The notes under the pieces are model-generated. The model did not search any database and was not told where the DNA came from. It saw only the letters and a list, made by a program, of their open reading frames with translations. Shown here in pieces: positions 1 to 64,000 of a DNA stretch of 64,000 nucleotides (position 1 is its first letter; every line of letters begins with the position of its first letter). The stretch covers positions 1-64,000 of the forward strand of contig SKUB01000131.1 of the NCBI GenBank assembly GCA_007122315.1. The letters are read 5' to 3'. The position numbers and the translations under genes were made by a program. The DNA comes from Pseudomonadales bacterium (GTDB taxonomy: Bacteria; Pseudomonadota; Gammaproteobacteria; Pseudomonadales; Azotimanducaceae).

Positions 1-20
1 ACCAACTGAGCTATTCCCGC
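1..20 (-). tRNA. tRNA-Gly, 5' end only (cut by window edge)
   Basis: Read on the minus strand, the first 20 bases of the window give GCGGGAATAGCTCAGTTGGT, the acceptor strand and D-arm start of a bacterial tRNA-Gly of the GCC type. Its 5' end lies 41 bases downstream of tRNA-Glu, so the two are probably co-transcribed. The anticodon lies outside the window, so the isoacceptor is inferred from the conserved 5' half alone. Confidence 0.75.
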
Positions 21-61
21 GTATCAACCAAATCTACCACCTCGGGCAGACTTGGCAAAGA

Positions 62-137
62 TGGCGTCCCCTAGGGGATTCGAACCCCTGTTACCGCCGT
101 GAAAGGGCGGTGTCCTAGGCCTCTAGACGAAGGGGAC
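62..137 (-). tRNA. tRNA-Glu (anticodon UUC)
   Basis: This is a complete 76-base tRNA read on the minus strand. The acceptor stem starts GTCCCCT and pairs with AGGGGAC, followed by an encoded CCA end. The anticodon stem CCGCC/GGCGG closes the loop CTTTCAC with anticodon TTC, and the T-arm carries GGTTCGAATCC. It is the first gene of a tRNA-Glu/tRNA-Gly transcript that continues past the left edge. A promoter-like -35/-10 pair lies just upstream. Confidence 0.97.
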
Positions 138-187
138 ACTGTACTCCCTGCCGCCCCGGCCAGGACCTCTGAGGCGACAGGCGGCGT

Positions 188-215
188 AGTCTAGCAGCGG
201 TTTGCTCCGAGTCAA
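188..215 (-). promoter_or_regulatory. sigma-70 promoter of the tRNA-Glu/Gly operon
   Basis: On the minus strand a -35 TTGACT (210-215) and a -10 TAGACT (188-193) are separated by 16 bases. They are followed by a GC-rich discriminator (ACGCCGCC), as is usual for stable-RNA promoters under stringent control. The predicted start, near 182, lies about 45 bases ahead of the mature tRNA 5' end. No start site has been measured. Confidence 0.6.
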
Positions 216-321
216 GAAAAGTGATGCTCAGGCGTCTTCCGGCAACCGAACAGCGTCCGCAACGCACAAAAGATTGCCACGGAGATCGGTCCGTCCGCGC
301 TGCGCGCGGCCTGGACGCTCC

Positions 322-349
322 CAAAAGCGCCGCCCTGGAGGGCGGCGCT
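322..349 (-). terminator. Rho-independent terminator after the DUF481 gene
   Basis: A near-perfect GC-rich hairpin (AGCGCCGCCC / GGGCGGCGCT around a 4-base loop, 326-349) lies 8 bases past the stop of the DUF481 gene. On the minus strand it is followed by TTTT. It separates that gene from the tRNA operon promoter downstream. Confidence 0.8.
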
Positions 350-356
350 GCGGCGA

Positions 357-1376
357 TCACCAGGTGAAGCCGATTCCGATGATGTAGGTGACGTCGGACT
401 TCTTGCGTCCCGGGGCCGGCTCGGTCTCGTGGTCGAAGTCCAGCCTCAGATTCGTGCTCAGGAAGGAATTGAGCGCATAGCGTACGCCGGTGGACGTCTG
501 CAGGAGCTCACCCCGGTCGCGTTCGGCCAGGACCAGCATTTCGTTGCGGTGAAACAGCTCCAGGCGCTTGCCCATGAAGAAGCGGTTGTAGTCGGCACTG
601 AGACGGAATGCCCGATTGTTGTCACTTTCGCCACCGACCTTCTCGATCACCTCACTGATGCCGCTTTCGACCGATAACGCGCCGAGTGACGTGTCCCAGA
701 ACTGATAACCGACTCCCACACCCAGCGTGATCCGATAATCCACCTCCCGCAGTTCGTCCTGGAAGTATTCGCTGCTGCCAAAGGCATACCAGTCATCCTG
801 AAAGAACCAATCCAGCTGGTAGCCGACCCGATACAGTTCCCGGGTCGTATTGCCGTCGTCCTTCTTCAGGTCGACGTCCGCATTGGCGACGTGGCGGAAC
901 TTACCGCGGCGCAACAGCGAGTGCGCCCGCAGGGCGTGGCTCTCGGTATCGCTGTTGCCGTCGGAGATATTGAGCCCGTAAGTCAGCCGGGATTCCCAGC
1001 GATCCGTCGGCCGCCCGGTCAGCGCGTTGACGCTCGCCTGCCGAATCGCGGCCACGTCCAGCGGTCGTTCGCCAGCGTCGTCCACAACCACCTGCCGCCC
1101 TTCGTCATCGGACTGCAGCCGGGCCGTGGTGCGCTCGCCGTCGGGCAGCGAAAGGTTGATTTCCCGCTCCGTGTCGATGGAGGCAATGGCGTCGCGCTTG
1201 ATCAGCAGCACCCCGCCCCATTCCGTCTTGATCCGCAGCGTGCTGGCATCGATGCTCTCCACGCTGCCGCTGACACGGTCGCCGCTCTTCAGCAACACGA
1301 CGTCTGCGTGGGCGGGTGCGATGAGCGCTACGATCAGTACGATGGCGAGCGAAAGTGCTCTGTAAACGACAGCCAT
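357..1376 (-). CDS. DUF481 (YdiY-like) outer-membrane protein
   Basis: This 339-residue protein has an N-terminal signal peptide (hydrophobic stretch ending PAHA-DV). A short soluble part follows (residues ~25-105: VVLLKSGDRVSGSV, typical of a small beta domain placed before DUF481). The C-terminal DUF481 region (~115-339) is rich in alternating aromatic/polar strands and ends in F-T-W, the aromatic last residue expected for an outer-membrane barrel. The family is known as salt-inducible in some bacteria, but its role is unclear. The ATG at 1376 is chosen over a GTG six bases upstream because GAGGAG lies five bases before it. A terminator follows the stop. Substrate or pore function is unknown. 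Confidence 0.85.
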   Translation of the reverse strand: MAVVYRALSLAIVLIVALIAPAHADVVLLKSGDRVSGSVESIDASTLRIKTEWGGVLLIKRDAIASIDTEREINLSLPDGERTTARLQSDDEGRQVVVDDAGERPLDVAAIRQASVNALTGRPTDRWESRLTYGLNISDGNSDTESHALRAHSLLRRGKFRHVANADVDLKKDDGNTTRELYRVGYQLDWFFQDDWYAFGSSEYFQDELREVDYRITLGVGVGYQFWDTSLGALSVESGISEVIEKVGGESDNNRAFRLSADYNRFFMGKRLELFHRNEMLVLAERDRGELLQTSTGVRYALNSFLSTNLRLDFDHETEPAPGRKKSDVTYIIGIGFTW

Positions 1377-1433
1377 GGTCACTCCTCGGGGCTGTTGATG
1401 GATGGCATTCGGGGCTGCCGAACGCAGTCTAGT

Positions 1434-2324
1434 TCAAGTCTGACCGCCGGCATCGAGCAGGCGGGTACCCACCCAATGCCGGGCGAAATGATTGGCCGTC
1501 CGGCCACTGCGGTTGCCTCGGGCCAGGGCCCAGCGCAGGGCCTCTGCCCGCGCCTCCTCATCGAATGGCAGCGATTCCCCATGACGCCGGGCGAGCCTGC
1601 CGACCCAGTGGGCAGCAACGTCCAGATACTGGGCCTGAGGCATGGGCTGGAACGACACCCACAACCCGAACCGGTCGGACAGCGAGACTTTCTCCTCGGT
1701 CGTCTCCCCCGGATGGATCTCGCCATCGGGGGTGTGGCGGGTCTCGAGGTTCTCGGCCTGAAATTCCGGCAGCAGATGCCGTCGGTTCGACGTGGCGTAA
1801 ATGACGATGTTCTCGGAGGTGGTGAACACCGAACCTTCGAGCACGCTTTTCAGCGCCTTGTAAGAGGGATCGTCCGCCTCGAAAGAAAGATCGTCGCAGA
1901 ACAGGATGAACCGCCAGGGCTCCGGTGCGAGTCGAGCGACGATCTCGGGCAGGGACGTCAAAGCCGCGCGATCCACCTCCACCAGCCGCAGACCGTCCGC
2001 CTGATGGGCATTCAGCAGGGCGTGGACCAGCGACGACTTGCCGCTGCCGCGAGCACCCCAGAGCAGGACGTTGTTGGCCGGCAGGCCGGCGATGAACTGG
2101 CGCGTATTGACGAGCACCCGGCGCTTCTGCCGCTCGATGCCGAGCAGATCGTCAACGCCGATGGGATCCACCTGCCCGCGCGGCGCAAGGTGCCCCCCCA
2201 GAGGCCCCGCCCGCCAGACGGCTGCAGGAATCTGCGCGAAGTCCACCGGCGGTTCCAGCGGCGGCAGCCACGCCTCGAGGCGCTGCAGAGCGCGGCCTAG
2301 CGCCTGTTCCAGGGCAGCGTCCAC
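1434..2324 (-). CDS. DUF815-family AAA+ ATPase
   Basis: This 296-residue P-loop ATPase has Walker A GARGSGKSS near residue 90 and an acidic Walker-B-like stretch, FILFCDDLSF, about 55 residues later. The sensor-like IYATSNRRHL and the segment S-D-R-F-G-L-W are hallmarks of the DUF815 family, a single-domain AAA group of unknown substrate found across proteobacteria. The open frame extends to an ATG at 2378, but that extension lies inside the peroxidase gene and is low-complexity. The GTG at 2324, ten bases past the peroxidase stop, starts the conserved part and fits translational coupling. No clear ribosome site is visible. Confidence 0.85.
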   Translation of the reverse strand: MDAALEQALGRALQRLEAWLPPLEPPVDFAQIPAAVWRAGPLGGHLAPRGQVDPIGVDDLLGIERQKRRVLVNTRQFIAGLPANNVLLWGARGSGKSSLVHALLNAHQADGLRLVEVDRAALTSLPEIVARLAPEPWRFILFCDDLSFEADDPSYKALKSVLEGSVFTTSENIVIYATSNRRHLLPEFQAENLETRHTPDGEIHPGETTEEKVSLSDRFGLWVSFQPMPQAQYLDVAAHWVGRLARRHGESLPFDEEARAEALRWALARGNRSGRTANHFARHWVGTRLLDAGGQT

Positions 2325-2331
2325 GCTTGGT

Positions 2332-2820
2332 TCAGGCCAGCGCCTTGCGGACGGGCTCCGCCAGGGACTCGGGTGCATCGTTGGGCGCGAACCGGGCGAG
2401 TACCGTGCCGTCCCGGGCCACCAGGAACTTGGTGAAGTTCCATTTGATCGCTTCGGACCCGAGCAGTCCCTTCTTGGAACTCTTCAGTGCCTTGAAGACG
2501 GGGTGGGTGTTGGGGCCATTGACGTCCACCTTCGCAAACATGGGAAAGCTGACGTCGTATTTCAGCGAGCAGAATTCGCGGATCGCGGCCGCATCACCGG
2601 GCTCCTGCTGCATGAACTGATTGCAGGGAAAGCCCAGCACTTCCAAGCCCGCATCACGATGCTCCCGGTAGAGTTTCTCGAGACCTTCGTACTGGGGCGT
2701 GAACCCGCACTTGCTGGCGGTATTCACCACCAGCAGAACCTTGTCCCTATAGGCATCGAGGGTGGTCCGTTCGCCGTCCAGCGTCTCCACTTCCGTATCG
2801 TAGGGAAACTGCTTGCTCAT
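2332..2820 (-). CDS. Glutathione peroxidase family (thiol peroxidase, BtuE-like)
   Basis: This is a 162-residue thioredoxin-fold peroxidase that reduces hydroperoxides. The peroxidatic cysteine is in NTASKCGFTPQ (about residue 38). The rest of the catalytic tetrad is visible: Gln in GFPCNQFMQQ, and Trp-Asn in IKWNFTKFL. The enzyme is the cysteine rather than the selenocysteine type, since no in-frame TGA is needed. Bacterial members often use thioredoxin rather than glutathione, so the reductant is uncertain. It has no signal peptide and is cytoplasmic. It is probably co-transcribed with the DUF815 ATPase, whose GTG start lies ten bases after its stop. Confidence 0.93.
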   Translation of the reverse strand: MSKQFPYDTEVETLDGERTTLDAYRDKVLLVVNTASKCGFTPQYEGLEKLYREHRDAGLEVLGFPCNQFMQQEPGDAAAIREFCSLKYDVSFPMFAKVDVNGPNTHPVFKALKSSKKGLLGSEAIKWNFTKFLVARDGTVLARFAPNDAPESLAEPVRKALA

Positions 2821-2952
2821 GCTCGTTCCGTTATCGAGGCCCGTGGCCGAAGCCGCGCATTCTACCCTGCATGGAGCCCAGGCTCACGAGTTGGTGGATC
2901 ACCGCATGCACACACCGGACACGCAGCCTTCGCAGGTGCATGACACGGTGCA

Positions 2953-4407
2953 TTGAGGGACACTGGCTCGCGTCGAGAAGCCGGCCGGAAGCGCACCCTG
3001 GAGACCACGACCCTCACCGCCTTCGGCGGCTATCTGCTGATTCTCTTCGCCATCGCGTACTTCGCCTGGCGGCGAACCCTCGGCATATCCGACTACGTTC
3101 TCGGCGGCAGGACTTTGGGCCCAGGGGTGACAGCGCTGTCCGCCGGGGCATCGGACATGAGCGGCTGGCTGTTGCTCGGACTGCCCGGCGCCATCTACTT
3201 GAGCGGGCTGGGTGAAGCGTGGATCGTGGTCGGTCTGCTGCTGGGCGCCTGGGCGAACTGGCGCCTGGTGGCCGGGCCCCTGCGCCGGGCATCAGCCGCC
3301 GCTGATGACGCGCTGACGCTGCCGGAACTGCTCAGCCGCGTCCTGACGCGAGGTGGCGACCGGCAGACCCTGCGCCTGTTGCGGATGACAGCCACGGTGC
3401 TGATCCTGTTCTTCTTTACCTTTTACGTGGCTGCGGGCCTGGTGGCTGGCGCACGCCTGTTCGAGACCACCCTCGGACTGGACTACCACACGGCCCTGTT
3501 CGTAGGTACGGCCATCATTGTCGCCTACACCGTGGCGGGCGGGTTTCTGGCCGTGTCCTGGACGGACTTCTTTCAGGGCAGCCTCATGCTGCTGGCGCTG
3601 GCGGCCGTACCGATTCTCCTGATGTTCGGTGCGGCCGGCCCCATCGTGCCGCCCGCAGGCCACCTCGACCCTTTCACCGACCTGACGCTGCTGGCGTTGC
3701 TGTCACTGCTGGCCTGGGGTCTCGGCTACTTCGGCCAGCCACACATTCTCGCCCGCTTCATGGCCATCGGTGATCCGGAGCAGCTGACCCGGGCTCGGCA
3801 CATCGGCATGTCCTGGATGTTCGTGACCACCGTCGCCGCCGTGGCCATCGGTATCGGCGGCAGCGCCGTGTTTGCGCCGGCGCTGGACGAACCGGAGACC
3901 GTATTCATTGCCCTCACCCAGCTCCTGTTTCATCCGGTGGTGGCGGGGATCGTGCTGGCTGCAATCCTCGCCGCCGTGATGAGCACCATCGACTCCCAGC
4001 TCCTGGTGGCGTCGACGTGTCTGGCGGAAGACGTCTACAAGACCTGGATCCGACCGAGCGCGAGCAGTACCGAACTGGTGAAGGTGGGTCGCTTCGCCGT
4101 CCTGAGCGTGGCCGGGATTGCGCTATGGCTGGCGCTGAACCCGGAGAGCCGCGTCCTGACGCTGGTGAGCCACGCCTGGGCGGGCCTCGGCGCGAGTTTT
4201 GGTCCGGTCCTGCTGCTGGCCCTGCACTGGCCACGCCTGACGGCCATGGGCGCACTGGCAGGCATGTTGACCGGCGGCATCACGGTGGTGGTCTGGAGCG
4301 AGCTCTCTGGCGGCTGGTTCGAACTCTACGAGCTGTTGCCGGCGTTTCTGCTGGCGGGGGCCGTGGCCATCGCCGTGAGCCTCATCCGCGGCGGCGAGGA
4401 AGCATGA
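2953..4407 (+). CDS. putP: Sodium:solute symporter, PutP (proline) type
   Basis: This is an inner-membrane protein of about 484 residues with around 13 hydrophobic segments, of the SSS family. SAGASDMSGWLLLGLPG near residue 65 and the later AAILAAVMSTIDSQLLV match the sodium- and substrate-binding regions of PutP sodium/proline symporters. The overall length is typical. The start is uncertain: the frame opens with a TTG at 2953, there is no in-frame ATG before the first helix, and a CTG at 2998 preceded by GGAAG is another option. The 3' end overlaps the convergent small membrane protein by 26 bases. Proline specificity is inferred from similarity only. Confidence 0.88.
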   Translation: MRDTGSRREAGRKRTLETTTLTAFGGYLLILFAIAYFAWRRTLGISDYVLGGRTLGPGVTALSAGASDMSGWLLLGLPGAIYLSGLGEAWIVVGLLLGAWANWRLVAGPLRRASAAADDALTLPELLSRVLTRGGDRQTLRLLRMTATVLILFFFTFYVAAGLVAGARLFETTLGLDYHTALFVGTAIIVAYTVAGGFLAVSWTDFFQGSLMLLALAAVPILLMFGAAGPIVPPAGHLDPFTDLTLLALLSLLAWGLGYFGQPHILARFMAIGDPEQLTRARHIGMSWMFVTTVAAVAIGIGGSAVFAPALDEPETVFIALTQLLFHPVVAGIVLAAILAAVMSTIDSQLLVASTCLAEDVYKTWIRPSASSTELVKVGRFAVLSVAGIALWLALNPESRVLTLVSHAWAGLGASFGPVLLLALHWPRLTAMGALAGMLTGGITVVVWSELSGGWFELYELLPAFLLAGAVAIAVSLIRGGEEA

Positions 4408-4783
4408 CCACGTTGTCCCCTTGCCGGACGTAGACCCGACGCTCGCGGCCCGGCCCATGCAGTCCGATGCGGCCGGTTTCGAACAGCCGCAGATCACATG
4501 AACTGACGGCGCCGCCCTCGGGCTCGAAGACGACGCTGTTGCCGCTCAGGTGCCAGCGGCCTGTTTCTTCCTTGCGCCCGGACGGACCTTCGTTGACTTC
4601 CCGGTATTGCCCCCCGTCGAGATCGCCGCTGAGCTCGAGACGGTAGTGAACGCCGTCCTGATCACCCTGCCAGCGGCCCGGCAAGGCCAGACGCGAAAGC
4701 CACGCCTGTCGGCGCTCCTGCACGTTGCGGAACAGCACCCAGGCGACTCCGGCGATCAGGGCGGCGATGAGAAGCAGACGCAT
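4382..4783 (-). CDS. Small single-pass membrane protein of unknown function
   Basis: This 133-residue protein has one N-terminal hydrophobic segment (MRLLLIAALIAGVAWVLF) and then a soluble, beta-rich domain (GRWQGDQDGVHYRLELSG ... ETGRWHLSGNSVVFEP) that resembles the small lipocalin-like or copper-resistance-type folds built from GxW repeats. I do not recognise the family. The ATG at 4783 is chosen over upstream codons because it begins the hydrophobic segment and has GAGG eleven bases before it. It lies 20 bases after the DUF3080 lipoprotein on the same strand and is probably in its operon. Its end overlaps the convergent symporter. Confidence 0.65.
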   Translation of the reverse strand: MRLLLIAALIAGVAWVLFRNVQERRQAWLSRLALPGRWQGDQDGVHYRLELSGDLDGGQYREVNEGPSGRKEETGRWHLSGNSVVFEPEGGAVSSCDLRLFETGRIGLHGPGRERRVYVRQGDNVVMLPRRRG

Positions 4784-4803
4784 AACGTGAATATCCTCTA
4801 GTG

Positions 4804-5877
4804 TCACCCGGCAGCGGGCGACAGAGCACAACGATCAAGCACATCCTGCCAGGCCGCCGTGTGCCGCTGCCGGGCCGCGACGAGACTCTGCCACGCGCTT
4901 CCCGAGGGCTCCAGAGCCTCGGCTGCGAACTCCGCAAATCCCTGCGGCGGCGTCACCCGTTGCGCAGCGGACAGCGTATCGATGGCCGCGAACCAGCGGC
5001 GCTGGGCGCCATCGATGGCCACCAGGTAAGGCTGCACCGAGTCTGCATGATACCCCCTGAACACGTTGACGAGGATGTCCGCATCCCGGGTCGGACGACC
5101 CTGCGGGCACAGGGGTCGCTCCGCCTGCCGCGCCTCCAGCAGGCGCGCGACTTCGTCGAGATAGTGGGTGAGCAGCTGCACGCCTCGCCGCACACGGCCA
5201 GGGAAGGCACTTCGGCTCAGGACCTCCCACGGTGCGTCCCAGGCGTCCATGTCGAGTTCATCCCGGCCAAGACGCGACAGCCTGTCTGCCAGCAGCCGCA
5301 GCGCATCGACCTCGCTCTGCCCTGCCAGTTCCGCGCGTTCAGGCGCCAGAGCCGGGACATCCAGGGCATGGGCCCCTGCCAGGTCACTGCCGCCCAGCGT
5401 CGCATTCCATGCCAGCACCGGCAGCCTCTCACGCTTGAACGCGACGATGTCGGCGAGATCCGCCCGCAGCGCCTCACGGTCCGGATCATCCTCGAGTCGG
5501 ATCAGGCAGCGCTCCGCCGCCAGCAGGAAACGATGCTCGTAGGACAGCAGCTGATTGGGCCGCATCACGCGGCCAAGCTGGGAACTGCGCTCCCCGATCA
5601 GGCTGCCGAGGTCGCAACGATGCAGGCTCAGGAAACGACCGAGCCCCGCCCTCAGGGGCGGCACCGCAAGAGTGCGTTCCCGGCTTCGTGGCCATGCTGC
5701 AAGCGGGGGCATTGCCTCGGGTTCCAGATCCACGTCCACGACACGCGCGATGCGGGACCGGTATTCCTCGAGCATGGCCGCGGCCGGATCTTCTGGCGCG
5801 CAGCCCGCCATCGGCAGCGACACTACGAGGCAGATGAGCAGGACAGGCGCTATCCGACGTGGCCGGTCAGAAAACAT
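4804..5877 (-). CDS. DUF3080 lipoprotein
   Basis: This 357-residue protein has a signal peptide ending in the lipobox LPMAGC (Cys at about residue 26), so it should be lipid-anchored. The mature part is largely helical, with paired cysteines (HRCDLGS, AERCLIRLEDD, DRCALSP) that could form disulfides. The segments NQLLSYEHRFLLAAERC and the overall length fit the DUF3080 family, which is largely confined to gammaproteobacteria and has no known function. Downstream, 20 bases away, is a small membrane protein on the same strand. Confidence 0.85.
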   Translation of the reverse strand: MFSDRPRRIAPVLLICLVVSLPMAGCAPEDPAAAMLEEYRSRIARVVDVDLEPEAMPPLAAWPRSRERTLAVPPLRAGLGRFLSLHRCDLGSLIGERSSQLGRVMRPNQLLSYEHRFLLAAERCLIRLEDDPDREALRADLADIVAFKRERLPVLAWNATLGGSDLAGAHALDVPALAPERAELAGQSEVDALRLLADRLSRLGRDELDMDAWDAPWEVLSRSAFPGRVRRGVQLLTHYLDEVARLLEARQAERPLCPQGRPTRDADILVNVFRGYHADSVQPYLVAIDGAQRRWFAAIDTLSAAQRVTPPQGFAEFAAEALEPSGSAWQSLVAARQRHTAAWQDVLDRCALSPAAG

Positions 5878-5912
5878 CTGTGTGACCTCCGGTCACGCCC
5901 GTTTCGACAAGG

Positions 5913-6197
5913 CTACAACCACTCCCGGGTCAGGTCCTGAATCACGGCGTCGACCCGGGACTCCAGATCCCGTTCTATGCGACCGGCGAGATCGGTCGCG
6001 CCGCGCCGACTGCTCGCGACGATCAGAATGCTCCAGACGGACTCTTCAGGATCATCGCCTGCGTGCTCGCACAGTGCGACACCGCTCTCCCGCCCCAGGC
6101 GCTGACGCAGACCGCCCAGGCGCTGCCTGCGCTCCTTCAGGGACCGACAGCCATCGAGACGGAAGCTCACGTTCAGCAGGACGATGTCTGGCGTCAT
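5913..6197 (-). CDS. DUF503 family protein (YlxP-like)
   Basis: This 94-residue protein opens VLLNVSFRLDGCRSLKERRQ, the conserved N-terminus of DUF503 (YlxP-like) proteins. They have a ferredoxin-like fold and are found next to ribosome-maturation or stress genes in many bacteria, with no firm function. The ATG at 6197 overlaps the stop of the acylphosphatase gene as ATGA, which fixes the start. The upstream extension of the frame is only a shadow of the two genes before it. It ends the GNAT, acylphosphatase, DUF503 set. Confidence 0.8.
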   Translation of the reverse strand: MTPDIVLLNVSFRLDGCRSLKERRQRLGGLRQRLGRESGVALCEHAGDDPEESVWSILIVASSRRGATDLAGRIERDLESRVDAVIQDLTREWL

Positions 6198-6472
6198 CGC
6201 CGGACCTCGAAGGCCTCGAACTGGGATTCCACGGCAACGGGTGCCGCTTCGACCGCATCGACGCGGGCACCAGGTGGGCCTCGATGGGCCCAATCCAGGA
6301 GCTGTTCCAAAGCATCCGGCGCGCCCTGAACATGCATCGCAACCGTACCGTCCGCCTCGTTGCGGACCCAGCCGACGAGTCCGAGTTCGCGCGCGGTCCG
6401 CTCGGTCGCGGCGCGAAAGAACACCCCTTGCACCCGCCCCCGGACCCGGACTCCGAACGCCTTGACGGTCAT
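6194..6472 (-). CDS. acyP: Acylphosphatase
   Basis: This 92-residue enzyme hydrolyses the carboxyl-phosphate bond of acyl phosphates. The signature GRVQGVFFRAATE holds the phosphate-binding loop and catalytic arginine, and VGWVRNEADGTV holds the catalytic asparagine. Length and order match the family exactly. The start overlaps the stop of the GNAT gene (shared ATGA) and its own stop overlaps the DUF503 start in the same way, so the three genes are translationally coupled. Confidence 0.95.
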   Translation of the reverse strand: MTVKAFGVRVRGRVQGVFFRAATERTARELGLVGWVRNEADGTVAMHVQGAPDALEQLLDWAHRGPPGARVDAVEAAPVAVESQFEAFEVRR

Positions 6473-7017
6473 CAGGTGCTGCGCGCCCCATGTTCGAGAT
6501 GGGCCGCGTAGTCCTCCGGAGAAAGCTCGAAGAACACGGTATCGAGGCCATGGAAGGTACCGCGCTTGAGGAACAGCATACCCAGGCGCTGCATCACTTT
6601 GACCGAGGACTGATTGGGGGTATCGGTGGCAGCGATGATGCGCTTGAAACCACAGCGCTCGAAGCCATCGCGGATGACGGCGTGGCCGGCTTCGGACACC
6701 AGACCCTTGCCCCAGAACCGCGGCAGGATCCCGTAGAGCAACTCCGGCTCGCCGGTCTCCTCGAACGGCCGATAACCACAGAATCCGACCACGGCGTCGT
6801 TCTCGGCGCGCAGCAGCATCGCCCAGAATCCAAAGCCGCGTTCCGCAAAATTGTGCTCGCTGTCTGCAATCACCTTTGCTGCGCGTTCACGGGAAATCAC
6901 GCGGTCGTCCCACAGATAGCGGCGCACGTCCGGATCGGTCCACAGCGCGTGGAGCGCGTCGAGATGCTCCACGGCAAACGGTTGCAGACGCAGGCGCTCC
7001 GTATCCAGCTCGTGCAA
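6472..7017 (-). CDS. GNAT N-acetyltransferase, RimJ/RimL type
   Basis: This 181-residue acetyltransferase begins LHELDTERLRLQPF. VVGFCGYRPF, GILPRFWGKGLVSEA (acetyl-CoA pyrophosphate loop) and ATDTPNQSSVKVMQRLGM are the usual RimJ/RimL landmarks. The substrate is not predictable; relatives acetylate protein N-termini or small amines. A longer frame from an ATG at 7080 exists. The TTG at 7017 is preferred because GGAGG lies exactly seven bases upstream of it and the conserved sequence begins there. It is the first gene of the GNAT, acylphosphatase, DUF503 unit. Confidence 0.88.
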   Translation of the reverse strand: MHELDTERLRLQPFAVEHLDALHALWTDPDVRRYLWDDRVISRERAAKVIADSEHNFAERGFGFWAMLLRAENDAVVGFCGYRPFEETGEPELLYGILPRFWGKGLVSEAGHAVIRDGFERCGFKRIIAATDTPNQSSVKVMQRLGMLFLKRGTFHGLDTVFFELSPEDYAAHLEHGARST

Positions 7018-7092
7018 GCACCGCCCTCCACCGACATGTGCCGAACGACCGAGTCTACGGTTGACCAGGGACCGCCACAACCTGCGGACCGA

Positions 7093-9222
7093 TCAGGCGC
7101 GGGCGTCCTCGGGTGACTCCGCCAGGGTTTCGGACGCGGCCAGAAAATCCAGCGGCCGGCCGAGCGCGGAAGGATCCAGCACAGCAAGCTCATCCATCAG
7201 CGCAGAAACGAGACTGCTGCGCTGCCCGACCAGGCGCCGCAGGCCCCCGAGCCGATCCACGACCCGCTGCACCTGCTCGAGCTCCGCGCTGACATCATCG
7301 AGCTCACTGACGATCGCCGCCCGCCGCTCGCTGCTGCGACGGTCGAGTTGGGCCGCCAATTCGCCCTGATGATGGCTCACCCACGCCTCCAGCATGCTGC
7401 CACCGGCACGCTCGAACATCGGCTCGAGCAATGCATCGAGCTGAGCGGCCATGGCCTCGCGAGCCGGCTCACCCAGACGCCGCGCTTTCTCAGCGGCGGT
7501 GAGGCGGATTTCCGGTGCTTCCGGCGGACCGAAGAAGTAGCGCCGCACCGTCGCCGGGCGGCGCAGCAGCAGCCAGTCGATGAAGCGGCGACGAACCGGC
7601 AGCTGCACGCTGTCGAGCATCGTTGCCGGTGCCGGCAGACCCGCAGCGAGGGGACGTTCATCGAGCACATCTCGGAGCGCCGCCGCGAGATCGACGCCGG
7701 CCGTTTCCAGATCGGATGCCGGTTCCGCATCCAGATCCGCCATGGCCGCCGCCGGGCCGAGCTGACTCTCGCACTCGTCGCGCAGCAGGCGCCCGAGTTC
7801 CTCGTGCACGCGTTCCAGTTCCGGCGCCAGGCTGTCCCGGCACAGCGCAGCGAGGCTGCTGTCGCTCTCGAACCAGGCTGCGAGGGCGTCATGCAGGGTC
7901 TGCCGCGCCGACGACCGCAGAGGCTCGATCTCGGATTCGACGCGCTCGCGCAGCAGCGTGCCCTGCCGAGCCGCGAGGGCACGCCAATCAATGGCAACGA
8001 TACGGTCGAGCGCAGCATCTGCTGACTCGAGTTGCGCCTTGCGCTCCGCAAGCGTTTGGCCCCGTCCCTGCAGGCTCAGAACGTCACGATGCTCCAGCAG
8101 GTCGCCGAGGTCATCGAGCAGAGCGGCTGCCCGCTGCAATCCGTCCGCGACGAAACCGCGCAGGTACTCGTTGCTGTTGAGGTACTCGGTGAGGTCCTCG
8201 AGCAGGGCTGCGAAATCCCGGGCGCCTTCGGCCTCGACCTGCTCCTGCTCCTGGCCGCCGATCCGTGCGCTGGCCGCCCGCAGGAGATCCACCGGATAGA
8301 TCTGCAGACGACCGTCCTGCCGCGCCTCGCGCAACGGCGCCGTCATCGCCAGATTCTCGAACGCCTGCACAATCGCCTGCGGATCCGCGTGCTCCAGGGA
8401 AGGTGCCAGCGTGCCATCGGACTGCAGGTCCTGCTTGGTCGAGTCGAGGTTCACCACCAGGAAGATTCGCCCGAACAGTTCCAGCAGGTCCTCGAACTCG
8501 GCAAACACCTGGTCCAGAAAGAGATTGTCCGTTTTGACGACGAAGATCGCGCAGGCTGCCGCGTTGCGGAAATCGCGGGTCATCCTGTCGTAACCGAACT
8601 TCATGCGCGTATACAGCCCAGGCGTGTCCACCAGCACCGCACCCGACTGCGCCAGATCGCCCGCCGGCACCCGGATGTCGATACGTCTGATGGCCGTGGT
8701 GGCATGCTGCTGCGGCTCGAAGTCGATACCTGCGGCTTCACAGCTGCGCAGTGCTTCGACCAGCACCTTGTGGTCGTCGGCCACAGCCTTCGCCAGCGCC
8801 GGCTCGTCACCAATGGTGTTCGTGCTGCCGTTGTAGCGTGTCACCTGGAAACGGGTCTGCTCCGCATGAGCGACGTGCACGAGGCAGGGATAGGCAGGCA
8901 GACAGCTCACTTCGCTGACGTACTTGCCGCAGATGGCGTTCATGAGCGTGCTCTTGCCGCTCTTCAAGGGGCCGAAGATCAGCACGTAAGCCTGCTGTTC
9001 CGCCATCTTGTCCACCAGCAGCGAAATCTGATCAGCGACTTCCCGCATAGGCGGTAGTACGGCAGGTACAGCAGTGGTCTGGGCATTGAAGTCGTCCGCG
9101 ACTTCGGCAATGGGCTTGAGCAGCGGCGATAGGCCGTGCTCGAGCGCTTCGCAGAAGTGGCTCAACAGTCCCTGCATAGGTCCGCTCGCGCTCCGGTCTT
9201 CGTGTCCATCTTCAGCAGTCAT
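7093..9222 (-). CDS. Dynamin-like large GTPase
   Basis: This 709-residue protein has a GTPase domain with P-loop GPLKSGKST (residues ~84-92), switch II VDTPGLY, and a G4-like FLVVNLDSTKQD. Long helical regions (about residues 310-700) are rich in Glu, Arg and Leu and likely form coiled coils. This is the layout of bacterial dynamin-like proteins, which bind or remodel membranes. A hydrophobic stretch RRRFIDWLLLRRPATVRRYFF near residue 560 may be the membrane-contact region. The ATG at 9222 has GGAGGT four bases before it, which rules out the longer frame. Many dynamin-like proteins occur in pairs, but no partner is seen here. Confidence 0.85.
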   Translation of the reverse strand: MTAEDGHEDRSASGPMQGLLSHFCEALEHGLSPLLKPIAEVADDFNAQTTAVPAVLPPMREVADQISLLVDKMAEQQAYVLIFGPLKSGKSTLMNAICGKYVSEVSCLPAYPCLVHVAHAEQTRFQVTRYNGSTNTIGDEPALAKAVADDHKVLVEALRSCEAAGIDFEPQQHATTAIRRIDIRVPAGDLAQSGAVLVDTPGLYTRMKFGYDRMTRDFRNAAACAIFVVKTDNLFLDQVFAEFEDLLELFGRIFLVVNLDSTKQDLQSDGTLAPSLEHADPQAIVQAFENLAMTAPLREARQDGRLQIYPVDLLRAASARIGGQEQEQVEAEGARDFAALLEDLTEYLNSNEYLRGFVADGLQRAAALLDDLGDLLEHRDVLSLQGRGQTLAERKAQLESADAALDRIVAIDWRALAARQGTLLRERVESEIEPLRSSARQTLHDALAAWFESDSSLAALCRDSLAPELERVHEELGRLLRDECESQLGPAAAMADLDAEPASDLETAGVDLAAALRDVLDERPLAAGLPAPATMLDSVQLPVRRRFIDWLLLRRPATVRRYFFGPPEAPEIRLTAAEKARRLGEPAREAMAAQLDALLEPMFERAGGSMLEAWVSHHQGELAAQLDRRSSERRAAIVSELDDVSAELEQVQRVVDRLGGLRRLVGQRSSLVSALMDELAVLDPSALGRPLDFLAASETLAESPEDARA

Positions 9223-9310
9223 TGCTACCTCCGCCGCTATCCTTGGTGACCCTGGAGCCGTCAGGGCCGTCCGTTGCGATTCGATGTCGTTCCACGCTGC
9301 AGCCGTCCCG

Positions 9311-9940
9311 TCATGAACCCGCCGGTTCATGCGTCGACGCTGCTCCCGCGCGACCCCAGCCTCCGAGCCCTTCTGCCACCCGCTCGGCGCCCCGCAGGGC
9401 ACCGTCGAGGAAGCCGACGGTGGTCTCGAAGTCGTCCGAATCGTCGCTCAACCAACGCGTGAACGTGGCCAGGTAAATGCCGGTGAGCGCTGTCTCTTCC
9501 AGCGCCCGCCGCAGAAATGTCGCATCGAGCCCGGCTGCCTCGCGCAGCCACTGTACGGTGCGACTCACGCGCAAAAGGCCTGGAATCTGCACGTGCAGGT
9601 GGCCAGGCTCCAGCTTCCCCGCGATCATCTCACGTACGGCGCGCCGATGCGGCGCCAGCGCGTGGAGCCAAGCCAGAATCAGCGCCTGCAGGCGGGCGCG
9701 CGGTTCGAGCTGCATGAATTCCGGCTGTTCCGAACACCGCAGCATGGCGGCATCGGCCCGATCGAAGAAGGCTTCGACGAGATCCTCCTTCTCTGCGAAG
9801 TGGACGCGGATCGTGTCCAGTCCGATTCCGAGTCGATCCGCCACCGCGTGCAGCCGCACCGCTTCCCATGAATCCAGCGCCGCCAGCGCCAATGCTTCAT
9901 CCAGAATCCGCTCCTGCAGGTTGGGATCCGGAGCGTCCAT
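9311..9940 (-). CDS. TetR-type protein with COQ9-like C-terminus
   Basis: This 209-residue protein has an N-terminal TetR helix-turn-helix (ILDEALALAALDSWEAVRLHAVADRLGIGLDTIRVHFAEKEDLVEAFF). The C-terminal part carries TGIYLATFTRWLSDDSDDF and ETTVGFLD, which resemble the lipid-binding COQ9 family (itself TetR-like). It could be a DNA-binding repressor or a COQ9-like quinone-synthesis accessory protein; the intact helix-turn-helix favours some DNA binding. The ATG at 9940 has GGGAG ten bases upstream. It lies 32 bases downstream of the ABC permease gene and could regulate that operon. Confidence 0.75.
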   Translation of the reverse strand: MDAPDPNLQERILDEALALAALDSWEAVRLHAVADRLGIGLDTIRVHFAEKEDLVEAFFDRADAAMLRCSEQPEFMQLEPRARLQALILAWLHALAPHRRAVREMIAGKLEPGHLHVQIPGLLRVSRTVQWLREAAGLDATFLRRALEETALTGIYLATFTRWLSDDSDDFETTVGFLDGALRGAERVAEGLGGWGRAGAASTHEPAGS

Positions 9941-9972
9941 CGTGCTGCACTCCCTGCGTCGATACCGTGAGG

Positions 9973-11418
9973 TCACTCGTTGCCCATGACCTTAGGGAGA
10001 CTGCGAGCGCGACGCAACGCCAGCAGACCAAAGGCGACACTGAGCCCGAAGCAACCGAGCATGACCACGGCCATTCGTGCCGCCAATCGCGCCGGGGGTT
10101 CCTGCGAATACTCGAAGGTCGGAATGCGGTCGTGTTCGAAAAACGGCCGTCCCGCAAGCACCCGAGGCCCGAAGAAATCCCGCCAGGCATCATGAAACCC
10201 ATGCACCTGCTGCAGGAAGTCGGCCTGCCGCGACTCGGAGGTCCCCGCGGCATCCGCGAGCCCCGCCGAGGCGAGCATGGCCGGCGACGCCCAACGCAGC
10301 CAGCTCACCTGACGGGCACGCGCCTGCCGCTGCTGTTCGAAGGCGGTAGACAAAGGGAGCAGCGCCTCCTCGACCCGCTCCTGAACCAGCAGGCGCTGGG
10401 CGAAGAAGTCGTCCACGTCCACGTCGTCGCCCGCCATCTCCGGGTGATCCTCCAGGTACTGCTGCAGGGCCTCGCTGCCTTCCGCGCGTGCGAGATCCGT
10501 AGCGGCCCGCATGGCGTTCACGTACTCGATCCGCGACGGCTGTGGATAGCTCAACTCCAGGCTGACGTTGGCGATGGCGGGCAGGAGGATCACCAGCAGC
10601 AGCCACGACGACGCCAGCGCCAGGACCGACTGCGCGGTGTCGCGAACGAGCGTGCCGAGCCAGGCACCGAGAGCAGCCCAGAACGTCAGGTAGCCCGTAA
10701 CCGCCCCAGCCCATAGCACCAGGCGCAGGAGCGTATCGAATGCTGCTGCCTCGAAAGCGTCGGAGCCGGGAAGCAGCACCACCATGACGCCGACCACCAG
10801 TATGGGCAGCAGAACGATCAGCAGGCGCAGTCCCGTGCGCAGCGCCAGCCAGCCACCGAGCTGTCCACGTTGGACGGCAAGCAGCGGCAGCATCCCGGAC
10901 TCCCGCTCCCGGGCGGGGGAGCCGGCCAACAGGCCGAGCAGTAACAGCGGCGCGACGAACACCACCACGAAACTGACGTCGAAGCGCCCCACGGCCAGCT
11001 GCCGTGGAGAATTGAGCTCGCCTTCGGCGAGCAGCTGGTCGCGAGGTTCCAGGGACACGGGATGCCATGCAGGGTGCAGGTCGCTCTGGCCAACAGCCAG
11101 CGCAGCCAGTCCCGTCGGCGGCAGAATCAGATGTTGCACGGCGAGTCGCCGCCCGACCACGTCTGCGTTGCGCGGATCACGAAATCGCGAGACGTTTCCA
11201 CCCTGCTCTTCCAGACGTATGGCGTCCCAGGTCGCCGACTCCAGCCTGTCAGCATCGGCATTCGCCATTTCCGTGAGGACGGCGATCTCCGCGTGCTGCC
11301 GAAGCACGCCCTGACTCGCCGCACCGATGAGGGTGACGACGAGGACCAGCAGCACGATCCACACCGCAGGATCACGCAGCAGCAATCGAACCTCACCGCG
11401 GACGACTGCGCTGTTCAT
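9973..11418 (-). CDS. ABC-2-type permease with DUF3526 domain (second copy)
   Basis: This 481-residue membrane protein has an N-terminal helix (VWIVLLVLVVTLIGAA), a long periplasmic loop of about 120 residues, a block of helices (~145-300), a second large loop containing the DUF3526 region (SYPQPSRIEYVNAMRAATD) and a final helix near the C-terminus. This is the ABC-2 exporter fold seen in NosY-like and DUF3526 permeases. Its ATG overlaps the stop of the preceding permease (ATGA). It probably forms a heterodimer with that permease, powered by the ATPase. Substrate is unknown. Confidence 0.82.
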   Translation of the reverse strand: MNSAVVRGEVRLLLRDPAVWIVLLVLVVTLIGAASQGVLRQHAEIAVLTEMANADADRLESATWDAIRLEEQGGNVSRFRDPRNADVVGRRLAVQHLILPPTGLAALAVGQSDLHPAWHPVSLEPRDQLLAEGELNSPRQLAVGRFDVSFVVVFVAPLLLLGLLAGSPARERESGMLPLLAVQRGQLGGWLALRTGLRLLIVLLPILVVGVMVVLLPGSDAFEAAAFDTLLRLVLWAGAVTGYLTFWAALGAWLGTLVRDTAQSVLALASSWLLLVILLPAIANVSLELSYPQPSRIEYVNAMRAATDLARAEGSEALQQYLEDHPEMAGDDVDVDDFFAQRLLVQERVEEALLPLSTAFEQQRQARARQVSWLRWASPAMLASAGLADAAGTSESRQADFLQQVHGFHDAWRDFFGPRVLAGRPFFEHDRIPTFEYSQEPPARLAARMAVVMLGCFGLSVAFGLLALRRARSLPKVMGNE

Positions 11419-12812
11419 GGCTGCAGGCGCGGTGCGACCCGCAGCAGGCCCATCAGTGGCAGCAGCAACCAGCCTGTGAGCACGGCAAAAGCCGGCGCAT
11501 GGCCGCTGATGACGCGACCAAGGGACGGGGCCGAGTACTCGAACTTCGGAACGATGGCCCACAGCTCCGGGCCCGCCAGATAACGCTGCCCGTCAACCTC
11601 GGGATTGCGATAGATGGCCTCGTTCAGCACCTCCTGCATCACCCGTCTGTGCTGTTCGGCGCTGTCGGCAAAGTGGCGGTAGTGGAGAAGATCGGTACCC
11701 GAAAGGCCGCTCGACGCAGCGCTGAAGGCCAGATAGGGCGCGAGGACGCCGAACCATTGCAGCAGACGTTCCTGCGCCAGGTAGCCGTCGTGCAGGCGCC
11801 CGAAATGGGCGTCGAACACGGCGTAGTCGTGTTCCTCTGCCGCCTGCAGTCGGAATCCGTCGAAGTTCACGGGAAGCTGTTCGAGTCGGTCCACACCATG
11901 CGCTTCCAGCAGCTCCGCGGCACGTCGCGCCAGCCTCGCATCAAGTTCGCTCCGGTCCCGCAGGTCCGCCTGCAGCGCCTGTCTGAACTCGAAGCTCGAC
12001 GGCGTGGGGTGGCGCCACTGTGCCCACTCCAGGACCGCGCGCGGTGCGATGAGGGTGGAGACGGCCCAGACCGAGAGCAGAACGAGGAGCGCAGTCCGGA
12101 CCGACCGGCTGCAGGCGGACACGAACAGACAGGTCAGGAGAAATCCGCCCAGATAAAGCGCAACCAGCGCGCCCGCAGCCAGCCAGCGCGCCAGCGTATC
12201 CAGTGGCGCGGAAGCGACGATCAGAACGGCCGCCACCAGCAACCACAGGGGCAGGAGGAGCCCTGCGAGCAGCGTGGCAAGCGCCAGGCCCTTGCCCAGA
12301 ACCCAGCGCCCTGGCGCCACCCCCTGTGCGAGCAGTTGCCTGAGGGTTCCCCGCTCCCGCTCGCCGCTGATCGCGGGCGCCGCAACGAGCACAATGAGCA
12401 GCGGCAGCAGCGCACCGACGATGATGGCCGGTGTAAGCCGGCCGAACCTGACCGCCGACCCGGCATCCTGCGCGGGTCGATACAGCGCCTCGTTCTGGCG
12501 ATGGGCCTCCATCCACACCGTGACCGGAAGATAGGGGTCGAGGCCGGGGTCGAACGCCGCCAGCGGCCCCGGTGGCCGGAATGCATAAACACCGTAATGG
12601 GCTGCCGAGTGTGGGTGTTTCTCATCCTGAGCCAGCCAGCGTTCCTGCTCTCCGGCACTGGCCGCATGCCAGGCTGCATGCTGGGTACGGACCTGCTGCC
12701 AAGCGCTGAGAGCCGCTCCGGCAGCGAGTACACCGAGAATGGCCAGCAGCATCCAGACCCGGCCATCGCGCCGGAGTTCCAGCAGTTCCTTGGCGACCAG
12801 GCGTGCGATCAC
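11415..12812 (-). CDS. ABC-2-type permease with DUF3526 domain (first copy)
   Basis: This 465-residue paralogue of the next gene has the same plan: N-terminal helix (VWMLLAILGVLAAGAAL), large loop with YGVYAFRPPGPLAAFDPGLDPYLP, a helix block including ERERGTLRQLLAQGV (the coupling helix motif of ABC-2 permeases), then a DUF3526-type loop and a last helix. The start is a GTG that overlaps the stop of the ATPase gene (GTGA). These proteins lack any link to a periplasmic binding protein, which suggests export or envelope-complex assembly rather than classical uptake. Confidence 0.82.
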   Translation of the reverse strand: MIARLVAKELLELRRDGRVWMLLAILGVLAAGAALSAWQQVRTQHAAWHAASAGEQERWLAQDEKHPHSAAHYGVYAFRPPGPLAAFDPGLDPYLPVTVWMEAHRQNEALYRPAQDAGSAVRFGRLTPAIIVGALLPLLIVLVAAPAISGERERGTLRQLLAQGVAPGRWVLGKGLALATLLAGLLLPLWLLVAAVLIVASAPLDTLARWLAAGALVALYLGGFLLTCLFVSACSRSVRTALLVLLSVWAVSTLIAPRAVLEWAQWRHPTPSSFEFRQALQADLRDRSELDARLARRAAELLEAHGVDRLEQLPVNFDGFRLQAAEEHDYAVFDAHFGRLHDGYLAQERLLQWFGVLAPYLAFSAASSGLSGTDLLHYRHFADSAEQHRRVMQEVLNEAIYRNPEVDGQRYLAGPELWAIVPKFEYSAPSLGRVISGHAPAFAVLTGWLLLPLMGLLRVAPRLQP

Positions 12813-13561
12813 GACGCCCGCCCGAGCAGGTCCCTGACCGCCGCCAAATAGAGGGACTCGAGTTCGGCCCCACCCACCGAAGCCGGGTCCACCTCCTGCT
12901 GCAGGCGTCCTGCCACCAGGATTCCGATCCGGGAGGCCACCTCCCGGGCACGAAACAGGTCATGGGTGGCCATCAGGATCGTGACCCCGCGCGCAGCGAG
13001 ATCGCGGAGGCTGTTGTTGAGTTCGAAGGCCGCCTCCGGGTCGAGACCTGAAGTCGGTTCGTCCAGCAACATCACCGGCGCGCGGCGGGCCAGGGCGATG
13101 GCGATACCCACTTTCTGGCGCATGCCCTTGGAGTAAGTGTGAACGCGGCGATCGTGGGCGGTATCCGTCAGGCCAGCCTGCCGCAGGCAATCCCGCAGCT
13201 GCGCGTCCGCCATCGCTTCGCTGGCCCCGAGACCATGGAAGTACGCCAGGTTCTCCAGCCCCGACAGCCGGGGATAGAGCTGCACCTGTTCCGGGATGTA
13301 GGCCAGATTGCGGCGGGCGCGATCGGGATCCGCCTGCACGTCCACGGCGGCGATGCGGGCCGTGCCCGCGTCTGGCTGCAGGAAGCCAAGCAGGATGTTC
13401 AGGGCCGTGGTCTTACCGGCGCCGTTAGGCCCGAGCAGGGCGTAGCACTCGCCCGCACCGACGCGGAGATCGAGCCCGGCCAGGGCCTGGACCGGACCGA
13501 AGCGCTTGCGCAGGCCGATCAGCTCCAGCGGACAGTGGCCGCCGGCGTCAGACGCCGCCAC
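12809..13561 (-). CDS. ABC transporter ATPase subunit (CcmA/NosF type)
   Basis: This 250-residue nucleotide-binding protein has all motifs: Walker A GPNGAGKTT, Q-loop IPEQVQLYP, signature YSKGMRQK (the variant usual in the CcmA/NatA subgroup), Walker B VMLLDEPTSGLDPEA and H-loop ATHD. It starts with GTG inside the last codons of the TonB-dependent receptor gene (14-base overlap) and overlaps the first permease, so the four genes are read as one unit. It energises the two DUF3526 permeases. Confidence 0.92.
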   Translation of the reverse strand: MAASDAGGHCPLELIGLRKRFGPVQALAGLDLRVGAGECYALLGPNGAGKTTALNILLGFLQPDAGTARIAAVDVQADPDRARRNLAYIPEQVQLYPRLSGLENLAYFHGLGASEAMADAQLRDCLRQAGLTDTAHDRRVHTYSKGMRQKVGIAIALARRAPVMLLDEPTSGLDPEAAFELNNSLRDLAARGVTILMATHDLFRAREVASRIGILVAGRLQQEVDPASVGGAELESLYLAAVRDLLGRAS

Positions 13562-15533
13562 GCCAGCTCACCTGCAGGCGCACGCTGCGGCCCGGATCGT
13601 TGATCTGGGAGAGATGCCGCCGATAGGCCTCGTCAGTGAGATTGTCGACGCGCAGATCCACCCGCACCGAGGGCGTCGGCAGCCAGCTTGCGAACAGATC
13701 GACGAGCTGATGAGAAGGCGTCTTGGGTACCCGGTTCGGGCCCAGCAGTAACCGCTTCTGGGCGGCCGTGTACAGCAGTCGGGTGCCCGTTTCGAGGCGA
13801 CCGTCGAGCCAACGCACGGCCACCACCATACCGATCTCATCAGCAGGAATACTCTGCAGTGGAATATCGAGTCCACGATCGTCGCCGCGCAGGCGCGACC
13901 CGAACAGCCGCGCTCGCCACTGCGGCTGCTCGTAATCAACGCTCAACTCCGCGCCGTCGATGCGGGCGTCATCCACATTGAGGAAGCGGGTCACCGCCGC
14001 GGGCCCGTCGACCACTTGCTCGATGAAGTCCTCGATGTCGTTGCGGAAAACTGCGACGCGACCACGCAGGCGGTCGTCCTCGTGAATCCATCCGCGCCGG
14101 TCGTACGTGAGGCCGAATTCCTTGTTCTCCGCCGTTTCCGGCTTCAGATCAGGGTTGGGCAGGTACTGGTTGCCGGGAAAGTGCTGCCCCCCGATATAGA
14201 GCTCCCTCAGGTTCGGAGCTCGAAACGCCTCGGCGAAACTGGTATGGGCCCGAAGCCCCGGCCGCAGTTCGTAACTGACTTGGGCCAGCAGCGAAGTGGA
14301 GCCGGAATTCACGTTGTCGAGATCGGTCTGCTCGGGCCTCTGGCGCACGCGGTCATGACGCAGCCCCAGGGTGAGTTCCGCGCGCTCGCCAAGCTCCATC
14401 CGGTCCTGCAGGAACACACCGAGGGTGTTCTGCCGGGCGTTGGCGAACTGCGGGCGTGGCGCGCCGTTCTCGACGCCCTCCTGCTCGTCCCGATAGAACT
14501 CGATGCCATACAGCAGGCGATGCTCGACAGAACCGGTCGCAAGGGAGCTGCGATTGAACGCATCGACGCCGAGACTCTGCAGCGAATTGACGAGCCGGCC
14601 GTCCGTCTCCACCGCGCGTTCATCAAGCTCGAGATCGTTGTGATAGAGAGTGACGTTGGTATCCCACCACTCGCTGTCCTGGGGGGCATGCAGGAGGTTG
14701 AGCGTCGTGGTGCGCTGCCGAGTAATGCGCTCGACCAGGGTGCCGGTCGCCCGATCCGCCGTGCCAAAACTTCGGCTGTCGTCCTCATGTTCCATGTGCG
14801 CGAGCGTCAGACGGGTGGCGTCCTGTACGTCCCAGTGGCCCTTGACCAGCCACGACAGGCCGTCATGCCCAGTGACATCAACCCGGTTACCGTCGCCGTC
14901 CTTGAAGTCATCCGCCTTCTGCCGGCTGACGCTGCCGAGCAGCCCGCTGCGCTCGCCCCGTCCGGCCAGCGTGACCGCACCGAAGCGCCCCCGCTCATTG
15001 TCGTCAAAGGCCGACGTGAGCCGGACGCCGAAATGCTCGTCCGGCCCGAGGAAGCTGTCCGCATCCATAGTGCGGACGTTGACGACGCCGCCGATGGCAC
15101 CGCTGCCGTGCAGCGTCGACGCCGGACCGCGCAGAACCTCCACCTGCTCGAGCAGCATGGGGTCCACGAATGCCTGGCCGCGGTGACGGGTCTGAAAGTT
15201 CTGGCGAGCGCCATCGATACGGATCACCACCCTGCCATCACCGAGCCCTCTGACGTTGGGCTTCGCGGCCGCCTGCCGCGGACCTCCTGCGGTGGTGACG
15301 CCGGGCATGTCCTGCAGCAGGTCTGCCAGGTTGCGGGTCATGCCCTGCTCCATGTCGGCGCGGGAAACCACACCCACGGGAATCGGGCCTTCGCTGCCGG
15401 TCTCCGGCAGGCGCGTGCCAGAAACGACGATCTCCGTCAGCGTGCCGTCCCCGGAAGCCGCCCCTGCCTGCACCGAAGCGAGCAGAGCCGCTGCAACCAG
15501 TACTGCGCCTACCCGGTTGCCATGCAAGGTCAT
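13548..15533 (-). CDS. TonB-dependent outer-membrane receptor (haem/iron-type)
   Basis: This 661-residue receptor has a signal peptide (ending VQAGA), a TonB-box-like TEIVVSGTRL, a plug domain (about residues 45-150, with PNVRGLGDGRVVIRIDG and LRGPASTLHGSGAIGGVVNV) and a 22-strand-type barrel. AEAFRAPNLRELYI and PNPDLKPETAENKEFGL match the conserved FRAP/NPDL region of haemoglobin- and haem-type receptors. The usual terminal aromatic is followed here by extra residues (SWRGGV), a consequence of overlap with the ATPase gene. No Fur box is evident upstream. The ligand is unknown; haem, a metal chelate or another nutrient are possible. The ATG at 15533 has GAGGAG about ten bases before it. Confidence 0.9.
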   Translation of the reverse strand: MTLHGNRVGAVLVAAALLASVQAGAASGDGTLTEIVVSGTRLPETGSEGPIPVGVVSRADMEQGMTRNLADLLQDMPGVTTAGGPRQAAAKPNVRGLGDGRVVIRIDGARQNFQTRHRGQAFVDPMLLEQVEVLRGPASTLHGSGAIGGVVNVRTMDADSFLGPDEHFGVRLTSAFDDNERGRFGAVTLAGRGERSGLLGSVSRQKADDFKDGDGNRVDVTGHDGLSWLVKGHWDVQDATRLTLAHMEHEDDSRSFGTADRATGTLVERITRQRTTTLNLLHAPQDSEWWDTNVTLYHNDLELDERAVETDGRLVNSLQSLGVDAFNRSSLATGSVEHRLLYGIEFYRDEQEGVENGAPRPQFANARQNTLGVFLQDRMELGERAELTLGLRHDRVRQRPEQTDLDNVNSGSTSLLAQVSYELRPGLRAHTSFAEAFRAPNLRELYIGGQHFPGNQYLPNPDLKPETAENKEFGLTYDRRGWIHEDDRLRGRVAVFRNDIEDFIEQVVDGPAAVTRFLNVDDARIDGAELSVDYEQPQWRARLFGSRLRGDDRGLDIPLQSIPADEIGMVVAVRWLDGRLETGTRLLYTAAQKRLLLGPNRVPKTPSHQLVDLFASWLPTPSVRVDLRVDNLTDEAYRRHLSQINDPGRSVRLQVSWRGGV

Positions 15534-15552
15534 GTCCCGTTCGCTCCTCGTG

Positions 15553-15573
15553 GCGCACACCTACGGTGCGCGC
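15553..15573. promoter_or_regulatory. Near-palindrome upstream of the TonB receptor operon
   Basis: A GC-rich inverted repeat, GCGCACACC-TAC-GGTGCGCGC (one mismatch in nine pairs), lies about 20 bases ahead of the receptor start codon. It could be an operator or an mRNA hairpin near the ribosome site. It does not match the Fur, Zur or other operators I can recall. Confidence 0.3.
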
Positions 15574-15637
15574 AGCTGTTCCAATCGCAGCGCCGACGCG
15601 CGCTCTGACGAGTCCTGTCCGCCAGGACCAGCGGGAC

Positions 15638-16168
15638 TCAGCAAGAATCCTGCCAGCGCCGGGGCATCACCGAAACCCGTGATTCCAGTACCTGCTGGCC
15701 ATCGCAGAGCAGGCTGGCCCGGAACGCAGATCCGGACAACAGCCACGGTAGCCAGAAGCGGTCACCGGGCCACATGCTCGAGTAGGGAATGGCATCCAGA
15801 GGGAACCACATGGGCTCCGCCTCCGCCGTGACCACCGGCTCACCCGCGGCGCGTTCAGCGCGAAACGCCCAGCCAAGGATGCGTTCACCACTGATATCGA
15901 GGAAGCGCAATTCGCCCAGCAGCCGCGCATCGTGCACCTCGAGCCCCACTTCTTCGCGGGTTTCCCGTAGCGCACATGCCAACGGAGTTTCGCCGGCTTC
16001 GAGCTTGCCGCCTGGAGCGTTGATCAAGCCGGCGCCATGACCGCGCCGTTTGTGCATCAGCAGTACCCGATCCGTTTCGCACAGAAACATGAGCGTGGCT
16101 TGCTCAGCGTCGGCAAAGACAGCGCCTCGGTGCAGTTCGAGAAGCTGCTTTGACGCACGCTGGTCCAA
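15638..16168 (-). CDS. Nudix hydrolase (MutT/MTH1-like)
   Basis: This 176-residue protein contains the complete Nudix box: GGKLEAGE, then seven residues to RETREEVGL (residues ~53-75). The lead-in LLMHKRRGHGAGLINAPGG resembles MTH1-like enzymes that clear oxidised purine nucleotides such as 8-oxo-dGTP, so that role is likely but not proven. The start is a TTG at 16168 with GGGAG six bases upstream; the next ATG would remove conserved sequence. It lies about 105 bases upstream of the TonB receptor on the same strand. Confidence 0.85.
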   Translation of the reverse strand: MDQRASKQLLELHRGAVFADAEQATLMFLCETDRVLLMHKRRGHGAGLINAPGGKLEAGETPLACALRETREEVGLEVHDARLLGELRFLDISGERILGWAFRAERAAGEPVVTAEAEPMWFPLDAIPYSSMWPGDRFWLPWLLSGSAFRASLLCDGQQVLESRVSVMPRRWQDSC

Positions 16169-16254
16169 CGGACACTCCCGGGGCAGACGACACGGTAGCG
16201 CGCGTCATCCAGTAACGGACAGTCGCACCACCTTAACGTCGTCAAGACGTGATG

Positions 16255-17304
16255 TCAGCGGTAGGGGTCGACTGAACGGGTCGCAATCAACGGGGCCACG
16301 TCTGCCCGCGGCCAGACGATGGTCACCAGATCCTCGAGAAAGCGTTCGACGACGGCATCCCAGTTCTGGCTTTCTGCGAATCTGCGGCAGGCGCTGCGGT
16401 CGCAACCCAGCGCACGTTCGATGGCGGCTGCGAGGTCCTCGTCGAGCGCCCCGGTAAGGCCCTCCGTGACCAGATCCAACGGCCCCGTCACCGGAAACGC
16501 CGCCACGGGTGTACCGCAGGCCATGGCCTCCAGCATCACCAGACCGAAGGTATCGGTCCGGGAAGGGAACACGAAGACGTCCGCCCGCGCATACCAGTCG
16601 GCGAGCGCCTCGCCGTAGCAGTAGCCGGCGAATTCAATGTCCGGATAGCGCCGCTCCAGCGATCCCCGCTGCGGACCGTCCCCCACCACGACTTTGCGAC
16701 CTGGGCATTCGAGTTTCAGGAATGCCTCGAGATTCTTCTCCACCGCCACCCTGCCGACGTACAGCAGCAGCGGCCCGTCGTAACCTGCGACGCGGGCGCG
16801 CGGACAGAAGGCCGTGGTATCGACACCCCGTCCCCAGACCCGCAGGTGCTCGAGCCCCCAGGCCGAGAGTTCCTCCCGCTGCCGCTCCGTCGTCACCAGC
16901 GTGCTGCGGGCAGGCCGATGAAACCAGCGCAGGAACGCATAGCCCCAGCGCAAGGGCAGCCCGATCCGAGCCCGCATGTATTCAGGAAACTTGGTGTGCA
17001 GCGACGTGGTAAACGGCAGGTCATGTCGTGCAAGAAAGCGTCGCGCCGCCAGCCCCAGCGGGCCTTCGGTGGCAATGTGCACCGCAGAAGGCTCCATCTC
17101 GACGATCCGACGGCCCACCGAGAACGGATTGATGGCCACACGGATCTCGCGATAGCCGGGCAGGCCCAACGTGGTGAAGCTGCCTGGCTCCAGCACTTCG
17201 ACGTCAACGCCCCGCTCACGCACGCCGGCAATCACCTGCTCCAGGGTCGTGACGACACCATTGGTCTGCGGCCGCCATGCATCGGTGACGATGAGGATGG
17301 TCAC
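16255..17304 (-). CDS. GT4 glycosyltransferase, Agt-like (phosphorus-free glycolipid synthesis)
   Basis: This 349-residue GT-B glycosyltransferase has the N-terminal DAWRPQTNGVVTTLE acceptor region and the C-terminal nucleotide-sugar motif TDTFGLVMLEAMACGTPVAAFP with the paired glutamates of family GT4. Its GTG start overlaps the stop of the upstream phosphoesterase (GTGA) and has GGAGGAG eight bases before it, so the two are translated together. In alphaproteobacteria and marine bacteria, a PlcP phosphoesterase beside a GT4 enzyme (Agt) makes glycolipids from diacylglycerol during phosphate starvation. I infer that role from the pairing and from the Pho-box-like sites upstream. The sugar donor is unknown. 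Confidence 0.8.
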   Translation of the reverse strand: MTILIVTDAWRPQTNGVVTTLEQVIAGVRERGVDVEVLEPGSFTTLGLPGYREIRVAINPFSVGRRIVEMEPSAVHIATEGPLGLAARRFLARHDLPFTTSLHTKFPEYMRARIGLPLRWGYAFLRWFHRPARSTLVTTERQREELSAWGLEHLRVWGRGVDTTAFCPRARVAGYDGPLLLYVGRVAVEKNLEAFLKLECPGRKVVVGDGPQRGSLERRYPDIEFAGYCYGEALADWYARADVFVFPSRTDTFGLVMLEAMACGTPVAAFPVTGPLDLVTEGLTGALDEDLAAAIERALGCDRSACRRFAESQNWDAVVERFLEDLVTIVWPRADVAPLIATRSVDPYR

Positions 17305-18104
17305 GCGGCGCGCTCCTCCCGGGTGGGAAGCGGAATCACGTCTGCGGATTCCTCGCCACGCCAGCGAAGCACCCGGATGTCGCCATCGGCATCCTCCACC
17401 AGGGCGGTGCAGGATTCGACCCAATCGCCACAGTTCATGTAGCTGATCTCTCCGATGTCGCGAATCTCCGCATGGTGGATGTGGCCGCACACCACTCCGT
17501 CGAACCCTTCCCGTTCACACTCACGCGCCACGGCGAGCTCGAATTCGCTGATGAAGTTCACGGCCCGTTTCACGCGGTGCTTGACCCAGGCGGACAGCGA
17601 CCAGCGGCCGTAGCCAAGCCGCTCCCGGATCGCATTGTTCAGCCGATTGACCTCGAGCAGGAACTGATAGCCGATGTCCCCAAGCCACGCGATCCAGCGA
17701 TGGTAGCGGGTGATGACGTCGTACTCGTCGCCATGTACCACCAGCAGTGTGCGGTCATCGGCGGTACGGTGAACGGCCCGATCGACGAGGCGAATGTTGC
17801 CGAAACTGTGGTCCGAGAAGCGGCGCAGGAACTCGTCGTGGTTGCCGGTCACGTAGACCACTTCGGTCCCGCGTTTCGCCAGCGTCAGAAATCGACGCAG
17901 GACGTTGGAATGACTCTGCGGCCAGTACAGGGTGCTCGACAGCCGCCAGCCGTCGACGATGTCACCAACCAGATAAAGTCGATCACAGGTGTGGTTCTTG
18001 AGGAAGTCGAGGAGAACGTCTGCCTGGCAACCTCGGGTTCCGAGGTGGATGTCAGAGAGCCAGATACTGCGGTAGTGACGGGGCGTTATCTCGTTTAGCG
18101 CCAT
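17301..18104 (-). CDS. plcP: PlcP-type metallophosphoesterase (phospholipid turnover)
   Basis: This 267-residue calcineurin-like phosphoesterase has metal ligands in LSDIHLGTRGCQ (Asp18, His20), LVGDIVDGW (Asp48), TGNHDEF (Asn88, His89), VVHGDEYD and CGHIHHAE. Such proteins are usually labelled UDP-2,3-diacylglucosamine hydrolase (LpxH-like), but SDIHLGTRGCQA followed by LLDFLK is the opening of PlcP, the phospholipase-C-like enzyme that converts phospholipids to diacylglycerol when phosphate is scarce. The coupled GT4 gene downstream supports this. The ATG at 18104 begins the conserved part and has an AGGAAGGGAG ribosome site. An 11-bp-spaced ladder of TGA(C) half-sites lies upstream. Confidence 0.8.
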   Translation of the reverse strand: MALNEITPRHYRSIWLSDIHLGTRGCQADVLLDFLKNHTCDRLYLVGDIVDGWRLSSTLYWPQSHSNVLRRFLTLAKRGTEVVYVTGNHDEFLRRFSDHSFGNIRLVDRAVHRTADDRTLLVVHGDEYDVITRYHRWIAWLGDIGYQFLLEVNRLNNAIRERLGYGRWSLSAWVKHRVKRAVNFISEFELAVARECEREGFDGVVCGHIHHAEIRDIGEISYMNCGDWVESCTALVEDADGDIRVLRWRGEESADVIPLPTREERAA

Positions 18105-18149
18105 GCTCCCTTCCTGCTCTGCTGGTTTGACCCAGACTGATAGGCGAGC

Positions 18150-18210
18150 GTGACGGGTGCGTGACGCGTCCAAAAAGGAAATATGAATCTATCGTGACGA
18201 TCGTGTGACG
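18150..18210 (-). promoter_or_regulatory. Tandem Pho-box-like repeats upstream of plcP
   Basis: GTGAC on the plus strand (GTCAC in the direction of plcP) occurs at 18150, 18161, 18194 and 18205. The spacing is 11 bases within each pair and 33 (3 x 11) between the pairs. A fifth TGA at 18184 falls on the same 11-base grid. PhoB binds direct repeats of CTGTCAT-like half-sites with an 11-base period, so this looks like two Pho boxes in helical phase. A possible -10 (TATCAG, 18136-18141) follows at a suitable distance. The half-sites are GC-shifted from the E. coli consensus. Confidence 0.6.
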
Positions 18211-18217
18211 CCCCGCT

Positions 18218-18865
18218 TCAGGCAGTAGCGGTGGATCGGTAGCGTGCGCCCAGGGCATCCCAGAGTCGATCGGCGAAGTCCGGCGCGCCGGCGTCGAGAT
18301 CATCGATCACCTCGAGCAGGTGCACATTGTCTTCCCGACCGCCCCAGACCTTACGGTAGCTGCCGTCCTGATACCCATGCGCCTGACGGAAGTTGTTCAG
18401 TACGTTCTTGCCGATGTACTCACGCGTCAGATCGGCAAGGTCCATGTCGAGCCCATTGAGCAGATCGATGAAGGCTGCAATGTCGAAGCGCTGATCTGCC
18501 AGTGCGGCCAGCGCCAATGCCTCGACATCACTGCGGAACGCATCCAGGGAACGCTGTTGCCCGACCCGGGTCTCGAACAGCTTCACTGTTCCTGCATCGA
18601 CCTCACCTTCGAGCAGCAGCATGCTGAGACCGAAGTGCCAGATGTCGACCACTTCCAGTCGGACCTGCCCGAGGTCCGGTTGTTGCTGCTTCCACCACTT
18701 CCAGCCAAAGTGATCCAGCAGTTCCGCACACTCGACCCATACCGCTCGGGCATAGGGAAAGCCCCGATCACGCCAGTCCGACGCAACCTTGCAGTTGTGG
18801 TCGTCCTGCAGACGCGCCATGGTTTCGAGCATGGCGCGGACGCGATCGGCACTTACGCCCGTCAC
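18218..18865 (-). CDS. Dimeric all-alpha dUTPase (dUTPase type 2)
   Basis: This 215-residue helical protein of the dimeric dUTPase/MazG-like superfamily has the metal-binding helices WVECAELLDHFGWKWWK (ExxE-type) and LEVVDIWHFGLSMLLLE (ExxxD-type). The enzyme hydrolyses dUTP (and often dUDP) to dUMP and keeps uracil out of DNA. The GTG at 18865 overlaps the stop of the upstream VOC gene (GTGA), fixing the start. The paired tryptophans after the first motif are typical of the dUTPase branch rather than MazG. Confidence 0.85.
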   Translation of the reverse strand: MTGVSADRVRAMLETMARLQDDHNCKVASDWRDRGFPYARAVWVECAELLDHFGWKWWKQQQPDLGQVRLEVVDIWHFGLSMLLLEGEVDAGTVKLFETRVGQQRSLDAFRSDVEALALAALADQRFDIAAFIDLLNGLDMDLADLTREYIGKNVLNNFRQAHGYQDGSYRKVWGGREDNVHLLEVIDDLDAGAPDFADRLWDALGARYRSTATA

Positions 18866-19257
18866 GATTGCAGCAACTCCACCCAATTGCCGTCCGGATC
18901 AGCGAACATGGCAATGCGTACGCCGGGGCGGATGTCGCGTGGCGGAATCACCGGTTCATGGCCTGCCTTACGGCAGATGTCCGTCGCGGCATCGACGTCG
19001 GCGACGGAAATGGTCCAGTAGCGCAGGCCCGTGCTGCCCACCAAACCGCCTGGGGCCGCATCCGCCTTCGGCTGCGCCTCGGTGATCTTGATCGCGCTGC
19101 TGCCGCAACGCAGCCGGTACATGGTACCGATGCCGGGTACCTCCATGGTGCCGTCGTCCTCGAAGCCGAGCACGTCCCGATAGAACGTGACCATCGGGCC
19201 CGCATTGCGGCTGATGATCCCGAGGTCGATGGAATCCTTTGTCAGTGCCAAACCCAT
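18862..19257 (-). CDS. VOC (glyoxalase-like) protein
   Basis: This 131-residue protein is made of two beta-alpha-beta-beta-beta modules of the vicinal-oxygen-chelate superfamily: MVTFYRDVLGFEDDG in the first and the closing FADPDGNWVELLQS in the second. These proteins include glyoxalases, dioxygenases and resistance proteins; the substrate cannot be called. The ATG at 19257 has AGGAGG seven bases upstream, which rules out the codons five residues earlier. Its stop overlaps the start of the dUTPase gene. Confidence 0.85.
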   Translation of the reverse strand: MGLALTKDSIDLGIISRNAGPMVTFYRDVLGFEDDGTMEVPGIGTMYRLRCGSSAIKITEAQPKADAAPGGLVGSTGLRYWTISVADVDAATDICRKAGHEPVIPPRDIRPGVRIAMFADPDGNWVELLQS

Positions 19258-19332
19258 GTTGTCCCTCCTCATGCATTGCAGAAAATCGTTCGCGAACGTG
19301 TTTGCACGGCGACGCGTGCGATGTTGGGCGCG

Positions 19333-20514
19333 TCAGATGTGCCCTTCCGCACGCAGTGCGGCTAGCCGCTCGGCATCGTAGCCCAGCAGATCACCAAGCA
19401 CCTCGTCTGTGTGCGCACCAAGCGCAGGACCTGCCCAGCGGATGCTTCCGGGCGTCTCTGACAGCCGCGGAAAGACGTTCTGCATGTGCAGATTCGGGAA
19501 TTCCGGATGCTCCACCTTGACGATGGCCTCCCGCGCCTGGAACTGGGGATCATTCAGCATCTCCGGAACCCGGTAGATGCGCCCTGCAGGTACCCCGTGC
19601 TGCTCACAGCGCTCGAGCAGATCCGCCGCAGCCAGCGTCCGGGTCCAGACTTCGATGTGCGCGTCCAAGTCTGCCTGGTGTTCACCACGGGCCACATGGG
19701 TGGCGTATCGCGGGTCCCGGGCCAGCTCCGGTTCGCCCATGGCCTCGGCCAGACGCGCGAACACGCTGTCCTGATTGGCAGCCACAAGCACCATCTCTCC
19801 GTCGGCCGTTCCATAGACGTTCGACGGTGCGATTTTCGGCAGAATGGCACCGGTGCGCTCACGAATGACGCCGGCTTCCGTGTACTCCGCAACGGTGCTT
19901 TCCAGCATGCCGAGTACCGCTTCGTAGATCGCCGAGTCCACCACCTGACCGCGCCCGGTCCGGCGCCGGTGTTCCAGCGCGGCCAGCGCCCCCACGCAAC
20001 CGAACGTGGCTGCCAGTGCATCGCCAATTGAAAGTCCGACCCGACTCGGCGGACGATCCGGCTCACCCGCCAGATGGCGCATGCCACCCATGGCTTCGCC
20101 GATGGATCCGTAGCCTGCGCGACCAGCATAGGGGCCGGTCTGTCCGAATCCGCTTACCCGGACCACGATGAGACCGGGATTGCGCCCGTGCATCGCCTCC
20201 GGTCCCAGCCCCCACTTTTCCAGCGTGCCTGGACGGAAGTTCTCGATCAGAATGTCCGCCTCCGCAGCCAGGTCGGCCAGGATGCCCTGGCCCGTCGCGC
20301 GCCGCAGATCCAGCGTGATGCACTTCTTGTTGCGGGCGATCACCGGCCACCACACCGGCTTGCCCTGCCCCCAATCGCGCATGGCGTCGCCCTTGCCCGG
20401 CGGTTCCACCTTGATCACCTCGGCGCCGAGATCGCCGAGCAGCTGACCGCAGAAAGGGCCGGCAATGAGCTGACCGAGTTCCAGGACGCGAAGGCCTTCG
20501 AGTGGTCCAGGCAT
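19333..20514 (-). CDS. Class III (CaiB/BaiF) CoA-transferase
   Basis: This 393-residue protein opens PLEGLRVLELGQLIAGPFCGQLLGDLGAEVIKVE and continues WGQGKPVWWPVIARNKK, the standard start of family III CoA-transferases, which move CoA between carboxylic acids. The catalytic aspartate is expected in GLSIGDALAATFG. It starts inside the stop of the HMG-CoA-lyase-like gene (ATGA), so the two act together. In mammals a family member transfers CoA from succinyl-CoA to 3-hydroxymethylglutarate. Activation of hydroxymethylglutarate or a related dicarboxylate followed by cleavage is my inference. Confidence 0.85.
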   Translation of the reverse strand: MPGPLEGLRVLELGQLIAGPFCGQLLGDLGAEVIKVEPPGKGDAMRDWGQGKPVWWPVIARNKKCITLDLRRATGQGILADLAAEADILIENFRPGTLEKWGLGPEAMHGRNPGLIVVRVSGFGQTGPYAGRAGYGSIGEAMGGMRHLAGEPDRPPSRVGLSIGDALAATFGCVGALAALEHRRRTGRGQVVDSAIYEAVLGMLESTVAEYTEAGVIRERTGAILPKIAPSNVYGTADGEMVLVAANQDSVFARLAEAMGEPELARDPRYATHVARGEHQADLDAHIEVWTRTLAAADLLERCEQHGVPAGRIYRVPEMLNDPQFQAREAIVKVEHPEFPNLHMQNVFPRLSETPGSIRWAGPALGAHTDEVLGDLLGYDAERLAALRAEGHI

Positions 20515-21428
20515 CAGGCGGCCTCCGGCTGAGGAAAGCCGCCTGCGCGACTGACCAGGCCCGGCAGCGCGCGGCCGAGACGTTCAGCGAGTCGCTCGGC
20601 AGCAGCCATCATGCCGGGGAGATCGACCCCGGTGCGAATGCCCATGCGTTCGAGCATGTAAAGAAGGTCCTCGCTGGGAATGTTGCCGGTGGCCTTGGGT
20701 GCGAACGGACAACCGCCGACTCCGCCGATACTGGCGTCGAGCACATCCACGTCGGCCTGCAGCGCCGCAAACGCGTTGGCGATGCCCGTGTTGCGGGTAT
20801 TGTGGAAATGCGCCCGCAGCGGCAGCGGTACCGTGAGGGCCTCGCGGATCGCCGGGAAGAGATGCAGCACCTGCGCAGGCACGCCGACGCCTACGGTATC
20901 CGCGAGGCAGAGCTCGTCCGGAGCCGCTGCGGCGAGCCGCCGAGCCATTTCGATGACCCGGTCGGCGGGCACCTCGCCCTCGAAGGGACAGCCGAACGCC
21001 ACCGCAATGGTCACCTGGACCCCCATGCCCGCCTCGCGGGCACGCGCAATGACCTCCTCCGCCACCGACAGCGCCCGGTCCACGTCCATACCCTGATTGC
21101 GCATGCCGAACGTATCGCTCGCGGGGATCACCATGCCCACTTCGTGCAGGCGGCCTGTGGCCAGCGCCCGTTCCAGGCCACGCATGTTCAGGACCAGCCC
21201 CGTGTAGCGCACACCCGGTGCTGCAGGCAGTCCGGCGCACACCGCTTCGGCATCAGCCATCTGCGGCACCTTCTTCGGGTGCACGAAACTCGCGACCTCG
21301 ATGCGGCGCACACCCGCGGCCAAGGCGTCTTCGATGAGTGCCAGCTTGGCGGCGGTGGGCAGCACACCCGGTTCGTTCTGCAGGCCGTCCCGAGGCGACA
21401 CCTCGAGCAGCGTCACTTCCTCACGCAT
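20514..21428 (-). CDS. Hydroxymethylglutaryl-CoA lyase family protein
   Basis: This 304-residue TIM-barrel enzyme has the family opening VSPRDGLQNEP (catalytic Arg-Asp), AHFHNTRNTGIAN (metal-binding His) and the glycine-rich loop GGVGGCPFAPKATGN with the catalytic cysteine. It cleaves 3-hydroxy-3-methylglutaryl-CoA to acetyl-CoA and acetoacetate, as in leucine breakdown, or a close analogue. The other liu genes are not nearby. The ATG at 21428 has GGAGGT six bases ahead of it. It is followed without a gap by a CoA-transferase and lies 31 bases downstream of glnS on the same strand. Confidence 0.88.
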   Translation of the reverse strand: MREEVTLLEVSPRDGLQNEPGVLPTAAKLALIEDALAAGVRRIEVASFVHPKKVPQMADAEAVCAGLPAAPGVRYTGLVLNMRGLERALATGRLHEVGMVIPASDTFGMRNQGMDVDRALSVAEEVIARAREAGMGVQVTIAVAFGCPFEGEVPADRVIEMARRLAAAAPDELCLADTVGVGVPAQVLHLFPAIREALTVPLPLRAHFHNTRNTGIANAFAALQADVDVLDASIGGVGGCPFAPKATGNIPSEDLLYMLERMGIRTGVDLPGMMAAAERLAERLGRALPGLVSRAGGFPQPEAA

Positions 21429-21459
21429 CCGGCACCTCCCGCCTCCCGGCGTCTGCACT

Positions 21460-23136
21460 TCAAGACCAATTGTCCCGCAACGTGATGATGCGGTTGAACA
21501 CAGGCCGCTCCGGTCGCGACCGTTCGGGCTCCAGATAGAACCAGCCCGTGCGTTCGAACTGCACGCGACTGCCGACGTCGAGCCCGGCCAGGTAGGGTTC
21601 CACGAAACCCTCACGCAGCACCAGGGAATCCGGGTTCAGAACATCGGTAAAACGTCGACCGTCCTTCAGACCGCCGGGATTCGATTCCGTGAACAGGCGA
21701 TCATACAGACGCATTTCCGCACCCACCCCGTGGCGGGCACTCACCCAGTGAATCACTCCCTTCACCTTGCGCTCGGCGTTGGCGCCGCCGGCACGGGACT
21801 CGAGATCAACGCTGCAACGCAACTCCACTGCCTCGCCGTCGTTGCCGGTCACCACCTCGTCGCAGCGAATGATGTAGCCGTAACGCAGACGCACCTCGGC
21901 ACCCGGAGACAGGCGTTTGTACTTCTTGTTCGGCGGTTCGAACATGAAGTCGTCGCGCTCGATCCACAGTTCCCTGCAGAACGGCACCTCGCGGGCACCC
22001 AGCGCCTCCACCTGCGGATGATTCGGCGCCGTGAACCATTCCTCGCGATCCTCCGGGTAGTTCGTCAGCACCACTTTCAGCGGTTCCACGACGGCCAGGG
22101 CCCGCGGCACGGCCTCGAGATCGTCGCGGATACAGCGCTCCAGCGCGCTCATCTCCACCGTCCCGTCGGAGCGCGTAATTCCGATGCGGTGACAGAATTC
22201 CCGGATCGCCTGGGGGCGCACGCCGCGTCGGCGCAGGCCCGCCACCGTCGGCATGCGCGGATCGTCCCAGCCTTCCACGTGACCATCCGCCACCAGCGTG
22301 TTCAGGACCCGTTTGGACAGTACGGTGTATTCGAGATTCAACCGTGAAAACTCGATCTGCTGTGGATGATGCGGTGTCGCCAGGGTGTCGAGGACCCAGT
22401 CATACAGCGGCCGATGGTCCTCGAACTCCAGCGTGCACAGGCTGTGGGTCACGCCTTCCAGGTAATCCGAAAGACAGTGGGTGTAGTCGTACATGGGATA
22501 AATACACCAGGCATTCCCCGTGCGCTGGTGGTGGGCGCGGCGCACCCGGTACAATACCGGGTCGCGCATGTTGATGTTCGGTGAAGCCATGTCGATCTTC
22601 GCCCTGAGGACGTGATCCCCGTCGGCGAACTCACCCGCGCGCATGCGCCGGAACAGATCCAGGTTCTCCTCCACGCTGCGATCACGGTACGGGCTCGGCG
22701 TGCCGGCTTCGGTAAGGGTGCCGCGGGTGGCCCGTATTTCGTCCAGTGACAGGCTGCAGACGAACGCGCAGCCCCGATGAATCAGCTCCTCCGCGAACCC
22801 GTAGAGCTGCTCGAAGTAATCCGAGGCATGGCTCTCGCGCTCCCCCCAATCGAACCCGAGCCAGCGCACGTCGCGCTGAATCGCAGCGACGTACTCGGCC
22901 GTCTCCTTCAGCGGATTGGTGTCGTCCATGCGCAGAAAGCAGTGCCCACCGAATCGCTCGGCGACGCCGAAGTTCAGGCATATGGATTTCGCGTGCCCGA
23001 TGTGTAGATATCCATTCGGTTCCGGAGGAAACCGGGTGACCACGCGCCCTGCGAACTTGCCGCTGGCGTTGTCCTTGTGGATGATCTGCTCGATGAAGTT
23101 GTCCGGACGTGCGTTGTCCGTACCAGTACCGGTCAT
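21460..23136 (-). CDS. glnS: Glutaminyl-tRNA synthetase
   Basis: This 558-residue class I synthetase charges tRNA-Gln with glutamine. The HIGH motif is in [15 protein letters not shown] (residue ~40) and the KMSKS-equivalent is VLSKRVL near residue 270. The C-terminal half carries the two anticodon-binding beta-barrels. FRRMDDTNP-like features at the N-terminus (FLRMDDTNP) and the length match bacterial GlnRS rather than GluRS. Its presence implies direct glutaminylation. It stands ahead of the HMG-CoA-lyase/CoA-transferase pair. Confidence 0.97.
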
Positions 23137-23251
23137 TTGGGTGCGTCACCGCTCATGCTGCGAAGGGCGCACATTCTAAACGCCGCACCCTGCCCTGTCC
23201 CGCGCCCATTGCCGGTCCGCTGGATCCGCCCACAGAAGAGTTCGCCGTACC

Positions 23252-24499
23252 ATGACCCATGCGCTTCCGCGACTGAGACTGGTGATCGCCTGCTGCATCG
23301 CCTTCCTGACCGGCTGCAGCACCGAACCGGGACTGCCCGGCGGTTTCGATGGCACAGGCACGCAGCGCATCTACGTTATCGAACTCGACGGTGACACCGC
23401 CGGCCGCATCGAGGAGCGGCGCGGCCGCACGTCGGCAGGTGCTCCGCGCATGGATACCCTGATCGAAGTCGTGCTGCCGGGCACTGGCCTGATGCTGCGC
23501 GAGGAGCGGTTGCAGTTCGCCGCCGACCCGCCCCATGTGCTGCTGCAGCGTACCCGCTTCACTCGCACCCCGACCGGTATCGAGCACCACGAGGTCTCCC
23601 GCGGCGACGAGCTCGGCTCGCCGACGCTCGCTGATCTCGACGACACCCTGGAGCTTGCCAACGCTCCGGTTGGCACGCAGGTTCGACAGCGCGGACTGTT
23701 CGGTAGCGGAGAAGGAGAAAGCATGGTGACCGCCTGGGAGGTGGAATCCCGGGATGCGGCCGGCACCCACGCCCGCGGTCGGCGCGACGACGGCGCCGAA
23801 GTGGCCCTTTGGTTGGCGCCCGACGGAACACCGGAACGCTACCGGATCGGGACGGGCTTCACCCTGCGCCGGGTAGACGAAGCGCCGGTGCTGCCGGTGG
23901 AACAGAGCAGCCCTCTGCTTATGGAAGTAGCCGCCCGCCTCGGTGATGCGGCTCGCATCGACCGCCTGAACGTACGTGTCACTGGCCCCGCCGCCGAGCT
24001 GTTCCGGCCGGGACCGGGCCTCGAACTGCACAGCCGCGACGAGGGCATCGAGCTCCATGGTCGGCGCCTTGATGCAGCGACTGAACTGAGTGCTGACGAC
24101 CGTCGCCTGCTGGAAGCCATGGTGACCGAGGTACGCCGACAGGTGCGCTACCATCCCGGCGCGGCGCCGCCGAGTCTGAATGCCCTGCTGACCGATGGCC
24201 GCGGCGACTGCTACGAGTTCGCAGCCCTGTTCTCCGCATTGGCGCAGCGGGCGGGATTCGATGCCCGGCTCGTCACTGGCCTGGCATGGGCAGGCGATGA
24301 GCTCGGGGGCTTCGCCCCCCATGCCTGGAACGAGGTTCGCATCGGCAACACCTGGCTGAGCGTGGATCCGACCTGGGATCAGGTCGGCGCCGATGCCGCA
24401 CGGCTGCGATTTCCCGATGACCCCGGCGGCCAGCTCGACCTCCAGCTCGCCCTGAAACGTTCGAGCATCGAGATCATCGAAGTCGCTCCTCCCGGCTGA
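23252..24499 (+). CDS. Transglutaminase-like lipoprotein
   Basis: This 415-residue protein has a lipoprotein signal peptide (CCIAFLTGC, Cys about residue 25). The C-terminal transglutaminase-core domain shows its catalytic triad: Cys in DGRGDCYEFAALF, His in APHAWNEV and Asp in LSVDPTWDQ (about residues 315-375). The N-terminal 250 residues are beta-rich and unassigned. Bacterial transglutaminase-like proteins are mostly proteases or peptide amidases in the envelope. It is the only plus-strand gene in this stretch. A long reverse frame covers the same DNA but lacks family features. Confidence 0.82.
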   Translation: MTHALPRLRLVIACCIAFLTGCSTEPGLPGGFDGTGTQRIYVIELDGDTAGRIEERRGRTSAGAPRMDTLIEVVLPGTGLMLREERLQFAADPPHVLLQRTRFTRTPTGIEHHEVSRGDELGSPTLADLDDTLELANAPVGTQVRQRGLFGSGEGESMVTAWEVESRDAAGTHARGRRDDGAEVALWLAPDGTPERYRIGTGFTLRRVDEAPVLPVEQSSPLLMEVAARLGDAARIDRLNVRVTGPAAELFRPGPGLELHSRDEGIELHGRRLDAATELSADDRRLLEAMVTEVRRQVRYHPGAAPPSLNALLTDGRGDCYEFAALFSALAQRAGFDARLVTGLAWAGDELGGFAPHAWNEVRIGNTWLSVDPTWDQVGADAARLRFPDDPGGQLDLQLALKRSSIEIIEVAPPG

Positions 24500-24552
24500 A
24501 CGTGGACCGGTATCGCCCGCTGCCACACGACGCTGGGACGTCGCGAGCAGTC

Positions 24553-25410
24553 CTACTCCATGTCCCGCCGCACCCGCACCAGGCTCTCCTGCGCAGCGGA
24601 GGCGAACAGCCGCCCGGCGCGATCATAAAAGCTGCCACGGTTGAACCCGCGTGCCCCGCCGGCCGAAGGACTGTCGCGATCGTAGAGAAACCAGTCATCG
24701 ACCCGCAGGGGCCGATGGAACCACATGGCATGATCGAGGCTGGCACCGATGATGTGCGCCCGTGGCGTATGGGCCATGTGTGGGACCAGCGACGTGGACA
24801 TCAGCCCCATGTCCGAACAGTAGGCCAGCAGACAGCAGTGCAGCACCGGATCGTCATCGATTTCGGCCCGCAACCGGTACCAGGCCGGTTTGACCGGCGC
24901 CTCGGGTTGCGGCGTACCGACGGGATACACCGAGCGCGATTCGAACGGGCGCTCCCGCGTGGCCCAGGGCATCACGTTGGGATCGGTTCCCTGCAGCCGC
25001 TGAGCCACCCGGGTATCGTCCTCGAGCACTTCAGCTGCAGGCCAGTCCGGAGCCGGCACCTGATGGTCGAGACCCTCCTCTGCCACCTGAAAGGATGCGG
25101 ACATGGCGAAGATGGGCTCGCCGTTCTGAATGCCCCGCACCCGCCGGGTGGTGAAGCTCGAGCCGTCACGAATGCGGTCCACGTCGAACAGGATCGGCAG
25201 CCTACTGTCCCCTGGCCGCAGGAAATACCCATGCAGCGAGTGCGGCATGCGCCCTTCCACCGTGGCAGCGCAGGCGCGCAGTGCCTGCGCGAGCACCTGA
25301 CCGCCGAACACCCGTGGACCTGACCGAGCTTCGTTCTGGCCCCGGAACAGGTTCGTTTCGATGCGCTCGAGTGTCAGCAACTCGAGCAGTTCCGCTACTG
25401 CGGGATGCAT
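24553..25410 (-). CDS. tesB: Acyl-CoA thioesterase II
   Basis: This 285-residue double-hotdog thioesterase hydrolyses acyl-CoA to fatty acid and CoA. FRGQNEARSGPRVFGGQVLAQAL-type sequence at the N-terminus, GASLDHAMWFHRP (catalytic Asp) and AAQESLVRVR (catalytic Gln) match TesB. The ATG at 25410 has GGGAG seven bases ahead. It lies 60-odd bases downstream of the histidine kinase on the same strand, with no evident functional tie to it. Confidence 0.93.
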   Translation of the reverse strand: MHPAVAELLELLTLERIETNLFRGQNEARSGPRVFGGQVLAQALRACAATVEGRMPHSLHGYFLRPGDSRLPILFDVDRIRDGSSFTTRRVRGIQNGEPIFAMSASFQVAEEGLDHQVPAPDWPAAEVLEDDTRVAQRLQGTDPNVMPWATRERPFESRSVYPVGTPQPEAPVKPAWYRLRAEIDDDPVLHCCLLAYCSDMGLMSTSLVPHMAHTPRAHIIGASLDHAMWFHRPLRVDDWFLYDRDSPSAGGARGFNRGSFYDRAGRLFASAAQESLVRVRRDME

Positions 25411-25473
25411 GATTCCACTCCCAGCGAGGCCGCTGGCGGCTGCTGCCGCGCGGCGGGGTCAAACGGCCAGAGT

Positions 25474-27111
25474 TCAGTTTTCCTGCAGCGATGCAGGCCC
25501 CGCGTTCGAGTCCGTTTCCCGATCGCGTTCCGGCGGCAGATAGCGGGCCAGCACCTGCAGCAGGTCACGCACGCTGACCGGCTTCTGCAGAAAAGCACAG
25601 AAACCCAGTTCACGGGCATTGCTCGCGTCCACGAATTCACTGAATCCGGAACAGATCACGATAGGCAGATCCGGCCGCAGCGCCAGCAGTTCATCGGCGA
25701 GTTCCACACCGGAAAGGCCAGGCATGGACTGATCCGTGATGACCAGATCCCAGCGCTCCGGATCTGCTTCGAATTGATCCAGCACCGCATCGGAGTCCTG
25801 ATGAACATCCACCTGGAAGTCATGGCGCTCGAGCAGGGTGCCCAGGAAGGTTCCGATGGCGGGATCGTCGTCCACGACCAGAAGCCGGCGGCCACCGCCA
25901 CGGATCGGCAGGGGAACACGCTCCGGTTCGACCGCATCGGGTGATGCGCTGGCCGCAGGCTGCAGCAGGACCGTGAAGCAGCTACCGCTGCCGGGATCAC
26001 TTTCCAGCAGGATGTGGCCACCGTGCTCGTGAATAATGCCATGCACTACGGACAGTCCGAGTCCGGATCCGCGACCTGACTCCTTGGTGCTGTAGAAAGG
26101 ATCGAAAATCCGGGCCCGGGTCTCCTCGGTCATCCCCGATCCGTCGTCCGCCACAGCGAGTTCGATCCATTCCGGACTGCGGTCGATGACAGCGCCGCAG
26201 GATGCACACTGGGCCTGCCCGCGGGTGCCGCGACGCAGGACCACGCTGATCCGGCCGTTCTCGCCCACCGCGTCGCGGGCATTGATCGCGAGATTGAGCA
26301 CGAGCTGCTGCAGAGCGCTGGCATCCATCTGCACGTCGGGCAGCGCCGGTGCAGCGTCCACCTCGAGATTCAAGGTCGCCGGCAGCATCGGTCGCAGCAT
26401 GCGCAGGGTGTCGGGAACGATGCCGAGCGATGCGGTGACACCGGGCTGCTGGGAATCCGCCCCCGCCCGGGTGAACAGCAGCAGCTTGGCAATGAGATCG
26501 CGACCACGTTCCGCAGCACGGACCACTTCCTGGAAGTACTCCTGGGAACGGGGCGAGCCGGACTCGAGCAGGCCGAGCTCGGCGTAGCCGAGCACGCTGG
26601 CGAGAATGTTATTGAAGTCGTGGGCGATCCCGCCGGTGAGCTGGCCGAGCGCATCGAGCTTCTGGACGTGTCGCAGCTGGGACTCGAGCCGGCCGCGCTC
26701 CGTTTCCTGGCGGCGGCGGAGGTCGATGTCAGTGAACAGTCCCAGGAGACGCAGGGGACGGCCGTCAGCGCCCCGTGCCGCGATCCGACCCCGGGCCAGG
26801 AGCCAGCGGTAACTTCCGTCGGCCTGGCGCAGTCGGTACTCCACCCGGTAGCGGTCAGCCCGTCCAGACACGTAGTCATCGAGGGCCTGCCGCGCCGCAG
26901 CCCGCTCCTCCTCGTGAACCAGTTCGAAAAAGCCGTCGAGGTCACTCGGCAGCGCATGCAGCGAGTAGCCAGCCAGCTCGACCTCCGTGCCCATGTAACG
27001 CACACGGTCGTGCTCGACGTCCCACTCCCAGAGCGCGGCCGACAGCATCGCCATCAGATGGCTCAACATGTCCTCGTCCGCACCATGTGAACCGGAGGTG
27101 CCAGCCATCAT
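25474..27111 (-). CDS. PAS-containing hybrid histidine kinase with C-terminal receiver
   Basis: This 545-residue soluble sensor has a PAS fold (residues ~22-130, WEWDVEHDRVRYM ... YRWLLARGRI ... GLFTDID). The dimerisation/phosphoacceptor region follows (GGIAHDFNNILASVLGY, His164), then an ATPase domain with N-box NLAINARDAVGENG, DDGSGM and GRGSGLGLSVVHG, and a receiver domain (~415-530, VVDDDP, phosphoacceptor Asp in LVITDQSMPG). A CxxC pair (CASCGAVIDRSPEW) before the DDGSGM motif occurs in many kinases of this subgroup. No membrane segment is present, so it senses a cytoplasmic cue. No output regulator gene is adjacent. Confidence 0.92.
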   Translation of the reverse strand: MMAGTSGSHGADEDMLSHLMAMLSAALWEWDVEHDRVRYMGTEVELAGYSLHALPSDLDGFFELVHEEERAAARQALDDYVSGRADRYRVEYRLRQADGSYRWLLARGRIAARGADGRPLRLLGLFTDIDLRRRQETERGRLESQLRHVQKLDALGQLTGGIAHDFNNILASVLGYAELGLLESGSPRSQEYFQEVVRAAERGRDLIAKLLLFTRAGADSQQPGVTASLGIVPDTLRMLRPMLPATLNLEVDAAPALPDVQMDASALQQLVLNLAINARDAVGENGRISVVLRRGTRGQAQCASCGAVIDRSPEWIELAVADDGSGMTEETRARIFDPFYSTKESGRGSGLGLSVVHGIIHEHGGHILLESDPGSGSCFTVLLQPAASASPDAVEPERVPLPIRGGGRRLLVVDDDPAIGTFLGTLLERHDFQVDVHQDSDAVLDQFEADPERWDLVITDQSMPGLSGVELADELLALRPDLPIVICSGFSEFVDASNARELGFCAFLQKPVSVRDLLQVLARYLPPERDRETDSNAGPASLQEN

Positions 27112-27180
27112 GTGCTGCTCCCCGTGTTGTCGTCCTGAGGGACCGAACGCGGCCCCGCGAGTTGTGTCGCCGCGAACCGC

Positions 27181-28596
27181 TCAGCCGCCCAGCGCCCGGA
27201 ACGCGTCGATGGCGCGCCGCCTCGATGCGGCCGCGTCCACCAGCGGGCCAGGATACTCCAGCGCAACGCCGCGTGCCTTCCAGGGGGCGTGCAGGTGCGG
27301 AGGATCCAATGCAGCAAGCTCAGGCACATAGCGGCGGATGAAACGTCCGTCCGGATCGAAGCGTCGCGACTGCGTGACGGGGTTGAACACGCGGAAGTAC
27401 GGCGCCGCATCAGTCCCCGTGGACGCGCTCCACTGCCAGCCACCATTGTTCGACGCAAAGTCACCGTCCACCAGGCGTTCCATGAAGTGCGCTTCCCCCC
27501 GCCGCCAGTCCAGCAGCAGGTTCTTGCTCAAGAACATGGCCACCACCATACGCAGGCGGTTGTGCATCCAGCCCGTCTGCGCAAGCTGGCGCATGGCTGC
27601 GTCCACCAGCGGGTAGCCTGTCCGCCCTTCGCGCCAGGCATCGAACTGCTCCGCATCCTCCCTCCAGCGCACCGCATCGTACTCACGCCTGAAAGCACGC
27701 CCCATCGAGACGTGTGGAAAAGCCGCCGTGACGTGACGATAGAACTCACGCCAGATCAGCTCCGTGATCCAGGTCGTGGCGCCGGCGCTGCCGCCATCGA
27801 GCCGCCCGTCATTGCACACGAGGGCCGCATGCAGACATTGGCGTGGCGACACTGCACCCACCGAGAGCCACGGCGACAGGGTGCTCGTCCCTTCCATAGC
27901 AGGAAAATCGCGCTGGTCGCGATAGTCGTCAAGGGCACCGTCGACGAACCGTTCGAGCCGTTTCAGTGCCTCCGTTTCGCCGCCCGGCCACATCGCCGCC
28001 GGAGCATGGACATCACACCCGTTGGGCAGTTCCGGAATGTCGTCGCTGCTGATATCCGGTCGCGTCTGGCGCCGAGGGCGTGGTCGCGGCGAGACGTCTT
28101 CCGGACGGATGCCCTCCAGCCAACGACGCCGAAAAGGCGTGAAGACCGTGTAGGGGGTTCCGGCCTGCGTCAGTACCGTTCCCGGCGCACGAATGACCGT
28201 GTCACTGCCGCGGACGACATCAAGGCCCGCGGCGATGAAGGCATCTTCCACCGCCCGATCACGGAGCCGCTCGTTCACGGGATACTCGTCGTTGAACCAG
28301 AGTCTCCGCGCAGCCGTGGCTCTGGCCAGGCCGAGCAGGGCCTTCGGCACGGCATCGAAGGTACCGCAGTCGAGCACCTTCAACGGGATGCCGAGGTCAT
28401 CGAGTTGCGTGCGCAATGCCGTCAGGCAGCGCAGCAGGAAGGCCACCCGATTGCCACCGACACCGTGCCGGACGAGTTGCCCCGGGCAGAAGCAGTACAC
28501 CGCCACCACCGGCCCCTGCTCCCGCGCATGGGCCAGGGCAGACTGATCACGACAGCGCAGGTCGTTGCGAAACCAGACCAGCTCCAGCGCAGCCAT
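27181..28596 (-). CDS. phrB: Deoxyribodipyrimidine photolyase
   Basis: This 471-residue flavoprotein repairs cyclobutane pyrimidine dimers with blue light. The N-terminal antenna domain begins ELVWFRNDLRCRDQSAL. The FAD domain contains TELIWREFYRH, GRTGYPLVDAAMRQL, WMHNRLRM and NNGGWQWSASTGTDAAPYFRVFNP cut by short spacers, including the electron-transfer Trp residues. The ATG at 28596 lies two bases after the stop of the second acyl-CoA dehydrogenase and is preferred to a TTG six bases before it. CPD rather than 6-4 specificity is inferred from the class I length and motifs. Confidence 0.95.
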   Translation of the reverse strand: MAALELVWFRNDLRCRDQSALAHAREQGPVVAVYCFCPGQLVRHGVGGNRVAFLLRCLTALRTQLDDLGIPLKVLDCGTFDAVPKALLGLARATAARRLWFNDEYPVNERLRDRAVEDAFIAAGLDVVRGSDTVIRAPGTVLTQAGTPYTVFTPFRRRWLEGIRPEDVSPRPRPRRQTRPDISSDDIPELPNGCDVHAPAAMWPGGETEALKRLERFVDGALDDYRDQRDFPAMEGTSTLSPWLSVGAVSPRQCLHAALVCNDGRLDGGSAGATTWITELIWREFYRHVTAAFPHVSMGRAFRREYDAVRWREDAEQFDAWREGRTGYPLVDAAMRQLAQTGWMHNRLRMVVAMFLSKNLLLDWRRGEAHFMERLVDGDFASNNGGWQWSASTGTDAAPYFRVFNPVTQSRRFDPDGRFIRRYVPELAALDPPHLHAPWKARGVALEYPGPLVDAAASRRRAIDAFRALGG

Positions 28597-28598
28597 GC

Positions 28599-29726
28599 TC
28601 AATGTGGTCGGGTCAGCTCATCCCACAATGCGTCAGCTCCAGCGGCACAGAGCTGCCGTCCGAAACGCGACTGCCAGTAGGTTTCGCTGCCGTACTGATC
28701 GCGCCATGCCCAAAGCCGTCGCGTGCGGTGATGCAGGCGGTGTTCATAAGTGAAGCCCATGGCGCCGTGGACCTGATGGGCGATCTCGGCGCCACGGCCC
28801 GCGGCCTCGCCGGCCCGGGACTTGGCCACGCCCGCAGCACGCACCGCCGCCTCGAGCCGCCCCGCGTCTCCGTCCTCAGCGAAGGCATCGGCCAGGGCCT
28901 CCAAGCCGGCATCTGCCGCCCGTATCGCAGCCGCAGCCTCTCCCGCGAGCACCGCAAGCTGCTGTTGAACGGCCTGGAACTGAGCGATCGGCCGTCCAAA
29001 CTGCTTGCGCTCCAGGGCGTAACCCACAGACAAGTCCAACAGCGACTGCATGCCCCCTGCAGACATGAGCGCGCGAGTGAGGGCCATCAGTGCCAGGAAC
29101 TGCTCCAGCGTCTGCAGGCTGCGCACCCCAGTCGCCTGCTCGGCAGAAATGTCGATCCCGGCGAAATCGAGGTCCGCGACGGGCTCGCCTGCCAGGTTCC
29201 GACCTGCATTCATGGCGACGTCTGCAGGCTTCACGCGCAGCAGCACGAGACCGTCAGGGGACGCAACCACGACCAGGATCACTTCGGCGACGTTCGCGAA
29301 ATGCACATCGGCGATGCTGCCATCGAGCCGCCATCCCTCCCCGGTCCTGCGCGCCTCGAAAGTGCTGTCTGCACTCGGCAGCGCAATGCTGATCGGACCT
29401 GCAGGGAGAGTCGTGACCGCCGCGTCCTCCCCGAGCAGAGCCGTCGCAACCAGCGTCTCCGCCAACGGCACCGGGGCCGCGTGGCTGCCGACGAGGCGCA
29501 ACAGCCCAAGCGCATCAGGCAGGTCGAGACCTGCGCCGCCGAGCCGCTCGGGGGCCGCCGCCCAGGGCAGTCCGGTTTCCATCAAGGTGCGCCACAGTGA
29601 GTCGGGCCAGGTACCCGCCTCAGCCGCGTCCACCAGTTCCTTGCTGCATTGCTCCCTGAGCAGGCGATCCGCTGTGTCCAGAATCAGGCGGCCGGCCTCT
29701 GCAGCCGCGTTGACTGAGTTGCTCAT
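28599..29726 (-). CDS. Acyl-CoA dehydrogenase, smaller/divergent subunit
   Basis: This 375-residue acyl-CoA dehydrogenase-like protein is more divergent than the gene before it. The C-terminal helical domain is clear (YALERKQFGRPIAQFQAVQQQLA and QVHGAMGFTYEHRLHHRTRR), but the central flavin-binding segment lacks the SEPxSGSD motif of its neighbour. Adjacent pairs with this pattern form mixed complexes in steroid and cholesterol-side-chain oxidation (FadE-type). Overlap with the preceding gene (ATGA) supports a two-subunit enzyme. The substrate is unknown. Confidence 0.85.
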   Translation of the reverse strand: MSNSVNAAAEAGRLILDTADRLLREQCSKELVDAAEAGTWPDSLWRTLMETGLPWAAAPERLGGAGLDLPDALGLLRLVGSHAAPVPLAETLVATALLGEDAAVTTLPAGPISIALPSADSTFEARRTGEGWRLDGSIADVHFANVAEVILVVVASPDGLVLLRVKPADVAMNAGRNLAGEPVADLDFAGIDISAEQATGVRSLQTLEQFLALMALTRALMSAGGMQSLLDLSVGYALERKQFGRPIAQFQAVQQQLAVLAGEAAAAIRAADAGLEALADAFAEDGDAGRLEAAVRAAGVAKSRAGEAAGRGAEIAHQVHGAMGFTYEHRLHHRTRRLWAWRDQYGSETYWQSRFGRQLCAAGADALWDELTRPH

Positions 29727-30862
29727 CGCAGTCCCAGCCCCCGTGCGATCATGCCGCGGAGAATCTCCCTGGTCCCACCACGCAGGGAAAACGAGGGCGC
29801 ATGCAGCAGCGTGTCCTCGAGCGTCAGCCGGAACAGACGCCCAGCGTTCGCAGGTGCGACCAGGCGGACCACCTCGGGCAGCTCCTTCTCGAAGTTGTTG
29901 CCGAGCTCCTTCACCAGCGCGGCCTCCACCACCGGGTTGTGGTTGCTCTGCAGCATACCCGCCACGGAAATGGACATGTTGCGCAGCGTCACCAGGTGGC
30001 CGGCCAGCCGGCCGATGGCGGCGGCCTGGGCCGGCTCCGGATCCGGACCGACGGCGCGTATCAACTCGACGAGGAGCCGGAAGGAGGACAGAAACCGCTC
30101 CGGCCCGCTGCGCTCGTAGCCGAGTTCACTGGTGACCTGCTCCCAACCGTTGCCGGCGGTACCCAGCAGGTGCTCATCCGGAACGAAACAATCCTCGAAC
30201 ACCACTTCATTGAAATCGCGATCCCCTGCCATGTTGGCGATGGGGCGAACCGTCAGCCCGTCAGAGTTCTTGAGGTCGACAATGAACTGCGACAGGCCCG
30301 CATGGCGGTTGTCACCCTGAGGTTCGGTACGCACCAGCGTGATCATGTAATGGTTGCGGTGGGCCCCGCTCGTCCAAAGCTTGGTGCCGTTGAGCAACCA
30401 GCCGCCCTGGACCTGGGATGCCGTGGTCCGGACGGATGCGAGATCCGAACCGGAGTCCGGCTCGCTCATGCCGATGGAGAAAAAGCATTCGCCACGGATG
30501 ATCCGCGGCAGGAAAAATTCCCGCTGCGCCTCGGTGCCGTAGCGGAGCATCACCGGGCCGCTCTGGCGATCCGCTATCCAATGGGCCTCCACGGGAGCAC
30601 CTGCGGCCAGCAGTTCCTCGGTGACGACGTAGCGCTCGAAGAAGCTTCGCCCTCCACCACCGTAGCGTTCCGGCCAGGTCATCCCGATCCAGCCCCGAGC
30701 GCCGAGCGCGCGACTGAATTCGGCATCGTGGCCGGAGCCGAAATCGGAGTTGCGCAGGAAATCGGGGGCGAGCGTGTCGGCGACGAACGCTCGCACGTCG
30801 GCCCGCAGGGCTTCCGCTTCGGGCGGAAGTCTAACCGGTTCGAATGCCAGGGCCTGAGCCAT
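29723..30862 (-). CDS. Acyl-CoA dehydrogenase, FAD-motif-bearing subunit
   Basis: This 379-residue flavoprotein oxidises acyl-CoA to enoyl-CoA. FFSIGMSEPDSGSDLAS and WLLNGTKLWTSGAHRNHYM form the flavin site, and the C-terminal RGGTREILRGMIARGLG matches the segment that carries the catalytic glutamate in related enzymes. The ATG at 30862 is used because GGAGGT lies eight bases before it; a TTG nine bases upstream would sit on the ribosome site. It leads the acyl-CoA dehydrogenase pair and photolyase genes. Confidence 0.92.
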   Translation of the reverse strand: MAQALAFEPVRLPPEAEALRADVRAFVADTLAPDFLRNSDFGSGHDAEFSRALGARGWIGMTWPERYGGGGRSFFERYVVTEELLAAGAPVEAHWIADRQSGPVMLRYGTEAQREFFLPRIIRGECFFSIGMSEPDSGSDLASVRTTASQVQGGWLLNGTKLWTSGAHRNHYMITLVRTEPQGDNRHAGLSQFIVDLKNSDGLTVRPIANMAGDRDFNEVVFEDCFVPDEHLLGTAGNGWEQVTSELGYERSGPERFLSSFRLLVELIRAVGPDPEPAQAAAIGRLAGHLVTLRNMSISVAGMLQSNHNPVVEAALVKELGNNFEKELPEVVRLVAPANAGRLFRLTLEDTLLHAPSFSLRGGTREILRGMIARGLGLR

Positions 30863-31014
30863 CAGAAACAACCTCCGGTGAATCGCGCCCGCAGGTAACG
30901 GCGCGGGACATTAGCCTCCGGGCCCGGGCAATGCAAACGGCAGTCGCGTTGCGTCCCAGCCAAGGGCCGGTACCATGCCTGCTTCGAAACCGATTGCAGC
31001 CGGGTGCGTGGCCG

Positions 31015-31407
31015 ATGGACGATCAGCAACAAGGTGTCCGCAGCATCGCCAAGCGTTTTTCACCCGTCCTCGCCGAAATCGAGCAGCTCTCGCGAGTGGG
31101 AGAAACCTTTCTCGACAAGGACGTCTACTGCATCTACCTCGCGACCCTCTGGTCCAATGCAGTCCTGGAACCGGAGCGGGCCGGGCTCGAAACGTCGGAA
31201 CTGGAGACATTCTACGACTTCCTGAACGCCGCAGGGCAGGATGTTCTCGGTGGCGACGAGCCGCTCAAGGACAGTTTCCGCTACCTGCTCGGCAGCGCAG
31301 GCCGTCAGGCTATGGAACGCCTGCGCATCCCCAGCGCTCACCGCGATCACCTCACCCGCTTAGGCAAGCTCATGGGGGTTGCTCCAGTCCTGCCAGGAGC
31401 GGACTGA
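31015..31407 (+). CDS. Small soluble protein of unknown function
   Basis: This 130-residue protein, largely helical and acidic (for example VLAEIEQLSRVGETFLDKDVYCIYLATLWSNAVLEPERAGLETSEL), has no signal peptide or membrane segment. I do not recognise a family. The longer open frame from 30844 is discarded because its first 57 residues are proline/arginine-rich and cover the divergent promoter region of the acyl-CoA dehydrogenase operon. The ATG at 31015 begins the sequence with normal composition, but its ribosome site is weak. Confidence 0.6.
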   Translation: MDDQQQGVRSIAKRFSPVLAEIEQLSRVGETFLDKDVYCIYLATLWSNAVLEPERAGLETSELETFYDFLNAAGQDVLGGDEPLKDSFRYLLGSAGRQAMERLRIPSAHRDHLTRLGKLMGVAPVLPGAD

Positions 31408-31572
31408 CCTTCACTTCGTCCCCGCGGATGGACCGTCCGTCACCGCCACCGTGAGCCGCATCGGGCCGGCGCTTCCTCGCGACGACGCGCCGCACTTTCC
31501 ACAGTAGAATCCATTCATCGGGACCCGTCATGAACCGGTCTGACTCGTGCCTGATGCCACGGGGGGCGTGGC

Positions 31573-34500
31573 GTGGAAGATACCGTCGAGACCGACTCGG
31601 GGAGCAGCATGCGGCTCAAGGCAAAGCAGCGCATCATCGCGGCGTGTTCGCTGCTGCTGGCCATGTTGGGCCTGCTGGCGCCATTCCTGATTCATCATCC
31701 GGTGAGTTACCTGCCGCTGCTCGGCGCCGTCATGCTGGCCGGCCGGGCCCAGTTGCCCGCAACCGCGTTACTCATCGCGGGCCTTGGCACGGCGGTGTTG
31801 TTGCTGCTGTCCGTCATGGAGTCCGGTACGGGTGAACCTCAACTCCGCCTCGCCAGCGTGCTGGTACTCATCACCACCTGGATCCTCGCGCTGCTCGTTG
31901 GCCGCATCCGCGACCCCGGAACCGAATGGTGGCTTTCCGGATCGTCGTTTCAGAAGGCGTTCGACCACTCGCCTACAGGCATGGTGCTGGTCAGCCCGCA
32001 ACTGCGCGTGCTCTACGCCAATGACACCCTCGCGGAGTTGATGGGCCGGCGGCGCTCCAGTCTCACCGGCACCGAACTGAAGGCACTGGTCGCCAATGAC
32101 GACTGGGATGAATTCGAGGCCGAGCATCGCCGCCTGCTGGCAGGCGAGCAGCGGGACGCGGCTGGCGAATATGTCCTCGAACGAGCGGATGGCGTCAAGC
32201 TGAAGGCAAGCGTCAGCGCGGGGATCGTCACGGACCGCCGCGGCCGCGTCGCATTCATCATCGATCAGATCGTGGATCTGACACCCGTCCAGCGCGCAGA
32301 ACAGGCCCTGCGGGAAAGCGAGGCGCGGTTTCGGGGCATCACCGAGCACTCCTCCGCGGTGACGTTCATCATCGATGGCAATGGCCGACTCAGCTACGCG
32401 AACCCTACCTTTCTGCGCCTGCTGCAGACCGATGCGGCGGGTGCGCTCGGGAAATCCCCTGCCCGATACATGAGCGAACGCGATCGGGCGGCTTTCGAGA
32501 GGGTGCTGGCACGATCCCAGGAACGCCCCGAGACGGCCATCGCCCTGCCCTACCTGCGCCTGCAGCCCGAGGACGGCAATGTGATCTTCCTCGACGCCAA
32601 GATCACCGGACTCCACGCAACGCCTGGTATCGAAGGCGCCGTGGTCAATGGCCAGGAAATCACGGGCCAGGTTCAGGCGGAACGTGCGCTGCGCCGCAGC
32701 GAAACACGCTTCGCCGCGCTGTTCGAGAGCAGCCGTGATGCCATTCTCCTCACCCGCGCCAGTGACGGCATCGCATTGGACTTCAACGATGCCTTCACCG
32801 ACCTGACGGGCCATGAGCGGGACTCGGGGCTGGGGCGTCCAAGTGCAGACCTGCTGCGGGTTGCAGATGACAACGACCTGAGTCGATTCTTCCGTCTCCT
32901 CGAAACAGAAAACCACGTGGTGGACCTGGAAACCGTCGTGATCACTGCCGACGGCCGCGCCAGGGAAACCAGTCTCTCCGGACGCTATGCCGAACTCGAC
33001 GGCGAGCTGAGCGTGGTGCTTGTTCTCCGGGACATCAGTGCTCGTCGCCGCACAGAAGCCGCCCTGCGGGAAAGTGAAGACAAGTTCGCCAGGGTGTTCC
33101 ACCGCAGTCCGGATGCCATGCTCATCACACGCCTTGCCGACGATCTGATCATCGACGTCAACGACAATTTCGAGTCCCTGTTGCATCGCGACCGCGCCGA
33201 CCTGGTGGGACGCGGAGCGCACGAACTCGAGCCCATGCTGCCCCTGGATGTGATGCGCGGTCATTGGGCGGAGCTGAGCGAGGAACAGGACAACGATGGT
33301 GGTGGCTTCGCAACCGCCGAACTCACGGTCATGGGGCCCGAGATTCCCATTCCGGTACTCGCTTCCACGACCGTGGTCGACATCCAGGGCGACCCCTGCG
33401 CCATCACCCTCATCAAGGACATGCGCGAGCTGCGCAAGGCGCAGGACCGGGTCGCAGAGAGTGAGGCTCGATTCCGGGGCGCCTTCGAGAACGCACCCAT
33501 CGGCATGATGCTGCTGGCTGCAGACGGTCGCATCGCACAGGTCAACCGCACCCTCTGCGACCTTCTCGGCAGGCAGCCGGAGGCGCTCATCGACGCCGCC
33601 GGCGAAGACCTCGTTGCCGAGGCGGAGCGAGACGACTTCCAGGCGACCTGCCTTGCCCTGTTCAGGGGTGAAATGGAGGAGGTCAGCGGCGAAGCGCGCT
33701 ACGTGTCTGCGTCGGGCGACCAGATCTGGACCAATCGCCATATGGTGGTCCAGCGCAGCGTCGACGGTGCTGTGCACTACCTCATCGTTCAGCTCGCTGA
33801 CATCACCGAGATGAAGCAGAGCCAGGAGCGCATGGAGCGGCTTGCGTTCTACGACACCCTGACTGACCTGGCAAACCGCCGCCTGTTCGCGGATCGACTG
33901 GAGCAGGCCGTACGCCAGGCGACCCGTCACGGAAGGCCGGCAGCGCTGCTCTATCTTGACCTGGACAACTTCAAGCGTGTCAACGATACGCTCGGTCACG
34001 AGGCAGGCGACCAGCTGCTCAAGATCGTTGCAGATCGCCTGCGGACCTGTGTCCGTGACGAGGATACCGTGGCGCGACCCGGAGGTGACGAGTTCACCAT
34101 CCTGCTGCAGGAAGTCAAAGATGGTCGAGCAGCAGGTAAAGTCGCCCGCAAGATACTTCGGGAGCTGCAGGAGCCCATCGTCCTCGGGAGCACCGAGGTC
34201 AGGGTCACGACCAGTATCGGCATCACCCTGACGCCTGACGATGCCACAGAGCCTTCAATCCTGACCAAAAATGCCGATCTGGCCATGTACCGGGCCAAGG
34301 AGCGCGGCCGCGACAACTATCAGTTCTTCGCCGAAGAGATGAACACGCGGGCCATGGAGCGGCTCATCCTCGAAAACGATCTGCGCAGCAGCATCGCCGG
34401 CGACAACTTCGAGCTCCATTTCCAACCGAAGGTGCGCATCGAGACCGAGGAGGTGGTCGGCCTCGAAGCATTGCTGCGCTGGCGCCATCCGACGCGCGGT

Positions 34501-35154
34501 CTATTGCGCCCCGACCAGTTCATGCAGATTGCAGAGGAAAGCGGACTCATTGTCGAAATCGGACAATGGGTGCTGGCCCACGCCTGCCGGGAAGCAGCGC
34601 GTCTGCGTGAACTGACCGGCATGCCTCTGCACGTCGCGATCAATCTGTCAGCGCGCCAGTTCGCCGACCCCTCGCTTCCGGACATGGTCAAACGCGCTCT
34701 GGCAGCTGCCGCGCTGGACCCGAGGTGTCTGGAACTCGAGATCACCGAGACCATGCTCATGAGTGAACTCGACGCGACGCTGGAGTCACTTGGCGCCCTG
34801 CGGCGCCTCGGCGTCAGCCTGTCCATCGATGATTTCGGCACCGGGTACTCGTCCCTGAACTACCTCAAGCGCCTGCCGATCAATCTGATCAAGGTGGATC
34901 GGGGCTTCGTCAGTGACATTCCGGAGAGCGCTGATGACATGGCGATCACGGCTGCTGTCATCGCCATGGCCCACCAGCTCAATCTGCAGGTGGTCGCAGA
35001 GGGTGTGGAGACCCGGGAGCAGGCTGCCTTCCTCGCCAGCCACGGCTGCGAATTCGGGCAGGGCTATCTCTATGGGCGCCCCTGCACTGCCGACGAGATG
35101 CTCGTCCAATTGCAGCGCAGGCACGGCCGGAAAGCAGGCGTCGCATCCATCTGA
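31573..35154 (+). CDS. Membrane-bound multi-PAS GGDEF/EAL cyclic-di-GMP protein
   Basis: This protein of about 1193 residues has three or four N-terminal membrane helices (~18-110) and then five PAS domains, opening at FQKAFDHSPTGM (~128), FRGITEHSSAV (~254), FAALFESSRDA (~378), FARVFHRSPDA (~506) and FRGAFENAPIG (~635). A GGDEF domain with intact GGDEF motif and intact inhibitory RxxD site (RDED five residues before it) follows, then an EAL domain (LEALLRWRHP). All motifs needed for both synthesis and breakdown of cyclic-di-GMP are present. The start is uncertain: GTG at 31573 or ATG at 31609, the latter with GGGGAG upstream and beginning just before the first helix. Confidence 0.93.
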   Translation: MEDTVETDSGSSMRLKAKQRIIAACSLLLAMLGLLAPFLIHHPVSYLPLLGAVMLAGRAQLPATALLIAGLGTAVLLLLSVMESGTGEPQLRLASVLVLITTWILALLVGRIRDPGTEWWLSGSSFQKAFDHSPTGMVLVSPQLRVLYANDTLAELMGRRRSSLTGTELKALVANDDWDEFEAEHRRLLAGEQRDAAGEYVLERADGVKLKASVSAGIVTDRRGRVAFIIDQIVDLTPVQRAEQALRESEARFRGITEHSSAVTFIIDGNGRLSYANPTFLRLLQTDAAGALGKSPARYMSERDRAAFERVLARSQERPETAIALPYLRLQPEDGNVIFLDAKITGLHATPGIEGAVVNGQEITGQVQAERALRRSETRFAALFESSRDAILLTRASDGIALDFNDAFTDLTGHERDSGLGRPSADLLRVADDNDLSRFFRLLETENHVVDLETVVITADGRARETSLSGRYAELDGELSVVLVLRDISARRRTEAALRESEDKFARVFHRSPDAMLITRLADDLIIDVNDNFESLLHRDRADLVGRGAHELEPMLPLDVMRGHWAELSEEQDNDGGGFATAELTVMGPEIPIPVLASTTVVDIQGDPCAITLIKDMRELRKAQDRVAESEARFRGAFENAPIGMMLLAADGRIAQVNRTLCDLLGRQPEALIDAAGEDLVAEAERDDFQATCLALFRGEMEEVSGEARYVSASGDQIWTNRHMVVQRSVDGAVHYLIVQLADITEMKQSQERMERLAFYDTLTDLANRRLFADRLEQAVRQATRHGRPAALLYLDLDNFKRVNDTLGHEAGDQLLKIVADRLRTCVRDEDTVARPGGDEFTILLQEVKDGRAAGKVARKILRELQEPIVLGSTEVRVTTSIGITLTPDDATEPSILTKNADLAMYRAKERGRDNYQFFAEEMNTRAMERLILENDLRSSIAGDNFELHFQPKVRIETEEVVGLEALLRWRHPTRGLLRPDQFMQIAEESGLIVEIGQWVLAHACREAARLRELTGMPLHVAINLSARQFADPSLPDMVKRALAAAALDPRCLELEITETMLMSELDATLESLGALRRLGVSLSIDDFGTGYSSLNYLKRLPINLIKVDRGFVSDIPESADDMAITAAVIAMAHQLNLQVVAEGVETREQAAFLASHGCEFGQGYLYGRPCTADEMLVQLQRRHGRKAGVASI

Positions 35155-35186
35155 GCCTTACTTTGCGCTGAGGGTCAGCGTCAGCG

Positions 35187-35930
35187 TCAGAAATCGTCGA
35201 AGAAGGCGTCGAAGTCGTCGATCGGCGGCTCCCCGTCATAGAGAAGAAAGCGGCGCCGCTGCAGAAACGCTTCCCTGGTGAAAATGTAGGAATCCGCCGA
35301 CGACTCGTCGAGCAGGGCCGAACCCGCCAACAACTCTGCCCGGGTGCTGAGGAGATCCAGCGCCCACAGTGACTCGTGCCAGTAGCTGCCCATCAGCGTC
35401 GGCCCCACCAGCGGCGAAACGACGCGGTCGGGGATCTGCACCAGGGTCGTGGGTCCGAGGAACGGCAGCACGAGATAAGGGCTGTGCTTCAGGCCCCAGC
35501 TCTCGAGCGCCTGTCCGATGTCCTCCTGCTGATGCTCGAGGCCCATCGACGATGCAGGGTCGAACAGCCCTCCGATGCCGATCGTCGAATTGACCACGAA
35601 GCGGCCCGTATCAGTCAGCATGCGCTCCGAATTGAGCTGCAGCATGCCGCCGACGATGCTCAGGGGCAGGGTCAGATTATCGAAGAAATTGGCCACTGCC
35701 CGCTCTATGGGACGCGGCGTCACGGCACGATAACCCCGGGCCACAGGCTGCAGGATATTGACGTCAAGCGTCTCGTTGAATTTGTGCACCGGGCGATTCC
35801 AGGCCTCGAACGGATCGCGATCCGGTGGCTCCTCGGCCTCAGCAAGTGCTGGCACAGCGAGCACCGACAACAGTGCGACAACCATCGCACCGGCCAGTCC
35901 CCGGCAATAGTTGGAGACGACAGCGTTCAA
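35187..35930 (-). CDS. mlaA: MlaA/VacJ family protein without lipobox
   Basis: This 247-residue protein of the MlaA family sits in the outer membrane and removes mislocalised phospholipids for retrograde Mla transport. DPFEAWNRPVHKFNETLD, LPLSIVGGMLQL and FVVNSTIGIGGLFDPAS are family landmarks. E. coli MlaA is a lipoprotein, but here the signal peptide ends VPALAEAEE with no cysteine, so signal peptidase I cleavage is predicted. The start is a TTG with GGAGA five bases upstream. No other mla gene is in the window. It is convergent with the GGDEF/EAL gene. Confidence 0.9.
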   Translation of the reverse strand: MNAVVSNYCRGLAGAMVVALLSVLAVPALAEAEEPPDRDPFEAWNRPVHKFNETLDVNILQPVARGYRAVTPRPIERAVANFFDNLTLPLSIVGGMLQLNSERMLTDTGRFVVNSTIGIGGLFDPASSMGLEHQQEDIGQALESWGLKHSPYLVLPFLGPTTLVQIPDRVVSPLVGPTLMGSYWHESLWALDLLSTRAELLAGSALLDESSADSYIFTREAFLQRRRFLLYDGEPPIDDFDAFFDDF

Positions 35931-36032
35931 CTCGATCTCCCGGCAGCCCCCGTGCCGCTCACGGGGAGCGAGATCTTAGCAGGATGCCATGGGCTTGGTC
36001 AGTTCCGCCCAGGCGCTGATAGGGATCCGCAT

Positions 36033-36962
36033 TCAGCAACTGCTGAGGCGCTTCTCGAGACGGGCCCCGAAACGCCGTGGTCGCTCGTCGTAGAGGCGCA
36101 GATGGCGACGCCGGATGCGCTTGCCCAGCTTGCGCTGTTCACGCGTGACGAGACGCAGCAGGCGCCGGTCGTCACCGCTGCGCCTGAGGTCTTCGAGCGT
36201 CGCAGCCAGAGGCGCTGGCGGCAACTCGAGCCCCGCCGTCAGCCGATCCAGATAGCAGGCCAGATCCTCGAGGTCGTTGTAACGGCCAAGCAGCAGGCCG
36301 AGACGCTGCAGCCGATCATGGCGACGCTGCCAGCGTCCCGAGAGATCCAGGCACAGCTCGAGCTGATAATGCTCGTACTTCACCCATTTGCGACAGCGAT
36401 GCCAGCGTTCGACGTCGCCGGATGCCAGCGCTTTGCGCCCGGACTTGCGGGCCCGCCGCATGCTCTCAGTGATGCCTGCGGCCAGCACAAGCGGCGTGGG
36501 CTTTGGGTCAAGGGCGGCGAAGCGCTGGATCTGATCCGCGAACACGGCCTGCATCTGAGGCTCGGGTGCACGCAACGTGGCCGCAGCAGCGAGGACACTG
36601 GCCAGAGCTGCGCCGAACCCGCCAGCCAGCGCCTGCTTGCGAGGCGAATCGGCCTTGCGGGCAAGTCGCGCCAGCGTCTTGACGCGGACAGCCGCTTCCC
36701 TTGGTCCCGCCAGCGAGCTCGCCACGTCCCGCAGCGCACGCTCTGGTGGCCGGACCAGATCTGCATCGAAGCCCGCCTCGAGCATGCGCCAGATCGCCCG
36801 CAAACGCTTACAGATCACCCGCAGGGCATGCACATCACGAGCGGGCATGCCCGCCTCGCCCGCCGCCAGCAGGCGCTGGGCATGTTCGGCCAGGCCGATG
36901 GCGGTGGCTTCGACCCGCAGCCAGACCATGTCCTCTGCCGGCATCCTCGCCAAGCCCTGCAT
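36033..36962 (-). CDS. CHAD-domain protein
   Basis: This 309-residue, arginine-rich, all-helical CHAD protein has two conserved histidine helices: VHALRVICKRLRAIWRMLE near residue 50 and WHRCRKWVKYEHYQLEL near 190. CHAD domains bind inorganic polyphosphate through these basic surfaces and often locate to polyphosphate granules. No fused CYTH/triphosphatase domain is present. The ATG at 36962 has GGAGG eight bases upstream, which excludes a longer, cysteine/arginine-rich frame. No polyphosphate kinase lies nearby. Confidence 0.87.
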   Translation of the reverse strand: MQGLARMPAEDMVWLRVEATAIGLAEHAQRLLAAGEAGMPARDVHALRVICKRLRAIWRMLEAGFDADLVRPPERALRDVASSLAGPREAAVRVKTLARLARKADSPRKQALAGGFGAALASVLAAAATLRAPEPQMQAVFADQIQRFAALDPKPTPLVLAAGITESMRRARKSGRKALASGDVERWHRCRKWVKYEHYQLELCLDLSGRWQRRHDRLQRLGLLLGRYNDLEDLACYLDRLTAGLELPPAPLAATLEDLRRSGDDRRLLRLVTREQRKLGKRIRRRHLRLYDERPRRFGARLEKRLSSC

Positions 36963-37078
36963 GCGCTCAACCTCCGATTCCCGAGCCGCGGATGACAGCA
37001 CGGCAGCCTGCCGGCAGCAAGCGAGACGCCTCGACCCGCGCATCCCTGCAGCCCCACCCCCTCATCTCTCACGGCCAT

Positions 37079-38284
37079 TCAGATCGCCCTGCCCCGCTTC
37101 TCGAGCCGAGCGACGGCGATGATGGCGATGAGCGCCCCGACGGCACCGAGGCCCATGAACGCGAGCATCGGCCAGGCCGTGTCGTTGTGAAGCTGTCCAA
37201 CCGACTGAATGGCAACCGCAGACAGCATCATCTGCGCGAAGCCGCTGAAACCGCTCGCGGTCCCGGCACGATGAGGAAAAACATTGAGCGCGCCGGCCTG
37301 GGCATTGGGCATGGCCAGACCGTTGCCGACCATAGTGAGGGTGACAGGCAGAAACAGGCCCATAGGACTGAGATGGCCCATGGCCACCAGACCGGCGCTG
37401 ATGGCGACGCCCAGCAGCGACAGCATGCTGCCGGTGAGCATCAGCCCTTGCAGGCTCCAGCGTCCGGACGTCCTGATGGCGAGAAAGTTGCCCAGCATGA
37501 ATCCGAGAGAGGCGGCCATGAACCACAGCCCGTACTCGGTGGCCGGCCGACCCAGGACGTTGACCATGAGGTACGGTGCGCCGCTGATGAATGCAAAAAA
37601 GATCATGGAAGAAAACGCCGTGTGGGCGACGTAGCCGCAGAAGCGACCGGAACCGAGCAGATGGGCGAAACCGCGCAGCATCCCCCGCATGCCCTCGGCA
37701 TGGCCGCGCTGAAGATGAGACTCCGGCAGCCGCAGTGCAGTCCAGAATGCGATCACTACGCCAGCAAGGGCAGAGAACCAGAATACGGCCCGCCAGGCGA
37801 AGACATCCGTCAAGGCGCCACCAATTGCCGGAGCCACCATGGGCGCGACCACCATCACCATGGTCAGGCGCGCAATAACAGCTGCAGCCTCCGCGTGCCC
37901 CCACAGGTCCCGGACCACCGCCCGAGCCAGCACCATGCCGGCCGCGCCCCCGGCGGCCTGAATGATACGGCCGGCGATCAGAATCCCGATGTTGGGAGCG
38001 AGGGCACACACGAAGGTACCCAGCAGAAACAGACCCAGGCCGAGCAGGAGAATCGGACGGCGACCAAAGCGATCCGATAGCGGGCCGTAGGCAAGAGTCG
38101 AGAAAGCGATGGCCAGCAGTGACAGACTGAGGGTGAGCTGCACCACGTTCGCACCAATGGCGAAATCCGCCTGCACCGCTGGCAGCGCTGGCAGGAAGAT
38201 CTGCATGGCCAGTGGGCCGGTCGCGGTGACCGCAGCCAGCAGCGCAATGAGGCGACGAGGATGGGCGGGTGCACCGGCAGACAT
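37079..38284 (-). CDS. Bcr/CflA-type MFS drug exporter
   Basis: This 401-residue inner-membrane protein has 12 hydrophobic segments. The DHA1 pattern is clear: LPALPAVQADF at helix 1, motif A YGPLSDRFGRRPILLLG between helices 2 and 3, and the antiporter motif C region VAPMVAPAIGGAL in helix 5. Bcr/CflA members export drugs, sulfonamides or small peptides and amino acids by proton antiport. The ATG at 38284 begins a normal N-terminus; the upstream frame extension overlaps the divergent dehydrogenase promoter and is rejected. Confidence 0.9.
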   Translation of the reverse strand: MSAGAPAHPRRLIALLAAVTATGPLAMQIFLPALPAVQADFAIGANVVQLTLSLSLLAIAFSTLAYGPLSDRFGRRPILLLGLGLFLLGTFVCALAPNIGILIAGRIIQAAGGAAGMVLARAVVRDLWGHAEAAAVIARLTMVMVVAPMVAPAIGGALTDVFAWRAVFWFSALAGVVIAFWTALRLPESHLQRGHAEGMRGMLRGFAHLLGSGRFCGYVAHTAFSSMIFFAFISGAPYLMVNVLGRPATEYGLWFMAASLGFMLGNFLAIRTSGRWSLQGLMLTGSMLSLLGVAISAGLVAMGHLSPMGLFLPVTLTMVGNGLAMPNAQAGALNVFPHRAGTASGFSGFAQMMLSAVAIQSVGQLHNDTAWPMLAFMGLGAVGALIAIIAVARLEKRGRAI

Positions 38285-38377
38285 GGCGCGAGAGGATAGA
38301 CGAGCGCACCATGACTGTCGCGGCCACTCGCGTCCCGTCTTCAACCCTGGTGCAATCACCACCGGGAGGATCCATTC

Positions 38378-39391
38378 ATGACCGCTGTACCAACGCCGCT
38401 CGAACTGCACCGCTTCAAGGACGCCGCGACGGGACTCGATGCCGTTGTAGCCATCGACGACCTGACCCTCGGACCCGCCTTTGGCGGTTGCCGCTTCCGT
38501 CCCTATCCCGACGGCGCAGCGGTCGAAGCCGATGCCTGTCGCCTCGCGGAAGGAATGACGCTCAAGAACGCGCTCGCCGGCATCCCGTTCGGTGGCGGCA
38601 AGGCGGTGCTCCGGCGTCCGCCGGAAGCGTTCGACCGCAGCGCGCTGTTCGCTGCGTTCGGTCGCCACGTGGATACGCTTGGTGGCCGCTACGTCACCGC
38701 GATGGATGCGGGAACCCAGACCGAGGACATGGATGCCATCGCCACCGGTACGCGTTTCGTCTCAGGCTGCAGCGGCCAGGAAGGTGACCCGTCACCCCAC
38801 ACCGCCCGCGGCATGGCGCATGGCATTCGCGCCGCTGTCCATGCCGAGCTCGCAAGAGGGCTCGACGGCGTACGCATCGCCATTCAAGGCGTGGGGCATG
38901 TCGGTGCCGCGCTTGCCGAACTGCTGGCTGCGGACGGTGCGGAGCTGCTGGTGGCAGACGTGGATGCGCGCCAGGCGCAGGCCGTTGCAGCCGCCACCGG
39001 GGCCCGCGCGATCCATCCGGGGGAGATTCTCGCGACGCCCTGCGATGTCCTCGCGCCCTGCGCATTCGGCGGCGTACTCGATGATGCGATCCTGCCGAGC
39101 CTTCAGTGTCGCATCATCGCCGGCGCAGCAAACAATCAGCTCGCCCATCCAGGGGTGGCCACCGCCCTGGCCGCGCGCGGGATCCTCTATGTTCCGGATT
39201 TCGTGATCAACAGCGGCGGCGTCATCCACGCAGCGCTGGCGTGGAAGGGGCTCGACGCTGCCAGTATCGCAAGCCGCGTAGACAGGATCGGCGACACGGT
39301 GGCGGAGATCCTGCACCGCGCCAAGGCAACGAATGCGCTCGCCGAGGACACTGCGGTTGCGCTTGCACGCAGCCGGCTGGCTGCTGCTTGA
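38378..39391 (+). CDS. Leu/Val/Phe-type amino acid dehydrogenase
   Basis: This 337-residue NAD-dependent amino acid dehydrogenase reversibly deaminates branched-chain or aromatic amino acids. LTLGPAFGGCRFRPY and GIPFGGGKAVL (substrate and catalytic Lys) and AMDAGTQTEDMDAI (catalytic Asp) are conserved. The C-terminal Rossmann domain has GVGHVGAALAELL, and PDFVINSGGVI lies near the end. Its length matches leucine/valine dehydrogenases, shorter than glutamate dehydrogenase. The ATG at 38378 has GGGAGGA seven bases upstream. It is divergent from the exporter gene. Exact substrate is not predictable. Confidence 0.9.
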   Translation: MTAVPTPLELHRFKDAATGLDAVVAIDDLTLGPAFGGCRFRPYPDGAAVEADACRLAEGMTLKNALAGIPFGGGKAVLRRPPEAFDRSALFAAFGRHVDTLGGRYVTAMDAGTQTEDMDAIATGTRFVSGCSGQEGDPSPHTARGMAHGIRAAVHAELARGLDGVRIAIQGVGHVGAALAELLAADGAELLVADVDARQAQAVAAATGARAIHPGEILATPCDVLAPCAFGGVLDDAILPSLQCRIIAGAANNQLAHPGVATALAARGILYVPDFVINSGGVIHAALAWKGLDAASIASRVDRIGDTVAEILHRAKATNALAEDTAVALARSRLAAA

Positions 39392-39500
39392 ATATCGCCG
39401 ACCACACACCGCTTGCTTGCCGCGGAACGCTATCGGTATAACGGCCAGCGCCTTGGAAACGTCAGTCCCACTGGACCTGACTCACCTCGAGGAACCGAAC

Positions 39501-40433
39501 ATGCCAACCTTCACGGGCAACGGAATCAAACTCTGCTTCGAACAATTCGGCGCCCGCAGCGATCCGCCGCTGTTGCTTCTTCACGGCATCGGCTGCCAGC
39601 TCGTGCAGTGGCCGCCGACCTTCATCAAGGGTCTGGCGGAACGCGGCCTGCGGGTGATCTGCATGGACAATCGAGACATGGGTCTGAGCGAGCAGCTCGA
39701 CGCACTCGGTCAGGTGGACGCCACGGCCATGCTCACAGCGATGGCATCCGGGCAAGCCGTCAAAGCCCCTTACACATTGGCGGACATGGCGGCGGACGCG
39801 ATCGCACTGCTGGATCACCTCGGCATCGAAGACGCCCACGTCCTCGGGGTCTCCATGGGCGGCATGATTGCCCAGCACCTGGCAATCAGCCATTCCGAGC
39901 GCCTGCGCAGTCTGATCGCGGTCATGTCCTCCAGCGGGGATCCAGCGCTGCCTCCGCCTGCGCCCGAGGCCGCTGCCGTCCTGGTGACACCGCCTCCGGC
40001 GACGGATCGCGACAGCCTGATCGAGTATCAGCAGGCCATGTGGGACGTGATCGGCGGCGAACGCTATCGGTCCAGGACGGAAGGTATGGGTCGGCTCGCT
40101 GCGGACGCCATCGACCGCATGGTGAGTCCGCAAGGCTTCGCGCGTCAGCTCGCTGCCATCGTCGCCGACGGCAGCCGCGTCGAGCGGCTCGCGCAGGTGG
40201 AGTTGCCGACGCTGGTCATCCACGGGGATGCCGACCCGTTGGTACCGCTGGCAGCAGGCGAGTCGATCGCTCACGCCATCCCGGGGGCCGAACTCGAGAC
40301 CATCAAGGATATGGGACATGATCTTCCGGAAAGCCTGATTCCAACACTCGTGGCCCGCATAGGTCGCTTTCTGCACAACGTCGAAGCGAACCGACCGCTG
40401 TCACCCGATCGCATTCGCGGAGGTCTCGCATGA
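39501..40433 (+). CDS. Alpha/beta-fold hydrolase
   Basis: This 310-residue hydrolase has oxyanion motif LLHGIGCQ, nucleophile elbow GVSMGGM (Ser), acid in VIHGDADPLVP and a terminal His in DMGHDLP. The opening GNGIKLCFEQFG is like esterases and epoxide-hydrolase relatives. Its stop overlaps the ATG of the crotonase gene (ATGA), so the two are co-translated; the substrate may be a thioester or ester linked to CoA metabolism, but this is only inferred. The ATG at 39501 has GAGG eight bases upstream. Confidence 0.9.
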   Translation: MPTFTGNGIKLCFEQFGARSDPPLLLLHGIGCQLVQWPPTFIKGLAERGLRVICMDNRDMGLSEQLDALGQVDATAMLTAMASGQAVKAPYTLADMAADAIALLDHLGIEDAHVLGVSMGGMIAQHLAISHSERLRSLIAVMSSSGDPALPPPAPEAAAVLVTPPPATDRDSLIEYQQAMWDVIGGERYRSRTEGMGRLAADAIDRMVSPQGFARQLAAIVADGSRVERLAQVELPTLVIHGDADPLVPLAAGESIAHAIPGAELETIKDMGHDLPESLIPTLVARIGRFLHNVEANRPLSPDRIRGGLA

Positions 40434-41215
40434 GCGGGCAGGATCTGGTCCTCACCGAGCACGACGCCGGGGTCACGCTGGTGACCATGAATCGGCCTGA
40501 CGCCCTGAACGCCCTGTCCACCGGCATGCGGCAAGCTCTGGTCCGGACCTTTCGTGCTCTGGCTGCGGATACGGCCACCGAGGTCGTGATTCTCACCGGC
40601 TCCGGCCGCGCCTTCACTGCGGGTCTCGATCTCAAGGAACTCGGGGGCGAGACGGAGGGTGGCACCCCGGCCGGCGGGGATGCGGAAGATACTGATATCG
40701 GCGCGGCCCTGGCGGACTACCCCAAGCCCATCATCGGCGCCATAAACGGCTACGCCATCACCGGCGGCTTCGAGCTCGCACTGATGTGCGACATCCTCAT
40801 CTGTTCCAGTGACGCCAAGTTCGCTGACACCCACGCGCGCGTGGGCGTGGTCCCGGGCTGGGGCCTGTCCCAGCGTCTGCCGAGACTGATTGGGCTACCC
40901 CGGGCCAAGGAACTTTCGCTGACCGGGAATTTCCTGACTGCTGAGCTCGCCTACGAGTGGGGCATGATCAATCGTGTGGTGGCACCTGACGCGCTCATCG
41001 ACACGGCCCGCAGCCTTGCGCGGGACATCGTCAGTACGGATCGCACGACCCGGGAGACCATGCTGCGCATCCTGAATGACGGCTGGAGTTCCACCCTTGG
41101 TGAGGGCATGGCCATCGAACATGCGGCCAGCCGAGAGCACATGCAGACCCAGGTCACCGCCGATGCCGTGGCCGCACGCCGCGCGTCCATCCAGGAGCGG
41201 GGCCGCAAGCAGTAG
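40430..41215 (+). CDS. Crotonase-family protein (EchA6-like, second catalytic Glu replaced)
   Basis: This 261-residue crotonase fold protein keeps the acyl-CoA pocket segments GSGRAFTAGLDLKEL and AINGYAITGGFELALMCD, with the first catalytic glutamate at Glu115. The second glutamate of classical enoyl-CoA hydratase (rat Glu164) aligns here with His135 in ADTHARVGVVPGWGLSQRL. The same THARVG pattern is found in mycobacterial EchA6-like proteins, which bind acyl-CoA without hydratase activity. Hydratase activity should therefore not be assumed. It is coupled to the alpha/beta hydrolase and followed by a REP-like pair. Confidence 0.88.
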   Translation: MSGQDLVLTEHDAGVTLVTMNRPDALNALSTGMRQALVRTFRALAADTATEVVILTGSGRAFTAGLDLKELGGETEGGTPAGGDAEDTDIGAALADYPKPIIGAINGYAITGGFELALMCDILICSSDAKFADTHARVGVVPGWGLSQRLPRLIGLPRAKELSLTGNFLTAELAYEWGMINRVVAPDALIDTARSLARDIVSTDRTTRETMLRILNDGWSSTLGEGMAIEHAASREHMQTQVTADAVAARRASIQERGRKQ

Positions 41216-41240
41216 GCCTTCCGCTCGAATCCCGCGCAGT

Positions 41241-41352
41241 CCGCGATCGCAACGCCGGCCTGTGGCCGACGTTCGCTCCCACTGACGTATCGCAGGATTC
41301 TGGGAAGGCGCGGTGGGAGCTGAGGTCCCCGCAGTGGGCGTCGCGATCTGCG
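41241..41352. repeat. Pair of inverted REP-like elements
   Basis: Two copies of a GTGGGAGC-headed sequence face each other between convergent genes. The left copy is on the minus strand (about 41243-41283; its core GGCCACAGGCC forms a hairpin) and the right copy on the plus strand (about 41313-41352). Both share the head GTGGGAGC and the tail GGCGT(T/C)GCGATC. Head, internal palindrome, size and location are typical of REP/BIME elements spread by RAYT transposases in gammaproteobacteria. No RAYT gene is in the window. Confidence 0.6.
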
Positions 41353-41363
41353 TGGCACCGGGA

Positions 41364-42407
41364 TCAGGGGAGCAGGTCGAGGGTCTTGCCGAGGGTATCG
41401 AGACGGGCATGATCATCGGCGCCCAGCGGACTCAGCCGCAGCGTCGTGATCCCCGCGTCACGAAACGCCGCGAGCCGCTGTTTCACCATGGTCTCGTCAC
41501 CGAGCAGGTTCGCCTGCAGCACCATTTCCGTCGGTACCCGCGCTACGGCCTCGTCCCGCTTGCCCGCAACCCAGAGCGCCTGCACCGCCACCGCATCCTC
41601 TTCCCAACCGCCGCGCTTGAACGCGTCGTTATAAAAGTTCGTCTTCGCCGAGCCCATCGCACCGAGGGTGAAGGCAAGCTGCCGTTTCAACGGTTCCGCC
41701 AACGCCTCTGGGTCGCCGAATCCCACTACGCCACCCGCCTGCAGATCCAGATCCTCGAGACGTCTGCCGGCAGCTTCAGCACCCCTGCGCAGCGGCCCGA
41801 GATGCGCTTCGGCACCTTCCGGGGTAAAGGACGTGCCGAGCCAGCCGTCTGCCATGGCGCCGGTCAGCTCCAGCGCCTTCGGAGCCAGGGTGGCGAGATA
41901 AATCGGAATACCGGTATTCGCAGGCTGCGACAGACGCAGGGGTTTGCCTTCGCCGCCGGGCAGCGGCAATTCGTGGTGGCGGCCGTGGTATTCGATCTTC
42001 TCACCCGAGAACGCCAGCCGAACGATCTCGATGGTCTCCCTCATGCGTTCCAGTGGCGCCCGAAAAGGCCGACCATGAAGGCCTTCCACCACCTGCGGAC
42101 CGCTGGCGCCGAGGCCGAGCACGAAGCGATCACCGGACAGGGATGCCATGGTCATCGCCGTCATGGCGGTCATGGCGGGAACCCGTGCGGAGATCTGCAT
42201 GATCCCGGTGCCAAGGCGGATCCGCTCCGTGCGCGCGCCGACCCACGCCAGCGGTGCGATCGCATCCTGCCCCCAGGCCTCCGCCGACCAGACGTCGTCG
42301 ACCCCGAGACGCTCCGCTTCCTGGACGAAGCGCACCACATCCTCGAATCCGCGCTTGCGCCCGGAGTCGGCAGCACCTATGGCGATGGACGTTCGCAGAC
42401 CTGCCAC
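41364..42407 (-). CDS. LLM-class (F420-dependent type) oxidoreductase, fur-linked
   Basis: This 347-residue luciferase-like TIM barrel has WSAEAWGQDAIAPLAWVGARTERIRLGTGI, FVLGLGASGPQVVEG and GIPIYLATLAPKALELTGAMADGW, typical of F420-dependent members (methylene-H4MPT reductase/FGD-like) rather than FMN alkane monooxygenases. With an F420 synthesis operon 17 kb away, F420 is the likely cofactor. The start is GTG with a G-rich ribosome site, 13 bases after the fur stop, so it is probably expressed with fur. The substrate is unknown. Confidence 0.87.
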   Translation of the reverse strand: MAGLRTSIAIGAADSGRKRGFEDVVRFVQEAERLGVDDVWSAEAWGQDAIAPLAWVGARTERIRLGTGIMQISARVPAMTAMTAMTMASLSGDRFVLGLGASGPQVVEGLHGRPFRAPLERMRETIEIVRLAFSGEKIEYHGRHHELPLPGGEGKPLRLSQPANTGIPIYLATLAPKALELTGAMADGWLGTSFTPEGAEAHLGPLRRGAEAAGRRLEDLDLQAGGVVGFGDPEALAEPLKRQLAFTLGAMGSAKTNFYNDAFKRGGWEEDAVAVQALWVAGKRDEAVARVPTEMVLQANLLGDETMVKQRLAAFRDAGITTLRLSPLGADDHARLDTLGKTLDLLP

Positions 42408-42420
42408 TACGCCGCCCCCC

Positions 42421-42837
42421 TCAAGACCGCTTCTTCGGGCGCCGAACGAACAGCACCATGTTGTGGTCCACCAGTTCGTAGCCGTGCTTGTCCACGATGT
42501 CCCGCTGCAGTTTCTCGATGCGTTCGTCGTAGAACTCGATCACTTTGCCCGTATCCACGTCCACCATGTGATCGTGGTGGTCGTCCGAAGCCATTTCGTA
42601 GACCGCATGGCCATCGTCGAAGTTGTGGCGCTCGACCAGTCCCGCTGCCTCGAACTGAGTCAGGACGCGGTAGACCGTCGCCAATCCGATGCTCTCGTCG
42701 GCTTCCACGAGCTTGCGGTACACGTCCTCCGCGGACATGTGGCGTGGCTCCGCCTGCTCGAGGATCTCGAGAATTTTCAGGCGCGGTACGGTGACCTTCA
42801 GACCGGCCCGCTTGAGTTCGCTGTCATCAACTTGCAT
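42421..42837 (-). CDS. fur: Ferric uptake regulator
   Basis: This 138-residue Fur protein represses iron-acquisition genes when loaded with Fe(II). The winged helix covers residues ~10-80 (GLKVTVPRLKILEIL, SIGLATVYRVLTQFEAAGLV) and the metal site is in DDHHDHMVDVDTGKVIEF. It closely resembles Pseudomonas Fur and contains no cysteine, so it lacks the structural zinc CxxC pair of E. coli Fur. The ATG at 42837 is the start; the longer frame is non-conserved. The adjacent LLM gene on each side is an unusual context. Confidence 0.95.
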   Translation of the reverse strand: MQVDDSELKRAGLKVTVPRLKILEILEQAEPRHMSAEDVYRKLVEADESIGLATVYRVLTQFEAAGLVERHNFDDGHAVYEMASDDHHDHMVDVDTGKVIEFYDERIEKLQRDIVDKHGYELVDHNMVLFVRRPKKRS

Positions 42838-42940
42838 GGGCAGGGTATCCCGTAGTCGCTCGTCGCAAGCCGGCGGGTTCCCGGCTGATGATCGGCAGCC
42901 CCCCTCGACGGTCCATGCAATGACCGTAGGAGACCGGGTC

Positions 42941-42984
42941 GGGCCGGCTCGCTGGGGTACTCGCTGCAGCGAGCAGGCCGGCCC
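42941..42984. other. Long GC-rich hairpin upstream of fur
   Basis: GGGCCGGC with TCGCTG on the left pairs with CAGCGA and GCCGGCCC on the right, leaving a four-base bulge. It lies in the roughly 270-base divergent region between fur and the plus-strand LLM gene, about 105 bases ahead of the fur start. It could be a regulatory structure in the fur leader or a repeat remnant. No T-tract follows, so a terminator is unlikely. The rest of this region shows nothing clear. Confidence 0.35.
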
Positions 42985-43109
42985 AAGGCAGCTGCACAGC
43001 GACATTCTAACCGCATCGGGGCGCGCGCAGGGGCGCCGGTTGCCACCTGCGACGGAGCGTGCTTCGATTGCCCCGTTCGCGCAGCACAGTCAACCGCATG
43101 GGAGCAGTC

Positions 43110-44048
43110 ATGACGATCAGCGCCGGCATCGGTATCGGCAATTTCCCGTTCGCGGACGGGCCCGGCTTCTGGCGCTGGGTGGATCTGTGCGAAACAGGCG
43201 GAATCGACTCGATCTGGCAGTCCGACCGACTGGTTGGTCGCGAGCCCAACCTGGAATGCATGAGCGTGATGGCAGCGCTCGCCGGCGCCACGCGGCGCAT
43301 GAAGTTCGGCATGAACGTCGCCTCCCTCGGCCTGCGTGACCCATTCCTGATGGCCAAGCAGTGCGCCACGATCGACGTGCTGTCCGGCGGTCGCCTGCTG
43401 CCTGCCTTCGCCGTCGGCAGCGCCCTGGGCAGCGACTATGCTGCGCGCGGCGTACCCACCCGTGGACGCGGCCAGCGCACGAACGAGGGACTCGAACTCA
43501 TCGCTCGCCTGTGGCGGGAGGACGAGGTGGACTTCGACGGACGCTTCTATCAATACCGCGGCGCCTCCATCTCGCCACGGCCGATCCAGGATCCGATGCC
43601 GCTATGGGTTGGCGGCTCCGCTGACGCCGCCGTGGAACGCAGCGCTCGCTGGGGGACGGGCTGGCAGGCAGGTCTCGACACGCCAGAGCAGGTCAAGCCC
43701 GTGATCGCCGCGATCAAGGCCCGCGCTGCCGAACTCGACCGGCACATCGACGAGGATCACTTCGGCGCTGGCTTCGGGTTCCGGTTCGGGCGGCCGGAAG
43801 ACCCGGTTTCGCGCCGCTATCTCGACGCCCTCGAGAAGCGCCTCGGCAAGGATGCACTCCCGTTCGTGGCCATCGGCGACGCCGATACGATCATCGAACG
43901 CCTGCGCGACTACCATGCTGCCGGCGCACACAAGTTCATACTGCGTCCGATGGCGGCAGACGCGGAAGACATGCTCGCGCAGACCCGTCAATTGATCGAG
44001 CAGGTGCTGCCCGCGGTCGACGCCATGAATCGTGCTGCAGCGGCCTGA
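43110..44048 (+). CDS. LLM-class oxidoreductase
   Basis: This 312-residue luciferase-like barrel has WVDLCETGGIDSIWQSDRLV, ATRRMKFGMNVASLGLRDPFLMAKQ, FAVGSALGSDY and PIQDPMPLWVGGSADAAVERSARWGTGW, the normal landmarks of the class. Such enzymes use F420 or FMN; the F420 operon nearby favours F420. The ATG at 43110 is preferred to one 12 bases upstream, because GGGAG lies five bases ahead of it. It is divergent from fur. Downstream is the control region of the glucosylglycerate operon. Confidence 0.87.
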   Translation: MTISAGIGIGNFPFADGPGFWRWVDLCETGGIDSIWQSDRLVGREPNLECMSVMAALAGATRRMKFGMNVASLGLRDPFLMAKQCATIDVLSGGRLLPAFAVGSALGSDYAARGVPTRGRGQRTNEGLELIARLWREDEVDFDGRFYQYRGASISPRPIQDPMPLWVGGSADAAVERSARWGTGWQAGLDTPEQVKPVIAAIKARAAELDRHIDEDHFGAGFGFRFGRPEDPVSRRYLDALEKRLGKDALPFVAIGDADTIIERLRDYHAAGAHKFILRPMAADAEDMLAQTRQLIEQVLPAVDAMNRAAAA

Positions 44049-44068
44049 AGCAGCAACGCAGCCTGTTA

Positions 44069-44085
44069 TGCACCTCTTTGGTGCA
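44069..44085. promoter_or_regulatory. NtrC binding site (perfect palindrome)
   Basis: TGCACC-TCTTT-GGTGCA matches the NtrC consensus (TGCACC, five bases, GGTGCA) at all twelve palindromic positions. It lies about 120 bases upstream of a sigma-54 promoter sequence and about 165 bases ahead of the predicted start site, a usual place for an NtrC enhancer. It is near the end of the upstream LLM gene but outside it. Only one clear site is seen. Confidence 0.7.
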
Positions 44086-44207
44086 ACAAAGCGGTCAAAT
44101 GCAGGCCTGCCGCGGAGGCATCGAGCCGCGGACACCCTGGTCCGGCCGCCCGGGTTGCAGCCCACCGGGTTCCTGCCATCCGGTTCCCTCCGGCCAGCTG
44201 CGCCCGA

Positions 44208-44223
44208 TGGCACGGGTTCTGCT
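44208..44223 (+). promoter_or_regulatory. Sigma-54 promoter of the glucosylglycerate operon
   Basis: TGGCACGGGTTCTGCT matches the -24/-12 consensus TGGCACG-N4-TTGCW with one mismatch (C for the first T of the -12 block). The invariant GG and GC have the required spacing. Transcription would start near 44234, 61 bases ahead of the ATG at 44295. Together with the NtrC palindrome upstream it predicts activation under nitrogen limitation. Confidence 0.7.
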
Positions 44224-44294
44224 TGCATCCCGCTATTGCCCGGAAGGGTTCGGCGGAGCGTTGAGCGGTGGATATCGCGCGCAGGACGTTGGCC

Positions 44295-45125
44295 ATGAGG
44301 ACACAATTCCTCATCTTCACGGATCTCGACGGCACGCTGCTCGATGAGCGTTACCGCTTTGATGACGCCAGCGTCGTCCTGGCCGAAATCCGGAAACGCG
44401 GCATTCCCCTCATCCTGACGTCGAGCAAGACCCTCGCTGAAATGCGCCTGCTCCGGCGCGCCATGGACATCAGCCATCCGCTGATCTTCGAGAACGGCGC
44501 CGGCCTCGCCCTGCCGGAAGACTATTTCCGCAGCAACACCACCCCGGACCCGAGGGCGCCGCTGCGCGTCGAACATTTCGGCCCAACCTATGACGAGATC
44601 CGGGCCACGCTCACGCGACTGCGCGATCGCCATCAGTTTCCGTTCCGCGGCTTCGGCGACATGGCGGCGAAGGACGTCGCCGCGCTCACCGGACTCGATG
44701 AAATCGCCGCCCAGCGCGCCCGGCAGAGGCATGGCACGGAACCCATAGTATGGGAGGGTTCCGAAGCCATTCGCCGGGACTTCATCGCCGAACTCGAGCG
44801 CGCGGGCCTGCGTGCGGTCAGCGGCGGCCGCTTTCTTCACATCATGCCGCGCATCGACAAGGCTGAGGCCATGCGCGAGCTGGTGGGCCGCTTCACTGCT
44901 GCGCATCCGGATGTCCGTTACCGTGTGATTGCAGCAGGCGACAGTCCCAACGATGCAGAAATGCTGCAACTGGCGGATCTGGCCGTGGTGATCCGCCGGC
45001 CAGACTCGAGCTGGATGCCGCTCAAGCGCCGGGAAGGCGTGATCCGCTCTCCGGTACCGGGACCTGCCGGATGGCAACTGTGCCTCGAGCGCATTCTGCG
45101 CGAGGATCCCGGAGATGAGACATGA
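44295..45125 (+). CDS. Glucosyl/mannosyl-3-phosphoglycerate phosphatase (HAD, MpgP-like)
   Basis: This 276-residue HAD phosphatase has motif I FTDLDGTLLDE, motif II LTSSKT, and the late motif AAGDSPNDAEML. FENGAGLALPEDYF and the cap region match mannosyl-3-phosphoglycerate phosphatases. It removes phosphate from the sugar phosphoglycerate made by the next gene, giving the free compatible solute. A GTG at 44268, 27 bases upstream and in frame, is an alternative start. Its stop overlaps the synthase ATG (ATGA). NtrC and sigma-54 sites lie upstream. Confidence 0.88.
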   Translation: MRTQFLIFTDLDGTLLDERYRFDDASVVLAEIRKRGIPLILTSSKTLAEMRLLRRAMDISHPLIFENGAGLALPEDYFRSNTTPDPRAPLRVEHFGPTYDEIRATLTRLRDRHQFPFRGFGDMAAKDVAALTGLDEIAAQRARQRHGTEPIVWEGSEAIRRDFIAELERAGLRAVSGGRFLHIMPRIDKAEAMRELVGRFTAAHPDVRYRVIAAGDSPNDAEMLQLADLAVVIRRPDSSWMPLKRREGVIRSPVPGPAGWQLCLERILREDPGDET

Positions 45126-46375
45126 GCGATTTCTTTCAGAACGGCATCATCACCACCCTGCATCAACTCGCCCATCGCCCGCTCGAGGATCTCGAATCCG
45201 AACTGGTCCAGTTCGCCCGCCATCGCCCCATGGCACTGGTACTACCGAGTCTGTACTCCGAACTCGAGGGGCCCGCCCTCGAACACATCGTCGATGAATT
45301 GGCCAAGGTGCCCTACCTCAGTCAGATCGTGATCGGCCTCGACCGCGCCGACGAAGAGCAGTACCGCCATGCGGTACGTTACTTCGGCCGCCTGCCGCAG
45401 CACCATCGAATCCTCTGGAACGACGGTCCGCGCCTTGGGGCGATCGACGCCAGCCTCGCCGAGCGCGGGCTCGCGCCCATGGAGCTCGGCAAGGGACGCA
45501 ACGTCTGGTACTGCCTGGGCTACATACAAGCTTCGGGAATTGCCCAGGCCGTCGCCCTGCACGACTGTGACATTCTCACCTACGACCGCCACATGCTGGC
45601 ACGGCTGATTTATCCCGTCGTGAATCCGCTGTTCAACTACGCCTTCTGCAAAGGCTACTACCCGCGAGTGGCATCCGGACAACTCAATGGCCGCGTCTGT
45701 CGGCTGCTCGTGACGCCGTTGAGTCGTGCGCTCCGGCAGGTCCTCGGCCACAACCCCTTCCTCGAGTATCTGGACAGCTTTCGCTACCCGCTGGCGGGCG
45801 AATTCTCCATGCAGGTGGACGTGCTGCGCGACCTGCGCATTCCCAGCGACTGGGGGCTCGAGATCGGCGTCCTCTCCGAGGTCTTCCGCAATTACGGCAG
45901 TCAGCGGGTGTGCCAGGTGGACGTCGCCGACAACTATGACCACAAGCACCAGCCGTTGTCGGTGAACGACCCGGGCGCGGGGCTCGCCCGCATGAGTACG
46001 GACATCGTCAAGGCCTTGTTCCGCAAGCTCGCGACGACGGGAGAGGTGTTCGACATGGGCACGATCCGCACCATCAAGGCCACCTACTACCGCATGGCTC
46101 TGGACTTCGTTCAGAGCTACTACAACGACGCGCTCATCAACGGCCTGACCCTCGATCGTGACAAGGAAGAGCGGGCAGTGGAGCTGTTCGCCGCGAACAT
46201 TCTCACGGCGGGCGAGATCTTTCTCGACAAGCCTCAGGAGACGCCCTTCATCCCCAGCTGGAACCGTGTTCGCAGCGCCCTCCCCGACATCTTCGATCAG
46301 CTGCACGCCGCCGTCGATCAGGACTACAGGGAGGCCCGCTCCAGCCTGCGGGTGGTCGCTCAGCGCGCCGTTTGA
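45122..46375 (+). CDS. gpgS: Glucosyl-3-phosphoglycerate synthase
   Basis: This 417-residue GT-A glycosyltransferase is of the glucosyl-3-phosphoglycerate synthase type. It transfers glucose from NDP-glucose to 3-phosphoglycerate. LVLPSLYSELEGPALEHIVDEL opens the nucleotide-binding half, VALHDCDILTYDR carries the metal-binding Asp-x-Asp-like motif, and the later KHQPLSVNDPGAGLARMSTDI resembles the acceptor region. Pairing with an MpgP-like phosphatase and a GH13 phosphorylase supports glucosylglycerate rather than mannosylglycerate. Its stop (TGA) lies directly against the convergent stop of the phosphorylase gene, the two making TGATCA. Confidence 0.85.
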   Translation: MSDFFQNGIITTLHQLAHRPLEDLESELVQFARHRPMALVLPSLYSELEGPALEHIVDELAKVPYLSQIVIGLDRADEEQYRHAVRYFGRLPQHHRILWNDGPRLGAIDASLAERGLAPMELGKGRNVWYCLGYIQASGIAQAVALHDCDILTYDRHMLARLIYPVVNPLFNYAFCKGYYPRVASGQLNGRVCRLLVTPLSRALRQVLGHNPFLEYLDSFRYPLAGEFSMQVDVLRDLRIPSDWGLEIGVLSEVFRNYGSQRVCQVDVADNYDHKHQPLSVNDPGAGLARMSTDIVKALFRKLATTGEVFDMGTIRTIKATYYRMALDFVQSYYNDALINGLTLDRDKEERAVELFAANILTAGEIFLDKPQETPFIPSWNRVRSALPDIFDQLHAAVDQDYREARSSLRVVAQRAV

Positions 46376-48166
46376 TCAGGCAGCATGGGCCTGCAACCAG
46401 AGACAGCGATAAGGCGCCACATCGATCCCGTCGACACTGGCGAATGCCTCGTCGCGAATCCGATCCACGACCTGCTCCGCGCAACCAAGTGCATCGAGGG
46501 CGGTCGCATCGAGATGCCTGATGCCTGCAGTCACGTTGATCACCACTGCAACCGCATCGACGCCCTCACCTCTGATCAGGGACACCCAGCTGTCTCCCAG
46601 CGGAACGAAGCGCTGCCTCGCAGCGGGAGAAAACGCGGGCAGCCTGCGTCGCAGCCGCAGCATTTCAGTCAACGCGCCGAACACCCGCGCCGTCGGCGTG
46701 CGCAGATCCGTGAGCAGCGCCTCCACCTCATCGAGTTGGCACTGTCTGCGGTTGATCGACCGCGTCCGACCGCTGCGTTCGACGCCGTCGAGATCATTCG
46801 GCGTCGCCAGCAGACTGTGCAGGTAGAGCGCGGGGACACCCTGCAGGCTCAAGGCAATGGCCTGGCTGCACAGGAAGCGCTCCACCTGCCACTGATCCTC
46901 GCCCGCGAACGTACCCCGCAACGCGTCGAACAGGGAAACGTTGATTTCGTACGGCCGCTGGGTGCCGTCGGCCAGCATGCGCATGCTGACGAAGCCGCCG
47001 AAGTCGTGCATCAGGTCCACCAGCGCTCTCAGGTCGTCTTCCGGGACGAGCCCTTCCGCCGGTCGCAAGCCGATTCCGTCGTGGGACGCGGTGAAGTTGA
47101 GGAACGTGCAGCCGCCAGGCGGAGGCTCCAGCACAGCGCCCCACTGCATCAGATGACGGCTGCTTCCTTTTATCAGGGCGTGCAGAACCAGCGGCGCCAG
47201 CGAGAACTGGTAGACCATGTGCGCTTCGTCACCGGAACCGAAGTAGCTGACGTTCTCGCTATGGGGAACATTGGTTTCGGTGACGAGCACCACCGGGTCC
47301 TCGTCCGGATGGCAAGCCAGTTCGCTCACCAGGCGCAGCACGCGCACCACCGCATGGGTGTTGGGATGGTGTATGCAGGGTGTTCCGATCTCCTTCCAGA
47401 GGTAGGCGATGGCATCGAGACGAATGATGCGCGCGCCGGCGCGCAGGTAGTGGCAGAGCACCCGTACCATCTCCGCAAGCACGCGCGGCCGGCTGAAGTC
47501 CAGGTCGATCTGATCCTCGCTGAACGTTGCCCAGACGTGACGCAGACCACGATAGGTGTGAATCGGCACCAGCAGCGGTGTGTTCCTGGGGCGCACGACC
47601 CGGGTCACGTCCGTGCCCGGCTCCAGGGTGAGGAAGAAGCCACGACCGGGTTCGCGATCGTTGACGAAATCCATGAACCACAGGCTTTCCCGGGACACGT
47701 GGTTGATGACCAGATCCGCCATCAAAGCGAAGTCCTGGCTCAGGGCGCTGATGTCCGACCAGTCGCCGAGCGCAGGATCGACGCTGTAGAAATCGATGAC
47801 CGAGAAGCCATCGTCGGAGCTGAAGGGAAAGAACGGCAACACATGCACCGCATTCACCACCCCATCCAGCCGGCTCCCGAGGAAGCGGCGGAGGGTGGCC
47901 AGCGGTGCTTCGCCCGGCTGCGAGAGCGTGTTGCCGTAGGTGATGAGCACCACGTCTTCGGCCGACCAGTGCCTGGGCTGCAATTGCCGCGGACGTTCAG
48001 CCTCCGGGACGGAGCTGCGGCATTCGGCAATGGTCTCGAGGATGGCACGGAGGACATCCGCGCCCGCATCAGCACCATAGATCTGCGCAAGCAGATTCCG
48101 CAGCGCGTGCACCCGCTGCGCAAAACCGGCACGCGGGTCCTCGAAATTGGCACCTTGGAGATTCAA
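46376..48166 (-). CDS. GH13_18 glucosylglycerate (or sucrose-type) phosphorylase
   Basis: This protein of about 596 residues is a GH13 family phosphorylase. It has region I LMADLVINHVS, region II ARIIRLDAIAYLW (nucleophile Asp), region III VLVTETNVPH (acid/base Glu) and region IV NFTASHDGIG. YGNTLSQPG and VHVLPFFPFSSDDGFSV are typical of subfamily 18, which contains sucrose, sucrose-6-phosphate and glucosylglycerate phosphorylases. The synthase genes next door make glucosylglycerate the likely substrate, so stored solute would be recovered as glucose-1-phosphate. No ATG is near the conserved start; the TTG at 48166 is my choice and is uncertain. Confidence 0.85.
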   Translation of the reverse strand: MNLQGANFEDPRAGFAQRVHALRNLLAQIYGADAGADVLRAILETIAECRSSVPEAERPRQLQPRHWSAEDVVLITYGNTLSQPGEAPLATLRRFLGSRLDGVVNAVHVLPFFPFSSDDGFSVIDFYSVDPALGDWSDISALSQDFALMADLVINHVSRESLWFMDFVNDREPGRGFFLTLEPGTDVTRVVRPRNTPLLVPIHTYRGLRHVWATFSEDQIDLDFSRPRVLAEMVRVLCHYLRAGARIIRLDAIAYLWKEIGTPCIHHPNTHAVVRVLRLVSELACHPDEDPVVLVTETNVPHSENVSYFGSGDEAHMVYQFSLAPLVLHALIKGSSRHLMQWGAVLEPPPGGCTFLNFTASHDGIGLRPAEGLVPEDDLRALVDLMHDFGGFVSMRMLADGTQRPYEINVSLFDALRGTFAGEDQWQVERFLCSQAIALSLQGVPALYLHSLLATPNDLDGVERSGRTRSINRRQCQLDEVEALLTDLRTPTARVFGALTEMLRLRRRLPAFSPAARQRFVPLGDSWVSLIRGEGVDAVAVVINVTAGIRHLDATALDALGCAEQVVDRIRDEAFASVDGIDVAPYRCLWLQAHAA

Positions 48167-48333
48167 GTCGCTGTTTCCGCATTCAGACCCACGCGCGCGT
48201 GGATCCCGTTTGTCGGTCTTACCAGGGTGACATGGCTCCCGACCATGACCGCCCTCATGTTGCCACAGCCGTGCATCACGTCGGTAATGGCGGCAGGAAG
48301 CCCTGATGCTTCGATCCCAGGGACAGCTGCAGC

Positions 48334-49995
48334 GTGAGGATGACTTCGGTTGCAGACGCCAACATGACCTCACTCGACTGGTGGGTCGTGATTGTCTATC
48401 TCACGGGCATGATCCTGCTCGCCGTGTACATCGCCCGCGGCCAGCGCGATCGGCGCGACTACTATCTTGCGGGCAATCGTTCGGGCCCGGTCAGCATTGC
48501 CCTGTCCACCATGGCGACCCAGTGTTCCACCAACAGCATTCTCGGTGCCCCGGCGTTCGTCGCATTCTCCGTCGGCGGCGGACTGCTGTGGCTGCAGTAC
48601 GAACTTGCGGTACCGCTTGCCATGATCGTGATCATGGCGCTGATTCTCCCCACCCTGCGCCAGCTCCGCCTGGTTTCTGTATACGCCTATCTGGAACAAC
48701 GCTTTGGGCTCACGACCCGCATCGTGATGTCACTGGTGTTCCAACTGGTTCGGGCTTTCGCAACCGGCGTCACCGTCTACGGCATCGGCCTGGTCCTTGC
48801 GGTATGCCTGGAAACCGACTTTCTCACTGCCGTACTGCTGTTGGCGGCCGTGACCATCATCTACGACGCCATCGGTGGTCTGCGCGCCGTCATCGTCAGC
48901 GACGTGATCCAGCTCATCGTCCTCAGCGGCGCCATCGGGCTTGCGATCTGGGTCGCGGTCGATGCGCTCGGCGGAATCGGCAACGTCGTCGGCTCGGTTC
49001 CGGCGGACCGTCTCACCAGCCTGGATTTCAGCCACACCGGATGGGGTGATGGGCATGACTATGCGTTCTGGCCCATGCTTATCGGCGGCCTGTTCCTGTA
49101 CGTGAGCTACTACGGCTGCGATCAGAGTCAAACCCAACGCCTGCTGGCGTCCCGGACCGTCGCGGATGGCAATCGCGCCCTGCTTCTGAACGGCCTCCTG
49201 CGTTTTCCCCTGGTGCTCAGCTACTGCCTGCTCGGCGTCTGCCTGGCGGCCTACGCGACCGCGGACCCCGGGTTCGTCGAACGCCTGCCGCTGCGGGAAA
49301 CGGCGGGCGGTGACCAGGCTCCGAACTACAACCTCGCCGTTCCCCAGTTTGTGTTCGAACAGTTTCCTCCCGGCCTGGTCGGGCTGGTGATGGTGGGCCT
49401 GTTCGCCGCCGCAATGTCCTCGCTGGACTCGGTACTCAACGCCCTGTCCGCCACCACCATGGAAGACCTCGTCCGGCGCTTCCGCAGGACACCGCTGTCG
49501 CAACGCAGTGAATTCCTGCTGGCCAAGCTGCTGACGGTGGCCTGGGGGTTGCTGACCGTCGGCATGGCATTTCTCGTCGAGACCATCGCCGACTCGGTAC
49601 TGGTGGCAATCAACATGATCGGCTCACTCATCAATGGCCCCCTGCTGGCCGTGTTCCTGCTGGGCCTGCTGACCCGTCGGACACGGGAGTTCGGCGTTCT
49701 CTGCGGCCTTGCCGCCGGCTTCGCAGTCAACATCTGGCTCTGGGCCTACCATCCGGATATCTCCTGGCTGTGGTGGAACGTCACCGGCTTCGCCGCCACC
49801 AGCGCCACCGCTCTGATCCTTGCGTCGGTCGGCGCACGTCCGCGCCAGCCTGCTCCCAGCTTCGACCGAAGCGGTCTGCAGCGAGCCTGGTGGCCCGCCT
49901 ATCTGGGCCTCGTTGCCTGGGCCGTGGTGATCCTCGCAGTGGGTGCAGGCTTCACGATGCTGGCCGCGTCCCACACTGCCGGCGCTTTTCCGTGA
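48334..49995 (+). CDS. Sodium:solute symporter (SSS, SGLT-like)
   Basis: This is a membrane protein of about 553 residues with roughly 14 hydrophobic segments. DYYLAGNRSGPVSIALSTMATQCSTNSILG and MVGLFAAAMSSLDSVLNALSATTMEDL are the sodium-site regions of the SSS family, in the branch nearer to sugar (SGLT) carriers than PutP. It is divergent from the GH13 phosphorylase, so it may import glucosylglycerate or a related sugar. The start may be the GTG at 48334, or an ATG at 48340 or 48364; the ribosome site is weak for all. A strong promoter overlaps its stop codon. Confidence 0.87.
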   Translation: MRMTSVADANMTSLDWWVVIVYLTGMILLAVYIARGQRDRRDYYLAGNRSGPVSIALSTMATQCSTNSILGAPAFVAFSVGGGLLWLQYELAVPLAMIVIMALILPTLRQLRLVSVYAYLEQRFGLTTRIVMSLVFQLVRAFATGVTVYGIGLVLAVCLETDFLTAVLLLAAVTIIYDAIGGLRAVIVSDVIQLIVLSGAIGLAIWVAVDALGGIGNVVGSVPADRLTSLDFSHTGWGDGHDYAFWPMLIGGLFLYVSYYGCDQSQTQRLLASRTVADGNRALLLNGLLRFPLVLSYCLLGVCLAAYATADPGFVERLPLRETAGGDQAPNYNLAVPQFVFEQFPPGLVGLVMVGLFAAAMSSLDSVLNALSATTMEDLVRRFRRTPLSQRSEFLLAKLLTVAWGLLTVGMAFLVETIADSVLVAINMIGSLINGPLLAVFLLGLLTRRTREFGVLCGLAAGFAVNIWLWAYHPDISWLWWNVTGFAATSATALILASVGARPRQPAPSFDRSGLQRAWWPAYLGLVAWAVVILAVGAGFTMLAASHTAGAFP

Positions 49996-50019
49996 CAGGA
50001 GCCACGATTCCGCTATACT
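49992..50019 (+). promoter_or_regulatory. Strong sigma-70-like promoter with no obvious gene behind it
   Basis: GTGACA (49992-49997) and TATACT (50014-50019) are each one base from the -35 and -10 consensus and are 16 bases apart. The start site would be near 50026. The -35 overlaps the stop of the symporter gene. The first possible gene is a 34-codon frame at 50066; otherwise the next gene starts at 50332. Confidence 0.55.
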
Positions 50020-50331
50020 CCGCGCCGCCGCATCATTCTGGTGCGCGCCGCAAGCGCAATGCGCCATGAAGCACCGTCTCTGGGCGTGGTTGATCGCCAC
50101 GAAAGAGGCACTGTGGGCACTGCAGTGGAGCTCTCGACAGCGCCCGGGCCAGCCTGCATGGGTCGCTTAAGCGCATGATTAATATAATTTTTCTAATTTA
50201 ACGAGGCGCCAACGGAACGCCCTCGGAAGCTTTGGAAGGTCGCTTGGCAGGACTTGGCGCAATAATTGATTCATCAAGGTGGACCAGAATAGGTCCAGGA
50301 ATCGAAATCCAACCGCAGTGAGGCCGATACG
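49996..50331 (+). other. 336-base intergenic region with a possible small transcript
   Basis: After the strong promoter there is a 34-codon frame (50066-50170, MKHRLWAWLIATKEALWA...), rich in Trp and Leu but with no ribosome site, so its coding status is doubtful. From 50175 the DNA is sharply AT-rich (ATTAATATAATTTTTC) against the GC-rich background. Two palindromes, TTGATTCATCAA (50266-50277) and GGACC-AGAATA-GGTCC (50281-50296), lie just ahead of the next gene and could be operators. A small RNA is possible. No match to a known RNA family is evident. Confidence 0.35.
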
Positions 50332-50610
50332 ATGGAACGAAATCTGGCAGATCAATCGTCGCCGCAGGACGCCCTCGAGCGCGTGCCGGTGATTGGCGGC
50401 TGGCTCGCGGACAGTTTCGATGCCTGGCTCGGCATAGCCGACGCACTCAACCTTGGTGGCCTGCGTACCGTCCTGCTGGCTGATCCGGAAGAAGCATCCC
50501 CCGAACGGATCACACACGCAGATTCCGCCGCCCCGTCATCGACCTCTGGCCAATGGCTCGATGCCCCAGGCGAGTCCGACTCGCAGTCTTGCTCCAGTCG
50601 AGCTGCCTGA
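50332..50610 (+). CDS. Small acidic protein of unknown function
   Basis: This 92-residue protein starts at an ATG with GAGG about nine bases upstream. Its middle section, VPVIGGWLADSFDAWLGIADALNLGGLRTVLL, is mildly hydrophobic and may be an amphipathic helix; the C-terminus is Ser/Asp-rich and probably disordered. I do not recognise a family. A strong terminator 20 bases after the stop and two palindromes before the start suggest a real, independently controlled single-gene unit. Confidence 0.5.
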   Translation: MERNLADQSSPQDALERVPVIGGWLADSFDAWLGIADALNLGGLRTVLLADPEEASPERITHADSAAPSSTSGQWLDAPGESDSQSCSSRAA

Positions 50611-50630
50611 CCTCCCTCTCCTCATGACAT

Positions 50631-50658
50631 AGCCCGCACCTGGTGCGGGCTTTTTTTT
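50631..50658 (+). terminator. Rho-independent terminator
   Basis: A nine-pair GC-rich stem (AGCCCGCAC / GTGCGGGCT) with a three-base loop is followed by eight T residues. It ends the transcript of the small protein gene at 50332-50610. Confidence 0.93.
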
Positions 50659-50752
50659 CTGCGCCTCGCCGCTATCATCGGCGCATCGCGAGTTTTGCCC
50701 GCCCAACGGCCCCATCCACGCCCGATGCATGCAACCCGGCAGAGGTTCTTTC

Positions 50753-52186
50753 ATGACCGCGTTTCATCCGGTGCTGCCCGCCTCCGCCAGTCCAGGGGAA
50801 CTCGGTGAGCACATCGCAGACAGCAATCAAGCCTACCTGAACTTCCCGCGCGCGCAGGGCGACGCCCGCGCCGCGCTGGGGGCCAAACTGGCCAAATCCC
50901 ACTGGCGGGCGCGGGTGCTCGAACGGCTGCTCACCACGGCCGAGCAGGCGGCCGCGCGAGGCCGGCTCGATCCCATCCAACTCGTCAGCAACCTGGCGGC
51001 ACTGAATCTCTACCTCGACACCCGCCAGCGCCAGCGGCTCGCAGGCGTGCTCGAGGACCGGTCCCTGCTCGGCGCCGTATTCGCCAACCAGGGCCTGCGG
51101 CTGCCGGATGCGCCGGAACACCACCTGCTCGCCGGCCCCGACATGGATCTGAAGATCAAGGTCAACCGGGCCAGTGCCTGGCCCTTCAGTAAGTGGCAGC
51201 AGATCGCCGGGTTCGCTGAATACGCATTCGAGGGCAATCGCGTGCGCTACCGGGGCCTGGAACTGCAGCCGGGAGACATCCTCCTCGCCAACGTCAATCT
51301 TGACGGCAACTCCGTGTACACCTCGCTCAGCGAGCCCAAGGGCTACTGTCCTCACGCCGCCGTGTTCGCGGTGCTGAGCGCCAACGGCAAGCGCTTCCCA
51401 GCGGTGGTCGAGACCTACGAAAAGGGCCTCCGGGCGGTGCCCTTGAACGTATTCCTGAATGCCCGCTATGTCGCCTACGCGGAGGTGTACCGGCATCGCG
51501 ACATCCTGCCGGAACACGGCGATGAAGTGAGCGCAGCCGCCCATGAGGCCATTGCCCAGGCCAGGGGGTACAACTTTTACACCTGCGATCCTGACCCCCT
51601 GTACGTGAGCTGCACCAGCCTCGCGCAGGTGGTCTACCAGCGCATCGGCCTGCCGCCCATTCCTGCGCTGAGCCGCATCGGTCACCCGGGAATTCGGGAC
51701 AACCTCGCACGACTCGGCTATCACGAATACGAACCCTTTTTCGCCCCCGTGGACTTTCTCCTCAATCCGGATTTCCAATGTGTCGGCTGGGTGGACAACA
51801 ATCAGTTTCCCCGCCTGCTTGCGCGCGAACTGGTGGAGGTGGGTTTCCGGCGGCTGTTCGAGCGGGGCCAGCTGGACATCAGCCGCATGCCGCTGATGCA
51901 CCACATCAACCACTGGGGCATCGGACACATGCGCCGTCGCAGCGGTCTCGGCAGGATCATCTCCAGGATCATGGGATTCGACCACCTGAGCCTGCCGCGA
52001 GGCCCCGACCCGATGCTCGCCATCATCGCCCCCGTGGAAGCCGATCTCGGCCGGGCGGTACGGCGACTGCTCCCCAAAGTGAACGGCTACCTCGATGGGC
52101 GCGAAACCTTCGCTCTCGACGCCATGCTTGGGGAGTCGGCGATTCAGGAGGCCATCGACCGTACGGTACGGCTGCGGTGGCTGTGA
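50753..52186 (+). CDS. Large permuted NlpC/P60-like (YiiX/YaeF-type) protein
   Basis: This 477-residue protein has the order of catalytic segments expected for circularly permuted NlpC/P60 papain-like enzymes: LQPGDILLANVN, then histidine in YCPHAAVFAV, an acidic VVETYEKGLRAVPL, and much later a cysteine in DPLYVSCTSLAQVVYQRIG. YiiX/YaeF-type relatives are small envelope hydrolases or lipid-acting enzymes. This one is far longer, with about 150 extra residues at the N-terminus and about 170 at the C-terminus, and has no signal peptide. The ATG at 50753 has AGAGG seven bases upstream. Function is unknown. Confidence 0.65.
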   Translation: MTAFHPVLPASASPGELGEHIADSNQAYLNFPRAQGDARAALGAKLAKSHWRARVLERLLTTAEQAAARGRLDPIQLVSNLAALNLYLDTRQRQRLAGVLEDRSLLGAVFANQGLRLPDAPEHHLLAGPDMDLKIKVNRASAWPFSKWQQIAGFAEYAFEGNRVRYRGLELQPGDILLANVNLDGNSVYTSLSEPKGYCPHAAVFAVLSANGKRFPAVVETYEKGLRAVPLNVFLNARYVAYAEVYRHRDILPEHGDEVSAAAHEAIAQARGYNFYTCDPDPLYVSCTSLAQVVYQRIGLPPIPALSRIGHPGIRDNLARLGYHEYEPFFAPVDFLLNPDFQCVGWVDNNQFPRLLARELVEVGFRRLFERGQLDISRMPLMHHINHWGIGHMRRRSGLGRIISRIMGFDHLSLPRGPDPMLAIIAPVEADLGRAVRRLLPKVNGYLDGRETFALDAMLGESAIQEAIDRTVRLRWL

Positions 52187-52214
52187 CCTCGATCGAAGAC
52201 TAACCGAGCTTTTG

Positions 52215-52228
52215 CTGATCTGGATCAA
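52215..52228. promoter_or_regulatory. FNR/Anr-type box
   Basis: CTGAT-CTGG-ATCAA matches the FNR consensus TTGAT-N4-ATCAA at nine of ten positions. It lies between two convergent genes and so does not precede a known gene on either strand. On the plus strand a -10-like TAGCCT (52251-52256) sits at the distance expected for a class II FNR promoter, predicting a start near 52262. Confidence 0.5.
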
Positions 52229-52261
52229 GGTGGCAGGCTCACTCCCACCCTAGCCTAGGAT

Positions 52262-52350
52262 CCGTCCCGGACAGATCAGCCGCCGTCCTGCACGACGGGC
52301 AGCGGACAGGATGCGCAGCGGTCTGTCCGGGACTCCAGTTCTTGACTCCG
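52262..52350 (+). ncRNA. Candidate structured small RNA behind the FNR-type box
   Basis: An 11-base perfect inverted repeat, GTCCCGGACAG (52264-52274) and CTGTCCGGGAC (52323-52333), begins two bases after the predicted start site. It encloses a second hairpin, CCGTC-CTGCAC-GACGG, and is followed by a CCGCG/CGCGG stem. No open frame of convincing composition is present, and no T-tract terminator follows. Alternatives are a small inverted-repeat element (about 70 bases) or a bidirectional terminator-like structure between convergent genes. Confidence 0.25.
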
Positions 52351-52387
52351 CGACAGCCGCGGCATCGGAACTGCTGCGCAATCCGGA

Positions 52388-53017
52388 CTACAGCACGCGC
52401 TCCATGCGCCAGTGCAATGGAATGCCGTGCTTTTCCAGCGGCCGCACCAGCGTCTCGACGATGACCTCGAACCCGGACCGCTCATAGAGGCGCACAGCCG
52501 GATTTCCGGCATAGACATCCAGATGCACACGGGCGTAGCCCGCCTGCCGGCTGCGCTCGATGGCATCGGCCAACAGGCGATCGCCCACGCCACGGCCCCT
52601 CGCAGCTGGCACCACAGCCAGATGCTGCAGGTACCAGGCATCATCCGGAACCGGCGGCAGTACGAAACGTCCGTATTCGAACCAGGTGGCGAAGTGAGCG
52701 AACTGGGCTGCGCTCATATGAGCCTGAGCGTAGGCCAGCATGGGCCCCGCCGCAGCCTGCTGCTGCGCGGCATCGAAACCGAGTTCGATCCCCATCAGCT
52801 CCCCGCCGAGCACTGCTGCCGTGCAGAAGCGATGGGAAAACATGCTGTCGGGCTGTTGCCACTGGTGACCAAGATGGCTGCGGACAAGGTGCATGTCGTG
52901 ATCGTGGAGGTAGCCGAAGATGTGAGGCTCTGTGGCATGGATCAGTTCCGCCACGAGATCGGGATGCTCAGGCGTGGCCGGTACGAGTTCGACTGTTTCC
53001 GCGTTCGCCTTCGTCAT
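52388..53017 (-). CDS. GNAT acetyltransferase
   Basis: This 209-residue protein has acetyl-CoA-binding motif VVPAARGRGVGDRLL and the following YARVHLDVYAGNPAVRLYERSGFEV, typical of GNAT enzymes. The N-terminal part (LIHATEPHIFGYLHDHD) is less conserved and should hold the acceptor site. The substrate is unknown. The ATG at 53017 begins normal sequence and has a GAGAGGGG ribosome site; the frame extends nine codons further without support. Confidence 0.88.
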   Translation of the reverse strand: MTKANAETVELVPATPEHPDLVAELIHATEPHIFGYLHDHDMHLVRSHLGHQWQQPDSMFSHRFCTAAVLGGELMGIELGFDAAQQQAAAGPMLAYAQAHMSAAQFAHFATWFEYGRFVLPPVPDDAWYLQHLAVVPAARGRGVGDRLLADAIERSRQAGYARVHLDVYAGNPAVRLYERSGFEVIVETLVRPLEKHGIPLHWRMERVL

Positions 53018-53127
53018 GCCCCTCTCCCACAAGAGTGAGGGCACATCATCGATGCAACCCGCAGAATGTCAAACACTTAGCCGGGTATGCTGAAATAGTC
53101 GCTCCGCAGCCGAAGATCGAGCCCTCC

Positions 53128-54828
53128 ATGCCGCACTGCTTCCTGCCCGCGATCTCCACTCTCGTGCTCACCCTGCTGTTGACCGGTATGGCGGCCGTGG
53201 CCGCCGCAAACGACCCGGTAGGCGAACGCCTGCGTCATCGACTCGAATCCGTAATCGAACCCATGTCGCTGGAAGCCGCCGGGCAGACGCTGTTCACAAC
53301 CAGCTTGCTGCGTGAACTGTACGAGGCACGCGGTTTTCAGACCCTGTGGCTCGATGAGGGGCGCCCGCTGCCGGCCTTGGCCGAGCTGCCTGAGGCCATC
53401 GCAGGAGCCCATGAGGAGGGACTGAACCCGCAGGACTATCACCTCGAGGCGCTGCAGGCCGTCATGGCGGAGTTCGAGGCCAGCGGTTCGGACCTGCCGC
53501 CGAGATACGTCGTCGATCTCGAACTTCTGGCGACCGATGCCTTTCTGACCCTGGCCAAGCACTACGCGGACGGCAAGGTGGATCCGACCCGCATCGATCC
53601 CAGCTGGTTCCTGTCGCCCCGGGACACGGATCTGCTGCCCATTCTCGATGCCACCCTGCGCGGTGACCTCGGCAGCGTCATCGAGGCCACCCGGGGCCTG
53701 CTGCCCAGCCAACCAGCCTACGGCGCACTGCGGGATCGGCTCGCGCTGCAACGGGAATTCGACGCATCCGGAGAATGGACCCGGGTCCCGCCAGGCCCTA
53801 CTTTGCGTCGCGGTGACCGCGGTGAGCGGGTCGAAGCTCTGACCCGTCGCCTGGCTGAGCTCGGTGATCTGGAGACGGCCTGGGCAGAAAACGGCAGCTT
53901 CGACGCCATCGTCGAGGACGCCGCACGGCGCTTCCAGACCCGGCACGGATTGGAACCCGACGCAGTCGTCGGGCCGCGCACCCTGGCTGCGCTCAATGTC
54001 TCCCCTGCCGAGCGCATCGCCCAGCTGCAGGTGAACATGGAACGTTGGCGCTGGCTGCCGCCCGATCTCGGCACCGAGTACATTCTTGTGAACATCGCCA
54101 GCTTCAGCATGAGCGTCCACGCCGATGGCGAGGAAGTGTTCCGGCAGCCGGTCGTGGTGGGACGGCCCTACCGGCGCACGCCCGTGTTCTCCCACCGCAT
54201 GACCTATCTGGTTCTCAATCCATCCTGGGAAGTGCCGCCAAGGCTTGCCGCCCAGGACCAGCTGCCCCTGATACGCAGGGATCCGGAGCACCTCGAGCGG
54301 ATGGGATTCGATGTGTTGCGGGGCTGGGGCGCGGCAGAGGAACGCATCGATCCTGCCACGGTCGACTGGCTGAGCGTGAGTGCGAGCCGGTTCCCGTTCC
54401 GCCTCCGCCAGCGACCGGGACCGCTGAACGCGCTGGGGCAGGTGAAGTTCATGTTCCCGAATCAGCACAATGTCTATCTCCACGACACGCCGGCTCGGGG
54501 CACGTTCGCGAGCGCGGATCGCGCGCTGAGCTCCGGCTGCATCCGTCTCAGCGATCCCATGGCACTGACGGAATGGCTGCTGGCACGGCCCGGACGCCCC
54601 CCGATACGGACGCCGCAGCAGATCGCTGCTATTCTCGAAAGCGGTGTCGAAACCACGGTACGTCTGCGCACTCCGGTCCCAGTCCACCTGCTGTATTGGA
54701 CAGCCTGGGTCGAGAGTGATGGACGCGTGCACTACACGGGCGACATCTACCAGCGCGATGGGGCTGTACTGGAAGCGCTGCTGCTGCCTCCGCCGTCCCA
54801 GAATCCAACCAACGGCTCCGTCATGTGA
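53128..54828 (+). CDS. L,D-transpeptidase, YcbB (LdtD) type
   Basis: This 566-residue periplasmic enzyme makes 3-3 cross-links in peptidoglycan. It has a signal peptide (LVLTLLLTGMAAVAAA), a scaffold region, a peptidoglycan-binding domain (~220-295, TLRRGDRGERVEALTRRL ... FQTRHGLEPDAVVGPRTLAALN) and the YkuD catalytic domain (~310-490) with HDTPARGTF and the active-site SSGCIRLSD (Cys471). Layout and length match YcbB/LdtD. The ATG at 53128 is the first Met of the signal peptide. It is followed directly by an M15-type peptidase gene, as YcbB often is in gammaproteobacteria. Confidence 0.93.
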   Translation: MPHCFLPAISTLVLTLLLTGMAAVAAANDPVGERLRHRLESVIEPMSLEAAGQTLFTTSLLRELYEARGFQTLWLDEGRPLPALAELPEAIAGAHEEGLNPQDYHLEALQAVMAEFEASGSDLPPRYVVDLELLATDAFLTLAKHYADGKVDPTRIDPSWFLSPRDTDLLPILDATLRGDLGSVIEATRGLLPSQPAYGALRDRLALQREFDASGEWTRVPPGPTLRRGDRGERVEALTRRLAELGDLETAWAENGSFDAIVEDAARRFQTRHGLEPDAVVGPRTLAALNVSPAERIAQLQVNMERWRWLPPDLGTEYILVNIASFSMSVHADGEEVFRQPVVVGRPYRRTPVFSHRMTYLVLNPSWEVPPRLAAQDQLPLIRRDPEHLERMGFDVLRGWGAAEERIDPATVDWLSVSASRFPFRLRQRPGPLNALGQVKFMFPNQHNVYLHDTPARGTFASADRALSSGCIRLSDPMALTEWLLARPGRPPIRTPQQIAAILESGVETTVRLRTPVPVHLLYWTAWVESDGRVHYTGDIYQRDGAVLEALLLPPPSQNPTNGSVM

Positions 54829-54839
54829 GGATCATCGGC

Positions 54840-55808
54840 ATGCGTCAGTGGCTTCGGTACCGGCTGCTCTTGGCGTTGACCTGCCTGCTTCCCGTTGCGC
54901 TCGCCGCGGACACCTTCGATCCCGGTTGGGCACCCTTCGTCGTCACGGTGGCCTCACGCACCGTAGAGAAGACCATTCCGCACCGGGAGTTCGCCTTGTT
55001 CCATCTGCCAGGTGAGGACGTGACGATCCGAGTGGCCGGGGCCAGCAGCGGCGAGTACCGGCTGCTGCTGGACGGCGCCGAACTCAATGAGGAGGCACCC
55101 GGAGGCTGGCGCTGGTCGGCGCCTGGTGTCGCCGGACTCAGTCGCGCCGAAATCACGCACCGCAGCGGCGAGACCATGCACCTCAATCTGTTCGTGCAGC
55201 GCCCGCTCAGCGATGTGAAGGACGGCTACCTGAATGGTTACCGGATCGGTCACTACCCGAAGCCGGCAGTAGGCGCGCCCGCCTTTCACCAGCCGCCGCT
55301 GGGATTGATCGAGGTGACCGAGGACCTGCTTGACGTCCGGGTCTCGCCGCATTTCACATTGGGCCAGTTCCTCTGCAAGCAGCAGCCCGATCACTGGCCG
55401 AAGTATCTGGCCCTGCAGCCACCCCTGGTGATCAAGCTGGAACTGCTGCTGGAGGAAGTGAATCGGCGCGGCATCCATACCGACTCGCTGTTCGTGATGA
55501 GTGGCTACCGCACGCCCTGGTACAACCGCAGCATCGGCAATGTGCCCTTCTCGCGCCACGTCTGGGGTGCCGCGGCGGACATTTTCATCGATACCAAAGG
55601 TGACGGCCGCATGGACGACCTGACGGGCAATGGCAGCTCGGGGCTGACGGAAGCGCGCATCCTGCAACGGATCGTCGCCGAGACGTTCGCGGATCCGCCT
55701 TCACCACGGCTGGTGGGTGGCCTCGGCCTATATGGGCCTCGCCCCCATCGGGGGCCGTTCATTCACGTCGATGTCCGCGGCGAAGAAGCACGCTGGGAGA
55801 TTCCCTGA
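54840..55808 (+). CDS. M15-type (DUF882-like) peptidoglycan peptidase
   Basis: This 322-residue protein has a signal peptide (LLLALTCLLPVALAA), a beta-rich N-terminal part and a C-terminal zinc peptidase domain of the M15/DUF882 (MepK-like) type. The ligands are visible: His in SRHVWGAAADIFID (with the Asp in the same segment) and His in GPFIHVDVRG. Relatives cut cross-links in peptidoglycan. It starts within a few bases of the L,D-transpeptidase stop and may cleave the links that enzyme forms. An overlapping GTG at 54825 is an alternative start; the ATG at 54840 has GAGG upstream. Confidence 0.87.
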   Translation: MRQWLRYRLLLALTCLLPVALAADTFDPGWAPFVVTVASRTVEKTIPHREFALFHLPGEDVTIRVAGASSGEYRLLLDGAELNEEAPGGWRWSAPGVAGLSRAEITHRSGETMHLNLFVQRPLSDVKDGYLNGYRIGHYPKPAVGAPAFHQPPLGLIEVTEDLLDVRVSPHFTLGQFLCKQQPDHWPKYLALQPPLVIKLELLLEEVNRRGIHTDSLFVMSGYRTPWYNRSIGNVPFSRHVWGAAADIFIDTKGDGRMDDLTGNGSSGLTEARILQRIVAETFADPPSPRLVGGLGLYGPRPHRGPFIHVDVRGEEARWEIP

Positions 55809-56384
55809 TCACCACATGAGATCGTCGGGAATCGGCTTGTCCGCGTAAGGGTCGTCCGGGTCACTCTCGCTGCGCAGATCGTGCAGCGAGACGACGCATC
55901 CTGGATCAATGTCCTGCAGCCGCTCGATGACCTCCCGACGCACCACCTCGAAGCGTTCACCTGTGCGCACGACACCCATGTGGCCCCCGCTCAACCCGTC
56001 GAGCAGTTCCTGAGTCACGTAGATGCGTTTGATCTTCTTGCCGTGAACGAAGTTATAGGGAATCTCACCCTTCGAGCGCGATTCGCGCCGTCGATCGATG
56101 ATCTGGGCGATCTGCGCCTTGAGCGCAGTGCGCTCCTCATTGAGTCGACGCTTGCGGGAGGCTTCCCGGTCGCGCTCCGCACGCTGCTTGAGGGCGGCTT
56201 CCGCACGCGAGCGGGTGTTGTCGGCTTCCACCGCCACCGTCGTTGCTTCGGCGTTACGGGGTTTCGCTTTGCGTGCCTTCTTCGCCTTGCGGGCACCAGC
56301 ACGATCCTGACGCTTGGCTTCCGACAGCTTGCGTTCGTCGGCCAGCCCCAGCTTCAACAACTGGTCGCGGACTGATTGACTCAT
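55809..56384 (-). CDS. DUF2058 protein (YaiL-like)
   Basis: This 191-residue protein has a highly charged N-terminal coiled-coil/linker (Lys/Arg/Ala-rich, residues ~10-95) and a conserved C-terminal domain with IPYNFVHGKKIKRIYVTQEL and LSGGHMGVVRTGERFEVV. This is the DUF2058 (YaiL) family, described as nucleoprotein/polynucleotide-associated; its function is not established. Its ATG directly follows the stop of the methyltransferase gene (TGAATG), so the two are co-translated. It is convergent with the M15 peptidase. Confidence 0.92.
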   Translation of the reverse strand: MSQSVRDQLLKLGLADERKLSEAKRQDRAGARKAKKARKAKPRNAEATTVAVEADNTRSRAEAALKQRAERDREASRKRRLNEERTALKAQIAQIIDRRRESRSKGEIPYNFVHGKKIKRIYVTQELLDGLSGGHMGVVRTGERFEVVRREVIERLQDIDPGCVVSLHDLRSESDPDDPYADKPIPDDLMW

Positions 56385-57053
56385 TCAGTGGCTCCGGACC
56401 GTGCGCTCGAGATCGGCGCTCGGGGTACTGTGCGCAACGGGATCCCTGGCTGTAGTCAGCAGGGTCCAGTATCCGAACAGGTTCACCGGCCGGGTCTCGA
56501 CCACGTCGAGATCGTTGCGTTCCACGAACTCATCGAGGGCGAAGTCAGGACGAAACCCGAGCAGACGGGACAGCGGCGAGATTGCACGCTCGAACGTACT
56601 GATCACCGGATTCGGATTGCGGAAGTGATTGACGATGTAGAGGCGGCCACCCGGCTTGCATACGCGCCGCATCTCGGCAATGACGCGTTCGGGTTCAGGC
56701 GCGACCGAGAGCACGTACATTGCAACCACGTGATCAAAGCTCGCGTCCGAGAAGTCCATGGCGCTGGCGTCCATCTCCAGCAGGGTCACGTCGGGAAGCT
56801 CGAGATCCTCGACCCGGGTCTGGGCCATCTTGATCATTTCCGGTGACAGATCGATGCCCGTCAAATGGACACCGTCGGGATACTCGGGCAAGGACAGACC
56901 CGTACCGACGCCGACCTCGAGAACACGTTCGCCGGGACGAATACCCATCTGATCGATAGCAAGCTTGCGTCCCTGATGGAACACCTTGCCGAAATAGAAA
57001 TCGTAGTGGCGCGCATAGCGCCTATACACGGCCCTGACGCCCTGTACGTCCAT
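56385..57053 (-). CDS. SAM-dependent methyltransferase, PmtA-like
   Basis: This 222-residue class I methyltransferase has motif I VLEVGVGTGLSLPEYP, then GIDLSPEMIKMAQ and the acidic MDASAMDFSDASFDHVVAMYVLSV. The N-terminus YRRYARHYDFYFGKVFHQGR is like the Rhodobacter-type phosphatidylethanolamine N-methyltransferase (PmtA), which makes phosphatidylcholine. A lipid substrate is therefore likely but not certain; ubiquinone-type methyltransferases are relatives. The ATG at 57053 has GAGGA six bases upstream. Confidence 0.8.
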   Translation of the reverse strand: MDVQGVRAVYRRYARHYDFYFGKVFHQGRKLAIDQMGIRPGERVLEVGVGTGLSLPEYPDGVHLTGIDLSPEMIKMAQTRVEDLELPDVTLLEMDASAMDFSDASFDHVVAMYVLSVAPEPERVIAEMRRVCKPGGRLYIVNHFRNPNPVISTFERAISPLSRLLGFRPDFALDEFVERNDLDVVETRPVNLFGYWTLLTTARDPVAHSTPSADLERTVRSH

Positions 57054-57203
57054 GCCTGTTCCTCTGCTGCGAGTGCGTCCGCTTTGTGGCTGCCAGTGCG
57101 TCCGCGTGTGCGCAGGCTAACCGACCGTTCCGATTGAGGCCACCCGTAAAGGCGCGGCACCGCACGCATGCCGCGCGCCAGAATGGCGCGCGGCGCTGCG
57201 ATA

Positions 57204-57470
57204 TCAGCCCCGCCGGAGGGATGCTCCACCCGTCTGACGCGGCCTTTTCAGGCGGATCTCCAGGACATGCCCGCTGGCCTCGGCCAGTGCGAGCAGGGTT
57301 TCGAGTCGCGGCAGACGATCACCGGATTCGAGCCGGCTCACGGCCGCCTGGGTCAGCCCGGCGCGCATGGCCAGTTCCCGCTGCGATAATCGGGCCTTTC
57401 GCCGCGCCCTGGATACCTCTTCTGCGATCAACCCCTCGAGGCTGTCTCCTGCCAATGCTTCAGAACTCAT
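57204..57470 (-). CDS. XRE-family helix-turn-helix regulator
   Basis: This 88-residue protein has one helix-turn-helix of the Cro/cI type: ARLSQRELAMRAGLTQAAVSRLESGDRLPRLETLLALAEA. It begins at an ATG (57470) with GGGAG four bases ahead. It lies 34 bases downstream of the LLM oxidoreductase gene on the same strand and may regulate it or the divergent F420 operon. No toxin partner is adjacent, so an antitoxin role is not supported. Confidence 0.85.
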   Translation of the reverse strand: MSSEALAGDSLEGLIAEEVSRARRKARLSQRELAMRAGLTQAAVSRLESGDRLPRLETLLALAEASGHVLEIRLKRPRQTGGASLRRG

Positions 57471-57504
57471 GTCTCTCCCTCTTCGTCGTGTCGTGCGAGG
57501 GGCG

Positions 57505-58437
57505 TTAAGCCCGTTGACTGCACCAGGTGGCCAGGCACGTCTGCGTCCGCGCCCAGGCACCCTCTTCCACGTCCATGATGGACGCGTTGAAATGGCTGAC
57601 GCCGAGATCGGCCAGGCGATCCAGCGTTGCCATCAGCAATGCTTCGTCGCCAAGCACCGCCAAGTCTGCGGGGCCTGAGACCCCCTCTCTGTCCAGCATC
57701 GCCCGATAGGACGGAAGCTGACCGTAAACTGTCAGCGCCTGGGCCACCTTCTGCCGGGCCGCGTCCGGTTTCGCCACTACAGCGACAGGCAAGGCATGGA
57801 TCACCTTCGGCTGTGGACGGGCAGCCGCCTCGGCGGCGCGCTGCAGGCGCGGCATGATGTGTTCAGTCAAGGTACGCTCGCCCACCATCCAGAGGCTGGT
57901 GCCGTCGGCGAGTTCACCGGCAAGCCGCAGCATGGCGGGTCCGAGTGCGGCGAGCAGCACCGGCGGTGGTTCAGCGTCCGGAGTGACCAGCTGCAAGCCT
58001 TTGACCGCGTACTCGGCGTTGCTCACCTCGACCCGCTCGCCCCGCAGCAGGGGCAGCAGCACTTCGAGATACGCACGCATGTGCGCCGCGGGGCGGGCAT
58101 AGGAGAGGCCGAGCATGTCCTCGATGAGGACCTTGTGGCTGAGCCCGATTCCAAGGGTGAACCGGTTCCCGGTCATCGCCGCGGCCGTCAGCGCCTGCTG
58201 AGCCAGCGCCGTAGGATGCCGTGGATACGTAGGCGTCACCGCAGTGCCCAGACCGATTCGGGGCACTTGCGAGCCGACCCATCCGAGAGTGCTGACGGCA
58301 TCGAAGGAAAACGTGTGCGCCATCCAGAGATCGTCGAGGCCTGCAGCCTCGATCGCACGGGCACGATCGACATACCCACTCAATGGCGATGGTGCCTCGG
58401 CACCTGACATGACGCCTACGCGCATGATCCTGCTCAC
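57505..58437 (-). CDS. LLM-class F420-dependent oxidoreductase
   Basis: This 310-residue luciferase-like barrel has WMAHTFSFDAVSTLGWVGSQVPRIGLGTAV, NRFTLGIGLSHKVLIEDMLG and PPPVLLAALGPAMLRLAGELADGTSLW, a pattern common in F420-dependent enzymes of actinobacteria. The divergent F420 operon makes F420 use very likely; the substrate is unknown. The start is a GTG at 58437 with GGGAG six bases upstream; the ATG 12 bases later has no suitable ribosome site. Confidence 0.9.
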   Translation of the reverse strand: MSRIMRVGVMSGAEAPSPLSGYVDRARAIEAAGLDDLWMAHTFSFDAVSTLGWVGSQVPRIGLGTAVTPTYPRHPTALAQQALTAAAMTGNRFTLGIGLSHKVLIEDMLGLSYARPAAHMRAYLEVLLPLLRGERVEVSNAEYAVKGLQLVTPDAEPPPVLLAALGPAMLRLAGELADGTSLWMVGERTLTEHIMPRLQRAAEAAARPQPKVIHALPVAVVAKPDAARQKVAQALTVYGQLPSYRAMLDREGVSGPADLAVLGDEALLMATLDRLADLGVSHFNASIMDVEEGAWARTQTCLATWCSQRA

Positions 58438-58522
58438 CCATGACTCCCGGTCAGGTGCGGATTACGGCAGCGCAGGCGCGCCGGGTCAAGCAAGCAGCTG
58501 GTGAACCGACTCCTGAGCGCGA

Positions 58523-58552
58523 TTGGCCGCGCGCTTGCGTTTGGGGAATAAT
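58523..58552 (+). promoter_or_regulatory. Possible promoter of the F420 operon
   Basis: TTGGCC (58523-58528) and AATAAT (58547-58552) are separated by 18 bases, with the -10 a good match. The start would be about 80 bases ahead of the reductase ATG. It is the best promoter-like pair in the 205-base divergent region, but the -35 is weak. Confidence 0.35.
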
Positions 58553-58642
58553 GCGCCGCGCTCCGCTGCGGGACCGATACCCGGACCTGCCCACGGCGGC
58601 GCTTGTCAACATGGGCATGCCCAAGACTTCAGGGAGTTTTTC

Positions 58643-59308
58643 ATGGCACAAGAAACGATCGCCATTCTCGGCGGCACCGGTGATCTCGGCACGGGCCTGG
58701 CCATCCGCTGGTCTCGCGCGGGCCACCGAATCGTCATCGGTTCGCGCACCCTGGAGAAGGCCCAGGCAGCAGTCGCGGCGCTCGCGGAAATCAGCCCGGA
58801 CACGCCGGCCGAGGCAATGGAAAACGCGGATGCGGCCAAGGCCGGCGATGTGGTCGTACTGACAGTCCCGTTCGCCCATCAGCTCTCCACGCTCGAAACC
58901 GTCAAGGCCCATCTGCCGGGCAAGATCCTGATCGACGTGACGGTGCCCTTGATGCCGCCCAAAGTCGGTACGGTCCAGCTACCTGCTGAAGGCTCAGCCG
59001 GCAAGCGCGCTCAGGATTTTCTGGGCGACGAGGTGAAGGTGGTGTCCGCGTTCCAGAACATCGCGGCCGACCTGCTCCAGGACCCGGATCTGCGCATCGA
59101 ATGTGATGTGCTGGTGGCCGGGAACGACAAGGAAGCACGCCAGCGCGTGATCGAACTGGCCGCCGAAGCAGGGATGAACGGCTGGCACGCCGGGCCCATA
59201 GCCAACTCTGCGGCAGCGGAAGCACTCACCTCGATCCTCATCCAGATCAACCGCCAGGGCAAAATCTCCCATTCCGGCATCAAGATCGTGGGTCAGGACG
59301 CGCACTGA
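58643..59308 (+). CDS. npdG: F420-dependent NADP(+) oxidoreductase
   Basis: This 221-residue Rossmann-fold enzyme transfers hydride between reduced F420 and NADP. The opening AILGGTGDLGTGLAIRWSRAGHRIVIGSR binds NADP, with Ser-Arg favouring the 2'-phosphate. VVLTVPFAHQLSTLE, LIDVTVPLMPPK and VKVVSAFQNIAADLL match the Fno/NpdG family. The ATG at 58643 has GGGAG six bases ahead. It opens the F420 operon, four bases before cofE, and would supply reduced F420 to the LLM enzymes. Confidence 0.93.
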   Translation: MAQETIAILGGTGDLGTGLAIRWSRAGHRIVIGSRTLEKAQAAVAALAEISPDTPAEAMENADAAKAGDVVVLTVPFAHQLSTLETVKAHLPGKILIDVTVPLMPPKVGTVQLPAEGSAGKRAQDFLGDEVKVVSAFQNIAADLLQDPDLRIECDVLVAGNDKEARQRVIELAAEAGMNGWHAGPIANSAAAEALTSILIQINRQGKISHSGIKIVGQDAH

Positions 59309-59312
59309 TCCC

Positions 59313-60089
59313 ATGGCCGCGCGCCTGGACATCGTCGCCCTGCCCGGCATTCCCAACGTCGGTGAGGGCGATGACCTCGCCGAGTTGCTGCTCGCGGCTC
59401 TGGACCGCGCCGGGCTGACTCTCACCGCCGGCGATGTTCTCGTGCTGGCGCAAAAAATCGTCTCCAAGGCCGAGGGCCGCCTCGTCCGGCTCGCTGATGT
59501 TCTGCCTTCACCCGAGGCGGAGCAGCTGGCCGCCGATACGGGCAAAGATCCGCGTCTCGTGCAGCTGATCCTGAATGAATCCGCTGCCGTGGTGCGCGTC
59601 CGCAAAGGCAATCCCGGCGTCATCGTCGTGGAGCATCGGCTCGGCTGGATCCACGCCAATGCCGGCATCGATCAGTCCAACGTCAGCAGCGGCGATCCCG
59701 GTTCCTGGGCACTGCTGCTGCCGGAAGATCCGGACGCCTCTGCCGCTCGACTGCGCGCAGCGCTGCATGCACGAAGCGGTGTCCAAGTCGGCCTGCTGAT
59801 CAACGACAGCTTCGGCCGGGCCTGGCGGGTTGGCACCTGCGGCACCGCCATCGGCAGCGCCGGCATCACCACCGTGGAGGACTTGCGCGGCCATCCGGAC
59901 ATGTTCGGACGTCGCCTCGAGGTGACGGTAGTCGGCCGCGGTGACGAGATCGCCGCCGCGGCCAGTCTGGTCATGGGACAGTCGGGTGAGGGCACGCCGG
60001 CGGTACTTGTTCGAGGGCTCGCAGCCGAGGACGCGACCGCCACGGCCGCCCACCTCATTCGGCCGCGGCAGGAAGACCTCTTCAGGTGA
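59313..60089 (+). CDS. cofE: Coenzyme F420-0:L-glutamate ligase, stand-alone
   Basis: This 258-residue enzyme adds glutamate residues to F420-0 with [63 protein letters not shown] and [23 protein letters not shown] follow the family closely. It is the single-domain archaeal-length form and lacks the C-terminal nitroreductase-like domain of mycobacterial FbiB, which reduces dehydro-F420-0 made from phosphoenolpyruvate. No such reductase gene is seen in the visible operon. Its stop overlaps the GTG of cofD. Confidence 0.93.
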
Positions 60090-61057
60090 GCGCCGCGGTC
60101 CGTCGCATCCTGGCGATCACCGGCGGTGTCGGCGGCGCCAAGCTGGCACTGGGGCTGGCGAGGGTCCTCGAACCCGAGCAATTGACATTCCTGGTCAATA
60201 CCGGCGACGACTTCGAACATCTCGGCCTCACCATCTGCCCGGACATCGACACACTCCTCTACACGCTTTCGGGACAGGCCAACCCGGACACCGGCTGGGG
60301 ACGGCGCGAGGAAAGCTGGCATTGCCTCGACACGCTGGCAGAGCTTGGCGGCGACACCTGGTTCAAACTGGGCGACCGGGACCTTGCGACCCACCTGCTG
60401 CGCACCGAGGCACTGCGATCGGGGGCATCCCTGACCGATGTGACTGCGATGCTTGCCCGCGGTCTCGGCATCCCCCAGCGGGTGCTGCCCATGAGTGATG
60501 ACCGGATCGCAACCGTGATTCGTACGCCCGCCGGTGAGCTGGCCTTCCAGCAGTACTTCGTCCGTGAGCGCTGTGCACCGGAAGTGATCGGGTTTCGCTT
60601 CGAAGGCCGCGAGCAGGCCCGCATGCCTGCCGGCCTGTCCGAACTGCTCGCGGACACTGAACTCGACGGGATAGTGATCTGTCCCTCGAACCCTTTCGTC
60701 AGCGTCGATCCCATTCTTGCCGTTCCCGGGCTTCGGGAGGCACTCACGGGCGCCGCGGCCCCGGTGGTGGCTGTGTCACCGATCATCGCCGGCAGTGCAG
60801 TGAAGGGCCCTACCGCGAAGATGATGACGGAACTCGGAGTGCCCCGGGATGCGGTGGCCGTGGCCCGGCACTACGGTACCCTGCTCGACGGCTTCGTACT
60901 CGATAACAGTGATGCATCCCGCCTCGCGGACGTCGAGGCCCTCGGCCTGCAGGCTGTTGCGACGCCTACGCTCATGGTAACGTTGCAAGACAAAATGAAT
61001 TTGGCGCTGGCCACCCTGGACTTCATCGCGTCCATCTCCAAGAGTGCCATTCACTGA
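60086..61057 (+). CDS. cofD: 2-phospho-L-lactate (or analogue) transferase
   Basis: This 323-residue enzyme joins the guanylylated three-carbon acid to FO, giving F420-0 or its analogue. [18 protein letters not shown] (substrate loop), [26 protein letters not shown] and [17 protein letters not shown] are hallmark CofD/FbiA segments. It starts with GTG inside the cofE stop. The next gene, cofC, follows after 32 bases. The acid moiety used cannot be read from the sequence by eye. Confidence 0.95.
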
Positions 61058-61089
61058 TCCCGAATCCGGCCGGGAGGGTCGTCTCCGCC

Positions 61090-61794
61090 GTGTGGGCCAT
61101 CGTCCCCATAAAACACTTCGAGCTCGCCAAGGCGCGGCTCGCCCCCGTACTCGAACCCGAGCAACGTCAGGCCTTCATGCGTGCCATGGCGACCGACGTA
61201 CTGGCGAGCCTGGCCGCCACGCCCGGCATCGAGCGCATTCTCGTGGTGTCCGCGGACCCTGCGGTGACCGAACTCGCGCAAGCCGTCGGTGCAGACGTCA
61301 TCGCGGAGGAACGAGGCGGTCTCAATGCAGCCGTGGCGCTGGGCGCCGCTGCGGCAGCCAGCGCTGGCGCGCAAGGCGTGCTGGTGGTGCACGGAGACCT
61401 GCCCCTTGCCAATGCGGCCGCTTTCGCCGAGGTGGTCAGCGCTCATGGGGCTGCGCCCGCCGTGACCATCGTGCCCGACGCGCTCGAGGACGGCAGCAAC
61501 TGCCTCGCGTGTTCGCCACCCGAAGCCATCGAATTCCGGTTCGGCCGGAACAGCTGCGCCGCACACGTGGCGGCTGCCCGCGAACGCGGCATCGAGCCGC
61601 GAAAGCTCGCCATCCCGAGCCTGGCGCTGGACATCGATTCGCCCGCGGATCTGCAGGCTCTGCTGACCGCGGACCACGCCGGGCGGTCAGTGGCGTTCCT
61701 CCGCAGCTCCGGTATAGCATCGCGGCTGGCGCTGGAGACCACCGCGAACCCTGCAGCAATGCAGGCGCCTCGGAAACTAGGGGGAAGTGCATGA
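61090..61794 (+). CDS. cofC: 2-phospho-L-lactate (or analogue) guanylyltransferase
   Basis: This 234-residue nucleotidyltransferase activates the three-carbon acid with GTP (substrate 2-phospholactate, phosphoenolpyruvate or 3-phosphoglycerate, depending on the organism). WAIVPIKHFELAKARLAPVL is the NTP-binding opening, LVVHGDLPLANAAAF holds the metal Asp, and LDIDSPADLQAL closes the domain. The start is GTG; GGGAGGG lies eleven bases upstream, slightly far. The stop overlaps the fbiC start (ATGA). The C-terminal 30 residues are not conserved-looking. Confidence 0.93.
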   Translation: MWAIVPIKHFELAKARLAPVLEPEQRQAFMRAMATDVLASLAATPGIERILVVSADPAVTELAQAVGADVIAEERGGLNAAVALGAAAAASAGAQGVLVVHGDLPLANAAAFAEVVSAHGAAPAVTIVPDALEDGSNCLACSPPEAIEFRFGRNSCAAHVAAARERGIEPRKLAIPSLALDIDSPADLQALLTADHAGRSVAFLRSSGIASRLALETTANPAAMQAPRKLGGSA

Positions 61795-64000
61795 AGGCAG
61801 AGAGCACAGCCATTACGGCGCGGGTGCTACTCGGAGATCGCCCGTCGACCGAAGACGCCATGCTGCTGGCAGCAGAAGACGACCTGCCCGGCCTGATGGC
61901 GGTCGCGCGCCCGTTACGCGACGCAGGTTTCGGCAGCCTGGTCACCTACTCCCGCAAGGTCTTCATTCCGCTGACCCAGCTCTGCCGGGACGTCTGTCAC
62001 TACTGCACCTTCGCCACCACGCCGCGCAATCTCGAGCAGGTGTATCTGCCCATCGAGAAGGTGGTGGAGATTGCCCGCAGTGGCGCAGCCGCCGGCTGCC
62101 GCGAAGCCCTGTTCACGCTCGGCGAGAAGCCGGAACTGCGCTATCGGGCCGCGCGCGAGGCGCTGGCTGCAATGGGCCATGCGAGCACCGTGGACTACCT
62201 GGAGGCTGCGGCTCGCGCCGTGTTCGAGGAAACTGGACTGCTGCCGCATCTGAATCCCGGCAACCTGACGCCGGAGGAATTCGCCCGCCTGCGCAAAGTG
62301 TCCGCTTCCATGGGCATCATGCTCGAGTCGGCGTCCGAGCGACTCACCGAAAAGGGCATGCCCCACTACGGTTCGCCTGACAAGATTCCTGCGGTCCGCC
62401 TGCAGACGCTGGACCATGCCGGTGTCGCACGGGTGCCGTTCACCAGCGGGATATTGATCGGTATCGGTGAAACCCGGGCCGAGCGCATCGAATCGCTGCT
62501 CGCCATTCGCGACAGTCACGACCGCCACGGCCACATCCAGGAAGTGATCATCCAGAATTTCCGCGCCAAACCGGGAACGCGGATGGCCAGCGCTCCAGAA
62601 CCGGACCTCGAGGAGATGCTCTGGACGCTGGCCGTGGCACGCATCGTCTTCGGCCCTGGCATGAGTCTCCAGGCGCCGCCCAATCTCAGTCCCGGCGTCC
62701 TGCCAAGGCTGGTGGACGCAGGGATCAACGACTGGGGTGGTGTCTCGCCGGTGACACCGGATTACGTCAACCCTGAAGCCCCCTGGCCCCATCTCGAACA
62801 GCTGGCACGCGAGACCGCGGGTGCAGGCAAACTGCTGCACGAACGGCTCACCATCTATCCGCGCTACGCCCAGCACGCCGGCACCTGGCTCGACTCGAAT
62901 CTGCAGACCGCAGTGCTGCGGCAGATCGATGCTGAAGGCCTGCCGCGTACGGACGACTGGACACCAGGTGCGGACATCGATCCGCCGGCGGCCGATCTGG
63001 CAAGGATCGGGCGGGAGCCGGATCCGCGCTGGGTCACGCCCGAACTGCAGCGCATTCTCGACCGCGCCACGGCAGGCGAACGGCTCGATGAAGACGAGAT
63101 CGTGCAGCTCTTCGCCGCCCGCGGTGAGGCGTTCACTGCCGTCTGTGCCGCCGCCGACAAGCTGCGTCAGCGCGAGAAGGGCGACACCGTCAGTTTCTGC
63201 GTCAATCGGAACATCAACTACACCAACGTCTGCTATTTCAAATGCCAGTTCTGCGCGTTCTCCAAGGGCAAGCTGTCGGAGAACCTGCGCGGCCGCCCCT
63301 ATGACCTCGACCTGCCGGAGATCCAGCGTCGCGTCAGCGAAGCCTGGGATCGCGGCGCCACCGAAGTCTGCATGCAGGGCGGCATCCATCCGGAATATAC
63401 AGGCGAGACCTACCTTGCGATCGTCGCAGCGGTAAAGGCGGCCTGCCCTGACATTCACGTGCATGCTTTCACACCCCTGGAGATCTGGCAGGGCGCGGCC
63501 ACGCTGGGGCTGGATCTGACCACCTATCTCGAGCGCCTCAAAGCGGCCGGTCTCGGGACGCTGCCGGGAACCGCGGCAGAGATCCTCGATGACGAGGTCC
63601 GGGCCATCATCTGCCCCGACAAGATCAACACCGCACAATGGCTGGAGGTGATGGAGAAAGCCCACACCGCCGGCATCAGCACCACCGCAACGATCATGTA
63701 CGGGCACGTGGATCGGCCCGAGCACTGGGCGCGCCATCTGCTTCGCATCCGCGATCTGCAGGCAAAGACCGGCGGCTTCACCGAGCTGGTGCCGCTGCCC
63801 TTCGTTCACATGGAGGCACCGCTCTACCTCAAGGGCCGGGCACGCAAAGGGCCGACTTTTCGCGAAGCCGTACTGATGCACGCCGTCGCGCGCCTCACGC
63901 TGCATCCCCTCATCACCAACATCCAGGCCTCATGGGTGAAGATGGGGCACCTGGGTGTGGGCGCCTGCCTCAACGCCGGCTGCAATGACCTTGGCGGCAC
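61791..64000 (+). CDS. fbiC: FO synthase, CofG-CofH fusion (3' end cut by window edge)
   Basis: This is an open frame of 736 codons that runs off the right edge. FO synthase makes the deazaflavin core from tyrosine and a ribityl-uracil precursor by two radical-SAM reactions. The N-terminal CofG half has LTQLCRDVCHYCTF (Cys65, 69 and 72; CxxxCxxC). The C-terminal CofH half has NYTNVCYFKCQFC (Cys481, 485 and 488) and near the edge AGCNDLGGT. The domain order matches actinobacterial FbiC of about 850 residues, so about 110 residues are missing. The ATG has GGGGGAAG six bases upstream. Confidence 0.96.
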   Translation, partial: MKAESTAITARVLLGDRPSTEDAMLLAAEDDLPGLMAVARPLRDAGFGSLVTYSRKVFIPLTQLCRDVCHYCTFATTPRNLEQVYLPIEKVVEIARSGAAAGCREALFTLGEKPELRYRAAREALAAMGHASTVDYLEAAARAVFEETGLLPHLNPGNLTPEEFARLRKVSASMGIMLESASERLTEKGMPHYGSPDKIPAVRLQTLDHAGVARVPFTSGILIGIGETRAERIESLLAIRDSHDRHGHIQEVIIQNFRAKPGTRMASAPEPDLEEMLWTLAVARIVFGPGMSLQAPPNLSPGVLPRLVDAGINDWGGVSPVTPDYVNPEAPWPHLEQLARETAGAGKLLHERLTIYPRYAQHAGTWLDSNLQTAVLRQIDAEGLPRTDDWTPGADIDPPAADLARIGREPDPRWVTPELQRILDRATAGERLDEDEIVQLFAARGEAFTAVCAAADKLRQREKGDTVSFCVNRNINYTNVCYFKCQFCAFSKGKLSENLRGRPYDLDLPEIQRRVSEAWDRGATEVCMQGGIHPEYTGETYLAIVAAVKAACPDIHVHAFTPLEIWQGAATLGLDLTTYLERLKAAGLGTLPGTAAEILDDEVRAIICPDKINTAQWLEVMEKAHTAGISTTATIMYGHVDRPEHWARHLLRIRDLQAKTGGFTELVPLPFVHMEAPLYLKGRARKGPTFREAVLMHAVARLTLHPLITNIQASWVKMGHLGVGACLNAGCNDLGG

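Follow-up and report, generated by a model that had tools for sequence, protein, structure and literature searches.

A candidate NtrC- and sigma-54-dependent promoter upstream of a probable glucosylglycerate synthesis operon and its occurrence in Gammaproteobacteria

The window, which is the whole stretch of 64,000 nucleotides analyzed here, contains a probable operon for glucosylglycerate synthesis preceded by two candidate regulatory motifs:

44069..44085, no strand assigned: candidate NtrC box TGCACCTCTTTGGTGCA, a TGCACC-N5-GGTGCA palindrome with its centre 157 bases 5' of the predicted transcription start
44208..44223, plus strand: candidate sigma-54 (-24/-12) promoter element TGGCACGGGTTCTGCT, one mismatch to TGGCACG-N4-TTGCW
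44268..45125, plus strand: gpgP, HAD-family glucosyl(mannosyl)-3-phosphoglycerate phosphatase (TIGR01486, 216.9 bits, cut-off 164.75)
45122..46375, plus strand: gpgS, probable glucosyl-3-phosphoglycerate synthase, overlapping gpgP by 4 bases (NF040724 GpgS_Meth, E 7.6e-107)
46376..48373, minus strand: GH13 sucrose-phosphorylase-like gene, probable glucosylglycerate phosphorylase (TIGR03852, 184 bits, cut-off 334.4)
48334..49995, plus strand: sodium:solute symporter (SSF) gene, a conserved neighbour (PF00474, 131.5 bits)

The GpgS-family synthase adjoins a HAD-IIB phosphatase, the arrangement by which the operon was recognized, and gpgP precedes gpgS on the same strand in all 80 named loci, with gaps of up to 434 bases. 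The order of phosphatase and synthase genes behind the promoter is as the first-pass annotation had it, and the enzyme identities remain at the level of family similarity, below curated equivalog cut-offs. In detail, gpgP stays below the thresholds of more narrowly defined equivalog models and its nearest solved relatives are mannosyl-3-phosphoglycerate phosphatases, while gpgS reaches 357.6 bits where NF040724 demands 700 and 70.2 bits where NF010496 demands 262, with weak matches to GpgS in the PDB (best E 3.3e-6). Because the synthase scores under these cut-offs, its substrate is inferred and not established. The start codon of gpgP is a GTG, judged from a genus alignment in which it is aligned with the ATG of three congeners; an alternative ATG lies at 44298. 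Upstream of the promoter, the stop codon of a luciferase-like oxidoreductase gene ends at 44048, 21 bases before the palindrome.

The GH13 gene is convergent to gpgP-gpgS, has a probable role in degradation and lies outside the predicted switch. Sucrose and glucosylglycerol phosphorylases are among its relatives in the PDB, and a relative is present in 77 of the 80 named gpgS loci. The start of this gene is uncertain, as its open reading frame overlaps that of the next gene, and alignments with most relatives beyond the genus begin only at about residue 58-142. Furthermore, congeners and several further members of the family likewise have the SSF gene beside that for the phosphorylase.

Both motifs correspond to what had been described at first pass: a perfect palindrome about 120 bases upstream of TGGCACGGGTTCTGCT (122 bases separate the two motifs), and a sigma-54 element one base off the consensus with correct GG/GC spacing, i.e. 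10 bases between GG and GC. From the usual -12 convention we predict a transcription start near 44234. There is a single exact copy of the palindrome in the genome (3,988,446 bases searched, 396 contigs, 93% complete) and none of its backwards control pattern; with up to one mismatch there are 19 sites versus 6 for the control. NtrC promoters usually carry at least two boxes for oligomer assembly; in the window promoter no convincing second box was found, and the remaining matches carry 3 mismatches. A comparison with the published 17-bp NtrC box, given as TGCACCAnnnTGGTGCA in the available excerpt of PMC8743547, revealed agreement at 13 of 14 defined positions. A simple and rather crude consensus scan of 43950-44350 detected neither a sigma-70-like promoter nor an intrinsic terminator, defined as a GC stem with a run of T behind it (0 sites), and these two readings of the promoter were rejected.

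With up to two mismatches, the window contains 6 matches to the palindrome (5.1 expected) and 11 to the sigma-54 motif (13.0 expected). Taken alone, the window thus lends modest support to the palindrome and none to the sigma-54 match by itself. As neither motif exceeds chance at this threshold, the case rests on conservation across genomes. Absence of both motifs from close relatives with the same operon had been named at first pass as one finding that would refute the switch. Both are kept in all five genus promoters compared (the window genome and four congeners with a comparable promoter), so that the proposal was not refuted: TGGCAC-N6-TGC is retained at the same distance to gpgP while its flanks diverge, and an NtrC-type palindrome with 0-2 mismatches lies 109-139 bases 5' of it (start to start). 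Two further close relatives (L039 and L077, gpgS 74% identical) have no NtrC box at up to two mismatches and no relaxed sigma-54 element.

For a broader comparison, 154 non-redundant operon promoters were pooled, 72 of them led by gpgP and 82 by a kinase gene. Set 1 comprises 101 promoters: 110 of 113 loci passed a length filter (L038, L083 and L117 did not), and 9 with similar upstream regions were removed. In L038 and L083 the operon head lies beyond the locus end, and their rows in the NtrC-box scan are artefacts. Set 2 adds 53 promoters, left from 60 fetched after 6 similar to set 1 and 1 similar within the set had been dropped; it was hand-picked among the matches listed, as a rule with one or two places for each genus, and 206 of 390 genomes were matched. 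An earlier count of 112 loci is superseded by set 1, as it still contained duplicate organisms (e.g. L034/L075, L036/L076, L040/L085) and was scanned upstream of gpgP also in operons headed by a kinase gene.

Spacing and letters of both motifs are constrained in this pool. The palindrome (up to two mismatches) is found in 57 of the 154 promoters with a spacer of 5 and in 0-6 with other spacers; for TGGCAC-Nk-TGC the count is 30 when k=6 and 0-6 otherwise. The TGCACC/GGTGCA half-site was the best of 120 permuted half-sites, and the spacer letters, which were not part of the search, gave A-WWW-T, in agreement with the NtrC box as it appears in the excerpt of PMC8743547. Compared with shuffled sequences, the gpgP-led promoters of set 1 are enriched for the NtrC box (30/48 versus a mean of 1.0), the sigma-54 motif (23/48 versus 0.8) and both together (18/48 versus 0.02), and those of set 2 likewise (12, 12 and 8 of 24 versus 0.6, 0.5 and 0.02). 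Kinase-led promoters carry the box in 6 of 53 cases in set 1 (shuffles up to 4), with both motifs in 1 of 53, not above the shuffle maximum; the corresponding numbers for box, sigma-54 motif and both in set 2 are 9, 18 and 6 of 29, versus 0.65, 0.57 and 0.01 in shuffles. Natural control windows, taken in front of other genes in the named loci, contain a box in 15, a relaxed sigma-54 element in 15 and both in 4 of 434 cases, versus 57, 95 and 35 of the 154 operon promoters. In an earlier control of this kind, placed before gpgP itself, the respective values were 22, 10 and 9 of 71 for gpgP and 25, 25 and 3 of 487 for other genes.

The window genome encodes the proteins which such a promoter would need. 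RpoN exceeds its model cut-off, and so does NtrC, even though the ntrC gene extends to the edge of its contig; at the beginning of contig C291 there is a C-terminal portion of NtrC. The recognition helix GWGRNTLTRKIKEL is close to that of NtrC in PDB 1ntc. The NtrB gene (372.4 bits, cut-off 240) is located directly before ntrC. Furthermore, within the genus the torF-glnK promoter shows a similar but weaker arrangement of motifs, with palindromes of 3 mismatches each in the window genome. A scan of the genus just before the P-II gene glnK yielded nothing better than NtrC-box matches with 3 mismatches, because torF precedes glnK and the promoter lies before torF. The flanks of 14 one-mismatch palindrome sites in the window's own genome, checked for nitrogen genes, consisted largely of open reading frame noise and were not used to define a regulon.

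Accumulation of glucosylglycerate under nitrogen limitation, where it replaces glutamate, had been part of the original proposal. The available excerpts of three papers report such a build-up, with glutamate replacement suggested as the reason: low nitrogen favours this solute, which as a counter-ion can take the place of glutamate (PMC11009771), bacteria short of nitrogen turn to it (PMC5924519), and Dinoroseobacter shibae uses it when nitrogen-limited (PMC9062515). We consider it highly probable that phosphorylated NtrC, bound to an enhancer at 44069-44085, activates the sigma-54 promoter at 44208-44223. Upon nitrogen shortage NtrB would phosphorylate NtrC, which from the enhancer would loop to the closed RpoN polymerase and open it; the resulting expression of gpgP-gpgS would yield glucosylglycerate as a nitrogen-free anionic solute, which could replace glutamate in balancing the charge of potassium or sodium. 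The direct NtrC/RpoN switch suggested at first pass is thus largely supported by the conservation within the genus, the enrichment in two promoter sets, the presence of NtrB, NtrC and RpoN and the torF-glnK arrangement.

It is less probable, and on balance unlikely, that salt is the main control and the sigma-54/NtrC promoter is secondary beside an unseen sigma-70 or stress promoter. Glucosylglycerate accumulates at high salinity according to the excerpt of PMC11009771, and the nearest named congener is a metagenome-assembled genome whose isolate name suggests sediment, a habitat deduced from the name; the crude scan of the promoter region, however, found no sigma-70-like promoter. Control by salt is also compatible with the NtrC/sigma-54 explanation.

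Somewhat less likely still is a sigma-54-dependent operon that answers in many lineages to another enhancer-binding protein, such as an osmotic or carbon sensor, and to NtrC only in some. Six further matches to the NtrC model in the window genome reach beyond the receiver domain and could supply such an activator. Moreover, kinase-led operons have the relaxed sigma-54 element in 55 of 82 cases versus 15 for the NtrC box, and all 11 named Alteromonas loci carry a sigma-54-like element, in which the -12 C is replaced by T or A, with no NtrC box at up to two mismatches in any of the 11. The NtrC reading itself is limited by the absence of the palindrome, at this threshold, from 97 of the 154 promoters, 67 of them kinase-led, and by 37 promoters that have neither motif. 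In gpgP-led operons, in contrast, which are of the window's kind, the box is as frequent as the element (42 versus 40 of 72), and it shows the full published form including the unsearched spacer letters, as far as the excerpt of PMC8743547 gives it. To judge from the promoter sequences, support for NtrC control is strongest where gpgP leads, and kinase-led operons often carry a sigma-54 element but no clear NtrC box. The Alteromonas loci and the 3-mismatch palindromes of torF-glnK in the window genome speak slightly against the NtrC switch and slightly in favour of another activator.

Very little speaks for the palindrome as an RNA hairpin, either a terminator of the luciferase-like oxidoreductase gene or a leader structure, instead of a protein site. 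It begins shortly after that stop codon, any palindrome can pair as RNA, and in some lineages it lies within the predicted leader; but terminator-like sites are lacking in 43950-44350, only 1 of 57 boxes is followed within the next 8 bases by at least 5 T in 6, and the boxes retain the NtrC letters and the N5 spacing at varied distances. A chance resemblance of GC-rich intergenic DNA to both motifs, with which the motif counts of the window alone would agree, is practically dismissed by the five genus members, the joint enrichment over shuffles in two promoter sets and the fixed spacings.

Enhancer placement varies in the NtrC-type promoters. Of the 42 promoters that carry both strict motifs, 11 have their box 3' of the predicted start; in the other 31 it is upstream, and 24 of these boxes are located between -165 and -108. 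L129, L134 and L136 represent lineages with a downstream box. Culturable relatives that carry both motifs include Onishia taeanensis (L133), Litchfieldella anticariensis (L138) and Marinobacterium lacunae (L131). In Vibrio (L107, L123) the boxes lie inside a small open reading frame read by eye and may be a coding coincidence. We give about even chances to the proposition that direct NtrC/RpoN control of glucosylglycerate synthesis is widespread in Gammaproteobacteria and arose independently of the mycobacterial GlnR control. The operon would then be one conserved target in which enhancer position and promoter strength vary naturally: in several lineages, namely Porticoccaceae with their relatives and Neptuniibacter, the enhancer would lie in the transcribed leader, 3' of the promoter, and in Shewanella, Vibrio, Thalassotalea and Alteromonas the -12 C is changed to A or T.

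If true, the switch would explain in one step why glucosylglycerate builds up at low nitrogen, make the choice of osmolyte part of the nitrogen stress response and link the physiology of salt with that of nitrogen in bacteria of marine and halophilic habit; nitrogen limitation would also be a possible handle for glucosylglycerate production. Nitrogen-poor marine cyanobacteria reportedly accumulate glucosylglycerate as well (work of Klähn et al. from 2010, cited in PMC11009771), and they resemble the window in that the same solute is tied to nitrogen poverty and glutamate replacement. Cyanobacteria use NtcA in place of NtrC. In mycobacteria the regulator is GlnR, an OmpR-type protein and not a sigma-54 activator, and we take MSMEG_5084 of Mycobacterium smegmatis to be gpgS. 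According to the excerpt of PMC3662644, where this gene is tabulated only as a group 2 glycosyl transferase, GlnR binds before it, and under nitrogen limitation its expression differs 27.1-fold between the wild type and a glnR deletion. A nitrogen regulator binding before a glycosyltransferase gene, as predicted for the window, is the nearest precedent, with an unrelated regulator in a different phylum, and the NtrC switch would be its counterpart. At first pass no description of the NtrC/RpoN switch was known. Among the literature matches listed, none links NtrC or RpoN to the pathway, and no proteobacterial regulator of glucosylglycerate build-up under nitrogen limitation was found; for a nitrogen regulator in general, the mycobacterial case would be a precedent. 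The architecture itself is in line with enteric promoters of the glnA and glnK-amtB type, which share the -24/-12 element, the 17-bp NtrC box (excerpt of PMC8743547) and ntrB, ntrC and rpoN. Unlike these, the window promoter has a single strong box, and whereas the enteric NtrC targets serve nitrogen uptake and assimilation, its predicted target is the synthesis of a nitrogen-free osmolyte.

According to the first-pass annotation, a perfect NtrC-type palindrome and a sigma-54 element precede two genes for glucosylglycerate synthesis in the window, which lies on contig C130 of its genome (G000). The features of the locus are:

up to 44048, + strand: luciferase-like oxidoreductase gene, upstream of both motifs
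44069-44085, + strand: candidate NtrC box TGCACCTCTTTGGTGCA, a palindrome
44208-44223, + strand: candidate sigma-54 element TGGCACGGGTTCTGCT, between palindrome and gpgP
44268-45125, + strand: gpgP, probable phosphatase gene (MPGP-family model)
45122-46375, + strand: gpgS, probable synthase gene (best model GpgS_Meth)
downstream of gpgS, convergent: GH13 phosphorylase-like gene
beyond the phosphorylase-like gene: SSF symporter gene

In profile searches, GpgP exceeded the MPGP-family cut-off (216.9 versus 164.75 bits), whereas the best model for GpgS, GpgS_Meth, scored 357.6 bits and thus below its equivalog cut-off of 700, which is why we infer the sugar donor. PDB relatives matched the family assignment of the enzymes, and among named records of the species collection L075, a Pseudomonadales MAG, and L076, a gammaproteobacterial one, come closest. 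The 5' ends of the phosphorylase and symporter reading frames overlap on opposite strands at 48334-48373; the true start of one or both probably lies further inside the frame, which would make room for a divergent promoter region there.

A search of the 3.99 Mb of available genome sequence confirmed the palindrome before the operon as the sole exact copy, the backwards control pattern having none, and at one mismatch there are 19 sites versus 6 for the control. Within the window neither motif exceeds shuffled sequence at two mismatches, and taken by itself the window would not be enough to support the claim.

The first-pass annotation had suggested looking for both motifs upstream of the same operon in relatives. 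gpgS was found in all six searched genomes of the genus; since the contig of G005 starts inside gpgS, the promoter comparison covers G000 and four congeners. TGGCAC-N6-TGC is kept in all five at equal distance from gpgP, and each of them also has an NtrC-type palindrome with 0-2 mismatches that starts 109-139 bases ahead of the start of this element. The form of the box is constant while its position and letters vary, and because of this varying distance a genus alignment fails to line up the boxes. Some close relatives carry neither motif, among them L039, whose gpgS is 74% identical to that of the window.

For a wider view we used a convenience sample of promoters, relying on alignments to predict operon heads and start codons. 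Searches for gpgS gave 80 named loci and 34 places. In every one of the 80 named loci gpgP comes before gpgS on the same strand, and the gap between them is at most 434 bases. A P-loop kinase gene, which we take to encode glycerate kinase, stands directly before gpgP and heads the operon in 60 of 113 loci; in family searches it showed weak similarity only, to models of phosphoribulokinase, uridine kinase and pantothenate kinase. In two Methylophaga loci (L120:3230-5008 and L125:3230-5008) this kinase and GpgP form one 592-aa reading frame. In set 1, which comprised 101 non-redundant loci, we scanned the 350 bases ahead of the operon head (500 shuffling rounds, NtrC box with up to two mismatches); set 2 consisted of 53 promoters out of 60 retrieved.

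Promoters with each motif (for set 1, shuffle mean and maximum in brackets)
Set 1, gpgP-led (48): NtrC box 30 (1.0, 5); sigma-54 element 23 (0.8, 6); both 18 (0.02, 1)
Set 1, kinase-led (53): NtrC box 6 (0.9, 4); sigma-54 element 14 (0.7, 3); both 1 (0.01, 1)
Set 2, gpgP-led (24): NtrC box 12; sigma-54 element 12; both 8
Set 2, kinase-led (29): NtrC box 9; sigma-54 element 18; both 6

Shuffle means in set 2 were 0.5-0.65 for each motif alone and at most 0.02 for both; the highest shuffle counts were 4, 3 and 1. On these figures the NtrC evidence is weak in the kinase-led group of set 1. Neither motif was found in 37 of the 154 pooled promoters.

Specificity was checked by varying the spacers and the half-site. 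At two mismatches the palindrome occurs in 57 pooled promoters with a spacer of 5 and in 0-6 with other spacers from 0 to 12, and TGCACC ranks first among 120 half-site permutations (median 1; the runner-up CGCACT, at 21, itself resembles the same site). Exact TGGCAC-Nk-TGC was present in 30 promoters when k=6, and each of the remaining values of k between 0 and 13 gave 0-6. As a natural control, 434 windows were taken in front of other genes in the named loci; these gave 15 NtrC boxes, 15 relaxed sigma-54 elements and 4 with both, compared with 57, 95 and 35 in the 154 operon promoters; an earlier form with 487 windows gave 25, 25 and 3. Of these three double-motif windows, one lies in front of a type III glutamine synthetase gene (L124:1280-3789, one mismatch in each motif) just upstream of a glucosylglycerate operon, and the other two are found in loci of Methylophaga, separated from the operon by two genes.

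The relaxed element TGGYA-N7-TGHW accounts for the 95 promoters; changing the spacing to any other value between 2 and 12 gave 1-13. At exactly standard spacing after TGGCA, the -12 variants TGAA, TGAT, TGTA and TGTT occur in 9, 3, 8 and 5 loci; the neighbouring spacings that were examined gave 0-1. Elements with A or T for the -12 C (TGGYA-N7-TGAW/TGTW) precede the operon head by 40-235 bases in Shewanella (L146, L152), Vibrio (L107, L123), Thalassotalea (L099) and 11 Alteromonas loci. All 11 named Alteromonas loci have the relaxed element 50-58 bases before the kinase gene (T at -12 in 10, A in 1), and an NtrC box within two mismatches was found in none of them. By eye, the two Vibrio loci share a small reading frame (MWLSL...SPYGMP...) about 20-180 bases before gpgP, after the sigma-54-like element.

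Among 42 loci with both strict motifs, 31 have the NtrC centre upstream of the predicted start, 24 of these between -165 and -108, and 11 have it downstream. In L106 (3557-3677), L129, L134 and L136 the sigma-54 element is followed, after about 100 bases, by the box, which thus falls in the predicted leader shortly before gpgP. As NtrC enhancers can act from downstream in engineered settings, it is possible that these candidate boxes work as enhancers.

The genome has one rpoN gene and one NtrC above cut-off, whose gene reaches the end of contig C23 and directly follows that of NtrB (372.4 bits, cut-off 240). Contig C291 opens with a 46-residue C-terminal NtrC piece matching NtrC of PDB 1ntc (helix GWGRNTLTRKIKEL), the three differences presumably being alanine substitutions of the 1ntc construct; we infer that both pieces are one gene. 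As positive control we took the torF-glnK promoter of the same five genus members (L156, L157, L158, L160, L161), in which a torF-family gene (TIGR02001 over cut-off in L158) precedes the P-II gene; in L158 an ammonium-transporter-like reading frame follows, by eye. All five have NtrC-type palindromes before torF, and 80 bases separate the last box from a sigma-54-like element (GGGCAT/AGGCAT, N6, TGC). The control is supportive, not strong, because the best palindromes have one mismatch (G003), two (G001, G002, G004) or three (the window's genome), and the sigma-54-like elements three.

The simplest account of these sequence data is that an NtrC-activated sigma-54 promoter would drive glucosylglycerate synthesis; the phosphorylase-like gene, probably for degradation, would lie outside the switch, since neither motif matches between 44300 and 49500 at two mismatches. 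Its weak points are the single strong box and an NtrC signal that is weaker where a kinase gene leads the operon and lacking in Alteromonas. The physiology named in the first-pass annotation is also described in three papers: low nitrogen favours glucosylglycerate, which can take glutamate's place as counter-ion (PMC11009771), and under nitrogen limitation bacteria switch to this solute (PMC5924519; PMC9062515 on Dinoroseobacter shibae). That annotation knew of no description of an NtrC/RpoN switch, and likewise the literature on glucosylglycerate with NtrC or RpoN, as far as accessible (most subscription papers fall outside), held no account of either controlling the pathway. In M. smegmatis, MSMEG_5084 is presumably gpgS. 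GlnR binds before this gene, for which wild type and glnR deletion show a 27.1-fold difference in expression (PMC3662644). The five spacer letters of the palindrome were left free in our search; among the 57 boxes the first is A in 34, the last T in 44, and the middle three are A/T in 44, 45 and 43. These unsearched letters agree with the published NtrC box TGCACCAnnnTGGTGCA (PMC8743547).
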